A stretch of DNA of 64,000 bases, taken from Macrocybe gigantea. Taxonomy: Eukaryota > Basidiomycota > Agaricomycetes > Agaricales > Callistosporiaceae. Below, piece by piece: positions 1 through 64,000 of the stretch. The notes beneath the pieces were generated by a model, which saw nothing but the letters and a program-made list of their open reading frames with translations, made no database searches and had not been told where the DNA came from. Each line of letters starts with the position of its first letter. Position 1 is the first letter of the stretch. The stretch covers positions 62,001-126,000 of the forward strand of contig SJRY01000302.1 in NCBI GenBank assembly GCA_011319805.1, written 5' to 3'. Made by a program: the position numbers and the translations under genes.

Positions 1-268
1 TATCACAGATAACGGAATCTATCCTCACAAGGGCGTGTCTTGCCGTCAATCCATGAGCTTCTTCCTCTTGCACTTGGTTGGTTTGACCAACTTGGGTCAA
101 GGGTTGTGACTGCTGTTCATCTAGCGGGGCCGGGCCCGTAGACTCTGTGGGGTTCAGCTCGCGAACTAGAAGGTCTCGCGGAAATGGGGTCGGAATTGTC
201 GAAGTCAAATCGTGGCTTGGACTGCTTGCAGGACGCGTGGAAAGCCTTGGACGAGTGAGTGTTGCCAT
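1..268 (-). CDS. 5' part of an unknown gene running off the left edge
   Basis: Reading the minus strand from an ATG at 268, the frame stays open for 89 codons to base 1. The peptide begins MATLTRPRLSTRPASSPSHD and then turns hydrophilic and Pro/Ser/Gln rich, with a short EEEAH segment. I recognise no domain, and the part seen looks disordered. The start is chosen because it is the first Met of the open frame. It lies about 710 bp from the WD40 gene start on the other strand, so the two would be a divergent pair. An open frame of this length without a homologue is only moderate evidence, and an intron could change the reading. Confidence 0.4.
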   Translation of the reverse strand, partial: MATLTRPRLSTRPASSPSHDLTSTIPTPFPRDLLVRELNPTESTGPAPLDEQQSQPLTQVGQTNQVQEEEAHGLTARHALVRIDSVICD

Positions 269-981
269 TATGATGGCAATTAGGAAGGGTGTTTGCGGGT
301 TTTGGAGGAGCGCCTTTAGTTCGCAGCGAGATGGATCTTATCAGGCATTGAAAAAGAGCCGAGAAGAGTAATCTAGTATGCTTACATTTCTCAAAGACAG
401 AATTCGTAATACGAGGTGAGGGGGACCTTAGGCTCTTATGGAGGCTGTTGATATGATGTTCACACAATGACACAGCTTGCCAGATGCGAGTCTAGATCAG
501 TCAAAACAGTGATGGTGAGGTGGGAAGGATTGTCCGGGACGAGTTACGGGGACGAGGAGGAGGATGTCTGCCGCAGGCAGCACTGCAGAGGCGAGGACTT
601 GTTTTTTGCAGAGGCCGAAATGAAATTGGCCGTTCTCGATCACGTGAGGTGAGTTTACTGCGTCCGAAAAAGGCAGGGATTAACTGACTGCCGCGTGTGG
701 GGACCCTTTAGCGACGGCCTGAATTCACAAAATGATCTCGTCTTGTCCTCCGACCACCACCACTACCACGACGTTTGACCCGTCTGCTGCGTTTTTTAAT
801 TCAGGGGACGCCTGCGATTTTCGTCGCATTACCACTGATCTGGCGCCCTGACCACGACCCCAGCCCACAACACTCCCTCACGTTCACGTCTTCCTTGAAT
901 AAAAGGGACCGGTCGTTCCTTTCAAGTTAGTAGCGCTTTCGAATTTCTGATTGCACGTTTATATGTATTCATCGCCCAGTT
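269..981. other. intergenic, probable divergent promoter region
   Basis: There is no convincing coding sequence here; short open frames on both strands show no domain. An A/T-rich TGAATAAAAGG stretch near 897-906 lies about 80 bp before the start of the WD40 gene and could be its core promoter. Confidence 0.4.
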
Positions 982-3900
982 ATGCCCACTGTCTTTCCTA
1001 CAGATTTCGTTGAATCCCGTCCCCATGGAGCCACCACTCCTACTGGCCGTCCGATGCAGTCTCCTAGTCGGAGGGAAACTATCCTGAGCTTGGTCGAGAT
1101 GCTACTCAAGCAAGGGGAGGAGGCTGTACCCAGTTCGTTACTCGCTCTTTTTGATTCCCCCCACCGATTGTTAACGTGTCTACAAAGGCTTAGCACAACA
1201 ACCGAACTTTGAGGACGACAGAGACGTTCGTGAGTAAATACCGTTCAACCAATGGCAATGTCTCAATAAGTTCGCGCATTTCAAGCAACGGTCGACGAAC
1301 ATCTCCAGGTCGTCGGTGCTGAGGCGTTCAATAAATTTCAGAGGTGGGACTATTCCTCGACTTTGCGGATCACGGCTTATCATCATCACAAGGCGCATAA
1401 ATAATTTGGACAAAGAAGTCTGGTCTCTTTCTGACGTGGTGAATGCCCAGAATCTCAAATACTGACGCGTCTTCTTCTCAGCTCCGGAATTTTGCAAACG
1501 CCGCCCGTCAACTTGGCAGCTCAGTCGCTATCCTATCATCCGCATTCCATCTTCGAGAACGGCTTGCTCAGATATTGTACCTCTATCGAGAGAATGCTGC
1601 CGACCTCTTTCCACGCAAGGTCACAAGAATTTCCAGAGAGTTCATCAATGAAACACAAACCATAGGCCGACGCAGAAGGCGCGGAAAATCAAAACAAAAG
1701 ACTCCACCGCACGTCTCGCGTCCAATAGTCATGGAAAATTTGGACTTGGAATTCTTCCCGCAACAATTAGAAGCCTTGGCAACGGACGTGATGACCTTTC
1801 TCAACTGTCTAAACGAGTTTCCGGAGTTCACGGATGAAGCAGTCAACGCTTCGATCTCTTCGTTTGAGGGTGATCTCAAGGTGAAGAGCATCTACATTCA
1901 AGATATTAGTGTCTGATCCCGTCCGTCAGTATTGGGCCTCGTGTCTGAGGGAATATGCAGGTTGGTGACTTGACAAATTTACTAAGCACAACCATGATTG
2001 AACTCGACCCTGATCGTAGGACACTTTCGCTACCCAGCCGTACAACGTTACATTCACGATTTATCAACGGAAATGGGCGAGCACATTGATAGCATAACAT
2101 CAACTTTGTCCATGTTCATTGAAGTTGGTGAGTCATCTTGTCGTATACAAGTCCTCATTTTTGTACCAAGTAGATGGAACCCAGGTGTACCGACCATTCG
2201 GTTCGCACAAAAGCATGGAGCAGCCAATCTTCTCAATCTGTCCACTGTCGCCACCTTCTTTTCCGCCGTCACAGCGACTACAATTCAATACTCCTTCGAT
2301 CTTCCTCATTCAGGAGTAGCGGATGCCGTAAACTGTTTCTGGTTCGCATCCCTCGTCTTCAGCATTGCCGCTGCTGTGAACAGCTTGCTCGGATTGACAT
2401 GGAAACAAGCCATGTAGTATGTTCATCATCTGCCTATCAGCCCGGATGCCAGAACTGATTTTCGCCGTTTGTCCAGTCGATCGCCGGGAGATCGCGTTCC
2501 CTGGTGGGTATTGATCTGGATCAAGAGATCACCACTCGTGTTCCTCGTCGTGTCCGTCGCATGTTTCTCAATCGGCCTTTGTTGTTTCGCCTATGCCTCT
2601 GAACAGGTATGTACATAATAAACCGCTCGCCAAGGGTCTAATTTCCGACGGACTACGTAAATATGTAGGCACAAGCGACATCGACCATGACTACAGTTTT
2701 CACAGCTATCACATCCTTTGGCCTCACTGCCGTGTCAACTTGGTTCGCATCCGAGCGCTGGATTTTCCTTCGGCATCGTGGGCAGAAATGGCTGGGCGAC
2801 GCGATATTCGAATACCAGCAGACTATCCTCCGTATGCCTGGAATGATCAGACTGCGTCAAATGCTCAGCACTATCCAAAACCAGTTTCATCGGGCGCACG
2901 CCCTGCTCGGCAAGATCACATCTGGGTTAGGGTGCGTGTTCCACAGGCCCCATGGTGACTCCGATGGCTCCGATGATTTGGAAGCCGGCACGCTCCCGAT
3001 CGCCTTCTCTCGCAGCGGACCCTCCGTGGAGCGCCTGCCCCCCCGCGCCGCCATTCCGATCTAGAGCCCAACTCACCCATTGAACCTTCCAAGTCATTCT
3101 CCGTGCCCGCGTCGCCCATCGAGAAAGAGGCTCCCGCGCCGCTGACCCCACCCTCACCCGGAAAACAGCTGTGGCGCGATGCCCTCCGGAGCATCAAGAT
3201 GCGGTCCTTGCTCTCAGCCCCTAATGCTATAAGCGCCTTGAACGCCCTTCGTGAACCACATCGGCAGCGCACGTCATCTTCAAATTTGACGGGGAGCGCC
3301 TCTGAGCGTAAGAGGACAATGGCGGATGAACCTGTCAAAGCGGTCTTGCGTTCCCGCGTGGCCGCTCTTGTGCCGAAACTCAAAATCATGGAGGCCACCC
3401 AAGATCTTGCGGCACATTCGGCTTTGGTGCGGCATTTGCAGTTCTCACCGGATGGAAAGTACTTGGCCACCTCGAGGTATGTGTCGCATTGCTAGTACCC
3501 ATTTGTCCGAGGACTCAATAAACCGGTGATCAGCTGGGATCGAACATCCATCATCTTCCGCGTCGGGGTGAGCAACTCCGATGAATCCATACCTCGGCCG
3601 ACTGACGCAATGCGCTGACAAGGAGCCGTTTGTTTCTCATCGTGTCCTTGCGCACGCCAAAGGCTTCGTCGGACAAGTCGCGTGGTAAGGTACCACACCG
3701 AACCCGACAACTCCGTTCATTAACCCGAGCCAACACCCTCAGGTCGCCTACTGGCCACACCCTCCTAACCAAGTTGAACAGAGCGATCAAGGTCTGGACC
3801 GCGGAGGTAGGCTTGAATGCTCGACACTGCGACAGATAAGTTCCTGATAATATCCATCTCAGGACGGTGTTTGCAAGAAGACAATAGATCGACAGGCCTC

Positions 3901-5247
3901 GGTAGAAGCAGTGACGTGGTTCCCAGACGGACAAAGTATGCCATTAGCTCCTAGGTTGTGCAGCCTTCTGACAATTGAGTCGCAGCCTTCATCTCGGTCG
4001 AAGCAAACGTGGTGACCAAACTGGTATGGCCTTCTCCAACGGATTATAGACGATGCTGACACAGCCCAGGATCTCAGCGGCAAAGTTCGTTATAGTAGAC
4101 CGTATTTGGCCGAAAAGCCGCTAATGGCTTTTATATTCTTAGGTCATAGAACAGTATCACTTTGGCAAAATGAAATTGCATGACGTTGCCATCACTCCCG
4201 ATTCACTGCGCTTGATTGGTGTCGGTCCGCTGTTGGAATCACCCTCCGGACTCCAGCCTAGCAAGTCACGAGCGGAGAAACAACTCGTTGGTAAGTCAAC
4301 GTCGCGCTGACACTTCAGATCCAGCTCATTTATTCTATTCGCAGTGTATAACATGGAAACCAAACAAGTTGAAAAGTGAGTCCCTTTATTGATCCTCGTA
4401 TTACTCAGGATACATACCTTCTCCCTTCAAGCCGTACTCCTGTTCTGAATGATGTTCGCGATATCACTGTAGCGCAGAACAACCGCAGTGGTATCATCGC
4501 ATTGGTCAGCTACGAAAACAAGGTCGGTATATTCCATGCCTTTGCAATGTCGGGTGATTGCTGATCAATTCGTAGGCACCGCCCCAACTATGGAAACTGG
4601 AGCTTGTCAAGGACCGCGAGAATAATACGACTATTGGTAGGCTTACCTTGAGGTTCGCCCGCCCGCGTCAGTCTTTCTTCCTATCAATTTGCTTATCCAT
4701 GGAAATAGACACACTTATATGCCCAAAGCCCCTGTCGATTTTGCCGGACCAAGTTACTTTGGCGGAAAGAACCACGAGCTTGTCCTCTGTGCTGGGAAAG
4801 GTATTTCTTAAACTGACCATCATTATGAATGACCTGACGCGTGTAGGTGGTGACATCCATATCTGGGACCAGGAGTCAGGGGCGTTACTGCATAACATCC
4901 GAACGGGAGCTCTCGGTGGAGATTTGACCTGCATCGCATGGAACCTTGGCACTGAAGATCCCTTCATGTTCGCGACCGGCAGCCACGACGGGGCGGTGCG
5001 AGTATGGACCAAGCGCCAAGATAGTTACCTTCAAGAACACGACAATGCTGCAGTCGGCGCCTCCATCCTTCGCACACAGTCACCCTCCGAGCTCGGCGAG
5101 CAAGACCGGTCGGATAGTCCCTTGACACAGCAAGATCTGGATTCCATCAGCTCACATTCCTCCCAAAATGATGGCAGAACCTCAATCCGAGATCGAGTAG
5201 TCGCATTTGCATCCATGACGCCTGGAGATGCCCAGGAATATACCTGA
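982..5247 (+). CDS. membrane-anchored WD40-repeat protein
   Basis: This multi-exon gene begins with MPTVFPTDFV at 982 and ends ...GDAQEYT at 5247. The N-terminal half is helical (exon around 1481-1880). It leads to hydrophobic segments around 2220-2400, 2520-2605 and 2680-2760, which look like three or four membrane helices. A Pro/Ser-rich linker (2940-3330) follows. The C-terminal half (about 3385-5030) is a WD40 propeller: HSALVRHLQFSPDGKYLATS, GHTLLTKLNRAIKVW and FATGSHDGAVRVW are clear blades. Similar membrane-plus-WD40 proteins, with blades resembling WDR26/Gid7, occur in Agaricomycetes; the function is unknown. At a C7 run (3038-3044) the frame breaks: one extra C joins VERLPP to RRHSDLEPNSP. 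This is probably an assembly error. Internal splice sites are approximate. Confidence 0.75.
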
Positions 5248-6762
5248 TGAAATCAAGCCTTGAACTGTGCCTCCCTATCGTCCTTTCTCACATCGCCGCC
5301 AGGATGATACGACCAAAGAGACGTTGTATGGTCGGAAACTTTATTTTGCGTATGCTATGTATTCAATGCCTTTTATGACCGTGGCGAATGCTTCTCATTT
5401 TTATTGGAAACGTTGTATGACAGATCCGATGTTATTTTCACCTTGACATGTAGCCTTGCTTTAAGTATTGACGGGACAACCCAGTGATCCATTACGCTTT
5501 TGGTTATCTCTATACAGGCACCAGTAGAGCATATATTTTATAGATTCTCCACTATATATCATTGAATACGTTCTAAATTGCACTGCGATTGAATGAGAGG
5601 CGTACACGCTGAACGTAAGCCGATTGTTTTGGGCCCAAAACAAAACCCGACACTTGAGGCGATTTCATCCCCGACGACGACGGGTGTTTCTTGGATGTCT
5701 CCCTTCGAACGGCGTGAACATTTTACAATCCGTAGTCGGAGCCGCCACGGAGGATGTTGGGAGAGCACATCACTTGGGCCTCGCCCCGGCTGTGGCCAGG
5801 CGGTGAGCCCTCTGTCGATCTCAGCACTTGCTTTGAAGCCAAGACACGGGCAGCAGAAACCGATTCAAGGGCTCGATAGTCCTCTTGGAATCTTTCCGAT
5901 GTTTCACGTTCTATGCGTTGGCACATTAAACGAGACACCAGTGCCGCCGCGGAACACGGATTGTCTTGCATACAACTCGAAGGCGCATTTGTCTCGTCTT
6001 CACATATGCACTTGTTTGGAGTGGATCTGTGAAGAGCACTTTTTGTCTGAGCATATTCTGGTTCTCTGGTTTGATGATGACCGGAATGAATCCAAGGCGA
6101 CTCATACCAAGTTAGCATCACCTGTAAACCAAAATTAGACGACTCCTAAGCCAAAGTCCTTTCTTAGGCTTCGACGGTTCTCCTTCAAATGGTTCACGGC
6201 GTTTTGTTCACTCAGATCAACCGTCGCTGACACTAAAAACGTAGGTTTTGTATTTAGGTGAAACGTGGTAAAAGCGTTCCGTCGTTCTCTAATCATTCGA
6301 CCCTGTTTCTGGACTTGAAGATCTGTTAACTTCCCCCCCTCCCTAACGAACACCTGCGTTCTCAAAATGCGGATGCTACGTTCATATGTTAATGAACTCG
6401 TCCAAAGGTCGATGAGATGTCATCAACGTTGGTGGACAGCGAAATCCTCTTCGCGCCTGGCGAAAGTATGTAGCTTGGGAAAACGATCTCCGAACTCAAA
6501 GCGGGCGGATATACTGAGGGACCGATAAACGCGCGTGGTCGTCTCTATTCTTGGTCGGAGAGTCTAAGTATAGCTTGCATTCTTTCAAGCGGGTACACGA
6601 CTGCGCACATGGACGGCACGGATGAAGGTAGGTACTTCCATGCTGCGCTGACCAGCTTGCGAATTCACGGACTCCGCTGCATGTGCATAGCGGGATGATC
6701 GCCTGCGTAGAGTAAATTCCAACACTTGCAATTGAGAGCGAGACATCTCCCTGAGTTGAAGC
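5248..6762. other. intergenic with no clear gene
   Basis: I find no recognisable domain here. A minus-strand open frame around 5723-6121, with a helical Arg/Glu-rich part, is the best candidate but has no support. The 3' region of the WD40 gene (5250-5550) is A/T-rich, as expected of a trailer. Confidence 0.4.
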
Positions 6763-6770
6763 TATAAAAG
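6763..6770 (+). promoter_or_regulatory. TATA box of cationic peptide gene A
   Basis: TATAAAAG lies 60 bp before the ATG at 6823. Equivalent boxes precede the other two copies, which supports all three as real transcription units. Confidence 0.6.
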
Positions 6771-6822
6771 ACCATGGGAGACTGAGTGTCCTAGCAGGTT
6801 CATACCTATTCACATCTCAACA

Positions 6823-7076
6823 ATGAAGTTCTCTATCTTCGCTCTTCTCGCTATCCTCGGCATGGCCATGGCCACGCCCGAGCCCATCGGCGACGACGCC
6901 GACCTGGAGGCATGGCACAACTCTTCTGGCATCACCTGGTTCACTGACTGTCGCCATGTTTCTAGCTGAGGTCTCCGGAGCCTGAACCGGAGCCCGAGCC
7001 GCGCCGCAGGAGGAAGGTCAAGCATCGTAAAGTCAAGCACCGTAAGGTCAAAAAGCATGGCAAGAAGCGTCACTAA
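6823..7076 (+). CDS. secreted acidic-basic small protein, copy A
   Basis: Exon 1 (6823-6909) encodes a signal peptide MKFSIFALLAILGMAMA followed by TPEPIGDDADLE. Exon 2 (6966-7076) starts LRSPEPEPEPEP and ends in a Lys/Arg/His tail containing three near-identical 5-residue units (KVKHR, KVKHR, KVKKH; 7014-7058), then GKKRH. The product is 65 aa, about 48 after signal removal. The 56-nt intron (6910-6965) starts with GC instead of GT but has a CTGAC branch site and a TTTCTAG acceptor. Reading through it gives a stop at 6967. Exon boundary, phase and the [LVI]RSP[ED]P motif match copies B and C, which fixes the model. I know no family for it. An antimicrobial, polyanion-binding or processed-precursor role is only inference. 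Confidence 0.8.
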
Positions 7077-8193
7077 GCGTTTCGCGCTGATCGTGACCGG
7101 ATGGGCGGCGAAGACATTCCTTTTTGTTCGTGAAGGATTCAGTCTGTACACTTTTAGCTCCCATCTTGTTGTACAAAAGTCGTAACGTTCGTCAATCGAC
7201 GAAAATTATATGTGAATCATAACAGTGTTTGTCAAACCCATCGTGTCGTACGGTCGTTGATAGTTCCTGTCTATTAACTCAACGATGGGCATCATCAATG
7301 AAATTTCGCAGCACAGCGTGACAACGCAGGACGACTGCCATAGGTAGACTGCTGCCCACATACTTGGAGACGGGCTTGCCAAAATCCGATAAACATTCCG
7401 GGAACCGATGCGTGACCGCGCAGTGGACTTCTTAGATTGGACTTCCGATTGTATGACTAGCCAACAACGGTCAGGAAGAGAGAAACGACTAGCCGCTTTC
7501 GTCCCCTTACATTTGGCTACCTTTCCAAGGAAAGCTGATCACGGACTACGAAAAGGCAAGTGTATGTTGAGTAGTGAAGATAAATTTTACATCAAAGTAC
7601 TCCTGGGTACCACGTGCCACGTGACTATGTGGCTTTCAACAATATCTACCACATGAAGCAGAATCTGCTTAGCAGATTGATAGACGGGAATGAGTTTTTG
7701 ATGGCGCAAGAACGCTACCTATGCCGCAGAACGGACCAAACAAAGGTAACGATATGTAGCCCAATCCATCCATTTACATCGAGGACCTTGTTCTAGAGGG
7801 TGGAACGTTGGTCCTTCTGAGATATTTGGGGATTTGATCTCTCAATGAACCGATCCCGCTTTGCGAAATTTGGGTGGGAGCGCAGCTGGTTCAGATTTGG
7901 AGAGCTACAGAAATGGTGTCTAAGGCCAGAATCATAATATAATCACTAGCCTTTCCCGGAACGCTTGAACAAGCGGGGACAGTAGGGCGACTTTCGCAGT
8001 CCAGCGGGACGGAGAGAAAACATACGAAGACATTTGCCAACGTCCCAAGCGGAATCTACGGACAGGAGTGCTTGAATCATAACAGGGGCCAAGAATTGCC
8101 TTCAGCCGCGGATGAAAATATTCGGACGGAAGTAGCGTAGCGACTCATTCGACTACGCGGAATAGACAGGTAGTTGCGATGGAGGTGATTCGC
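7077..8193. other. spacer between peptide genes A and B
   Basis: This is about 1.1 kb without a recognisable gene. I looked for a fourth, decayed copy (MK[FL] signal, RSP motif, basic tail) and saw none. Confidence 0.5.
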
Positions 8194-8200
8194 ATATAAA
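8194..8200 (+). promoter_or_regulatory. TATA box of cationic peptide gene B
   Basis: The sequence ATATAAA, continuing into AACCCC, lies about 65 bp before the ATG at 8260, the same arrangement as in copy A. Confidence 0.6.
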
Positions 8201-8259
8201 AACCCCGCGCTGGTTGTCCGTTATCCTTCAGGTCAATTGTCTGCCTACAAAAAGTTAAC

Positions 8260-8521
8260 ATGAAGTTCGCCGTTCTTGCCATTCTCGCCCTCATCAGCGG
8301 TGTTCTTGCAGACCCCATGATCGGGGACGCAGAGGCCTTGGAGGTATGAGCTATGGTTGACTATGCTCCTTTAAGCTGACGTTTCGCTGTCTGGCTAGGT
8401 GAGGTCCCCAGAGCCCGCTTCTGAAGGTAGTCGAGGCGGACACGGTCGCCGTCGGAAGCACAACAAGCGCCGAAAGCACAAGCACCGCAAAATGAGACAC
8501 CACAAAGGCAAGAACTGGTGA
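8260..8521 (+). CDS. secreted acidic-basic small protein, copy B
   Basis: Exon 1 (8260-8343) encodes the signal MKFAVLAILALISGVLA and then DPMIGDAEALE. A normal 55-nt GT-AG intron follows (8344-8398). Exon 2 (8399-8521) begins VRSPEPASEGSRGG and continues as a 26-residue tail made almost only of Arg, Lys and His, ending KGKNW. The product is 68 aa, about 51 mature. It shares with copies A and C the 17-residue signal, the acidic pro-part ending LE at the exon edge, the phase-0 intron and the RSP motif. There is no cysteine, so it is not a defensin-type peptide. Kex2-like sites (RR, KR) are abundant in the tail. Function unknown. Confidence 0.85.
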
Positions 8522-9177
8522 AGGGCTCGTAGAAGCAGAACGAAAAGTGGCGTTCAAGACGTTGTTCATTTTTAGCGTATTGCATCACATACAATTGTCT
8601 TCGATTCGCGATGTTTCCTTTGAAAAACTTGAGTTGTCGCTATTACTCATGTATCTTCCAATTGATTCGTGCCTGACCCACGTTGCATCGTCATTCCTGA
8701 AAACAGCGATCGACAATAAGAGATATTAATAGGCGCGAACGGACGACTTGGCGATTCACCTTTTGCACTTTGGGAAGGTGAGTGATGAGTGAAGATCAGA
8801 CGCTCCACGCTGATGAAGGCGAGACGAAACTGAGTCTCTCCAGAATAACTACAGGTGTCCACGATGGTGATGATGTAGTGTCGCTGAACCTCATGCTAAT
8901 AGGAGGCGTCGTGGTCAAGTGTGAAAGAACTAGGGTTGTCTGAGCCAGTGATGACGAGCTGACGGCCATGAAGGATGTGGCATGAATTCAATCAAGGGCG
9001 GAAACGGGGAAGGATGCGCGACAGTCTTAGGACGCCGTCCTATGGCGTGATCCCAGAAACCGACTTTGATTGAGAGACACACCCCAACGGAGTACGGAAA
9101 ACCTTCTACAGCATACGGCGTCCGTGGGCCATAGGTATCACCATGTTTATACCACAAGTTTAGCGCATATTCGGCGA
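8522..9177. other. spacer between peptide genes B and C
   Basis: It contains no recognisable gene. It should hold the B trailer and the promoter of copy C. Confidence 0.5.
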
Positions 9178-9186
9178 GGTATTTAA
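9178..9186 (+). promoter_or_regulatory. TATA-like box of cationic peptide gene C
   Basis: A GTATTTAAAGG sequence lies about 75 bp before the ATG at 9254, in the same relative place as the TATA boxes of copies A and B. Confidence 0.5.
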
Positions 9187-9253
9187 AGGGCATCGCAAAC
9201 CGCACTTGGTCTCTTCAGGTTGACGCCTACCTATCGAAACTCAATCAGTTGCA

Positions 9254-9520
9254 ATGAAGCTTTACATCTTGGCTCTCCTCGCCATCATCAGTGGCGCTAT
9301 CGCATCCCCCGGTGTTGCCGTGGACGAGGATGCCCTGGAGGTAACTTTTGCATATCGCTCGTCTACCAGTTCATCGATTCACCATCTTGTCGGATTGTGT
9401 TCATTCCTTTAGATAAGGTCTCCCGACCCTGACCCCGACCCCGACGTTGAGGGAAGGCGCCGTCGTCGCCGTCGCCGCCGCCGCCGCCGCCGCAGGCATC
9501 GCAAGCACCGCAAGTGGTAA
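9254..9520 (+). CDS. secreted acidic-basic small protein, copy C with poly-Arg tail
   Basis: Exon 1 (9254-9340) encodes the signal MKLYILALLAIISGAIA and SPGVAVDEDALE. The 72-nt intron is 9341-9412. Exon 2 (9413-9520) begins IRSPDPDPDPDVEG, followed by 14 consecutive arginines (9455-9496) and HRKHRKW. The product is 64 aa. The Asp-Pro repeat parallels the Glu-Pro repeat of copy A, so charge alternation with proline seems selected rather than one exact sequence. The arginines are coded mainly by a CGC repeat, a likely site of length variation. Exon layout and phase match copies A and B. The function is unknown, and free poly-Arg would bind nucleic acids, heparin-like polymers and membranes. Confidence 0.85.
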
Positions 9521-12500
9521 ACGGTTTCACGTCTGCGGTGGGGTGGAGGGCAGGAGACTCAGTTTCAATGTTGCGGCTCGGAACAGACACCTACATTCCG
9601 TGCTTCTAGACTCTCTTTTTCTCCTCCCCGAACAGACATTCCGCTCCCAAGTTGCCTTGTGAAAGACTTTCCTCTTCCCTTGATACAATAGCCCTGTCTT
9701 TACTCCAACGTGCACAATTGTCGAAATGTTCATGGCCTTGATCGTATAGCTTCGGAGAGTTGAGAAATGTGCAAAATTCCTCGGCTCGCTAGTTCGACAC
9801 GGAGAGAAGACTTCCACTCCAGTTCGAAGAATAGAACCACTAACGGGGATACCTGCAAGTATCATCAAATCGGAACACTGGATACCATATAAGCCATACA
9901 AGTCCGATGCGCTTCAACACGCGCGATGACTTGCCAGCGAAAACAAACAAAGAACGCGAGTTGCGGTGTAAACTAGTCCGTCTCTGGCTGACTGTGATCC
10001 AAGCCGCCAGACAGGGATCTGGAAGCGGCAGGTAATTGTGAGTAATATATCGGAACACTGATGCACGCCTTGCAGACCTTGAAGTTGAACGAGCGAACGA
10101 ATGCACATATCAAGTCGCGTGCAAGCTTTGACGCGCTCGCGCCGCCGACGATGGGCCACATGAATCGTAGCAGCTCGCGATTATTCATCATCGAGCCCTC
10201 GTCCCTGTCCCTCTAGCTCCCGCATTCGAAGATGCACAAGTCCTACATGTCGAGAGTAGAGTGGGTTGTCAGACGTGGTGCTGCGGAGGAGTGGACATTG
10301 GTGGAGCAGTTGAAGACAGTCGACTTTCAAATTCAAAGATGGATTGTGCCTGCACCGCAGATTGAAGGCCGATTGGCGAAAAGCTCTGAAGACGACTTGG
10401 CATGCCGAGTGGATTCCATGGTAGCTAGCTTGTCAGTTGCTCCCGAATAACGCTAACATTGCCGACCGAGGAAAGACTTTTTCACTGCTTTATCTAAATG
10501 AACGAGGTTGAAGGTCTATCCGCATGTTCAAAGCAGATGAAACACTTTTATTTCAACGAGTGTGATGTTACTTGTCATTTAACATTCTGTTTACTTTGTA
10601 AAATAGAAAGGGGGAAGAGCAAGAGAAATCTCCCAGGTGACGAATCCGACAATCGGGCCAATGGCCGAGAAGGCAAGATCACCGAATCCGGCAGGTGACA
10701 CCAAGGATGAAAAAAGAAATACAGTGTAAGGGCAGCGAGGGGGGAGGAAAGAGAAAAAAAAGAGCGTGCGCTGGTTTTGGGTTGCTTTCGAGGAATTGAT
10801 GTAAGGATAAAGAAAATCAAGAAAAGGGGAATTTTACAGCATCGAAAACTTTCTCATCTTGACATACGCTTTGGATAGCTGTGCGATGTACGTTTAGACA
10901 AGGAAAAAAAAAAGGCCGACTGCGATCTTGATGAGGATCTTGTGGCGTCATTGGGGCGGAGACCGGGAATGGGCGAAGTGCAAGCCGAAGGCATGGCAGA
11001 CGTGAAAAGGACCAAGTTCCGTCAACAATAGAAGGCAAAGTAAGACCACGGGGTGCACTGTACGTCGATGGCGTTTTTGAGTTGCTTATGTACAGCAGGC
11101 GGAGAAAACTTTCGTTGCCGAGAAACGGAAAAATAGGCGTTGTCTAGAATTGTTGTGTAATTTGCATTGCAATGCCAAGAGAGAAAAAGGAAGTTTTACG
11201 CCTGCATCCAAGTCCGTGTTATTCTGCTCGCATGATCTGTCAGCGCATGATGGCGTCGGGTGAAATGAAGAGGTTGAGGAAATCGGCGGAAGGCGACGGG
11301 GTTGGGGTCGGCAGGGGCTGTCAGTATGTCGGATCATGCAAGCAGATAAACAACCAGACGACTATAGACGCGGAACATGGGCGCAGAATGCGAGATTTGA
11401 TGCGAGTGATGGATGCAAAAGGTCATTAAGCATAATCTGGCGCAACCACTGGACCATTAGACACAGAATAAGAAAAAATAAAATAAAAAGCAGAATAAAC
11501 TTACAACTCCACCAACAGTTACACCAAGAAGGATGAAAGAGAAATAACACAGCGGGATCGTCGGCGACTCCCAATGAGAAAGTGGGTTGAGATGCGGAGT
11601 CGGGAAGGTAGATGAAGCAAACGGCCTTGTTATCCATTGATGCTGAAGGAAAGGCAAATAAGTGGAGGGGGGGATATGCCGGGAAGAAAATGAATAAAGG
11701 CGGCGAAGGAAATAAAATTAAGGAAGGAAAGCTATGAAAGCATTGGAGCCACCGAAGGTGCAACGCAATTAGCCTTGCCTCATCTAAGAAGCACGTAAGA
11801 AATACAGAAAAATGGGAGGAAACCAGCCAGTCGTAACATGAGGAAAAAAAAAAAAAAAAGGAACAAAAAAGAGGATGCATGCAAAGTTGTACAAGTGCAA
11901 GGGCCCTCCAATTTCGGGAAAGAAAAATAAAATAAAAGGAGTAGAATCAACGGGTGCGGGAGGAGTTGAAAGAGGCGAAAGGGAGTAAGAAACGGGGAGA
12001 GGGGCTTGTTGGAATTATTCGATACAACTGGGGTTGTCATTAATAAGAAGGGGGTGGACGAAAAGACGAAACACCTAAAACTATGATTCAAGTCCGCACA
12101 TACAAGATGAAGGGGTGCGGAGAAATATCCACGAGTTTGAAGGGAAAAGAAGACATAGAAGGTAGCCGAGAGAAGCTAGTCGCTCGCCGGGAGATGGCCA
12201 ACGAGAGCAAAGGGCGACGACAGCAGCCGAGGCGGACGTGGCGAGGGCGCTTGGGACAAAGGCAACCCTCAGTCAAGAGAAGCCAAACGAATAATAGTAG
12301 CCGATATATGTTAAATAGATAGTTACGATATGATTGCTGGAAGACCTCGACGGATCCACCACCTGGCCAAAATGTGCTGTGCATGGGCGAAGAATCGCTG
12401 TTGGTGTTCGTATGGACAATATGTGCACCAGGAAGGATAAAGAGACTTTGTGAAGCCGGTGTAAGAAAGGAGACTGATGTTACATCGATTTGACTTGATT

Positions 12501-13030
12501 TGGTCTTGAGAAGCGTTTGTCTTTTGACTCCAGAAGTTGAATAGAGATATATGAGGGATGAGACCCGAACCCAGGTTGAAGGAAAAAGCCCAAAGAGACT
12601 TTCGACAGCGTGCAACATGTGACAAAAACGAGGGGTGGCGCAGTCCACCGTGCCAAGGTTGAAAAGAGTGGCAGCGACCGGAGCGTGACCTTCATGAGTC
12701 GTCAAGAAGACGGGTGGAAAGGGCGAAGAGTGTGGGAATAGAGTGCAGTTGAGAAAAGACCCACGAAGGGGAGAAGGTGGGTCGGTCGCACGGAAAATGT
12801 CACCGAGAACACCCCGACTTTCGAAAGAAAAAAAAATCCAAACAAGGTGGAAGAACAATCCATTGAGGATCGTGAAAAATTAGCGCGCGGATGTCCTGAG
12901 AGCGATGTGATACCGATAACCGAATAAAAACTAGACTTTTGGACCAGTGACTTTTCTATACCTTTGAACACCGAATAAAAGCTAGTAAGCAGACTGACGA
13001 CACGCCCAAACAGGTAACCAACGTACCTCT
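9521..13030. other. gene-poor region with strong purine skew
   Basis: This is 3.5 kb without a supported gene. From about 10600 to 12900 the plus strand is strongly A/G-rich, with long A runs (for example around 11844-11859). The minus strand therefore gives Phe/Leu/Ser-rich spurious open frames. It may be trailer or pyrimidine-rich leader sequence of minus-strand transcripts, but nothing seen proves transcription. Confidence 0.45.
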
Positions 13031-14518
13031 TCACACGAACGTAGGATCAGGCAGCTCGTCCGGGCTAGGTGAATTCTGGAACGTAGAGCTCGCGAAATAT
13101 CCAGAACCCTGAGCTTGAAGCTGCGCATGGGCCTGCGCCTCTAGTTGCCTCTCCTTCAGGGAGCTCGGATTAACTGAAAGGGATGTGCGCAAAGGTCCAA
13201 AAGCGTCGGTAACTGCTTCTCCAACGGGCATGCCATGTCCACGAGGACTCGGGATAGTCGAGAAGGACGGAACTGATTGGCGTTTGGCCGGTTTCGGTGG
13301 CGACCTACGCTTGCCAGCGCCATGTCCGGGTGGAGCAAAGGCGGCGACACCGTTGTTGCGAGCCAGAGCAAAAAGCTTGGCTGTGTCAACTGACGTCGCA
13401 TCTTCACCCGAAGCTTCATCTGAGCTCATGTGGAAAACACCACCTTCGCTAGGAGAGCGTCTGTGATTCCTGCCGTGGCCTGCTCCAGTGTTGGCCTTGG
13501 ATGCCCGTTGCTTGCGAATAGGCAACGCACGTGGTTCAGTGGCAGGCTGACGGATCGTAATGGTGCGGGGGGGGTGGCAGGTGGCGAGTGACCGTCTGTG
13601 TTATTGGCAAAGTGATCGTTGTCTGAGTAATCACCGGCGTCCGTCATGTCGTCACAGATGGGGAAGTCCCATGCTTGGATGCGCGAGTCGTTAGTTACTG
13701 AGGATGGAATGGACTTGTGATTGCGTTTGGTGGGAGGTTTATGAGGCGGGAGAGGAACAGAACGCGAAAGCTGCTTGGTTACGTTCGCTTTGGTTTGGGA
13801 GGTCGGAATGGGAACTGGATGTGCATTGTTAGCTTGCTTTGATGCAGGGCTCTGATGGGTGTTTGCGTTCGTGGAGGAAGGGAGATGCTGGTGCTGATGA
13901 TGCTGCTGCCTCCTGCGAGCTAGCTTGCCTGAAGGTCGGACTGCCAGCATCGGAGATGTTTGAGAAGTAATGGTGGAGGAGACGAGGAAGGGATCGGCGC
14001 TCGATTGATCGCCGGAGTTAATTAACGTCGTGCCCTCTGCCTGCGAGGTACTATTGGCGGGGAGGAGCTGAGAGGGAGACTCTTGGCGGCGGGGGTGTCT
14101 ACGAGTAGAAACAGATTCGCTCCTGAACATAATTGGATGAAATGTGATCAGAAATTTTTCTGCAATGGCCTAAATACACAGGAATGAACAAAGATCCTCA
14201 CCTTGTGGAGGATTGTTGCTTGTCTTTGACTTGCCTCCCCCGGGCCGGAGTAGGGGTTGCGGGTGGCTGCTGGGTGTTGGCATTGTTATGCTTGGGCCCG
14301 GCAGGCCTTGTGTGGGCAACTGCTGCAGGCTGTGTAAGGCGGGGCGAGCGTTGCTGAGGCTGATGGCGGACAGGCTGTGGTTTTGATAAGGACAATAGGC
14401 CCGGTATTTTGGTGGGCTGAACCACAACAGCTGGAGGGGCTGATGGATGTCGACGGTGGTGTAGGGGGTGGTTTATGGGTGACATTGGAAAAGCAGGGGG
14501 TTTCTGAACCAGCATCAT
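13031..14518 (-). CDS. PNRC/EDC1-like proline-rich protein (decapping-activator motif)
   Basis: Exon 1 (14518-14202) starts MMLVQKPPAFPMSP. A 79-nt intron (14201-14123) is followed by one long exon to the stop at 13031. The protein is low-complexity, rich in Pro, Gln, Ser and His, and probably disordered. Its C-terminus YFASSTFQNSPSPDELPDP matches the short motif of yeast Edc1/Edc2 and animal PNRC proteins (Y-A-x-x-F...SPxPxxLPxP), which binds the EVH1 domain of Dcp1 and activates mRNA decapping. I infer the same role here. A G8 run (13567-13574) breaks the frame between SPPATPP and RTITIRQPATEPRALPIRK. One more base restores it, and no intron fits. The motif lies after the break, so the call depends on that reading. 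Confidence 0.7.
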
Positions 14519-16527
14519 GATTGTGGGGTCGGCAAAAGGGAGGAGTAGGGAAGGGAGGGGGATGAGGAGGAGAAGATGTATGCGGCGAGTTGATAGAGGT
14601 GGGAAGAGCGTTGTCTGTTTGACCTGTAAAAACGGCGTGTCAGCCGCATTTCTCAGCTGCTATTTGTTGTGCTTTGTTGTTTTCCGGTGGCGTATCGCAC
14701 AGCCACCACACCACATGACCAATGCTTCTTGACTCGGCCCTTGTATTCCATGGGCACTTTGTCTCTCCATTGCAGTGTTTTTTATTTCTATGGCTATGTC
14801 GACTTGTATCTTGGATTTTGATGCTGTGGACCTGTTCTCCGGCATGCACAGAATGAACTCTGAAAATGACACAAAAACGCTGACTTATCATCTCCGATCA
14901 CACTCCACTTCTAAATTAAGTCTCAGCCTTGTCCCTATTTCGCTCGTCCTCGAGGCCAGCCAGCGGCAGCATGTCCGACGCTCTCAGTGGAAATTCCATG
15001 CCCTTTCTCCGTCCCCAACGCACTTGCCACTCGCATCACAAACCAATAACCTTTCGCTTGTCTCCCATCAGAACCTAGATTTCCTCTTTCCACTAATCAG
15101 CATCACCACGCCTCACTTTTTCTTCAATCTTCTCCATTCGACTCTCACTGCGAGGGAGATCTGTCAAAGTCACGTCTTCTCGCTTCTTAGATTCTGTTCT
15201 GAAACTTTGCATTGTCCTCGCATCATCCTTACTATCCCCATCTACTCACAACACTTAGACACATTGCGATCAAGACCCTTCTTCCATTCCTCGTGACTAG
15301 CGGTAGTCAGTTTAATTGACCTTCTTCAGCCAACTGGACCTCGGTTTTCGCAACAGGCCTCCTTCTATCATCATGCGACCACAGCAACCAGGAGAAGAAA
15401 CCAAACCACAACGGCATGACATCAAGGGTTCACAATACAACTGGTCTCCGCCACTTCAAGAACTTGACCAAATCGCCAATCAATCATCTTCTAGTCGACA
15501 CGCCTGTGGTTGCCAAGGCCTTTCAGACGTATCGTCTTTAATCATTTCAATACGCTGTGGCCGCTAGCATGTAGAATAACAAGGCCTTTCCCCGCACCTC
15601 CGTTTCGATAAAGAATTGTTCCTGTTCTTATTCGCCACCTATCCCTGGATTTTAATTTGCATTTTATCTCTCGCGTTGTATTGCCCTGAAGGGATGTCAT
15701 GAATCATCTAAGCGGCTCTATTGTGTCCAGACAACCCCGAATTGCGGAGCTGGCTGGTCCTCAAATGAACAAACGTCACCTCCCCGCCCAAAGCCTCTGC
15801 GTCCAGTTCTGCTTCCTCTTGTCCCACCTGTCCGAGGTGGTTCTTCCTCTCCATCGGTCCTTTTATTGCAAACTCCACTCGGCCTTTTTTGGGGAGTCAT
15901 AGGTCGGCCGCGACCTACTTAAACAGATGTCCTCGGACTTGAAGCATGGCGCTCGTACTTATCCAACGTGGCGAAGATAAGAAGCACAGATCGAACTAGA
16001 TCCAACACTAACAGAAACATGCACCTTCATGTTCTATCGGGCTCGTACACTATCCGCGGTGCATTGTTCCCTTTTGACCACTATTCCGCTTGCAAGCCTA
16101 CCAGGTCTGCGATCATGATTAGCTTGAGCTGCTGTCGGTCCAGTCAGTCATGACAATCCGCCGGTACGCCATTGTTTAAAACCTTTAATCGGAATACAAA
16201 TACGTTGATGTCGGCATTAAAGTTCTGGGTTCTGGCTTCGATAGAACGGCTTCGCTCAATCAGCTTGATCTCAACGTCGAAAACAATGATAGTCTTAAAG
16301 TATCACAATTACGCAAGGATGAAATGGGACAAAAAGAAGAAAATATTCGATGGATAGATTGATTATGTCGACATTTCCGGTGATGGTGTACGATTTTTCA
16401 AATTCATCTCTCCTTCCCGTCTCGCTTTCTCTTGCCCTGCCCACTTCCACTCAATTCGACAACTCGCATGAATGATTCTAGAGCGGACCGATGGTCGCGC
16501 ACGACGCCATTGACCTCATTCACCCTT
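14519..16527. other. intergenic region, C/T-rich leader of the PNRC-like gene
   Basis: The minus strand just before 14518 is pyrimidine-rich, as is common in fungal leaders and promoters. The rest (about 14900-16500) has only short open frames without domains. It is also the 3' flank of KGD2. Confidence 0.4.
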
Positions 16528-18408
16528 TCAAGGAGGGGCGAGGAGCATCTTTCTAGGATCTTCAATATAGTCTCTCACTTTGACTATAAAGAGCAGAGCT
16601 CGTCAGTGATTCGTGAGACCAGAACGGAGAACAATTGGATCTCACCAAGGAAAGTGACAGCCTCTCTACCATCCAACAGCCTGTGATCGTACGTTAGAGC
16701 GACGACCATAATGGGTCTGATGACGATCTGGCCATTCACGACAACAGGCCTGTCCTTGATCGTGTGCATTCCTAAGATGAGGACGTCAGCCATTAGTGAT
16801 ACCAAAACATCTACACGGCACGTACCGAGTACAGCAGCTTGGGGCAAGTTGATAATAGGTGTTCCATACAACGAACCAAAGACACCGCCGTTAGAGCTGC
16901 GCAACAATCACCACACATCAGAGCATGGACAAACGCCATCAACATAAATCAACATACATAGTGAAAGTTCCGCCAGCCATGTCTTCTAGGGTGAGTTTAC
17001 CGTCGCGGGCCTAGACACGCACAAAAAGAAAAAATCACGTGAATCAGCCCTGCGCACTCCTTCGAAAGAGCAAAGATACAAACCTTCCTTCCCAGTGCCG
17101 CAATCTCCTTCTCGACCTCGATGAAACCCATCTTTTCCGCATTTCTGACCACGGGCGTAACGAGGCCCTTAGGTGTCGCGACGGCGACGCTCAAGTCAAC
17201 ATAATCCCTGTACACGATCTCATCACCTTCGATCGACGCGTTCGCGGCCGGAATCTCCTGCAGCGCAAGCGTGCACGCGCGAGCAAAGGCAGACATGAAT
17301 CCGAGCTTCACGTCGTGCTCCTTCAACACCGCCTCCTTGTACTTCTTGCGCATCTCCATCAGCGATGACATGTCGATCTCATTGAATGTTGTCAGCGATG
17401 CCGCAGCGTTCTGTGACTCCTTGAGACGCTCCGCTATGCGCTGACGCATGCGCGACATCTTGACCTATCCATATGCACCACGTATTACGAATGAGTGGGT
17501 GCCGGAAGGGAAGATGGCGGCAACATACCCTAGTTTCATTCCTGGTCCCGAGCGCGAGTGCGGGACTGGGAACGGCCTCCTTCTTCACTGCCTCCTCCTT
17601 GGGAGCCTTTTTGCTTTCCTGAGCAGTAGGCTCTGAGACGCCACCCCTTGTCTTATCGGCCGGTGGCGCGGGGGTTCCGGAAGCTTCTTACCCACCTGCT
17701 GTTCGCGAGGCTCCGAGACTTCAGCCGGTTTCTCTTCTTTGGGAGGCTGAGCAGCAGCTTTGGAATGATACAGAATATGAAACCTGGCATCTTAGAAGGC
17801 AGAGCAGGGGGTTATTGACTTACCTTCCGGCACCTCGCCGGGTTCGAGAACGAAGAGGTCTTGACCAACGGTGACGGTATCTTCCTCTGCGGCGAGAAGT
17901 TTCACGATAGTTCCGGCCTGCGGCGCATTAACGGATACATCGATCTTTATTATACAAGTGAAAAAAAATGCATGAGTATGGATGTGCGAGCCTGACGTCG
18001 AGTTTGACGTCCGTTACCTTGTCAGTCTCGATGGTGGCGACTTCCTCATCAGCCGTAACAGTATCACCCTCTTTTTTTGACCAGCTCTTGAGCGTGCCCT
18101 CGCTGATGGACTCTGCCATCTGAGGGACCTTGATGGTCTCCGCTGCCGATTATGCACAGCGCATGAGCACCACCGCCATGGTGCGCAACACAGCCCAAAC
18201 AGCACGACACACACCTTGCAAGAGACGAGATGAGTGAAACTGTGCACGTCGCGTACTAGTTCCAGCGAGATTCCTGTGTCCTGTGTGTCACGGAAGGTAG
18301 CAGACCGGAGCAAGGCTGACATGCATACCATCCCCTGGAAAGGGTCGGTGCCAGAGCACGATGAAGAGCGCGGCCGCGCGCAACGGCAACGATACGTTTT
18401 GAGAGCAT
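16528..18408 (-). CDS. KGD2: dihydrolipoyllysine succinyltransferase, E2 of 2-oxoglutarate dehydrogenase (mitochondrial)
   Basis: It transfers the succinyl group from lipoyl-lysine to CoA in the TCA cycle. The start at 18408 gives a basic, acid-free leader ([20 protein letters not shown]), a good mitochondrial presequence. The lipoyl domain follows ([19 protein letters not shown]; lipoylated Lys in ETDK, spliced to [11 protein letters not shown]). Next comes a Pro/Lys/Glu-rich linker with no peripheral-subunit-binding domain, as usual for fungal KGD2. The catalytic domain runs from [20 protein letters not shown] to [12 protein letters not shown] (catalytic His and Asp) and ends [11 protein letters not shown]. 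There are at least seven exons. In the linker (about 17655-17700) either a 45-nt intron or a one-base frame change is needed. It is divergent from the secreted protein at 18668. Confidence 0.93.
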
Positions 18409-18630
18409 TCAGCCTAGTGATAGCAAAGTCAAGGAGCTGCTGGCAGAAGAACGGCGACGGCGGGCGATGTAATTTGTTTGCCAATATTTGTGTCAGCGAC
18501 GAGGTCGCCCGTCGTCGTCAAATCCCGGAATTCGACGATGGCTCAAACTCGGTTTCAGCACGGAGAATGGCCCAACCAGCTGAGCATTCAGTCTGCCCGG
18601 CCGCGGTCCGTTGCAGCTCTCAGAATGTAC

Positions 18631-18637
18631 TATAAAT
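18631..18637 (+). promoter_or_regulatory. TATA box for the secreted protein gene
   Basis: TATAAAT lies 37 bp before the ATG at 18668, within the 259-bp region shared with KGD2. Confidence 0.5.
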
Positions 18638-18667
18638 CATGTCGTGTGCAGTAGCAGATTCCCAGAA

Positions 18668-19716
18668 ATGATGCTGGCTTTGGTCACCCTCGCTCTGCCG
18701 CTTTTCTTCCTCTCCGCCCGCGCGGCGAATTGGTACACTGTCGAATGGGATGCTCCGTGTGTTTCCAAGTAAAAATTGATTTTTTTCATGCCGCGCTCAG
18801 ATCGCATGGATAGCACGTTCACTGCTATGTCAGGGGACATGGTTGTCCCCAAGCTCCCTCAATCAGGAGGTAACTCTGCTTAAGAAAAATATGTTATGCA
18901 TCGGCATTCAACTTATCAGGTACTCCGTACGTTTGGCCTGGACTCCAGAGTGGTAATGGCGTTCTACAAGCTGTCCTCGATGGACGCAGCGGAACCTGGT
19001 GGATTGGTATGCCATAAACTCGGAACGATCAATATGACGCCTTGCTACATATCTCAAAAGGTGACGGGTTTTATGGTACCCCATCTCTTCCTTGGGGCAA
19101 TGGGTTCAACGTCAACCCTGGCGACACTGTTCATTTTTCATTCACTTCCGTAAGTTGGTTTGCCGTCACACGTGAACGCACATTTCACGGCGCCTTGATT
19201 GGTACAGTCTGGCTCGGTGTGGACCTGCACCCTCTCCAGCAATGGGAGATCGGCCTCAACAACGTTGAACGTCACGGGAAACACCATGGACAGGTATTTT
19301 CATCTTTCGTAACCTCAAAGCCACATCTAACCGTCGGCACAGGGCAATCTTTGCCGCTGAGGTAGGAATGATCTCTGGGTTCTAACCATTTACCCTGACG
19401 CATTCTGTCCGCGCCAAGCTCACCGACGTGCCGTTCAACTTTGGTCCCATAACCTATGTATGCCCACTCTTCGTGCAGAATTCCGCTTAATCGTTCGCTA
19501 AGCAGCACCTTTGCAGAACAACATCAAGATTACCACGACAACTGCAGCTTCAGGCTGGTGCGGTAAAACTGCACATCTCGGCAGCTATGTAAACGCCTTG
19601 CAATTGTCTCATTCCTGCTGTCTCATCAAGAATTGCAGCCGTATACTGTCACGGGAGCCTCTGCTTCTGGGAACGCTTGCAGCATCGCCAAGATTGTCCA
19701 GAACAACGCTGCATAA
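18668..19716 (+). CDS. secreted eqolisin-like (ConA-like fold) protein
   Basis: The N-terminus MMLALVTLALPLFFLSARA is a signal peptide. Spliced exons give DSTFTAMSGDMVVPKLPQSG, then TPYVWPGLQSGNGVLQAVLD, TPSLPWGNGFNVNPGDTVHF, SGSVWTCTLSSNGRSASTTL and AKLTDVPFNFGPITY, ending in CSIAKIVQNNAA. The order (GVLQ early, PGD-V in the middle, an AIFAAE segment, then FGPITY) resembles the beta-sandwich of G1 glutamic peptidases, whose active site is a Gln/Glu pair. Such proteins are common in mushroom secretomes. I cannot confirm both catalytic residues. It may be a non-peptidase ConA-like relative. About six short introns; internal junctions are approximate. Confidence 0.6.
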
Positions 19717-19941
19717 CGAGCTTTGTGTTTCGTATACTCAATCGAGAGTGTTGTTCTATGCTTCGTCATGTGTTAGTATAAGTACATGGAACAAGTTACA
19801 GTCCAAGAAATTTAGGGACGCATGGAGTCGTTCGTAAAAAAAAAACGATTCGCTGAAACAAGAAGACAAGGGTAGTTGTCACTGCGCTGGTATCCTGGAG
19901 AACACCTCCCTGGTGCGATATTCCCAATATCTAATAAACAT

Positions 19942-21234
19942 TCAAGGACAAGTCACGACCCTGAGGAGCTGGAAAACGTACTTCTTCCTAATCGTATCAA
20001 GCTCACCGCCAAGCTTATTCCAAAGCTGGATGCAGAGTTTAGTAACGTATTTGAAAGCAGAATAATAAGGAATGCCCAAACCTCGATGGCCAGTAGCAGA
20101 TTCTCCTTCCCGCCGTCCTGCTCGCAGACGTCAGCGAGGAACTCCACAGCGCAAACGCACGGTAAATCTGCCGTCTTGGACGGGGGAGGATTTTCTAGAT
20201 CCACAAGGTCCGTGATCTGGTTCTCTTCTACCGACAGCGTATAAGGTTTGACGAATTCCAGCAGCAGAGAGTATGGGAGTGCGGCGGCATCGAGGACGCC
20301 TCGCAAGTAATTCCACGCTGAAAGATTGTTTGGAGCCAGTGAAATGTTCTGCTTCACATAACTAATGGCGAGAAAAGATGGTGTTTCAACACCGCATAGA
20401 ATGTATGAGAAAAAAAACAGACGCACGTCAGCTCCCTCTTGACAACCCTCGCCCTATCCTCCTCTCCCTCCCTCAGCCCAGACTCAAATACTACGAAAAA
20501 GCGATGGTGCCATGCCGAATTATTCCTGACATCCTGCGCAAGCATGAGGTCCACAAAGTCGAGCTCGGCCGTCCACAGGTCCTCATCATTGAGATACGCA
20601 AGGAGCCACTGGCGGTACGACCATGTGTGATAGTTCTTCGCATCCGCGCGCAGCGAGCCCGCGATGAAGCGTAGCTCTTCCTCCGGGTCCCGCGTATTGC
20701 GCGCATCCGAGATCAGCAGCCGCCGATGGTGCCACACTTGGTACGTCTTGAGGTACTTCACCGCGAGCTCGTCCATCAGCTTCAGTTCCATATCTAGAGG
20801 CGACTTGAGCGCCATCAGAGTCTCATACCGGTATTGCCTACGCTCAGAGAGATCGAGATATGGAACGGGATAGATGAGGACAGTGCGGGAGTCAGCATCT
20901 CGTTCTCATGGATCAATCAGGACGAGGCTTTCACCATGCAGAGTAGTGTGCGGGGTTCAGCCGGATGACCTTCTCCGTGAGCTCCAGGACTCTCTCACTC
21001 TTCTCGCCTGTTTTCACAATACCTCGAAAGTAGTCTGTGGCATCTTTATCTGTCCTCAACAAAGGATGGTCAGCGCACAGCACAGGGCATGCAATCCTCC
21101 TCACATTCTTCTGAATAAAAAATTGGCGCGATCGGGTTCTCGTCTTCGTACTGCGGTATGGGAATCACGTCTGACCATTCCGCTCGTTCACTGTAGAAAG
21201 TGGGCGTGCTGGGCCCCGACGATGAGAGTGGCAT
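19942..21234 (-). CDS. RAM2: protein farnesyltransferase/geranylgeranyltransferase I alpha subunit
   Basis: This shared alpha subunit pairs with RAM1 or CDC43 to prenylate CaaX proteins (Ras, Rho, mating pheromones) in the cytosol. The start MPLSSSGPSTP at 21234 leads to FYSEE/DATDYFRGIVKTGEKSERVL. PPTA helical repeats follow: VIRLNPAHYSAW, KTYQVWHHRRLL, KNYHTWSYRQWLL, NNSAWHHRFFVV and NLSAWNYLRGVL. The last exon encodes LWNKLGGELDTIRKKY and ends at 19942. Introns lie near 20824-20935, 20365-20425 and 19985-20040. Length and repeat number fit the family. A Met 26 residues upstream of 21234 is also in frame, but the downstream start gives the usual N-terminus. Confidence 0.9.
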
Positions 21235-21510
21235 GGTTGGTGGTCGCACAAGAAGCGCGCGGTGTCTCGGATGACACAAGAAGTTCAACGGGTCGGATAT
21301 CTCCACTTCCAATTTCTCAATCAGACAGCCATGTTTCTAAGAAACCTTAAGGATAAATCAGATAGCCATACATCGGAATCGAAGCGAGGGTCGGTCTGGG
21401 TATGATTAATAGACAGGACATCATTTGGGAAGCCAACTAAATTGAAGGAGCCTAGGGTTTACAATAGCAAGCATAGAAGAACAGGGAAACGCAAAAAGCC
21501 GTGAACCATC

Positions 21511-23034
21511 CTACGCAGCAGTGGCGGCTGCGGCAGGAGCATTACTGGCCGTATAATCCTGCAATGACTGTCAGGGACCGTCGAATAGGCGGCTGGAGGG
21601 CTAAGTACGAACCTCCATCTCAGCGTCAAGATCTGCTGCCGTCTTGGGAGGTCTTTCACCCCTCCTTCCCTTGGCTCGACCTCTCTTAGGGCGACCGGCC
21701 GTCCTGTTAACGACGTCAGTAGTGTTAAATTGTAGTGTTATCTCGGTACAGACCTAGGTACAGTGGCAACAGCGGCAACAGCCGGGGCAGGTGCGACGCG
21801 GGAAACCAACGATTGCGCAGTCGGGCGGGCGGGGTCTACGACAATTTCAATCCTCATGGGTCGTTCTGTATGACGATGTAGACATGGCAGTGGCAAAAGA
21901 GTAAAGCGGAGTTTGATCAGTCGGTGTTCACAGGTGCGATCAACAAGAAGTAAAATGTAGAAGCACGAAAGGCATTGGCGGAATGAGTCGCTTCGGGATC
22001 CAATGTTACCAAGGAATATTGCTTTGTCTCCAGAGTCGCTTTGCGCTTCGTGACAGTTGCGATGCCTGACGTAGACTTCATGGAGTCGACGCGTGCAAAC
22101 CAGTACCACTGGAAAGTGTTAGGCAGGAAGGCCATGCCTCCCAAATCATGCCCACTGACCCTGCTGCACTCGCGTCCTACCGATGACTTCCCGTACGTTA
22201 GCCGAGTCATGAGATAGTGCTGACTACCCTTCTTTCAGCAACCAATACCTCCATCCAACTGGCTGATCAGACCAGAGGATGAGGTGGCCCTGGGGACCAC
22301 GACGCGGGCAGGGGTAACTCGCCGGGCTGGATGGGCGCCAGATACCTAAGTCACGAACCAACCACTGAGGCAACAAAGGCGGAGACGACATGCACATCGG
22401 CATATCTCTGAAGAGACAGGGAGCCGCATATTCCCTGGTTAACAACGGGTCTTCGGGCTGCTCTTCCATGGCAACCGCAGAATATAACGGGACGAAAGGC
22501 AAAGAGGCGATACTAACTTCCATCGATGAGCCGGTTGTTGTATTGTTGGTAAGCCTTGCTGCCGTCGCCCTTGCGTTGGAAGTGGACGGCAGCTACACCC
22601 TTGGATCGGCCAGTGCTGTCGTAGTGCAACGTGACATCGCGCAGGGGGCCAACGGTGGATGCAAATAACTCCTGCAGTACAAAGAAATTGAGACGCAAAC
22701 TTTTGACGTGATGAATATTATCAACCTTAATTTGCATCTCGTTGACATCCTGAGGCAGGTTTGAAACAATAATTTTGTCCGCTGGTGCTTGGGAAGCAGG
22801 AGCGGCTGCGGCGGGAGTGACTGTCGCTGAAGCGACGCGTGCGCGTGCTGCGGGGCTCACAGCAGGCTTGCTACCGAGGATTTGCGCACGGGCACCGCCA
22901 CGACGAACGGTGCGGCGACGGGGCTTGTTGGAGGCAATAATCTACAGAATGGAAAATTTGCGTGTTAGTGGCGTCCAACGTCCTTGACGAAACAACGCGA
23001 AAAGGTGACTAACATCGTCAAGAGACTTGTCCAT
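21511..23034 (-). CDS. YRA1: ALY/REF mRNA export adaptor (Yra1-like)
   Basis: This nuclear adaptor of the TREX complex links spliced mRNA and the helicase UAP56/Sub2 to the Mex67 export receptor. Exon 1 encodes MDKSLDD, spliced to IIASNKPRRRTVRRGGARA, which together form the family's N-terminal UAP56-binding motif. An Ala-rich linker is followed by an RRM (KIIVSNLPQDVNEMQIK, ELFASTVGPLRDVTLHYDST, GVAAVHFQRKGDGSKAYQQY, then GKRPMRIEIVVDP). The C-terminal part has a GRPKRGRGRRGERPPK Arg/Gly segment and DLDAEMEDYTA, the C-terminal helix that also contacts UAP56. The intron at 22517-21866 is 652 nt, about ten times the local norm. Divergent from RPC31, sharing 225 bp. Confidence 0.92.
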
Positions 23035-23259
23035 TGATAAAATTGTGCGACTTCGAGAGTTTTGTCAAGGTGCAAGAGCGAAAAGGGCAGACAAGGGGAC
23101 GCAGATGGTGGGTGAAGGTCAAAGAGAGTTGTTGAAAGGCGTTGCACAGCTTCTGTGGATATATGCAATTGTATCGGAGATCCAATTTCACCAAGTCCGA
23201 CATGCACACATGCTGATTCCACAACTGCTCGTCGTGCACGTCTGGGCCGTTCTTCACTC
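23035..23259. promoter_or_regulatory. bidirectional promoter of ALY/REF and RPC31
   Basis: 225 bp separate the two start codons, so both core promoters must lie here or in the leaders. I see no clear TATA box, as expected for housekeeping genes. Confidence 0.5.
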
Positions 23260-24107
23260 ATGTCTCGTGGTGGTCGTGGTGCTCGCGGTGGCAGAGGCGG
23301 CTTTGGGGGTAGTTCCAACATGCCGCCCATGGGTCTGACCTTTGCAGACATACAAAACTTGTCCCGAGAAGCGACTGCTCTATATCCTGTGTGTTGATGA
23401 ATATATACCCTTTCATCCGACGATTTGTTCACCAGCAAGTAGCCTAGACGAGTGCCAGTCCTTACAGAATACTCGAGCGATGAAAAGCGCGTAGCTGAGC
23501 TTCAAATTGGCTTTGCTGACCGCCTCAGGAAATCGGAGTACTACGTTGTGGAACGGGTGAAATCAACCGGCGAGTGCGATCCTTGGCATGGCATTCATAT
23601 TCCACTTTTCTCATCAATTTCCCCAGAGCTACCCGATATTCAGACAAATACCGCCCATCTGCTTTTGAGCGACCGAAACTAAAACGCTCAGATCTCAATC
23701 CTGAGTTTTTTCCGCCCGAATTATTCGAAGGCTATTTCAACCTGCGCAAAAAATCCAAAAGAGAGCAGAGAAAGGCATCGAAGTTGTTCCTAAATCTTGA
23801 TGAACTTGGGGATGAAGAGGAAGAGGTATTTCCGGATATTTCATCCCTTATCTCAATATGTTGACGATTACGCAGGATAAATCGCCAGAAGAACGTTCTG
23901 AAAATGGATCCGAGGAGGCTCAACCAGATTATGATGAAGAGGACGACAACGACAACGACTATGCGGAGAACTACTTTGATAATGGCGAAGGAGACGATCT
24001 TGATGATCTAGGCGGCGGCGGCGGCGGAGATGAGGGAGGAGGTAAGTCTGTCCCTTCCGTCACAAACTCTGTGAATTGACAGAATGAAAGGTGCAGACTA
24101 TGATTGA
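23260..24107 (+). CDS. RPC31: RNA polymerase III subunit Rpc31/RPC7
   Basis: This subunit belongs to the Pol III-specific RPC82/34/31 heterotrimer, which works in initiation on tRNA and 5S genes. The N-terminus MSRGGRGARGGRGGFGGSS is the typical Arg/Gly start. It is followed by LTFADIQNLSREATALYP, then VAELQIGFADRLRKSEYYV, RYSDKYRPS and LNPEFFPPELFEGYF. The C-terminus is very acidic (DEEDDNDNDYAENYFDNGE, then a Gly run). After the last intron (GTAAGT... to 24096) it ends with the family's DYD. Introns lie near 23390-23447, 23560-23625 and 23827-23875. Length (about 210 aa) fits. Confidence 0.88.
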
Positions 24108-24477
24108 TATATATTCTATTTAAGCAATCCAATGTACATCACGGGCATTAATGGACTTCGGCATACATGACTCTATTCCCGCTTTTCAGAATTCAGACGA
24201 TAGAGAAGTCCGTTTGATAGAGCACAGGGTAGGAACCCTGCGACTCCACCATAATAGGTCTAAGAGTTTTGTTGCTTACAACCTACACAGTAGACTGTTT
24301 CCCTTAACTTGCATTGGCTGGTATTTATGATACAGCATGGAATAATCGTCCAAAAGCGCGTGCAGAAACTGCAAAAACCGAAAGAAAAATGCCACAAAAT
24401 CCGGTAAGGAGAAATAAAACTGTAAGGTGTCGGTGGGGTAAGAACTGCTGTCGAGAATAAATTACTATGTACCCAGG

Positions 24478-26280
24478 TCACGTTCCTTGCCTATTCTCTC
24501 TCGACGAAGGCGTATTTAATATTAAATTAGGGGAGCTGGCCATCGCATTCGTCGATGTTAAGGATGCGAGACGTCTTGTGCCTTTCGGTGCACCAGGAGA
24601 CAAGGACATTGGGGTGCTAGGCAGGGACGTGTTGTTTTTCGACGACGGAGAATTTGCTGTAGAGGGCGGCTCTCCTGACGCGGCCTCTGTCAACAAAAAT
24701 TCCACCCAAAGGCGCGAGAAAGACTAAAATTGGGTAAGGAATGAACATCAACAACAAGATGATCACCATGCTGGGTAACCCACTTCGGTTTCATCTGTCT
24801 TGTCTAATTCCAATGACTTGGCTGGTGATGCGCTCGAGGAGCGGCTCCAGAACGACGAAGATGGCGGGACATCCGGATGCGCACGCTGCAAACCCGCCTT
24901 TTCACGTTCCTGATCGTTCCAGGAGAGGATGTTAGCAAGCAGCGATAACATTTCAAACCGTTTGGGGTCTGCGCGAGGTGTGGCCAGGAACGACAGGACA
25001 ACATTCGTGACCAGGCGTCTGTCCACGTTAGTTTCTGAAGAGGAGCGCTTAAGGCGACGCAATGCCTCCACTAGGTGTTCATTCAATATCACGGCTAGGG
25101 GACGGTTAGCGACCAGTCCAAGCACAAGCGAGATGTGTTAAGACCTTCATGCCGCAATTTGTTGACAAGTAGGGTTTTCTCTTTGACCTCCTTTTCTAGG
25201 TCCTGCGCACGAGAAGTGTTTGCTCGCGACTCCTCCAATTGAAGCTTGAAACTCCGAAATGAGCTCTCTCGCCAGCACAACATGCAGAGTGGTCTCACCT
25301 CGGCTGTCAGGGCTCGATGCTTGAACTCTGCGAGAGATTGTGTGGCTTGGTTAAGCTGCGACTCATAATCCTTAACGGCCTGCCGTAGTTCATGGTCTCG
25401 CGCTGGTAAGACGCGTCAACTTGCTATCTTAATCAGGTAGTTGCAGAACTACATACCGGCTTGGAAGTCCTGAAGCACTGATTGGAGATTGTTGGACTTT
25501 TCTCTTTCAGATTCCAGTTCCGCCATCTCCCGTTCCCTCACCTCCCGCTTCAGTTCCAGGTCTCGCTTGTATGTCTCGACAGTCATTTTCAGATCATCAG
25601 TCAGGATTTTTTCTTGAAGGGCAGCTCTCTCCCATTCATCGCGCTCTATTTTACACCGCTCCAGCTCGGTCTGCGCTTCTCGTAGCTCCCGTTCGCGAAG
25701 GAGACTTTCTTGAGCACTTTCTTGAAGGGCTCGGCTCCGTAGGGCATCCATTTCCTTCAAAACGCGCTCAGTTTCTTCGTGAGATGCTATGAGTTCATCC
25801 TTGAGAGTTTCAATTGTAGCTGCTAAGTCCTCATTTTGGGCAGTCAGTTGTTGCACCAGTTGTTCACGTCGGTCCAACTCTTCCTACGCACGTGCATTTT
25901 CAATGAACATTTCGTAGACTCAGGAGACAGAGCAGACATACAGCATCTTGTTGCAATTTATTTCCCAGCGTCGTCCTCATCGCCGTCAACTTGGATAACA
26001 AATTGCGGTACTGAGTCGCCAATGCATCTTTTTCCGCCCTCGTCCGTTCGAGTTCCTTTTGCAAACGAGTGATCGGGTCAAGATCCGCATCGCTGTTCTC
26101 CTGAACTTCATGATCCAAGGCCTGCACGTCTCCGTTCGTCGCCCCGTTCTCCTGCCGCGCTGGCGAAGAAGCGCTCCTGTCGCTGTCGATGGACATACGC
26201 TGCATCGTTTGAACTACACTGGATGGCCTCGAGAAAGAGCCAGATGATCTGTGAGAGCCTGTGGGGCTCTTGGTAGACAT
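24478..26280 (-). CDS. RUD3: Rud3/GMAP210-like golgin with GRAB domain
   Basis: This golgin is a long coiled-coil tether of cis-Golgi membranes. It starts MSTKSPTGSHRSSGSFSRPS. Coiled coil runs from about 26080 to 25150 (ITRLQKELERTRAEKDALAT, ... LVQQLTAQNEDLAATIETLK, ... EKEVKEKTLLVNKLRHE). Then comes the GRIP-related Arf-binding (GRAB) domain: LNEHLVEALRRLKRSSSETN, VTNVVLSFLATPRADPKRFE, MLSLLANILSWNDQEREKAG. The GRAB domain binds Arf1-GTP. The C-terminal tail is Ser/Pro-rich and ends RENRQGT. The domain order matches the Rud3 family. About five short introns. Divergent from the F-box gene with 280 bp between starts. Confidence 0.85.
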
Positions 26281-26560
26281 TCAGGTCAGGATCTGGAGGT
26301 GGTTCACTGGCAGTGATTCGGGGTGGACATGTAGGGGAGTAGGCACGTGCTTGGGATAATTCAAGTTGGCCTGTTTGCACTGGAGGGGTTGCACTCGGGA
26401 CTACCACCAACTAGGTCCTTCGTCATCTCCCCGTCCAGAAGATCGTCGGCGGACGGGTATTCAGTTGATATCTATATCTTTTACCTTCTTTTCACCCGCT
26501 TTCTTCGACCGCATCGTCTTTCGCACTCGGACGCCCTTTCCCTCGCCAATCTGTACGACC

Positions 26561-28958
26561 ATGCCTGTCCCATATACCTCTCTGAGCCCTCGGTCTTTCT
26601 CAAACCTCCCGGTCGAATTGATATGTCATATATTGACCCTGCTCGATATATATGATCTCATTCAGTGCAGTCGGGTGAGCAGAGCTCGTGTGATAGGTCG
26701 AGCAACGTCTGAATGCTCCACAGCTATCAAAGCAGATACGGAAGGTCGTGCTAGATTCTTCCCAGTTACAGTATGCCATCGAACTTGGAAAGCATCGGAT
26801 GACTTCTCTTGCAACATCCCCTTCCCGGGCGCCTTCGTACATTTCACGTTTAAAATTGCTGCGCGATCGGGAAGCAGCCTGGAGGTCGCTCACTTGGAGC
26901 GGGCAATATCATTTGCAGCTGCCGTCTACAGGCTCTGTTTACGAATTTATTGGGGATTTTATGCCATCGGCAATGAGGATGACCGTCGCATTACATCGTC
27001 CATCTCCATATTGGAGCTGCCTTCTGCCTCTTCCGGGTGTCTTGACAATGACCTTTCGGACCTGAATATCTGGACCACTCGATGCCCGATGTCAGCATAA
27101 TTGACTTTACTATGGATCCTTCGCAGGACTTGCTCGTTTTAGTCGCACTGTCGAGTCGGTAAGATGCCGTCGTTCAAGCATGGGACGACATTGACGTCTA
27201 TCCAGGCCAGGTTACGTTTACGAGCTCCACTTACGCTCAATGTCGACCAATGAGCCACATGCTGATGCACCTGTGGCCATCCTACCCTGCCTTTCGATGT
27301 TGCCACATTCTCACCAAAGTACAGAACATGTTACGGCCGTACGAGTACAGGTTTGCGATAACCTTGTCGCCCTCTTGATCAAAGACGTCCATGGCAGCAT
27401 TGGCGCTCATCTAGAAATTTGGGATTGGCAAAATAATCCACATATATCCGTAAGTGCCCCTGCATGTACCTGCTGAGTTCACGCTAACATCAGCATCCTT
27501 GGTCAAGTGCAAGATGGCACGAATATCGGGAATCGACGATTTCACATTCCTGACGTCCGACGCTTTCCTGTTGGTACTTCCGACTGGTAACTTTGAAGTA
27601 TACAAGTTTCAAAATCCTCTTGTCTCCGGCACTTCGCCAATACGTCAGGCCATTTATGACTTCCCGCCTCTTTCCAAGGGATACATGTACTGGTACATTA
27701 CAATGAGCAGTAACCCAACACCAGGATTTGTTCCGCACCCAAAGTCTCGGGGGTTGGAAATGCGATGCGGAACAAACAGGTCTACTACCCAAATCCAGAA
27801 GAAAGGATACATGCTTGTTGCATGTACATCATCAACTCGACTTCGGAAGACCACGACCATCGAGTCGACTGTTTCGTTTTCTTCGTCAGTATCAAAACAT
27901 TGCTCCGTCCGCCAGAAGAATGGCTACAGCAAAAATATCCTCGTCGTAGAGTGGTCAACACGTCGACCAGACTGGCATCGTCGCCGTCAAGTTCATCGAG
28001 CGCGAACACAAAAAGCGAAGAGACACGAGATCGATCTCATTCCATATCAGTGTCACCACCCAGCCCATCCGCCTCCCCTCATCCGTCCCAAGTTGTTCTG
28101 GAGCACGAATACTTATACGTACCAAGTAATGGCACTACCAATCACCTATCTTTCCCCACAATGCTGCCACCCCTTCCCCTCCACGCCTCTTTTCCAATCC
28201 ACAACTTCTTTTTGCCTTCGTATGAAACGACAACGTCGCCTCATTCGTTGATGAGCATACCCTGGTCATCATGGGGTCCACAAAATACTCGCTGGTTCCG
28301 AGAATGTCTAAGCACAGACTGGCAGCACTCGTCTTACGGGCTGAAGACCATAGAATATATTCAAGTCGGGAATGTAAAAAACGGGAGTCTTACCCTCGCC
28401 GCTCAGTCGGATGGTCTGAACAGCAATGAACAGGATTCAGAGTCGACATTCCTAGTTGAAAAAGCCGTCTCGATTCCCGATAAACTGATACCGGACGATG
28501 CGTCGTCAACACTTGTCGTCGGGGATTCTGATCCATCCGACGCCTCGACGAGCAATGGGGCGACGAGCAAACGGAATCAGGCTTCATCTGCACCGCGACA
28601 CCATCTGCGTCTCAGAGATTTCAATCCCTATGCTGTTTCCAGCTGCCAGAGCGAACAGAAAGCAATCAACGGTAAGGGCAAAGGCAAAATGAACTGGCGC
28701 GCCCCACATGTCATCACCGAGCCCTCTATCACCAATGTCAGAGGGGTGTTCAAGGACGACATCAAGAGTTGCTTGCCTTATGTTGAAGTGATCAGCAAAG
28801 ATGCGTTCGAGGTGACGGATGTCATGATGGACGATTCTAGGCTGCTTTTATTGAAGGTAGTATTTGCTTTGCCCTTCTCTCAGGCCCGCGGTTGATGTGA
28901 TTGCTTGCAGAGAGGCAACAATGGGAAGTTGAGGCGCGTCGACGTTCTTACTCTATGA
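26561..28958 (+). CDS. F-box protein with variable beta-rich C-terminal half
   Basis: The start MPVPYTSLSPRSFSNLPVEL leads into an F-box (LPVELICHILTLLDIYDLIQ), the site that docks on Skp1 of an SCF ubiquitin ligase. Exons then give SRAPSYISRLKLLRDREAAW, VCDNLVALLIKDVHGSIGAH-LEIWDW, and ISGIDDFTFLTSDAFLLVLP-TGNFEVYKF, which resemble propeller-like strands. After a long Ser-rich part, a last domain contains RLRDFNPYAVSSC and SCLPYVEVISKDAFEVTDVM, ending GKLRRVDVLTL. This is the layout of an expanded Agaricomycete F-box family; substrates are unknown. The large coding part around 27765-28895 is one open frame and is firm. The 26670-27480 exons are approximate. Confidence 0.75.
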
Positions 28959-29384
28959 AATGAAAGCGTGGAAAGTAAATCGACTATCATTAAATTTATC
29001 TTGTACACAGACTTTTAGAGCTTGAAACCTGAAGTACAGTATCTCCACGAAATATGCACGACTTTCGGCATTCGCCTTGTTGTAAACGGTCCATTGTTTC
29101 CACGGATTCCGGAAGGCAGGAAAGCTCGGTCCGAAATGGCACATTCACAAGGCCGTAAGTTGCCATAATGGAGGCGATTCTGTTCATCGCTTTGCTATGT
29201 TAGTCGCACTTGGACACAAGATTCGAGCCCCCAGATGCATCTCTGCATATTGAACCCCACTTCGCAGCGCGATCGACCAACGTTTCGGTGGAGAAACATG
29301 AGAGACTTCTCGAGGGATAAAATAACCCACGAACATTGCGGAAGAAGCATTGCAGAACACATTATTCCGAGTGCCCTGCCACTC
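28959..29384. other. convergent intergenic region (F-box and DUS1 3' ends)
   Basis: No supported gene. Short minus-strand open frames at 28953-29187 have no domain. Confidence 0.4.
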
Positions 29385-30695
29385 TCATCCAACCAATGTT
29401 CGGTCGAAATTATCTTCGTCCGCTTCAGCTTCGTCCACGTCGACTTCCTCTTCTTCATGCGCGTCGTGATCGGTTCTTCTAGCAGGCCTCTCGCGCCATT
29501 TTTCGACTTTCCATCTCAGAAGTCTCTCAATGTCCCCGGTTGTTCTGGTCGCCCAAGTACGGCTCGGAATTTCGGGAACCATGGCCGCCGACCGCTAAAG
29601 TAGGTTCATATGTGAATTCCCAGGCGGAGCGATGTAAGAAGGTAATGTGACTTACCACTGGAAATCTATAAAGTGCCGTACATGTGTCTGAATGATTGGA
29701 ATCGAGACGGTACCCGGATACTCTTCACATAGATGCAGATACTCCAACGAAATGTATACAGGATCCGGTGTGATATTCTCAAAGAGGCTGTCAACCAATG
29801 AATTGCTCATTCGCGTCCGCATGTCATAATTTCAAACTGACCATGGATTGCCCAAAGCGTTTCCCCACCATGACGCCGTCCGCCTTTGTATACGTGAGAT
29901 TTTCTTGTATATCAGACCACCCCCGGACATTGCCATTGCTAATGATCGGTATGGACATGTTTTCCTTGAGCCTCTTCACTTCGCTTAGATCCGCTGCACC
30001 TCGGCGTCGGCGGCGCGTTGAAACTGTGCGGCGCGTGCAGGGTGATCCATGATGCCCCAGACGTCTCCAATGTCCGCGCAAAATCGAGAGTCTTAGGGGA
30101 AGATTGACAAAGGCGTAATTTTGCTGAGACAGGGACAGTGAAGGAACGCGACATTCCGGAGACTAGAACAACTGAGGCATAAGGACAGCCGATTCAGACT
30201 CTTGAGCTTGAGTAGGGTGTACCGATGTCTCGGACAAGTGGCCAATCCTTTTGACCCAGCAGATATGCTCCATAGTGTCCATCCCTAGCTGCATCCAATG
30301 GACATCCAAGGTTTAAATCTATTTGCTTTCCCAGAACCTTCACTCCAAATGAACACAACAGCATATCTGGGCGTACCTATTCCCTGACAGTAACTTTCTA
30401 GCTTTCGACCTGCCCGGACGATCACCTCAACATTATCACCACAGAGCTGCACTACTACGGGCTGATCTGACATCCCGGCGTTGATCTGAAGATCGCGTAA
30501 ATAGTGTTCGAGATAGTCCTGTTCGTTTAGAAGTTTGTCTGGTGCAAGCATTTGGGTGTACGCCAATGTCGCGCCGTGACATTGCACAAGACATCGAAAT
30601 GGGAGATCAGACTGATTGACCATCGGTGCTGCTATAAACGACAATTTTCTGGTTATCACAGCGGGCGATTTGGGTTGCTCCATTGTGGTCGACAT
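29385..30695 (-). CDS. DUS1: tRNA-dihydrouridine synthase, Dus1 type
   Basis: This flavoenzyme reduces uridine in the tRNA D-loop (U16/U17 for Dus1). The start MSTTMEQPKSPAVITRK is followed by FIAAPMVNQSDLPFRCLV, then VVVQLCGDNVEVIVRAGRKL and DLNLGCPLDAARDGHYGAYL. The Cys in GCP is the catalytic acid of the family. The Lys in VPVSAKLRLC, GASWITLHAR, IPIISNGNVRGWSDI and ADGVMVGKRFGQ form the TIM barrel and FMN site. The C-terminus (IERLLRWKVEKWRERPARR, then an acidic stretch, DNFDRTLVG) is fungal-specific. GHYG after the GCP motif is typical of Dus1 rather than Dus2-4. Several introns. Divergent from the S41 peptidase gene. Confidence 0.87.
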
Positions 30696-31095
30696 TTGGA
30701 AGGAGCAGACACCATCGCCACCCATAGTTGCCAAGCCAAGGTTGAACAAAGTTTCTCACGCTTTCATTTACTTACAACCTCAACACTGCCAGTACACTTG
30801 GATCCATAATCCTTTGACATCTGCGATGGCAATCACAGAGTATTGCGTGGTCCATCTGCGTGTTGAGGACAGCATCTACACATTTCGATGGGGTGCGTTC
30901 GACATCCTGATGGTCGGCAGGCGCACGCGAACTTTTCCCAAACGAGGTGCTTCTTTCGCCCAATTTAATGCCGAACCGACCAGTGACAAGATGGTTGTTG
31001 CACATGGCGCCGAGTTATAAAAGGGTTGATGCTGGAGACGTGGCCTACGACTTGGTGAATTGTGCCCTTCGTGCCTAAACTCAGGATCTTCGACG

Positions 31096-34000
31096 ATGCA
31101 CTGCTACGGGCTCATTACTTTGTTGAGTTTCGCCAGCGCTGGAGTAGTCTCTGCCCGCAGCACAGTCCTAGAGGATCACGCTCCTGATCCATGTGCCGTA
31201 TCGCCGGAAAAAAATGGGTGGCGCCAAAGGATGTCAGAGCCTGCTATTCTTCGATCAAGGTAGACCAGACCTGAAAACGAATGTATGACATCCGCTTTCT
31301 GCAATACAGGACACACTTAGGAGTCACGAACATCTTCTAGATTATCGATGTGATCAACAAGACTCTGGCCTTCCATACTTCAGTCAACTATCAGATCAAG
31401 GCCCCGGCACCTTTTGCGAATGATGTGCATGTAAATCTATTGGCTGATTTAATCAGGATCGGAAACAGAGCTACAAGTCGGATTATGACCTTCACATCGA
31501 TCTGTCGCGAACTCTGAAGCGCTTGAACGATGGTCATTGCGTGTGGATCAATCGCTGCTACGTGAGCTGATTCGCTTCGCACACCGTTCCCCTTTCGCTG
31601 AACGTGTGTGCAGGATTGTAAGCTATCTGATTGACGCTCTTGCTGCGCTGTTCACATGAGCTGCAGCACTTTTGTCAACTATCTTCCCATTCTTTGGTTC
31701 TTCTGACAGAAAAAGACGGTAGTCAGAACATCCATATTGCTCCGGAAGCCTTTGCGGTCGCATCTGCCGAATTTCCGGACCAGGTTGACGTGTGGCAAAA
31801 TGCTTTGACTGGTCCTTTAACGGGTAAACTAGAAACTGTATGCGTACCAATCTCTTTCAGCAGCGCTGAGACCCAGGTACTCACACCTTAACAGCTTTCT
31901 GGAGCCAAAGTTCTTTTGATTAATGACAGGCCTCCGTTCGACGCTGTCAATGCTAATGCTCAGATAACTGGGAGCTTCCAATCCTTTGGCACACGCCAAA
32001 ATACGTAGGTCCAACTAAATTCATCCAAAATCGCAATGCATGACATTCTTTTCAGGTTCTTCTCGAGTTATCAGGCTACTGCAGCTGGATGGACCTACAT
32101 TATGGGAAATTTTGCCCAGCAGTCTCTACCTTTGAATGATTCTGTGACATTACTCATCCAGCGCGTGAACCATACGACTCCCGAAATTGTCAATGTAAGC
32201 TCTATTGTTTCAACTCTAGTCTCCGGCTGATGGATGGAGTAGCTGCCATATCGGTCTCGTATTGGGACGACGGCGACAGCATTTACGAACACTGATTCCT
32301 TCCTTGCAAACAACTGCAAAGCTGTTCCGGGCACAAACGGCATAGACGTATACGCCCCTTCGGTGGCGCGCGTGAGCCCCGCAGAAAAGCCTGTGGCAAA
32401 GTTCCAGCAGCAGCCTGCCATCTCGGCCGCAGATGCGATCAAGCACAAAGTCAACGTCCTGCTCGATACGTCGCCGCCGTCCGACGTAGTACTCCCACCG
32501 ACTCTGCAGCCCGGCTTGACCCCCATTAACGGCAGCCGCAACGCTGCTCAATTCTATATACTGAAGGATGGAAAGACGGGAGTTCTGGCACTCGGCAGCT
32601 TCTCAGACAACGATTATTTCGCTTTTTTTGAACAGCTTACTCCAAGGCTTGTTGTCTATCAAATCCCGAGGGGCTACACAGTTGATCGTTGATGTGGTAT
32701 GTGGAACGAGGCACTGGTGACGCAAATCGGTCGCTCACCTGATTTTTAGTCCAACAATGGTGGTGGATTCATATGCGCTGCTCATGTGAGAACTGATCAT
32801 ATCAACCGTTTGGTCTGACACCCGACTCATGGAATACACGTGTCTTAGTGGCTCCACCGCATTGTAGGTCATTCGACTTGTGTTGTCTTCAGTTGGGTGA
32901 TCATCCTCCTTCCAGATCATAGGACCCAAGTCCACTACAGTCCTCAGGCCGGCTTGGATACAACCGCTCGGGATGGACCTCTTGCTCAGCAGATTGTCAA
33001 GCAAATCATCACCACAAAAGCAGACCCTGATCTCCAACTCTTGTACAATCCCTTGCAGTGGAACAATGCGCAGGGTCAACAATTTGCGGCGGACGAAGAT
33101 TGGCTACAACCTCCTGTCGAGAAGATCATCAATGGACGACATGATGCTTTCAGCCAACGGTACGTCGACGGCCAGGGGTTCTAAAACATTCATGTTGGAC
33201 TTACATACTACTTTAGCTTGGGACAGGAATGTCAACCCGCAGGATTTCCGAACGATGGTCCCGGTGAAGCTTTGTTTGACCCGAAGAAGATCGTCATCGT
33301 GTCAAACGGCAGGTGTGCCTTTCTGGCCCTTGTATTTACTACCGAAATGACCATCTGCAATGTCGATAGGTGTGCCAGCTCATGTTCCCTGTTCAGCGTG
33401 GGTGTAACCTCGGGGTATTCGTTCCTGCGGATATTGAGATTTATTTGTAGATAACTATGGCGAAAGAAGAAGGCGTGAGAACCGTTGTTCTCGGAGGAAA
33501 GAAGGATGTCAAACAACAATATTGTGGCACCGTTGGCGGGCAGTCGACTGACTTCTCCACCATTGACACTGAAATCAAGGTATAATGGGTTTTGTGCTCT
33601 ATCGGCAATGACCTGATTGGTTTCTCAAACTAGACCACCCACCTGAAGAACAGCACGCTGGCCCCCCTGACCTGTGTGTACTCTCCTCATTTTTATTCAT
33701 TTGCATTTCCATCGAATCATTATTTGCCTTTCTGTCTTCCGGCTAAGTCTGGACACAAATTCCCTGTACCACTGGTCTGTGGCATGAACGAACATGGATA
33801 CTTATCTGCATCTTCAGATTGGTGAATGGTGTTCAAGGCATCACTTGGAGATTAGCTTTTGGAATTGACAACACGACGGAACCTGAAGGCAAGTCTTTCC
33901 CGCCTAATTGCCCTTTTCTCATCCTTCCGAATCCGCGTCGTATTTAATTCTAATCATGATCCTGACATGCTTTCGTAACCAGAATGGCAAAATCATCCAG

Positions 34001-34135
34001 CAGGCCTCAATCTCCCTCTGACGGTACAACTGTAAGTATTCCGTAGGTCTCCAGCACTGGCACGTAGCTCACCTTAGCAGCGTCAACAATCCCGTTGCGG
34101 TGTGGGAAGACTTGGTCCGCCGCTTGCTGTCATAA
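31096..34135 (+). CDS. secreted CPAF-like S41 family peptidase
   Basis: MHCYGLITLLSFASAGVVSA is a signal peptide. After an apparent frame break at an A7 run (31208-31214; one extra A gives PEKKWVAPKDVRACYSSIK), about 12 exons encode YDLHIDLSRTLKRLNDGHCV, GSQNIHIAPEAFAVASAEFP, a PDZ-like middle, and the S41 core. The core has LGSFSDNDYFAFF, LIVDVSNNGGGFICAAH and IVIVSNGRCASSCSLFS, whose Ser after CA is the likely nucleophile in CPAF-type S41 enzymes. It ends VNNPVAVWEDLVRRLLS. The family is frequent in mushroom secretomes; substrates are unknown. The exon around 32780-33184 is uncertain. A Met at 31191 could give an in-frame start but without a signal peptide. Confidence 0.75.
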
Positions 34136-36433
34136 GGCGACTCTTCCCGCCTAGCCTCTTCATCCGAAAATGTGAACTTGCCCGTCTTGCAGCGATGGAA
34201 TTATATGTATTCGTTAAATAAACTCCGGATACCGATGTATGGCTGTTGAAATGTCTTACTAGGACAATCGATGCTTACGGCTCCTACTGATACTGTTGAC
34301 TGGTTCAAACATCGGGACGAAGGCTTCGGATCCAGGGCGTAAGCCGGTAGGTAAAGTGCAGGCATACTCATCGGCCGATGACAGGGTCAAGATTGTGTAG
34401 TGTAACTGGCGCTACCGCACTCACTTTTGCCGCTCATGCTATAGCATTTATCTCCATTTGACTGTTCTCCATAAACGACACTGCCTCCGCTCCAGGCATG
34501 AATTTGTTCATTTGACTGCTTTTAGGCTAGTGCTTAGCGCTTTCCATGGCATAACGAGGCCGGATTGCTATATCTGTGATTGGCTCCTTAACGGCATCTT
34601 GAACAACATTTCGGCTGTCCCATGATTAGGTCTTTTTTGTCTTAATCTTTACTTCGCGGGAGTTGAAATCTTGGTATTAGGTCAGGGATGCTTGTCTCTC
34701 TTTCAATTTCATGCCAGTTCACAGAGGTCAGATCGTCAGTGCTCCGCAAGCGGAGGCCGTGCATGTGTACGTGTTCTTGAATACTCAGACTGGAAATCGA
34801 GCACGTTCCAGACGCATCATTCGTTCCTGTTGCGTCTAGCAAATGAATAGCGACGCTACTTTTAGGCAATTTCGGCGCGGGATGCATAAAGCCCTTTCGT
34901 TCTATGAATGGCAAACCCCATATGCCTGCATGCCGTATCCATCTCAAAATAGGTACAGAAAACGGAAAAGAACGATCGCCACTGACGAAAAGATCGGGCT
35001 TGAACTCCACAATGTCTAATCGTCCCTTCAGACTCGGCCCTTGTCAGCAGCTCAGAAAGTCGTTGCCTGGGACGTACGCGTTTAGATTGTAATTAAAGCA
35101 GGGTGGTCCAATCTGCCGCATCCGTTTTTCTGTTTTGATTATGCCAAAAGCAGAATCATGTGAGTGCTCGCAACGAAGTACTGTACCTCTTCTGTGGCCG
35201 AAAGGTTGTTCTTGGGCAATTCTGATGAGACACGGCGGTCCTCCTTTCAGGCAGCTTGATCTTATCCTCGTGTCATATTGCTAGCATGAATCCGTAGAGA
35301 CAACTAGAGGAATCAAATTCAAGGCTCCGAGGAAAGACGAACATGGGCGAACAGTTCCTCTACATAACGCCCTCAACTCAGGCACAAGGGATTTCCTAAG
35401 GCATACAGTTCGAGTTTAACTGAATTGAAATGGACATACAGGGACATACACAGATACACAAGACTCTGAGCCTCTCAGACCCCAATAATTCACGAGATCC
35501 ACATTTTCAGCTACGACTTTTCCCAGCTGCAGATTTGCCAAGCGAACGGAAATAAGACCAGGAATTTTGTTCCATCAAAGGAAACTTGGAAGAGAGGAGA
35601 GGCGGAATGCAACCGTTATGGTCTTTTTTAGAACGTTGACCTGCGCTCTGGTTCTGGCCGTAGCGTCTGGCTTCTCTGTTTATTCTGTCCATATTCGGTC
35701 TGCAGCGGCTGGACGCCGAGTCGGTGTTTCGCGTTTAATGACGCACAAGCCCGACAGGAGAACGATTATGTTTGCAACAATCGCGAACTGCAGCAGCGGA
35801 ATTGATAAATCACGGAAAAGTCTTGAGATAAGAAGGAATGACTCGATCGAGCCGACGTCCTCTGAAAAAGGTTATATTACCCTATCGTAAGTGACTTGGT
35901 CGCTTGACAAGTGAATTGCGGAGAGTGAAGGCGGTACCAGAGCGCATCGCTCCGAAGTTTTCGCCCACTAGCATGGAACGTGAACGGCGGAGTTGTGACT
36001 TGAAAGAAGAATGAGTGTTCGAAATGGCTTCTTCCAAGGATGGGGATATAGACGGGCCGAAACGAGTTGTAGTGCGAGCAGCAGCCTGGGCTCATCTTGG
36101 TGAGCTATACCATCACTATCTCAATCGTGACGCAAGATTGAAAATAAGAGATAAATTGATAAATAATACAAGAAAAGACGAAGGGTACAAGAGATACATG
36201 AATTCTGTGTATGATCTATCCGTCGAAAACATGCCAGAAGAACGGAGGAAAGCCAAATGTGTCCTTGTATACATGGAATGAAGTGAGAGTTTTTTTTTTT
36301 CATAACAATATGACGAAAACGGCGTGATACCAGGAAGGAAGGAGACCGGGATGGACAACCAGTGTCACATTTATCACAGCTGGGTCAGAAGGTGCAGGGC
36401 GGAGGCCAAGAAATACAATACGCTTTGTCCTTT
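34136..36433. other. intergenic region with one weak coding candidate
   Basis: Apart from the minus-strand candidate at 34642-35010, I see no supported gene. Plus-strand frames at 35567-35890 and 36015-36281 have no domain, poor context and no neighbours in frame. Confidence 0.4.
34642..35010 (-). CDS. possible hypothetical protein or gene remnant
   Basis: A 122-codon open frame reads like folded protein (DLFVSGDRSFPFSVPILRW, IWGLPFIERKGFMHP, SVAIHLLDATGTNDASG, STDDLTSVNWHEI). It extends upstream in frame to GPSLKGRLDIV before a TGA near 35045. No neighbouring exons were found and no family was recognised, so it may be a single exon or a relic. Confidence 0.3.
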   Translation of the reverse strand: MEFKPDLFVSGDRSFPFSVPILRWIRHAGIWGLPFIERKGFMHPAPKLPKSSVAIHLLDATGTNDASGTCSISSLSIQEHVHMHGLRLRSTDDLTSVNWHEIERETSIPDLIPRFQLPRSKD

Positions 36434-37897
36434 TCATGACGATGTCGATTGGATCATGACCTTGAGGACCATGTTTCCTTCGTCATCCTTTCCCTTGGCA
36501 AGTAAGTCAAAGGCTCGCTTGGCCTCCTTCAATGGTATGCGGTGGGTCACGATCTTGTCGACGTTTTTAAGTTTACCAGAGGCAAGGAGCGAAAGTGCTT
36601 CTGGATAAGTGTTGGCGTATCGGAACGAGCCCAGAATGTCGACCTCGCGCAGTGCGGCGCTAGAGAGGGGGAACATTGTGTTACGCGTGCCCATGCCAAT
36701 CAGCATGACCTTGCCGCCGGTGATGGCGGTCTACATCGAGGACAAAAGCAGATGAATGATCAGTTTTATGGCAATGTAAACAAAAACCAATAACAAAAGG
36801 AGGAATGGAAGACAGAAAGGAAAATGGAAAGAGAGAAGATGAAAGAGTGTCAGGGTTGGTACAGCATTGAGAAACGAAGACAAGACGAGAATAAACTCAC
36901 ATGAATGGACATCTGGATGATGGGCTCGGCTCCTGTGCATTCAAAGACAACATCAAAACCGTTCGGAGCATCAAAATGCGCTAACGCCGCCTGTGCAATT
37001 TCCTTAGCGCGTCGCAGTTGATCGTCGGGCGTCTTCGCCTTGTCCGAAGCAGCGGCCGGGGGCGTGCAGAATGTTTGCGAAGCAAAGCCGTGGGACATGG
37101 CAAAGTTGAGGCGGGTGGGGTTGTTGTCGATCGCGACTATGCGCGAGGCGCCTTTGGATCGGGCAAGTGCACATGCGAGAAGGCCGATAGCGCCAACGCC
37201 GTAGACGAGGACAGTTTGGCCAGCGGCGAGACCCACACGTCGAGAAGCATGGATGAGGACCGACAATGGCTCTGCGAGAGCACCAAGCTCAAAAGAGCAG
37301 TTGTCGGGTAGTCTATGGGTGGAAAACGAACAATCAAGGCAGGGAGGGGTCAGACGGGATGTTTCTTCTGATGGGAAATCAAAAGCGGGGAAAAGAAGAC
37401 GTACGGGTGAACGATATACGCGGGGTGGTTTACGAACTCCTGTAGGGTGCCGTCTGCATGAGGGAAAACGGCGGCGCTGCTACAGAAGCGCATGTTTCTG
37501 CAGAGGTTGTAGCGACCTCGTTTGCAGTTGTCGCAGGTACGGCAGTAAATACCGGGTTCGATGGCGACGCGTTGGCCGACGTGGACGCCCTCTACATCCT
37601 TGCCGACAGCAGTAACATACCCCGCAGTCTCATGACCAAGGACTAGGGGCCGGCGGACGGCAAAATCGCCGTTTCGGCCATGGAGAAAGTAGTGCACTGG
37701 ACAGAGGGCGTCAGTTGACTGAGCTGGCAGAACGAAGGAAGAGAAGACGGACTGTCGCTGCCGCAGACACCGGTGCAGACGACGGCGACCTGGACGTGGT
37801 TGGCCTGAGGCGGCCATGATGTGCGCTCCTCAAGGCGGAGGTCGGCGGGACCGTGGAGGACGACGGCGGAATGTGTGGGTAGGGCGACTGGAGACAT
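36434..37897 (-). CDS. zinc-dependent polyol dehydrogenase (sorbitol/xylitol dehydrogenase type)
   Basis: This medium-chain dehydrogenase oxidises a polyol with NAD. It starts MSPVALPTHSAVVLHGPADL. VVCTGVCGSD gives the catalytic zinc Cys, and RRPLVLGHETAGYVTAVG gives the zinc His/Glu. CRTCDNCKRGRYNLC is the four-Cys structural zinc loop. VLVYGVGAIGLLACALARSK is the nucleotide fold, with IVAIDNN ending in the Asp that prefers NAD. FDVVFECTGAEP and KVMLIGMGTRNTMFPLS follow, and the end is LKVMIQSTSS. Introns lie near 37743-37692, 37405-37316 and 36900-36733. It is divergent from an SDR gene; sorbitol, xylitol or L-arabitol are all possible substrates. Confidence 0.87.
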
Positions 37898-38264
37898 GGA
37901 ATGCGGGACTTGAAGAGTAGGTGAGCCATAATAAATATGAATAGGAGAAATAGTGAGATCTCGGTATGAAGTTGGGCGGACCGGGCAGCCGAAGAGGTAG
38001 CGGAGAGTTCCATGGCGTCTGCGCGTGACTCTCGGCTTTGCTCGTAGCCCGATTTGGTCATTCTACTCCTTTTGGCTAACACATCGTCTCTCCTCCATGG
38101 TAAATTTCATCCACATCGTTATCCCGGATCTCGGGACCGGTCCCCGCCTCCTTTTTTTTTTTGCTTTTTTTTCACCAGATCCATTGTAAAAAAGCCCATC
38201 TCGACACGACACACTCTCGTTCCCCCTCTCGGTCCTGATAAGCAGTACTGACACTCGCTTCGCC
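37898..38264. promoter_or_regulatory. shared promoter of the polyol dehydrogenase and SDR genes
   Basis: 367 bp lie between divergent starts. It includes a T-rich stretch at 38152-38170 and pyrimidine-rich leader sequence before the SDR ATG. I cannot name an operator. Confidence 0.4.
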
Positions 38265-39397
38265 ATGGATCCAACTCCCGCCTGTCCCGCCCCCGCCCTG
38301 TTCCATCTCTCTGGCCAGAACGTCCTTATCACCGGCGCAACGCGAGGTAAACGCGTCATCCCCCATCTTTCGCGTCTAGCTCCAACTAATTTACCGCACA
38401 GGGATTGGCGCCGCCTGCGCAATCGCCCTCGCTGAGGCTGGTGCCTCAATATGCCTCGTCCAGAGGCACCCTGCACCAGGCTCGGGGCCGAACCTGAACA
38501 CTTACGAGGCCATTAAAGCCCTTGGCGTCAATGTACAGGTCGTCCATTGCGACCTGGAAAACCTCGATGAGGTCAAGGGCCTTTTCCAACGCGCCCTCGA
38601 TGTCATGGATGGGCAGATCCACGTCCTCGTCAACTGTGCCGGCATTCAGCGGCGATCTCCGAGCGTTGATTTTCCTGAAAGCGACTGGGACATGGTATGT
38701 ACACGCATATATCTACCTCCAAAACGAGGGGCAATCAATCATCACCATCTGTGCAGGTTCTCAACGTGAATCTTAAATCTGTCTGGCTTCTGTCGCAATC
38801 CGCGGGCCGACATATGGTCCCTCTTCGCAGGGGCAAAATCATCAACTTTTGTTCCCTTCTCACATTCCAAGGCGGCTTCACCGTGCCGGCCTATGCCGCC
38901 GCTAAAGGCGCACTTGGTCAGCTTACCAAGGCCCTCAGCAATGAATGGAGCCAGCACAATGTTCAAGTCAATGGAATCTGTCCCGGGTATATCGTAACAG
39001 ATATGTAGGTGCAACTCAAATCGCAAGGCCACCTTTCGGCGCGTATATGCTACATGCTATAACTTGCCGCCGTATTCTCTGCCCACGTTATGTCTATTCT
39101 CACCTTTTATGGTCTTGCTCCATTTTTGCTGGCTTCGACTTACAGATCCATCCATTACCATATTTAGGAACGAGAAGCTTTTGAATGACCCAGCCCGCCT
39201 TCGCCAGATCTCAGAGCGTATTCCGGCTGGTCGGTGGGGAACACCGAAAGACTTTGCGGGTCCTATCGTGTTTCTCGCTAGTGCCGCGAGCCAATATGTA
39301 TGTGGCGAACTGCTGGTCATCGATGGTGTAAGGTGTCTTGTTTGGTCACATATCTTTCCATTCTAATTTTTCGTCGCAGGGTTGGATGGGACGATAA
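38265..39397 (+). CDS. short-chain dehydrogenase, KduD/gluconate 5-dehydrogenase-like
   Basis: The start is [35 protein letters not shown] is the SDR cofactor fold. [22 protein letters not shown] (NAG motif) and [20 protein letters not shown] (Ser, Tyr and Lys of the active site) follow, then [15 protein letters not shown]. The last exons give [38 protein letters not shown] and a stop at 39395. The final intron (39331-39379) has a GTAAGG donor, which alone restores the GGWMGR ending typical of 2-deoxy-D-gluconate/gluconate dehydrogenases. Introns also lie at about 38346-38400, 38696-38757 and 39006-39168. Paired with the polyol dehydrogenase, it suggests a small sugar-acid/polyol unit. Confidence 0.87.
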
Positions 39398-41319
39398 TTA
39401 CTGGTGAAGTTAACCCTGCCAAAAGCGCGGCCGCCCCGTACAAGAACGATTTATGAAGTAACAAAAACAGAATCCTTTCCCACGAGTCCCTTCACCAGTT
39501 TGCCATCGCCTCTATCCGCTGATTGACCATGAATGCAAATGTCTACATACATGGAGAACAGGACCAAGAACATGGTACGACAAGGTCACCCCATAAATGC
39601 CCCATCGACATCTGCGGCTCTCCAGCTTCGAGAAAGACCTCGTGGGAGACGTAAATGATTCATAAAAAGGTTTTTACCTCCGACGAACTGTCTTCTGTCA
39701 TATTTGCGAGAGCTTTCCGCTTTTATCAGTCTAACTGATCACGTTCTAGTTCAGATTTGGTGAGCTCTGCTTGCAATCGCCCCTTCGAAGACTGAAAGAA
39801 GCCGCTTGGTTGTGGTTTGGCATGATTGCACAAATTCACACATACAGGACCCAATTGCACGCGACAGATCTGTTAGAGGGCCTTTGCTTCTTTCCTTTCC
39901 CCGCTTGCCACCGGCCAACGTTCAACTTGTCCATTGAATTGTAATCTTTCGTATCGCATCATGTGTGCGCATTGAGACTCAGCGATACGGAAATACGCGC
40001 GTCTAGAACACGCCTCTTTTGTGGAAAAAAGATGGAACGGCGCTCTTTTTGGAAAAATGAAAGGAAACGAGATGGACCTCACAAGAAACCGACATGCATT
40101 TTCCTGTCGTCAAGCACCAGGCGTTTAGTTCTATGTGAGTTGAGTCCACTGCCTAGGTCATATCCCAACGATCCTAATGGTTCGATCAGATGCTGCCATA
40201 ATCTATGTATATAAACAAAACAAGGCGGCAGGGATCTCTATATCGTATTGTGCTTGGTCTAGTGACACTGGCTGAAATTGGAACCAGTTACTGGTGGACG
40301 TTCCACGAATTCGATCTCGTCTACCAACGATAGTTCCGTGGCCACGCGTATCACAAGTTCCGGCCTGTTCGCTCCGGTGGAAGCTTCTCTACCTCGTTTC
40401 TGATGAAGATTGCAGAGAACGTTATGCGTTCACAAAACAACAACAAAAGTGTATAGAACCGTGAATCTTTTTTGATTGGCATGGAAAAAAGAAGAAATAT
40501 CGGGTGGGAAAGTCGGACTCTTGCCTCGTAAAGCAATCGTCCTGCTTAGAAAAGACATCGAAAAGAAACAAGGCCTTAATAGACTCCTCCGGCAATGAAC
40601 AAAATTGAAATATGGCTACTTGGCCTAACCCCGCGAACAAGGAAGCGTTAGACATTCAGGGCGGCGCTCATATGTTTGTGTGCCTTGCTGCTCCACAGGA
40701 GGACAAATTCCACAACATGCCATCATGTTCATTTTTTGTGCACTTTGTCCCGAACCCAAGATACGAGGTGCCGGACTGGAAGGAAAAAACTTGCAATCTT
40801 CATTGGTCATACTGTTACTGCTTGCGGCAAAAAGGTAGGGAAGAACTTAACCGCAAGAGTTGAAGTGCCGGAATCGGGCCGGTCACAAACTTATAGACAT
40901 TGGTATATGTGCCAGGTTGCACCGAGGATTATGTGTATAGTGTACTCAAAATGATCGAAAGTAACTTGCAGGTATTCCTCTTCTCCCACTTATGAGGGCC
41001 AGGACTGGTCGCGACCCGGTCCAGCTAGGCCTGCTATGTTCTCCATCGAGGAATGGCAGGGGCGTCGAAAAGCTCTTGCGCACAAAGTTTGGGTGAACGA
41101 TCATTTACCACGGCCGACGGCATGGACCGGGGATAGGTATGAGGCCTAAAGGAGGATTTTCGTGCTCAGCCGCCCAGAAAAGGCGGATTGGAGAAGTAGA
41201 TGTGATTGGTTCGAGGATTTGCACGCTACTCTCCGCGGCGACAACGATAAACGACGATAGAACGCGGCGAATTAGGCGAACCTAATATGAGATACGCGGA
41301 ACTGTTATCTATCTGATGG
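39398..41319. other. intergenic, nothing recognised
   Basis: About 1.9 kb with short open frames only. No domain, RNA gene or repeat is visible. Confidence 0.4.
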
Positions 41320-42344
41320 CTACAGAACGAGGTCAGCGGCCAGAAAAGCAAAAATAAAGGATGCATCCGGACCGCACCTGCCGCTCACACGGAATCTTGT
41401 CTCTCTACCGATCCCGACGCGAAGGAGCGAGTCGATAACTGCGAATACAGTGTACGTTGTGAGCCGGAAAATTATACGCAGCGAGAGTACCAAAAGCTTG
41501 AGGCGCCATGAGGACGATATTACGCTCGTAACGTCACCATTCTGTTTCATGTGTATGCGGGCGTCTAGCGTTTTCCTGCCCTGTTCTAGGACTTCGGCCG
41601 AAGTGCATAGCAGGCCAACCGGGGGCTGAAGAAACGACCAGGTGTCAGCAACTCCGCATGCCAGCAGTGCGGAAGCAGCCGGTGCCCAGTGTATGGGACT
41701 TGGTGCGTAAAGGCCCACGGTGGCAGATCTGTGGCTCGTCTGCACCGGCGTTTGTTCATTCCGCTTCGCAGTCACCCGATTCTCGTTTGGACCCTCGTTT
41801 TTCGGTGCTTCATGCGGACGTTTTTCCCGAATAGGCTCAGCGTACGGAGGTAATTCTTTCGCCCTCATCATAAATGAGGGGACGGTGATGATTAAACGGA
41901 GGGGTGGCGTTAGGCTCCTGGAAGTACCCGAGCATTAGTGAGATAATGCGAAAAGCATGTGCGGCCCGAAGCGCGCAGAACCAGGCCGAAGAAGCGAATC
42001 TTCAGTCATTTCTGATAAATAGTCATGATCCGTGAGCTGTGCAGAACAGTCTTTCCGCTCTTCTGCGAGAATGACGGCGTTCTTGAGAACGGGAACGCCA
42101 CTACCATCAAGATTCAACTCAGCAGGCAGGATCTGGCGGACGTGAACGTTCTCCGCGGTTACCGGCGTGGGGAAGAAAGACGTTCCTTCGGTAATCTGTC
42201 GTGAGTTTGATTCGGGCTGAGGTAGGCGACCTGTGAAAAAGAGCGGAGTAATGCAGGCTTCGTTATCGAGGGTTCAAGTTGAGTTGCATTTGGAGTTGAA
42301 AGCAAGGAAAGCTGCATACCCTGATGTGGGGTAAGTTCTGCCAT
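41320..42344 (-). CDS. hypothetical protein, possibly two exons beyond the first
   Basis: An ATG at 42344 gives MAELTPHQ. An 89-nt intron (GTATGC donor, CACAG acceptor) then joins to GRLPQPESNSRQITEGTSFF, PTPVTAENVHVRQILPAELN and LTDHDYLSEMTEDSLLRPGS. That frame hits a TAA at 41935. The same frame then continues openly with MMRAKELPPYAEPIREKRPH, GLYAPSPIHWAPAASALLAC and SAEVLEQGRKTLDARIHMKQ to a stop at 41320. A CTAAT branch-like site and CTTCCAG acceptor sit exactly at the TAA, so an intron probably removes it, but I could not place the donor. No family recognised. Confidence 0.42.
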
Positions 42345-43516
42345 TATGAGGTCCTGTTTTACGAAAGCGCGAACCTATATAACCGAACTCATCGTTCATC
42401 GTTGGTCTAGCATGAGGAGTAGCGCGAGCTGCTCGATATGGAAAAGAGAACGGTATTCTGGATCTCTGCGCATAGAGGACAAAAGCGAGGACTTGCAGGG
42501 GCGAAAGATTGATCCGCGTGCTATGAACGCGCACGAAGAAGACGGGAGACGCGCGAATCTGCTAAGACCACACAAGGTAACTATCGACCAACCTTGAATA
42601 TCCAATGAGGTCAGACGAGCGTAATTGCGGAAAAACTTGCGTGGCGTATTCGGCTGGTACAGGGAGGAACTCGCAAATGATTGTCACATGTCGAGTGCAC
42701 GGGGAGTGACTTTCATCTCGGTTATCGTGACAAAAATCAAGGCTGGAAAACAATGGAACTGGCGAAATGTCCATGTTCGGTGGGTGTTCGACGAAAAGGG
42801 AGGCCTGGGATGTGAGATGTCAAGAAAGTTGACTGGATTTTCTGGGTTCAAAAGCTGAGAACAACTTCCTCGCCATCATTCTGCTTGCTCCGTAATTCCT
42901 TCGTGCATGTCAGAATTCTTCACAAAAACATCAGCTCACTGATCACATTTCATTGTCAAGCATTTCAAAGCAGGTTTTCTCTACCCAGTTGACACCGCGT
43001 TATCGCCCTGTGTCTGTCTTGGTCTTGCCGAACGAATAGAGGTTGCGGCTCGGGAAACTTGAATCTCAACTGGGCGTCTATTTGCCGTTCGTTCGCCGAG
43101 TAGCTATGCAGCATAGAGGCAGGTAACGGTTGTTGTGGTGCCTGGGTCATGGCAACCTTGAGCGACCATGAAGTTTGTCTGCCTCTCTTGTGATTTGCAT
43201 CAGTTTCTGCAGATGCGAATTCAAGTTCTGGACTGAATATATGATAGATCTGAAACGTAGGCTGTCATTCGAGTGAGGTTATTGGCGTGTTGGGAACGAC
43301 ACCCACGCCTACCGAAGGCAAAGCACAGTGGATCGATCAGGGACGAACCCCAAGGCAACGACAAGCCGACAGACGGAACGCGCCTAACACGGATCCAAAC
43401 CAATCGCCCCACTTTTAAAGGCGACGCTCAACTATGGGCGCCTTTATCCTCTTTTTTTCACTCTCTCTCTTCACAAAAGGATTCACTGTACCACTTGCTA
43501 CCTTTGTATAATCATC
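42345..43516. other. intergenic, promoter of the malic enzyme gene
   Basis: No supported gene. The last 70 bp before 43517 are C/T-rich, with TTTTTTTCACTCTCTCTC, as in many fungal leaders. Confidence 0.4.
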
Positions 43517-45759
<2,243 letters not shown>

Positions 45760-46575
45760 GGTATTGTATACCCTAGATGTACGCTACTTACACGATCCTA
45801 GTAATGACCCTTCAGCTATGCATTGGAATCTGGTTTCTGCCCTTGTTAGCCTTCGATGATAGTGGTAGACTTCGAGGATGTTCCACTGCAACAGACATAG
45901 ATAGTTACACTTGTTTAGTGTCAGGCAATTGTTTGATATCTCGTGTGGATACACTGTATTGTTGGCAGAATTTCTGCCAATCAGCAATTGCTGATCCTGC
46001 CAACAAAATTTGGCCATCATACGTGGTATTTGACCTCGCACGAAACTAGTCTGCGGGGAGAAAAATCAACGCACTTCACCACATCACAATAGCCAGGGTA
46101 AATGTTAAGTTGGTCCTTGGTAACAGTAACGGTGGCCTTAAAATTGCCGGCAAGGGCGACGATATCGAGAATAGGCGTGACTGAACGAGCATGACTTAAC
46201 TAGGTCACCGGTGCGTCGCGCGACTACTTAGATAGACACAGCGAAGTATCGGGTTGAAATTGACTGCCGTCTTAAACTAGTCACGGTGAGGACACGGAAA
46301 CAACAAACGGATACTGCAGCGATGGTGACTATTGATATATGTCGGTCAAAAGAACGAAAGAGAAATTTGCACATCAAAACGAAATTTCCAGTCGAAAACA
46401 CAAGAAAACTGCACTACTAGAACTAAAACAATGGCCTGACCTTATGATTACTATAGCTGGAGATGAGCGAAGAATGTCAATTACACAGATCAACTGTTCA
46501 TGGTCCTGAAAACTAGAAAGATAAAAATGGAAATAAATGTCCTATCTGGTCCGCATAACATCCGCTGAGATCGTT
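45760..46575. other. intergenic, nothing recognised
   Basis: About 0.8 kb, A/T-richer than its flanks, with no supported gene. Confidence 0.4.
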
Positions 46576-47788
46576 TTATGTTTTCGGTGGCAGTTGTGGT
46601 GGGATCGTAGCGAAGGAGGTCCTGTAGTCAAGCCCTGCTATATCACTCCTGGCGTAGAAGCTATTGGACCACAAGCTTGCTTCATTGCGCATTATTGATT
46701 CTGTCGTTGTGAATATGATTGTTTCTGTGAGATAGGAAGAAAGAAGCGACGTTGGTGGAAAGCAATCATGTTGGAGACTACGTACCCCTGCTACTGGTTC
46801 GAGGAGACGATGGACGACCAAAAGAATTTGGATATTTACCCGTTCCGAGAGCTTGCCGACGCTTTCTGACGATGAAGATGCACAACGTTAAGGCGACGAG
46901 GGTGATTAGCGTTCCAAGCGTCCCTGCCAGAATTCCGATGGTCCTCGACATGTCCGGCTTTCCAGTGGTCGCGGGCTCGCTCCTGTTAGAGGTGGAGGGT
47001 TTAGTGGAACCGATGGTCGGTGACGAGCTCTCTACGGCCGCCTGGGTGATATTGGCCTGAGGAAACACGAATAGATGGTCAAGGATATAGGGAGTGTCCG
47101 CGGATATCACGGTTATTGTGAGCTGATGCTCACGAGAGGACAGCTGGAAGGCTCCGAACAGCGGCTGATTTGGCACATTGGATAAGGCATTGGGTTGCGC
47201 TGTTGTGAAAGGAGGGTTTGCATCGATGGTATAGGATGCTGTCGGTGGCTTCCTTGTGGCATTGTTCATCGGAACAGTACCAAAGACAACGATAGCACTC
47301 CCTAACGGACAAAAGAGTTCAAGTTTTCCGCAGGGATCAAAGGGCTTGTTGGCATTACCGTTAAATCGAAAAGACACACTAGCACCGGACGTTGTCGTGC
47401 TATGCGTGGTGAAGGGTGAAGGTCCAATATTAAGTAACCAGGGACCGTTGTATAAGAGTCTTGCATCGTTGTCCGCGACGACGCAGCTGAAACAAAAGCT
47501 AGAGCCGTCAGGAAAATTGGGACTCTTGGTCGAGTTCCCCTGATTGGAAGAGGAGGGCGTCGCGAGGACCTGGGTTCGCTGTGGGCGTTGTTCGCTATCC
47601 GAATCGTCTGATTCACCGGATGCATCGTCGTCCCCATCATCGCCGTCTCGCCTCATCCTCAGCCGTGACCACCGAGCCCTTGAGCGGATCAGTTCAAAGG
47701 TCGATGAATACGGGGACTTCGTTATCGAAGTCGCAGCATGCCTGCCTTGCTTGGAGCTTGCGTGAGTGACATTTCCAGATTGCCACAA
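46576..47788 (-). CDS. single-pass membrane protein of an Agaricomycete-type family
   Basis: The extracellular-type domain contains VVADNDARLLYNGPWLLNIG, THSTTTSGASVSFRFNG, SAIVVFGTVPMNN, PPTASYTIDANPP and QLTITVISADTPYILDHLFV. One membrane helix follows (TIGILAGTLGTLITLVALTL) with a basic stop-transfer (RKRRQA) and a short cytosolic tail. The last exon, joined over an intron that starts at GTACGT (46791), gives TIIFTTTESIMRNEASLW and ends PPQLPPKT at 46576. Many mushroom genomes encode such proteins of unknown function. A 57-nt segment coding NANKPFDPCGKLELFCPLG has GT-AG ends and no stop, and is probably an intron. The N-terminal part before CVVADND (47520-47788) is acidic and its true start is unsure. 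Confidence 0.7.
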
Positions 47789-48477
47789 AATCGACCGGCT
47801 TACCTATGTGCAGCAACGCTGGAGGCATATTAATTGAAAATAAACGCTCAACCTTGTGGGAGGCCTCAGTATTCAGTCTCGGACGGCTGGGCTGGAGACA
47901 TACGTCAAGCTTCCACGCGAAGAAGTGGGAAGCTCATAATAAGGAACCTTTAGGACTTAAATTCAGTGCAAGATGGATCCGTTGGATTGGATGTGGGCGA
48001 CTCGGCTGCAGATGGCTACAGTCGCTTGTCGCTCCGCCCAAACGGACGGAGGCAGTCTGTCAAAGGCTAGACCAGGATTGACAGTGATGTTTGACAGAAT
48101 CTTTGCACTCCTGACGAGGAGCCCTGCAATTATTTCGAATGCCCCTCAATGTGTACGCATATTCTCCGGTTATAGAGGTGATTTCACGTTACGCTGGCCA
48201 TTGCGCAGTAAATAGTTGGCCTCGAAATAGCCAGCTTTTGAAATACCTGGGCTGCCCCAAGGCGTTATTAGGCGTTGGGATTCGCACACCGGAATGGTCG
48301 ATAAGCTGGGCTAGCAACGTGCACAAGACGATCTTCGCGGAAGGGTTGCGTCCCAGGGACAAAGGAGGTCTAAACAACGATTGAATTCGCGATAACATGT
48401 ATTATCATGTGCCCAAGATTGTAGTAGTGTTCAGAGATCAACCTGAGGTAAAGACGTCATATGACTGCATTCCTTGG
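47789..48477. other. intergenic, nothing recognised
   Basis: No supported gene; this is the 3' flank of the ABC transporter and upstream flank of the membrane protein gene. Confidence 0.4.
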
Positions 48478-51400
48478 TTACAGACCGGCCAATTTTTTCA
48501 ACATGGCAAATTCTTCCTTTCCCGTGGCTTTGCATAGTGCGTAGAACTTAGATGAAGGATCCCTGAGGAGCACACGCGGCCTACACGCAAATCCACGGTG
48601 AGGTGAGATGTCACTGGGTGCAATGGCTGATAACTTGCCTATCGAATTCAATAATCTGGCCTTGATCGAGTAACATCACCTTTGTAAATCTGTCAGCGGG
48701 TGCAGCAGACAAACTCTTGTGTTCTCACCCTGTCATAGTCGATCACCGTGCGCAAGCGATGCGCGATGGTGAGAATTGTACTCTCGGCAAATTCTCTGAA
48801 GAAATTGTTAGAGCTTTGGTCGGGTTTTCCAAGTGAAGCAGACTTACTGCCGAATTGTTTTCCCAATAAGTTCATCGGTTGCATAGTCAACACTATAATT
48901 TCATGTTCAGCGACATGTCAAGGATCGATTTGGCCTTCTTTGCTGACCTTGCTGTAGCCTAGATTTTTGAATTAGGTACAATGAAAAACTATTAATAGTT
49001 CAGACTAACCTCATCCATAACAAGTACTTTGGACCGTTTCAGGATAGCGCGCGCCATACACAACAGTTGTTTCTCGCTTCCAGGATCATTCACGCTTCAG
49101 GTTTATCATCCATGAGAGGATTTACTCACCCGGTGGAAAAGTTTTCTCCGCCTTCAGACACCATGGAATCCAGATTCCTAAAGACATTGGCATTCACAGA
49201 CTCGCTTTCTTCCTCTGCATCTGTGGATGGTATCAGGTGCACGCGACGAAGGGCTTCGAACTACGCAGGCGTTAGTGCAAAGTCGAGACGTTTCGGTCTC
49301 TGAACATACGATTTCGACATCTTCGTATTCATCGAAAACATCCAAAGTTGACCGGAGACTGCCACTTAATATCGTTGGATCCTCTATCTGAAGTTAAGGA
49401 GTAATGCCCGTGAAGCGAAGTACACTCTCGACGTACGGGGAATGATTGTCAACTTGCTTCGTAGGTCCGTGAGACCAATCTTGGCAATATCGACACCATC
49501 AATAACAATTTGGCCTTGTGCAGGTTCTACGAATCGGAAGAAGGACAGTGCCAACGTGCTCTTCCCTGAACCAGTCCTTCCCAGAATTCCCACCTAGGTC
49601 GCGACCATTATTATCGACTAGGACAATGCCGATGTACAAGAACCTACTTTCTCACCAGGTTGGATTTCGAAGTTAAGTCCGTGCAAGACATCTGGCAGGT
49701 CGGGCTGTGAAAAAATGAATTTCAGGTACTTGGCTCAGAGATACAACATGAGACTTACGGCATATCGGATAACAAGATCTTCACAGTTAATGTGTCCAGT
49801 GGAGGGCCAAGCGGCAGGAGGCCGGGGTTCTATGAATTCCGGGGGTTCCTTTTGCAGTTCGGAATATTCTTTGACACGTTCCAGAGCGACCTAACCGGGT
49901 GGAATGGTTGATCCATCGAGGAATGAAGGGCTGAAAGGCAGACTCCGACATACCATGGACTGTTCAAGACCCACAAACCGCCGAACCATGAATAACATAT
50001 CGTTCGTGATTGTAGAAGCGAAAGCAAGCGCGAAACCTGCCAGCGATGCATTGATGCTGGGCGTTATGAGAGAGACAAAGGCCGTGGCTCCGACAACCCC
50101 GCTTGAAAGCAGGTTAAACCTGACGGATAGCCAACGGTTCACTGTTGGAGTTGAGTGGAGGTCTGAAGGCTGTTACGACGACATCATACCTCCCCACATC
50201 CAGTAGAATGGATTCGAGTTCTAGGGTCTTTATCAGAATGAGACCAAGGCCACAAAAGGATGTCGCCTACCGTATCCACGCAGCACAACATGTCTCGTAA
50301 AAATTTGGAGGACGCACCAAACGCGCGAAGGATTGTGACACCGGCTATCGTCTCCCATAGATAGAGTACAGCGGTGAACGAGTGACGGAGTCTATGCGAA
50401 TTGATACGTCGATGTAGAAAAGGGGTTTAAACACCTGCCTTACCTAGTCGTCTCATGTCACGGGACGTCTGACCATAAATCTAGAAAATCCAGACATTTT
50501 AGGCTTCGGCAAATTCACAAACTATCTAGTTATATCCTCACTTTCGCGGCTGTGTGTGTTTGAGTCAGGAACAATGTAATCCGGTGCTCTCCGATTCACG
50601 CACCGTTGAAGTATATAGAGCCGAGCACGATGATAGCGAGGATAAATGGCAATCCACCGACGAAACTGACCGTAATCAAAGTCGTCAATGCAGACAGACC
50701 ATAGATGATGCTTCTTCCGAAGTTATCAGACAGAGAGCTATCGATACCTACACCGGATAATGATCAGCAGATGATGTGAGCTCACATCAGAGACAGGCGT
50801 GCCTTCAAAGTCCTTTCCAAATCTATTGAGGAGGCGACCACGGCTGACAGTATCATGGAATCGTATATTTGCGAACAAAACTGTCTCAAGAAGTCGCTTG
50901 TATAACACGGTGGACGCATGGATGGACCCGTCGTAGAGTACGAACCACCTCAGAGTGGTGATGATCAGACCAGCGGTCGTAATGAGCGCATACACGCCGA
51001 TGTAGAAAACAGGGTCGCCTTGTTCGCCCTTGAGTGCGATGCTCGACCAATGTCTGCTAGGTGATCAGGCATGTCGTTCTCGAGTACAGAGTCCGAACTC
51101 ACCTCAACCAGCTGTTTTCCAACACCGGGCTCAATGACGCAACGATCAGCACAGAGCAGAAGATCAGCCAGTACCAACCGTTGCCACATGCCCGGATATA
51201 TGTCAACCATATGTCTCGGCCAATACGGCCAACGGCGCGCTTCTCTTCTTCCACGAGCTTTCGGGGCGGTTTTTTCTCACGTTTGGGTTCAACGATCTGT
51301 GTCTGTGAGGTCGCGGTTGTGCTCGTCTCCGAAGACGTCTCTGGGGATAAGGCTTTCTCTTCCAGGACTTCCGCGACTTCTTCCTTCTCATCTGCTGTGT

Positions 51401-54400
51401 CAGCGGACTGTAACAGAGTTTTTATAATTCCCGAACTCTGGAACTCGGCCCGTCCACCCTCAAAAATGACCCGGCCGTTATCCAACGCGACGACGTAGTG
51501 GGCTCCAGGAGCACACAGCTGGACGTGGTGAGAGACGAGGATGACAGTCCTCCCTCGCAAGAGTTCACCCTTCAGACATTCATGGTACAGATGGTAGGCG
51601 GTGTGAGCGTCGACTGTGAAACGCTTCAGCTTGTTAACGAAAAAGGGTTTTGGTTCGTCACTAACCAGCCGAAAGAACGTCATCGAGAAGGAGCACAGAG
51701 GCACGAGAGTAGACGGCCCGAGCAAGGGAAACTGACGTCATTGTTAGTTAAATACTAATTTGTGTGCATCATTTGCTCACCTCGAGCCTTCTGACCACCG
51801 GACAAGTTGACCTGTGCTTTCATCAGCAAGATTGCTGGCATGGCAATGAACCAAAGTCGCCTTACACCACGTTCACCAATCTCAGATTCATCGCCGTCTT
51901 CAAGGATCTCCAAGTCATTCACAAGGGCGCATACCTAACATCCGTCAACAGGCAAGCTCTGGCAGCGCCAGAAGAGACCTGGTTCTCACCTCCAACGTTT
52001 TGCGGTAGCGTTCTTCATCAAAGGGCAGATTGAACAGGACATTGTCTAAGTTGGCAAATATCATTTAACACCAAGTATTCCCGTCTCAAAAATTGACGCA
52101 GACCTTTTATGGACGCATTGCGAAGCCATGCCGCCTTGCCCGGGCGTCAGTTTCAGCAATCTGGATGCAGGCCCAGCACACTCACTTGTGGCACGTAGGC
52201 ACAAAGCCCGTCCACGATCCAGTCTTCCTTCTTTATACGTAGTCCCTTGAAGGATGCAATAGCATCAGGCGGCGAGCGAGGGCTCAGAACCTGACCCGCC
52301 AGTATGTCCGTTTCTCCAAGCAGTGCTACAAATGACGCGAGTCTCAGCCATGTCCTGCGTCATATCACCAGGTTCCACGTACCCGACAAAAGCAGCGTCT
52401 TTCCGGACCCTAATTTTCCACAAACCAGGGTTAACTCACCCCTCGGAAAATCGAGTGTCATGTCGACCAGCATGAACTTGTGCCTGGGTGTCGAGGCTGC
52501 GGAGGGCGCGACACTGGTTTGCGTCCTGTCCTGTGGCCATGTCGCGGTGCACGACTGGAACGCTATCGTCTTGGATTGTTGATCGAGAGGGGGCACTGGA
52601 GCAACCTCGGCCCCATTTAGGTATTTCTCAATGCGTCGCAGAGATACCGCGCTCTGAGCATAAAGGTCTCAGATACTAAATGCGCTAACGAACATCACAA
52701 AATGACTTGCCTGCAAGATGTTCAAAAAGGTTTCGGGTAAAGCTCCAAGGGCGAATTTCATTTCCGAAAACACTATTAATGGACTGTTAAAACGCCACTC
52801 GATCAAGCCGTAGAGCAGGCATACCAAGGATCTGTTGATTGTCATCAATGGGGCGAAAAGAAGGCATACAAATATCAAACGCACCGAGGTGAAAGCCACT
52901 GAAGGAGTCAAGATCTGGTGCCGGACGATTGCATAATGCCAAAATGAAACTAGAGTGACAAGGATGGGCGTTGCATTCCTAGCATCATGCCGTGAGCACG
53001 GGCGATGGCCCTCGACATGGTTGGCTAGCTTACCATATAGCGTTCCAAAGTGTCTGACGTTGTGATGCATGTCAATGAGAGATGTCGATAATGGAGAATC
53101 AAGATGGAACAGCTACCTCTATGAGATAATTTAGTTTCTGGTATTTCAACTCCTTTTGGCGAATTTTGAGGACCTTGTCTTCAAACTTGCGTTCCCAGGC
53201 CATGAACTTCAGAATAGAAGGGATAAGAGCACTGGACGTCAAAAAAGGTAAAGAAATAGACCTTCAACATGCGAATCGCGCCAAGAATCTGAGAGTGGAA
53301 TCGATGAGCGAACAGCCGCAAAACAAAAGAGAATTGAAAGCGTACCTCGTTCATGAGCGCCACCCTTTCATCACGAGCTTTCATCAGGTTCTCCTGTGCA
53401 CCTTAGAGAAAATGTAGGTCAGCAAAGGCCGACAGTAAAATCACCCAAGGACTTACCGACGACAACCTTGCCTGCGTAGTGGTTCATAGGAAGGAAAAGG
53501 CATGTTACCGCGAGTCCAATGAAACACGAAACACCTTCATTCAAGGGTGTTGGAAGAGATAATGGTGTAAAGACAACTGTCTGACGCACCCAAGAGCCGA
53601 TAGAGCAATATGGTGCCGATGACAATTTCGATAGGCGAATCTTTGACGAAGAGTCAGCATTTCCGAGAGCAAGATAAGCCTCGCGGTCGTGTGCTCACCG
53701 ATCAGTGAGAAGACATGCCACGCGAACTCGCTGACGCGATCCACGTCGGTAGTCATGAGAGTCATGATCTGAGCCTTGCTGGAAAAGTCCTCCTCTTCCT
53801 TTTTCTTTTCGACGTCACCGCCGCTGGAGCTGTGCTCCGAGCCATCCGCGCCGTCTTTGTTTGTCGACTGCGATGGCGGCGCCGATGACGCGATGTCTTT
53901 GCGAACCAGCGTTTTCGCGTACAGAAGCGAGTTCAGTTGGATCCGCAGACGAACCTGAATCGTCGTCGTTGAAATGGACCAAAGTTGGCCGGTGACTGGA
54001 AAGAAGAGGTCCAGACAATCTTCCTAGACGAAAGGACTGAGGACTCACGCAAATAGGTGACAGCATTAGATAAAAACAACCCAAGCACATACACCCAACC
54101 CCATCCTTTATCATCCCTCGCGCCGTCGATCTCTAAATACGCCACAAACAGACGCAAAAATATAGCAGGGGTATAAAACATAGCGGCCGAGGTCGCAGCG
54201 AGAGCTAATAACGTTACGAATAGCGATAGATTCAGTCTGAAGAGGCGATATGCGAGGTTCCATCCCGATCCTGGTTTCGGAGACCACGAGCCGACGTGAA
54301 GGCGAATTTCTCGCATGGCGCGTTTCATGGCGGAGTAGTTGAACGTCGCGCGCATGTAGCCAGGCACAATGGGCAAGTCGCCAATTTCCAGACTGGCGGC

Positions 54401-55344
54401 TAAATTGCCCAGCCAGACCACTCTGGTCGTGTACGAGAAGAGCAAGACGTCCAAAGGAGACGCGCCTGTGAGACACGGAACGATAGTTACCCGTTAGCAT
54501 GACCAAAGAAAAAGCAGACGAAGATGCGGTCAGAAAGTTACCGATGACGCCGCTGACGTTTTCTTCCTCTTTGTTAGTAACCGCGGAGACGGTCTTTTCG
54601 GTATATATCCTCTCAATCGGATAATGGAGCGGCGGACCGACCGCGGTCGTGAACGCCGTCACCGACACGAGCGCATAGAGCGCCAGCTCTGCCAGCCACA
54701 GAGCGCGGAGAATAGGCACCGAGTCGACGGATGCGGCGACCGGTGGCGGGTTCGAGGGCAAGACGGTGATGGAGCCCATGAGTGCGGTGGCGATCGTTGA
54801 CAGTGTCGTGAGGTGCAGGATCGACTCTTCGTGCGTCGAGGTGTCGTTTTGGTTTATGGACCGAGAGGAAATGATGAGGAGGTAGATGGAGAAGGCGACG
54901 TGTATAGCGTGCGAGGCGACTTCCCTCGATCCGCTGTTCATCGCGGACCAGCCAAGCGCGACGCCGGTGACGCAAGTGTTGATAGCAAGAAGGACCGTCA
55001 TGAACACTTTCCGCCATCTCACCTACATTGCATCCAACACACAAAAAAAAATGAAGGGAAAGATATTTTCAATGACGCAGAGAAAAAAAAAAAGGCGTAG
55101 GACGACGCACCTTCGCCCAAAACGCGTCCGGCTCGACAGGGTACCCATCAATGACGTCCTCGAGCGTCGTGACATCGAAGGGGTCATGCGACGCCACCTC
55201 GTCCGGGATGGCGCCATTGCCATCGCCAACATGGACAGGCAGCTTGATCTTTCCTTCTTTCTCTCTAGTCAAGAAGAACACGAGAAGGCTCCCACAAGCG
55301 CCCACCGCTAGCCCGATCGACGTTTCTAGCTGGTATGGAGGCAT
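48478..55344 (-). CDS. ABCC-type (MRP-like) full ABC transporter
   Basis: This long, heavily spliced gene (about 20 introns) runs from [20 protein letters not shown] at 55344 to MLKKLAGL at 48478. An N-terminal membrane region ([20 protein letters not shown], then [20 protein letters not shown]) precedes the first transmembrane domain ([40 protein letters not shown]). NBD1 has Walker [14 protein letters not shown], signature [20 protein letters not shown] and Walker [17 protein letters not shown] charged linker and the second membrane domain ([19 protein letters not shown]) lead to NBD2: [20 protein letters not shown], signature [17 protein letters not shown], Walker B VLVMDEATASVDYATD and H-loop TIAHRLRTV. 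It probably exports organic anions or conjugates, at the vacuole or plasma membrane; the substrate is unknown. Confidence 0.9.
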
Positions 55345-55783
55345 GGGAAACAGCTGTAGACAAGAGAAGGAAAAGAAAAGAAAAAAGCAAAGGCTCGGGT
55401 CAGCAAGCGCGTTTAGTTCGGTTTTTTTTTTCACTGCTTTGCTAGCAAATATATGGATCAGTCGCTAATTGAAAAAAGCAGGGACCGAGGGCGCCGAATG
55501 AGTCACCGCTCCAATCTTGTGTGGTTTGTAAGACTTTCGGTCCGTCTTTGTTCGGTGTCTGGGGTCACGACTTTTATGGTCACTCCCACCCACCTTCACT
55601 TTTCGCCGTCAAGAACCTCGGGTGCCTAGACATGCCTTCTCTTTTGGTCCCATAGAAGAGTCAGTGAAAATCGCGGACCCGTGCTAACACCGACTCATGC
55701 ATGTTATCTTCCACTGACAAGGATCACCAGAACTCCACAGAACAAAAGCCAAGCAATATCGATCCCCATAAAGACTCTTACAA
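55345..55783. other. spacer between two minus-strand genes
   Basis: 439 bp, holding the ABC transporter promoter and the trailer of the sphingomyelinase gene. A T-run lies at 55422-55431. No gene seen. Confidence 0.4.
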
Positions 55784-58574
55784 TCAGTCCTGCGAACCCG
55801 AAACAGCCTCTTCAATCTGTTGCCTCAACGCTGCCCTCTCTACAACCGTCTGCAACAGTCCCAAATCAGCGCGCTTTCACCAGAAATCGTCAAGGGTACT
55901 CACAAGTTTGTTCGGAAGTCTCGACAAAATATGACTTAGTCCAGTCCCTTCACATGGCTGCTCATGCACGACGCCGGCAACGTCGTCATCCACATTTCTC
56001 CTACGGAAATTCAGTCCAGGCTCTGCATTGTCCTATAAAACAACCGATAAGCCAGATGATAGCAGAACCAAGGAAAGCGAAGCATACACAGTTATTCTGC
56101 GATCGCAACGCCCTCAAATCGCATATCGTGACGCGCTTGCACTCTGCATCGCACTCTTTGACACCGAATCCGCCGGTCTTGAACGTGTTGTACTGCTGAA
56201 ACGCCGTGTCGTTTGTAGCAAACGCCTCTGTGACTTTATGCCAGAACGCGGGGCCCAGCGGCTCCTCTGCTTTGACACCGACCAGCGGACCAAATGTCTG
56301 GCGTGCGCTATAGTAGAGATCCCACGTAGCTGCGAGATATTTGGGATCAGACATGAAAGACATTGGTGATCATGGGAGATGTTGCTCACGGCTTGACTGG
56401 AAAGATGGCTGGCTCAGGTCGGCTGTTCGGACGACATTTCAGAGATGCCTCTAGGAGAAAAAGAAAACGCAAAAATCCACCTCTGAACACATGGGCGTCC
56501 ATGATCTCATATGTATCGGGATCCACATCGTAGACTTTAAACATGGAATTCCATCTAGAATCCTACGGTAAACATTGAATTCTCAAAAAGGTGAAAAGAA
56601 GTAGACGTACTCCGGGGTGTCAAAGAAGGTGCGATCCACGCGACGCTGACTGCGGTATCCGCACTCTGATGCGCATAATCCGAATACGAGAGCGCAAACT
56701 CGTCCTAGAACATCATCTATGAACAGATTCGAAACGCAAACCCGAGACTGCATTGCACACCTTGTGGCTATGGCCGTAGAACTGCGCCGCAATGGTGTTT
56801 TTGTAGCGCTGGACGATTTGATCAAAATAGTTTGACTGGCAGAGGCATTCAGGCGGTTGCAACCTGGACTGTGGGGAGCAAATGCGAACCTGATCATCAA
56901 GAGTGTCCTGTCTTCCGGGTGGCATGTGGGCGATGATCCAGGCGCGCTGGCCAGCATCTTCAGCCGCTTGCAGCTCTTGAGCGGTGAAGGCCAAGATTCC
57001 GTTTGGATCTGGCCTAAGGCTCGATGTGTTCTATTGTCAAGTTCAATGTGGCATCAACAGCACGCACTGCAGTGTATCGCTGTCGTAGAGCCAAAAGCTG
57101 AGAGCAAACATTTCAGGTCAGAATGAGTTTCTGCACCTATCATTCAAAATGGCCTCACTTTGCCTTGTACCAATACACAGTGTTGATCGAGATGATCCTG
57201 TGACAACTCATCACTGACCAAATAGCGCGAGGACTTGCAGCTCATACCTCAAATTCGTACCTGGAGGGACGACCGAGTAGCTGCCTGAGAAATGCACGAC
57301 CTGGGTCGCACCAGCAGCCGAGATCCATTTCTGGGCAGATCGAGAGGGCGTCAGAATGATAAACCACTCGGCCACTGTCAACGAACTCACGGCCCACCCC
57401 TTGCTTTCAATGTCAAACACCCATTGCGAGCTCGACTTTGTGGTCGTGTTTCGGGGGAAACTGTTCACAGGGGCCGATTCGTGATTTCCTATACGTCCAA
57501 GTGCACGTTGGCAGGTGCTGGGAAGATGAGATCATGAAATGACGCACCGACGGCGGGGTATACAGGTGCACCGAGGATGGTGGCCATCTCGTTGTTGAAC
57601 GTTTCCAGATCGACGGTTACATCGCTATAGATGGAGATCATCAGCATCACCGTGCCAGGGGAAGACCCAGGGCTCAGTCACTTTTGGTTCAAAAGCCAGA
57701 TGGCGGCTGCAATGAAAACACATTCGCATCAGCGTTGTGGGATCGATCAAAGCAGGGGCGTTTGGATCGCACCATCGACGACATCGCCGGTAAAAATGGA
57801 GAACACGTTGTTGGCCGAGATGGCTTTGAGCATCGACTGAGCCAGCTGCGCTGGAGTGTCGCATCCGTGCATGCCCATCGGCCCAGCGGGAGTCGTTGCT
57901 GTGCTCGGAGAGTCGGGAAAGTTTCTGCAGCAGATGGGCTTGTTGCACGTCGCGTCCGATCCAGGCTAAAAGACGCGGAACACGAATATAGTCCTCGATT
58001 GTTGTTACCAAACGGAGGAAGGCACGCACGGTATACTTTCTGTCAATGTGCACGTCGCTGAAATGCGCGACTTGGATCGGCGGCTTGCCGGTTGACATGA
58101 ATTGTTTTGGATTCGCGGGAGCCGCTTTGGGAATCGGCACTGCGTACTTGTTCACGGTGGGCGGCTGACACAGGCCAAAGACGGCGTCGCAGAGCTTGGT
58201 CGCGGTCTGTCCGAATGCGGAGATGGAACGCAAATCGTGCGCAAGGATTGGACCTTGCTGCTCGACGGCGCCCTGGCACACATCTGCGTCTTCGAGCTTA
58301 CGAAACGATATAAGCTACGGCGCCTGCGATGCAGTTCAAAAAAAAAAAAAAAGAAGACTCGCCACACCTTCAATGCCTTGCAGACGGCGATGAACGTGTT
58401 TGAAAAGGTAGAATCGCCGAGGAGAGCGAGGCCCTGCAATGGGACGAGAAGCGCATGGCAGGAACCACAGTCGACGGCGTTTTCGATCGCATTGACGATG
58501 TCATCGACGAGACTACCTGACACGACAGAGGCGAGGAGCGAGAGTGACAAGGCCAGATGCTGCTGAAAATGCAT
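55784..58574 (-). CDS. secreted acid sphingomyelinase-like phosphodiesterase
   Basis: It would hydrolyse sphingomyelin-type or related phosphodiesters outside the cell or in the vacuole. MHFQQHLALSLSLLASVVSG is a signal peptide. A saposin B-type domain follows (DCGSCHALLVPLQGLALLGD, VCKALK, DADVCQGAVEQQGPI). The calcineurin-like metal core has IQVAHFSDVHIDRKYT, FTGDVVDGAIQ, VGNHESAPVNSFP and AAQFYGHSHKDEF, the usual Asp/His/Asn metal ligands. The C-terminal Cys-rich part is KECDAECKRVTICDLRAL, then DNAEPGLNFRRRNVDDDVAG. The last exon, after an intron starting GTGAGT, gives TVVERAALRQQIEEAVSGSQ and a stop at 55784. About nine introns, one with a T13 tract (58338-58352). Divergent from ARG7. 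Confidence 0.87.
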
Positions 58575-59143
58575 GCCCGGCCTAGAAAGTGATCTGGGAT
58601 CTGGAAGGGCTAGCAAGACGCCAGCTTAGCCTTATAAGCCCAGCCGCCCAGCAGCCCGGTTTCCCATTCTCATTCGAATTGTAGGGGGGCAAGCTGATCC
58701 GAAGCTTGAAATGTGATGCCAACGCACACGTTCGAAGTTTGAAAAGTCAAGAGATGCATGGTGTTGCATGTGCACTAGAACACTGACAGGATGATAGAAT
58801 CACAAGTAACCAGACGCGTCCGAACAGAGGCATCACGTGGCCGCTGGCACTGTGGCGATCAAATTTTCACTATCAAAACTCTTTCTTTACCCATCGATGC
58901 AGCAAACGTGTGCTGCACTCTGCCCGGCCCTTATAGACGACTGTCAGAGTAACGGAGCGATGGAAGAGCGAATCTCCAAAGGTTTCCGTATGATGCCAAC
59001 GACAGCCGAGCATTTTCACAGCTGCTCAAACGGAAATTGGATACAATCATGTACTTCGAGTCATTTACGCCATGAAATTTAAAAATCTACAAAAATGACT
59101 CGTCTGAGCATTCTCTCTCATCCCTACCTGCCCTTCTACCAGA
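58575..59143. promoter_or_regulatory. divergent promoter region of sphingomyelinase and ARG7
   Basis: 569 bp between divergent starts; no gene is seen and no specific operator can be named. Confidence 0.35.
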
Positions 59144-60711
59144 ATGTTGCCCGTCGCACGGGTCTTCAGGCGGTTCTCCTCCACCGTCACCATCAAGCCG
59201 GGGCCCTCAAAGGCGCACCACCATGCTCAACTCCCATCCTCGCTCTTCCCAAAGGGCTACCTCCTCACTGGCGTGCACGCTGGCATAAAAAAGAGCCCCA
59301 CCGTGCCCGACCTCGCCCTCATTCTCTCCACCTCGCCGCACCCCGCCGCCGCCGCCGCCTGCTTCAGAGCAAGTTCTGAAAAAAACGGCGGCAGGGCGCG
59401 CGCGATCGTCGTGAACAGCGGCTGCGCCAATGCCGTCACCGGTAAACAAGGCCTCGATGATGCATGGGCGATGGTCAAGGAGACCGACGCCGTCCTGCCC
59501 GCTCTGCGAAGCGACGATGCCCAGAGCCAGCACGAAACGCTCGTCATGTCCACCGGCGTGATAGGCCAACACCTCCCCATCTCCAAAATCGTCTCCGCCA
59601 TCCGCGCTCAGCGGTCCGTGGCGACGACGACGACAACGACGACGCTCGGATCCGATTTTGCTGCCTGGGAGCGCGCCGCCAAGGCCTTCATGACGACCGA
59701 CACCTTCCCCAAGCTGCGAGCACGCGCATTCCGCATTCGTGATGTCGAGTACCGCCTCGCCGGCATGGACAAGGGCGCAGGGATGATCCACCCGGACATG
59801 GGTCCCGCCGCGACGTCCTTCTCCCCGCCAAGCAGCTCCACGCGACGCTCCTCGGGTGCATCCTCACCGACGCCGCTGTCTCCCCGCGCAGCCTCCAGTC
59901 CGCTCTCACCTACGCCGTCGACCGAAGCTTCAACTCCATATCCATCGACGGCGAGATGTCCACCAACGACACCATCATCGTCCTCGCCAACGGCTCCGCT
60001 ACCGCCGGAAAGGAAGTGATAGACGAGGAGACCGACAGAGAGGCCTACGAGATCTTCCGCCGCGAGCTGACAGAGTTTGCCATCGATCTCGCCAAGCTCG
60101 TCGTCCGCGACGGCGAGGGCGCGACAAAGTTTGTCACCGTCACCGTCATGGTGAGCCTCTCTTCCGAGTCTCAGCAGCCCCTCTCACTCTTTCGACCAGG
60201 GCGCACCGACATATCGCGACGCGCATAAGATCGCCTCCCGTATATCCACATCCGCGCTGGTCAAGACCGCGCTCTATGGTGAAGACGCAAAGTGAGCTCA
60301 GCCCTTCCTTCGAAGCATCGTTCCAGCTTGATATCCTTCTGCTTTACAGCTGGGGCCGCATTCTCTCCGCAGCCGGCTCCGTGCCCCTCACGTCCCCCGA
60401 CGCCAACATCCCCGCTCCCACTATCGATCCCACAAAAGTTAGCGTCACGTTCGTGCCCTCCGATGGCTCGTCGCCTCTCCCCGTCCTCATCAACGGTGAA
60501 CCCGAAAAAGTCGATGAGGTCAGGGCAAAGGAAATTCTGGCATGTGAAGATTTCGAAATCCTGGTTGACATGGGCATGGGTGGACATGGTGAGGCCAAGT
60601 ACTGGACGTGCGATTTCAGCTACGTTAGTTCTCCACTTCAACGGCACATTCCCACTACTGATGTCATTTTCCTAGGAATATGTACGAATCAATGGGGACT
60701 ATCGCAGTTGA
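59144..60711 (+). CDS. ARG7: mitochondrial ornithine/glutamate N-acetyltransferase (ArgJ)
   Basis: It recycles the acetyl group from N-acetylornithine to glutamate in arginine synthesis. [20 protein letters not shown] is a mitochondrial leader. [69 protein letters not shown] and [15 protein letters not shown] follow. The Thr of HATLLG is the self-cleavage site and nucleophile. [48 protein letters not shown] and the end [11 protein letters not shown] complete the enzyme. Between HPDMG and QLHATLL the frame shifts. One extra base near a C4 run (59823-59826) restores it and no intron fits. Introns lie near 60151-60200, 60294-60350 and 60625-60676. A poly-Thr run (ATTTTTTT) comes from an ACG repeat at 59620-59643. 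Confidence 0.88.
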
Positions 60712-60918
60712 ACACATCTGGCGCCCATAAGATGCATTGCAATCAGGTGAAATTATATAAATTAACAAATACATGTAAAACTGATATACAACTGCGACGT
60801 TTCCTCGAAATTTGGGAGACCTGCCAAAGATGTTGAGACTACGAAAACAGAACACCGAGGCAGATGACTCACAGCAGATAAACAATGCAAACAGGATGCG
60901 TGCAGCGAGTCAGGACAT

Positions 60919-61470
<552 letters not shown>

Positions 61471-61832
61471 TAATGCTATGCAGAGGGCGATGGATCGGCC
61501 AGATGGGAGAGTTGTGGATAAAGACGAAACGAGGAAAGACGCTCAACGAATACATGGTTATATAAGGGCGCGTTAGTTTGTCGTTGTTTTGGCTCAACGC
61601 GTCCAGAAACGCGTCCTTGTTGATTCGTAGTAAACAAGCCACCGACACGTGACTCCCGCACGCGGCTGCTGGCTTTGTTAATTGACCCTCCGCCTGGCGT
61701 ATAAATATCACAGCTTTTTTTTTTTCGCAGCGTCTGGTCAGCTTCACCTTCTTTGCGTCCACCACCACCAACGCTTCAGCGCACCTACATTCATATTTCA
61801 TTCCACTCACACCACACACACATCCATTCGTC
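61471..61832. promoter_or_regulatory. H2B/H2A divergent promoter
   Basis: 362 bp between the starts. TATAAATA at 61700-61707 is placed for H2A. TTATATAA at about 61558-61566 is placed for H2B, about 90 bp before its ATG. Shared control would give equal histone dosage in S phase. Confidence 0.65.
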
Positions 61833-62359
61833 ATGTCTGGTAAAGGCAAAGCTGGCAAATCTGGAGGCAAGGCTGGCGGCGATTCCTCCAAATCCCAATC
61901 CCGGTCCGCGAAGGCAGGCCTCCAATTCCCTGTCGGTCGTGTGCATCGTCTTCTGAAAAAGGGCAACTACGCACAACGTGTCGGTGCTGGCGCGCCAGGT
62001 ATGTGGCGACCCAAATAATCTCATTCATCGACTGACTCGGTTGTCAGTCTACCTCGCTGCAGTCCTGGAGTATCTTGCAGCTGAAATCCTTGAGCTTGCT
62101 GGAAATGCAGCTCGTGATAACAAGAAGCAACGTATTGTCCCAAGACATCTTCAACTTGCGATCCGAAACGATGAAGAGTAAGCTGCTTTCTCATTTACGT
62201 TCGTTGGGCCGTACCCTGACAATGATTTGGCAGGCTGAACAAACTCCTCGGTCATGTCGTCATCTCACAGGGTGGTGTTGTCCCCACATAGCACCCGAAC
62301 TCTTACCAAGCAAGACAACAAAACGAGAGAAGGAAGGCGGCGTCAGCCAGGAAGTGTAG
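61833..62359 (+). CDS. HTA1: histone H2A with SQEV tail
   Basis: [20 protein letters not shown] starts the tail. [20 protein letters not shown] and QRVGAGAP end exon 1; exon 2 is [20 protein letters not shown] and [24 protein letters not shown]. Exon 3 gives [20 protein letters not shown] and ends [12 protein letters not shown]. The C-terminal SQE is the Mec1/Tel1 (ATM/ATR) phosphorylation site, so this canonical H2A also serves the H2AX role, as in other fungi. Two short introns (about 61999-62045 and 62179-62233). Forms a divergent pair with H2B. Confidence 0.95.
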
Positions 62360-62613
62360 ACGCTCACTCCGTGGTTTCTTTCTATTTGTTCATGGTCGAT
62401 TTGTACTTACTACATTTGTATTACTGTTCCATATAATTATTTGCTATTCCCCCGCAGCTACTAGGTGGAAAAATCTGACTGGTTTAAAGTCGAAAATATG
62501 CCTTGTGCCTTTTACAGTCCCCCGGAAGAGGCCGTCAACCCAATCTTTCATTCGCAGGTACTATTGCTGATTTTCCTACATCGGACTCGTCGACAAACAT
62601 TTTACCTGGGATG

Positions 62614-63433
62614 TACAGTACCCTTGCAAAAGTTTTGCAACATCATGTGTAAACAATAAACAAAAATTACTCTCTACACCTGCCCATACCCCACCTACCA
62701 TGCCTAAGACACCTGGAACCAAAAACACATCACCAGAGCTGTGATCCCTCATCTATCACAAATCCAAAGAAAACATGCCAATTCAAGATATTGCTACTTT
62801 TGTTGGAAGGGACTGCAGCACCATTTTTCACATTCTCAAAAACTATGATACCCAAGGTCATTTTGATGATACCCCATGCTTGGGTAGACCACCCAAGCTA
62901 GATGAGCGGTTCATACAACATCTCAAAGTTTCTCTAGATGGAAACAGATGCCAAACTCTCTCTGAGCTCACCCAAAATGTCAACACCTCTTGAGACGATC
63001 CTGTCCATCCAGACACTGTTAGGAGGGCTATCAGCAATCATTTAGGCATGAAAGGACATGTTGCAGCCAAGAAACCTTATCTCAAGCCTGAGCATCAGAA
63101 GGCACAGCTTGTATGGGCAAAGGAACACCAGGGTTGGGGGAGTGAGGACTGGAACCGGATGATTTGGACAGATGAGTCATCTGTGGAGATTGGGAAAAAC
63201 TCTAGGGTGGTCTGGGTGTGCAGGAGACCTAGAGAGAAGTATGACAAGAAGTGTCTCACTCCAACTTTCAAGTCAGGAAGGCAAAGTTTGATGATTTGGA
63301 GGTGTATGGCACATGGGAGGCTTGGTCCCTTATTAGAATCCCAAAGGATGCCAGAAAGGGGTCAGATTATATCAGATTAATCCTTTCTGGTCCCCTTTGG
63401 GATATCTATGAGGAGCTAAGTGAAGAGAGAGGG
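62614..63433 (+). mobile_element. Tc1/mariner-type DNA transposon, 5' part only
   Basis: A TA dinucleotide at 62614-62615 is followed by CAGTACCCTTGCAAAAGTTT (62616-62635), which looks like the left inverted terminal repeat and TA target site of this superfamily. The transposase remnant lies inside. The element stops at 63433 where an LTR begins; the missing right part should lie beyond the LTR retrotransposon, outside the window. Confidence 0.7.
62700..63433 (+). pseudogene. decayed Tc1/mariner transposase
   Basis: The frame from ATG 62700 encodes an HTH part (NMPIQDIATFVGRDCSTIFH, GRPPKLDERFIQHLKVSLDG), then PVHPDTVRRAISNHLGMKG and WNRMIWTDESSVEIGKN, which carries the first catalytic Asp. 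It has two in-frame TGA stops (62742 and 62991) and a one-base loss near 63331, after which DYIRLILSGPLWDIYEELS is in another frame. The second catalytic Asp and the Glu are absent because the LTR element interrupts the gene. It cannot be active. Confidence 0.8.
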
Positions 63434-63753
63434 TGTTAGGCTAGACGAATCTCAGAAGGACTCGGGCAGACTAAGTGTGAGAGTGGTCTTGAGATGATGG
63501 CAAAAGGAATATTAAGCCTAGCGCTACTGGTACATCTGGGAGTCCTTATATACATTACAGTACTCGAGCACGGACCATGGGCTGCGCAATGCTGTGGACT
63601 GCGGATGAGTAAGACTGGAAAGAGATGACTCAGGATGACTAGGGAAGTGGGATGACTCGATGGCTGCGTGCTGCGCAGTATGACAGGGAAGATAAGGGAT
63701 GTGGGAAAGATAAGATAAGAAAATGAATGGTCCTTTGGGCGACGTCTGTAACA
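63434..63753 (-). repeat. LTR of a retrotransposon (3' LTR, element on minus strand)
   Basis: The 320-bp unit begins TGTTA and ends TAACA, an inverted end pair. On the minus strand it contains a TATATAAGG box (63548-63556). Next to it, a purine-rich tract ACAGAGAGGGTGA (63754-63766, minus strand) serves as the polypurine tract. Together these show an element reading right to left. The partner LTR would be outside the window. Confidence 0.65.
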
Positions 63754-63766
63754 TCACCCTCTCTGT
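63754..63766 (-). other. polypurine tract of the LTR element
   Basis: ACAGAGAGGGTGA on the minus strand directly abuts the LTR, where plus-strand DNA synthesis would be primed. Confidence 0.5.
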
Positions 63767-63790
63767 AGATTCACGTCCTCCTGAAAAACC

Positions 63791-64000
63791 TTAGTCCAGC
63801 TGTCCCCACCCAGTATTGGTCTCCCAGGCGGTCGCGGCACGCGGAGCCCATGTATGAATGAGCTCTTCATTATAGGCGCGGATATGATGGAGTGTGGTGG
63901 CGAGGAGTTTAAGTCGCTGGTTTTCTGTGCGAAGCATTTCTATCACTTCACGAAGCGCGATACGTTCAGCTGCAGTGGGGCCAGTCCCATCAGAGGTTTG
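63791..64000 (-). CDS. C-terminal end of an LTR-retrotransposon ORF (partial)
   Basis: The frame is open from the right edge to a TAA at 63791 (69 codons). It has a heptad-like helix (AERIALREVIEMLRTENQRL, KLLATTLHHIRAYNEELIHT) and ends WETNTGWGQLD. It lies just inside the LTR, as the last ORF of such an element would. I do not recognise a pol domain in it, so it may be an accessory or gag-like end rather than integrase. It extends beyond the window. Confidence 0.5.
   Translation of the reverse strand, partial: QTSDGTGPTAAERIALREVIEMLRTENQRLKLLATTLHHIRAYNEELIHTWAPRAATAWETNTGWGQLD

Follow-up and report, generated by a model that had tools for sequence, protein, structure and literature searches.

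The window, the whole 64-kb stretch of DNA analysed here, carries on its forward strand three neighbouring two-exon genes, g1, g2 and g3. In g1, exon 1 (6823-6909) encodes a 17-residue signal peptide and the acidic stretch TPEPIGDDADLE, and a 56-bp intron (6910-6965) is followed by exon 2 (6966-7076), which encodes LRSPEPEPEPEP, RRRR and KVKHR repeats (product of 65 residues). In g2, a signal peptide and DPMIGDAEALE are encoded by exon 1 (8260-8343), the intron spans 55 bp (8344-8398), and exon 2 (8399-8521) encodes VRSPEPASEGSRGGHG and then a mixed Lys/Arg/His tail with an NW end (68 residues). In g3, exon 1 (9254-9340) encodes a signal peptide and SPGVAVDEDALE, the intron measures 72 bp (9341-9412), and exon 2 (9413-9520) encodes IRSPDPDPDPDVEG, 14 Arg and HRKHRKW (64 residues). 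The order of parts is the same throughout: signal peptide, acidic stretch, phase-0 intron after LE, [LVI]RSP[ED]P motif and polybasic tail, the latter representing roughly the last third of the protein. The introns of g2 and g3 are GT-AG, and that of g1 is GC-AG on both haplotypes, a feature absent from an earlier note on this DNA.

That note had proposed these three genes, and its coordinates are all correct. Signal peptides were called by the -3/-1 rule, the criterion for signal peptide cleavage sites, and the 17 residues assigned in the note do end in A-x-A in g1-g3. The acidic part of 11-12 residues with its LE end before a phase-0 intron, the [LVI]RSP[ED]P motif followed by a nearly pure Arg/Lys/His tail (79-95% in g1-g3), the 14 Arg of g3 and the lack of Cys in all three products were likewise recovered. 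Stretches of 18 amino acids with at least 80% Arg/Lys/His occur within the window at g1, g2 and g3 only and were found in none of 20 simulated 64-kb sequences built with the dinucleotide frequencies of the window; hence, the pattern exceeds chance.

The three genes also resemble each other upstream. As the earlier note had stated, TATA boxes lie 60-75 bp before the ATG: TATAAA at 6763..6768 in g1 (-60, at the same position in the second haplotype), a box at 8195..8200 in g2 (-65) and the TATA-like TATTTAA at 9180..9186 in g3 (-74). A TATA-like box at -85..-50 precedes 23 of the 2368 ATGs of the window, g1-g3 counted in, and 6 of the 7 family loci described below, which as paralogues are not independent. 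Between box and ATG lies a leader element, CAGGTYRA..CCTAC in its common form, at 8229..8248 in g2 (CAGGTCAATTGTCTGCCTAC), at 9216..9234 in g3 (CAGGTTGACGCCTACCTAT) and, in a looser version, at 6795..6809 in g1 (CAGGTTCATACCTAT).

The family that the earlier note had recognised by its acidic front and polybasic tail is real, and it is larger than the three genes described. A search of the contigs of the genome gave at least seven loci with this plan, g4 belonging to the same cluster as g1-g3 and g5, g6 and g7 being the other additions. Six of them (g1-g6) are intact, with signal peptide, acidic stretch ending in LE, phase-0 intron, xR[SA]P and a polybasic tail that is 79-97% Arg/Lys/His; g7, in which the frame is shifted before the donor site, looks broken. 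Members share the intron position and have two exons and 64-73 codons. All 8 aligned sequences keep the R and both P of xR[SA]P[ED]P unchanged and agree in five columns of the tail as well, and Trp is the C-terminal residue of five of the six intact members. The intact loci are spread over three contigs, and copies of g1-g4 are found on a second haplotype (contig C136), where exon 2 of the g4 copy carries 5 inserted bases at its start. We rejected the possibility that the two contigs are unrelated duplicates because the spacing between g4 and g1 (about 31-32 kb) and their order match on both, and because GH7 genes likewise occur in contig pairs with identical scores. Around the family loci, several neighbour genes look housekeeping, and two of the three family regions have PLL-like propeller lectin genes at a distance of 6-8 kb.

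The second haplotype gives coding evidence that a single sequence cannot. Between g1 and its C136 copy, 10 codons differ synonymously and none changes an amino acid (by exon, 5 synonymous and 0 nonsynonymous changes in exon 1, 6 and 0 in exon 2). Exon 1 shows 3 synonymous and 4 nonsynonymous changes in g2, and 4 and 0 in g3. The corresponding counts for the entire exon 2 are 2 and 2 in g2 and 2.5 and 4.5 in g3, the tail alone giving 2 and 0 in each. Because haplotype differences favour synonymous change in the proposed frame, the comparison indicates that g1-g3 are real coding genes. Changes fall on the third position of sense codons in 10/11 cases in g1, 6/11 in g2 and 7/11 in g3, and this leaning, strong in g1 and weaker in g2 and g3, led us to reject antisense coding. 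Pooled over g1-g3, the tails have 8 synonymous and 0 nonsynonymous changes (Fisher p 3e-6), a ratio of 11:1 once g4 is added, and on these counts a free-running tail was rejected. On the other hand, in the linker from signal peptide to tail the counts are 8.5 of each (pN/pS 0.33, Fisher p 0.03); this part is the least constrained, yet not neutral. This difference indicates that the tail is the part under the strongest purifying selection within each gene. The counts rest on one pair of haplotypes, with p values that assume independent sites and a linker/tail boundary set after the sequences had been seen. For g4 they cover exon 1 and, in exon 2, all that follows from DGRRRR on, because its C136 copy has the insertion ahead of that point; g5-g7, for which searches gave no second copy, are left out. 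Exon 1 had earlier been called conserved and exon 2 variable, a picture that the counts do not support: tails vary among paralogues, but within each gene constraint is highest in the tail (8:0 in g1-g3).

The earlier note knew of no family to which these proteins belong, in agreement with our searches. No convincing match was obtained in Pfam with g1-g5 (best E 0.041), in NCBIfam with eight g1-g6 sequences (one of them matched TonB at the best E, 0.0043, a hit judged compositional) or in the PDB with a profile of g1-g5, where weak matches to the Arg-rich part of Rev reach E 0.079 at best. Rfam gave no match at positions 6000-10500. Among 5.8 billion proteins, family-alignment searches returned 7 matches (E up to 1, best 6.2e-3) and 13 matches (E up to 10, best 5.8e-4), with no convincing homologue, and the exon 2 alignment alone had no match with an E of 10 or below. 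The matches (P0001-P0013) are small proteins whose tails are of the KHRKH type and most of which seem to carry a signal peptide. They were judged compositional, since they lack the acidic (X-Pro) segment running into an Arg run. Two points speak against this verdict: the best match, P0005, is below the usual 1e-3, and P0007 contains RSPEP, replaced by QGPEP in P0005, its close relative. The matched proteins are probably bacterial, as far as can be inferred, and their resemblance probably convergent; the database may be poor in spliced fungal genes. Titles and abstracts of the publications listed as matches included none on such a family, and the literature passages that contain family sequence strings, as far as those passages extend, all concern a synthetic KH peptide or a hybrid thereof.

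In all six intact members, the acidic segment precedes a run of 3-14 Arg, so that RRR or longer stands exactly at the acid/base junction and a Kex2-type site, dibasic with an Arg end at the pro/mature junction, is present in 6/6. The charge is -4 to -8 ahead of the Arg run and +14 to +19 in the tail; since the latter exceeds the former in every member, masking would be merely partial. Past the Arg run, KR/RR sites number 0 in g4 (3.95 expected by shuffling; 0.1% of shuffles as low) and 2 in g6 (4.78 expected; 2.9% of shuffles as low). This shortage makes the junction the only KR/RR site in g4 and the main one in g6. The same shuffling comparison gave no clear shortage in g1, g2, g3 or g5, and dibasic sites are many in g3 and g5. 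The Arg run of g3 could be cut throughout by a Kex2-type enzyme, leaving perhaps just HRKHRKW. X-Pro pairs reach the Arg run fully in g1 (SPEPEPEPEP, then RRRR) and are interrupted near the end in g2-g6. The genome contains both matches to the Kex2-type P-domain and DPPIV-type genes.

Such an arrangement recalls promelittin-type precursors, in which a DPPIV-type enzyme can remove, dipeptide by dipeptide, an acidic X-Pro/X-Ala run lying before a cationic peptide. The honeybee provides the example (Kreil 1980, as referenced in PMC9827630). The family shares with them the acidic X-Pro segment before a cationic part, and the genome has a DPPIV-type gene. However, mature promelittin-type peptides are amphipathic, with hydrophobic residues, whereas the family tails (79-97% Arg/Lys/His) lack an amphipathic hydrophobic face; in addition, the X-Pro run is not clean up to the tail in 5/6 members and an Arg run occupies the junction. 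In another system, a cationic peptide lost all antimicrobial activity when it carried an acidic deca-Glu pro-peptide, without signs of complexation and through a conformation change and further effects (PMC6057973, abstract). Simple charge masking is thus not what that model showed. The diatom silaffin-1 precursor sil1p also has an acidic segment followed by a basic part with dibasic motifs; it is 265 residues long, and its seven repeats measure 19-33 residues each, with the cleavage motifs RIL/RNL between them (PMC3820600). The family is far shorter, with no apparent sequence relation to sil1p as described there. Membership among silaffins was rejected: RIL/RNL is absent, and none of the six tails contains Leu or Ile. 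The DELD effectors of Serendipita (Piriformospora) indica, as described in PMC3192844, are small secreted proteins, said to be species-specific and His-rich, of 101-135 residues with regular His/Ala and a C-terminal RSIDELD. They resemble the family as a small secreted group rich in a basic residue, and membership was rejected on that description, the family having neither the length, the regular His/Ala nor RSIDELD. Finally, known fungal defence proteins are often disulfide-stabilised (PMC6272156). Cysteine-stabilised defensins such as copsin are small, secreted and cationic as well, but g1-g6 contain no Cys and were not assigned to them.

The sequences show a coding family that follows one plan, has its intron at a single position and similar promoters throughout, and is under purifying selection that weighs most heavily on the tail; a masked-cation, antimicrobial or polyanion-binding role is what we infer. 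We propose, with a probability of about 0.4, that g1-g6 encode secreted Cys-free peptide precursors in which an acidic part restrains a cationic peptide that would be cut free at the Arg run and act on polyanions. While the precursor enters the secretory pathway, its acidic segment would hold the cationic part in check; cleavage at the junction would then be made by a Kex2-type protease, and a dipeptidyl peptidase may remove X-Pro pairs. The product set free would be a highly cationic, largely unfolded peptide, given the charge of the precursor tail, and would bind extracellular polyanions, most likely those of bacterial envelopes (lipopolysaccharide, teichoic acid). It may serve as an agent of defence or competition, coating or weakening bacteria and not forming pores, because hydrophobic residues are almost absent. 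The junction Arg run (6/6), the opposite charges on its two sides, the KR/RR shortage past it in g4 and g6, the Kex2- and DPPIV-type genes, selection on the tail, the blocking effect of the deca-Glu pro-peptide and a match of g4 to the synthetic peptide KKHRKHRKHRKH favour this proposal. Partial masking, the mechanism seen in the deca-Glu model, the absence of a clear KR/RR shortage in g1, g2, g3 and g5, the lack of Cys and the behaviour of the synthetic KH peptide in other constructs (see below) speak against it. Provided that they are released, these peptides would form a Cys-free class of fungal secreted polycation.

Other readings place the function elsewhere. It is possible, if somewhat unlikely, that the peptides are held at the cell surface, where they would cross-link or template acidic polymers or mineral in a silaffin-like manner, with polysaccharide, polyphosphate, extracellular DNA or mineral as targets. 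Selection acting on the tail and the outline shared with sil1p, in which basic repeats follow an acidic part (PMC3820600), agree with this, and several paralogues with TATA-like promoters would fit bulk production; however, the RIL/RNL cleavage motif is absent from all tails, which belong to proteins far shorter than sil1p, and the data contain no link to mineral or matrix. An unlikely reading is that of a host-directed effector, whose Arg-rich tail would mediate its entry into plant or animal cells and its transport to the nucleus. The family is small and secreted, with tails whose composition is like that of cell-penetrating and nuclear-localisation sequences (compare the weak Rev matches, E 0.079 or worse), but several neighbours are housekeeping-like, the tails are conserved between haplotypes rather than diversifying, and the Serendipita DELD effectors, as described in PMC3192844, are unlike the family.

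The acidic X-Pro segment could itself be the product, with the tail serving in trafficking or processing and being trimmed off. We regard this as quite improbable: the dibasic sites of g3 and g5, the invariant R, P and P of the motif (8/8, though five tail columns are likewise invariant) and the non-neutral segment (pN/pS 0.33, Fisher p 0.03) are in line with it, but that segment is the least constrained (8.5:8.5) and the tail the most (8:0), and the C-terminal Trp of 5/6 intact members suggests that the end of the tail matters. Bacterial acid-shock proteins provide the comparison model for a secreted, disordered basic protein that would shield the surface in acid or under stress. The database matches with KHRKH-type tails, some perhaps acid-shock-like, are consistent with such a buffer; since they share composition and not the acidic segment, and since the acidic segment and Arg-run junction are left unexplained, we find this distinctly improbable. 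That GC-rich trinucleotide repeats read as Arg by chance, with no gene family at all, is very unlikely, indeed close to negligible, given the haplotype substitution counts. CGC and CGT are abundant in the g3 tail, but codons are mixed, the g1-g3 tails show only synonymous change, and the two-exon plan is repeated in every one of the six intact loci, over three contigs, and again on the second haplotype, with similar promoters.

A more specific form of the precursor proposal, which we consider unlikely, is that secreted (KHR)n peptides, freed from acidic precursors at the Arg run, would selectively attach to pseudomonads or bacteria like them, perhaps together with PLL-like lectins, the paralogues forming a kit for different bacterial targets. 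The synthetic KH peptide KKHRKHRKHRKH, of which 11/12 residues are contiguous in the g4 tail, was the only one of a screen with selective Pseudomonas binding (PMC9954637), and is the Pseudomonas-binding part of G10KHc (PMC9954637, PMC7221689). It differs from the family in that it comes from a synthetic peptide screen, serves to aim another peptide and is no natural gene product; the match may have arisen by chance between simple repeats. Among related constructs, P-6, a hybrid carrying the KH peptide, killed Gram-positive and Gram-negative bacteria alike (PMC8558516), and the KH peptide with an antisense PNA had no strong action on P. aeruginosa (PMC10089256). If the kit exists, the fungus would have evolved independently what chemists chose from a peptide screen, in a Cys-free, fold-free branch of fungal defence missed by gene callers. 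Genes of this kind, with two exons, 64-73 codons and a low-complexity tail, are liable to be lost from gene sets and distrusted in sequence searches.

Gene models of three tandem two-exon genes, g1 (window 6823-7076), g2 (8260-8521) and g3 (9254-9520), contain a 17-residue signal peptide ending in A-x-A, followed by an acidic stretch of 11-12 residues ending in LE and a phase-0 intron (56, 55 and 72 bp, respectively). After the intron come xRSP[ED]P, a linker that is acidic and rich in X-Pro (less markedly so in g2 than in g1 and g3), and an Arg/Lys/His-rich C-terminal tail. The earlier note's description of the three genes is borne out by the sequence and the gene models. The g1 intron (window 6910-6965), a detail absent from that note, is of the GC-AG type in both haplotypes; its donor, GAG|GCATGG, looks weak yet is kept on both. 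When left unspliced, g2 and g3 hit a stop within the intron, and g1 just beyond its end.

The 41.2-Mb assembly (333 contigs) was searched with the first exons of g1, g3 and g4, with the g6 first exon together with its linker, and with the second exons of g4 and g6. g4 lies at C300:37251-37534 on the minus strand, some 31 kb ahead of g1 and on the same contig as the window (C300:62001-126000); g5 lies at C3:45.9-46.2 kb, and the divergent g6 and g7 at C66:89.7-91.7 kb. Contig C136 holds copies of g1, g2 and g3 with identical structure, as well as a g4 counterpart. Since the g4-g1 spacing (about 31-32 kb) and the gene order match, C300 and C136 were taken as haplotypes. These exon seeds revealed no loci beyond g1-g7 and the C136 copies, and the count of seven is a lower bound, so distant members may be missing. 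In g7 (L021:6377-6710), exon 1 reaches the expected donor site in the wrong reading frame, and the tail ends in DKDDDDC; this locus is probably a decaying copy. The C136 copy of g4 (L009:2882-3162) carries a 5-base insertion where exon 2 begins: splicing at the normal acceptor would put exon 2 out of frame, and a second AG five bases downstream would preserve the frame. This may be a tandem acceptor, or the insertion may be an assembly error.

Comparison of the haplotypes argues for coding function. In g1, 10 codons differ, all synonymously (11 changes); g2 shows 5 synonymous and 6 nonsynonymous changes, and g3 6.5 and 4.5. Pooled, this gives 22.5 synonymous changes over 140.3 sites and 10.5 nonsynonymous over 450.8 (pN/pS 0.15, Fisher p 3.3e-8). 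Synonymous to nonsynonymous changes are 6:2 in the signal peptide, 8.5:8.5 between signal peptide and tail (pN/pS 0.33, p 0.03) and 8:0 in the tail (p 3e-6). Adding g4 exon 1 and tail gives 30.5:11.5 overall (pN/pS 0.11), and 11:1 in the tail. Hence, within any one gene the tail sequence is conserved almost residue for residue, which corrects the earlier view that exon 2 simply varies, though tails do differ among paralogues. In the 64-kb window, only g1, g2 and g3 encode stretches with at least 80% R/K/H over 18 residues, and none occurred in 20 simulated windows; in 12 other scanned regions (flanks and copies), all eight such stretches belong to the family. Overall, these are real genes, easily overlooked, for which no convincing homologue was found. 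The protein database matches (P0001-P0013) are small proteins with KHRKH-type tails; most have an apparent signal peptide and none has a listed Pfam domain. They are probably bacterial, and their tails look convergent with those of the family.

In the six intact members (g1-g6), the charge is -4 to -8 from signal peptide to Arg run and +14 to +19 in the tail, and every one of the six has at least RRR at the junction. Beyond this junction, KR/RR is absent from the 23 residues of g4, where shuffling predicts 3.95 (a count this low in 0.1% of shuffles), and occurs twice in g6, against 4.78 predicted (2.9%). Shuffling gave no clear KR/RR depletion in g1, g2, g3 and g5, which speaks against a uniform rule. 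P-domain (Kex2-type) and DPPIV-type genes are present in the genome. Kex1-type carboxypeptidases trim C-terminal basic residues, and the C-terminal Trp found in 5/6 intact members could stop such trimming.

What the family does is a matter of reasoned guesswork. PMC6057973 describes an acidic pro-peptide able to silence a cationic antimicrobial peptide, there without signs of complexation. The novelty is clear at the level of the gene family, but the general kind, in which an acidic precursor yields a secreted polycation, is already known. The g4 tail contains, consecutively, 11 of the 12 residues of KKHRKHRKHRKH, a selective Pseudomonas binder found by Eckert et al., as retold in PMC9954637. 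A hybrid containing KKHRKHRKHRKH hit Gram-positive and Gram-negative bacteria alike (PMC8558516), and an antisense PNA with KKHRKHRKHRKH was not made strongly active on P. aeruginosa (PMC10089256); both results argue against a strong reading of the match. Because hydrophobic residues are almost absent from the tails, pores of the classic kind are unlikely to form; more plausible modes would be coating, aggregation or polyanion binding.

Ten of 11 copies, representing six of seven loci, carry TATA[AT]A or TATTTAA at 60-81 bp upstream of the start codon (background, 23 of 2368 window ATGs); g6 has TATAAG instead. Between TATA and ATG, g2, g3, g4, g5 and g7 share a leader element (approximately CAGGTYRA..CCTAC), of which g1 has a looser form and which was not found in g6. 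Boxes and leader together suggest regulated, possibly strong, expression.

At least four DUF346 loci exist in the genome, none of those found being on C300. An after-the-fact observation is that two of the four found sit 6-8 kb from family loci: one near g5 (L045:1597-2610 on C3, minus strand), the other near g6/g7 (L047:6990-7952 on C66, plus strand). Their products are related to the Photorhabdus lectins PLL2/PHL (best E 5.4e-36 and 8.8e-34). A shared task could explain this linkage; an old joint duplication accounts for it equally well, because this pair of lectin genes shares 73% DNA identity.

Of 10 open frames surveyed over the window's first 23 kb, four had clear matches (2-oxoacid dehydrogenase acyltransferase, prenyltransferase alpha subunit, RRM, and DUF6535 at 1998-2417, plus strand, Pfam E 2.6e-6), two had weak ones (WD40-type, PNRC) and four had none. 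The genome also holds two GH7 genes, each on a contig pair, and 22 hydrophobin matches, counted exon by exon; together with the DUF6535 protein, these fit an Agaricomycete. Strand skew at window 10001-14000 and 36001-38000 (GC skew 0.21-0.23, AT skew 0.12-0.25) exceeds that of the remaining 2-kb blocks, which stay within about 0.16 of zero.
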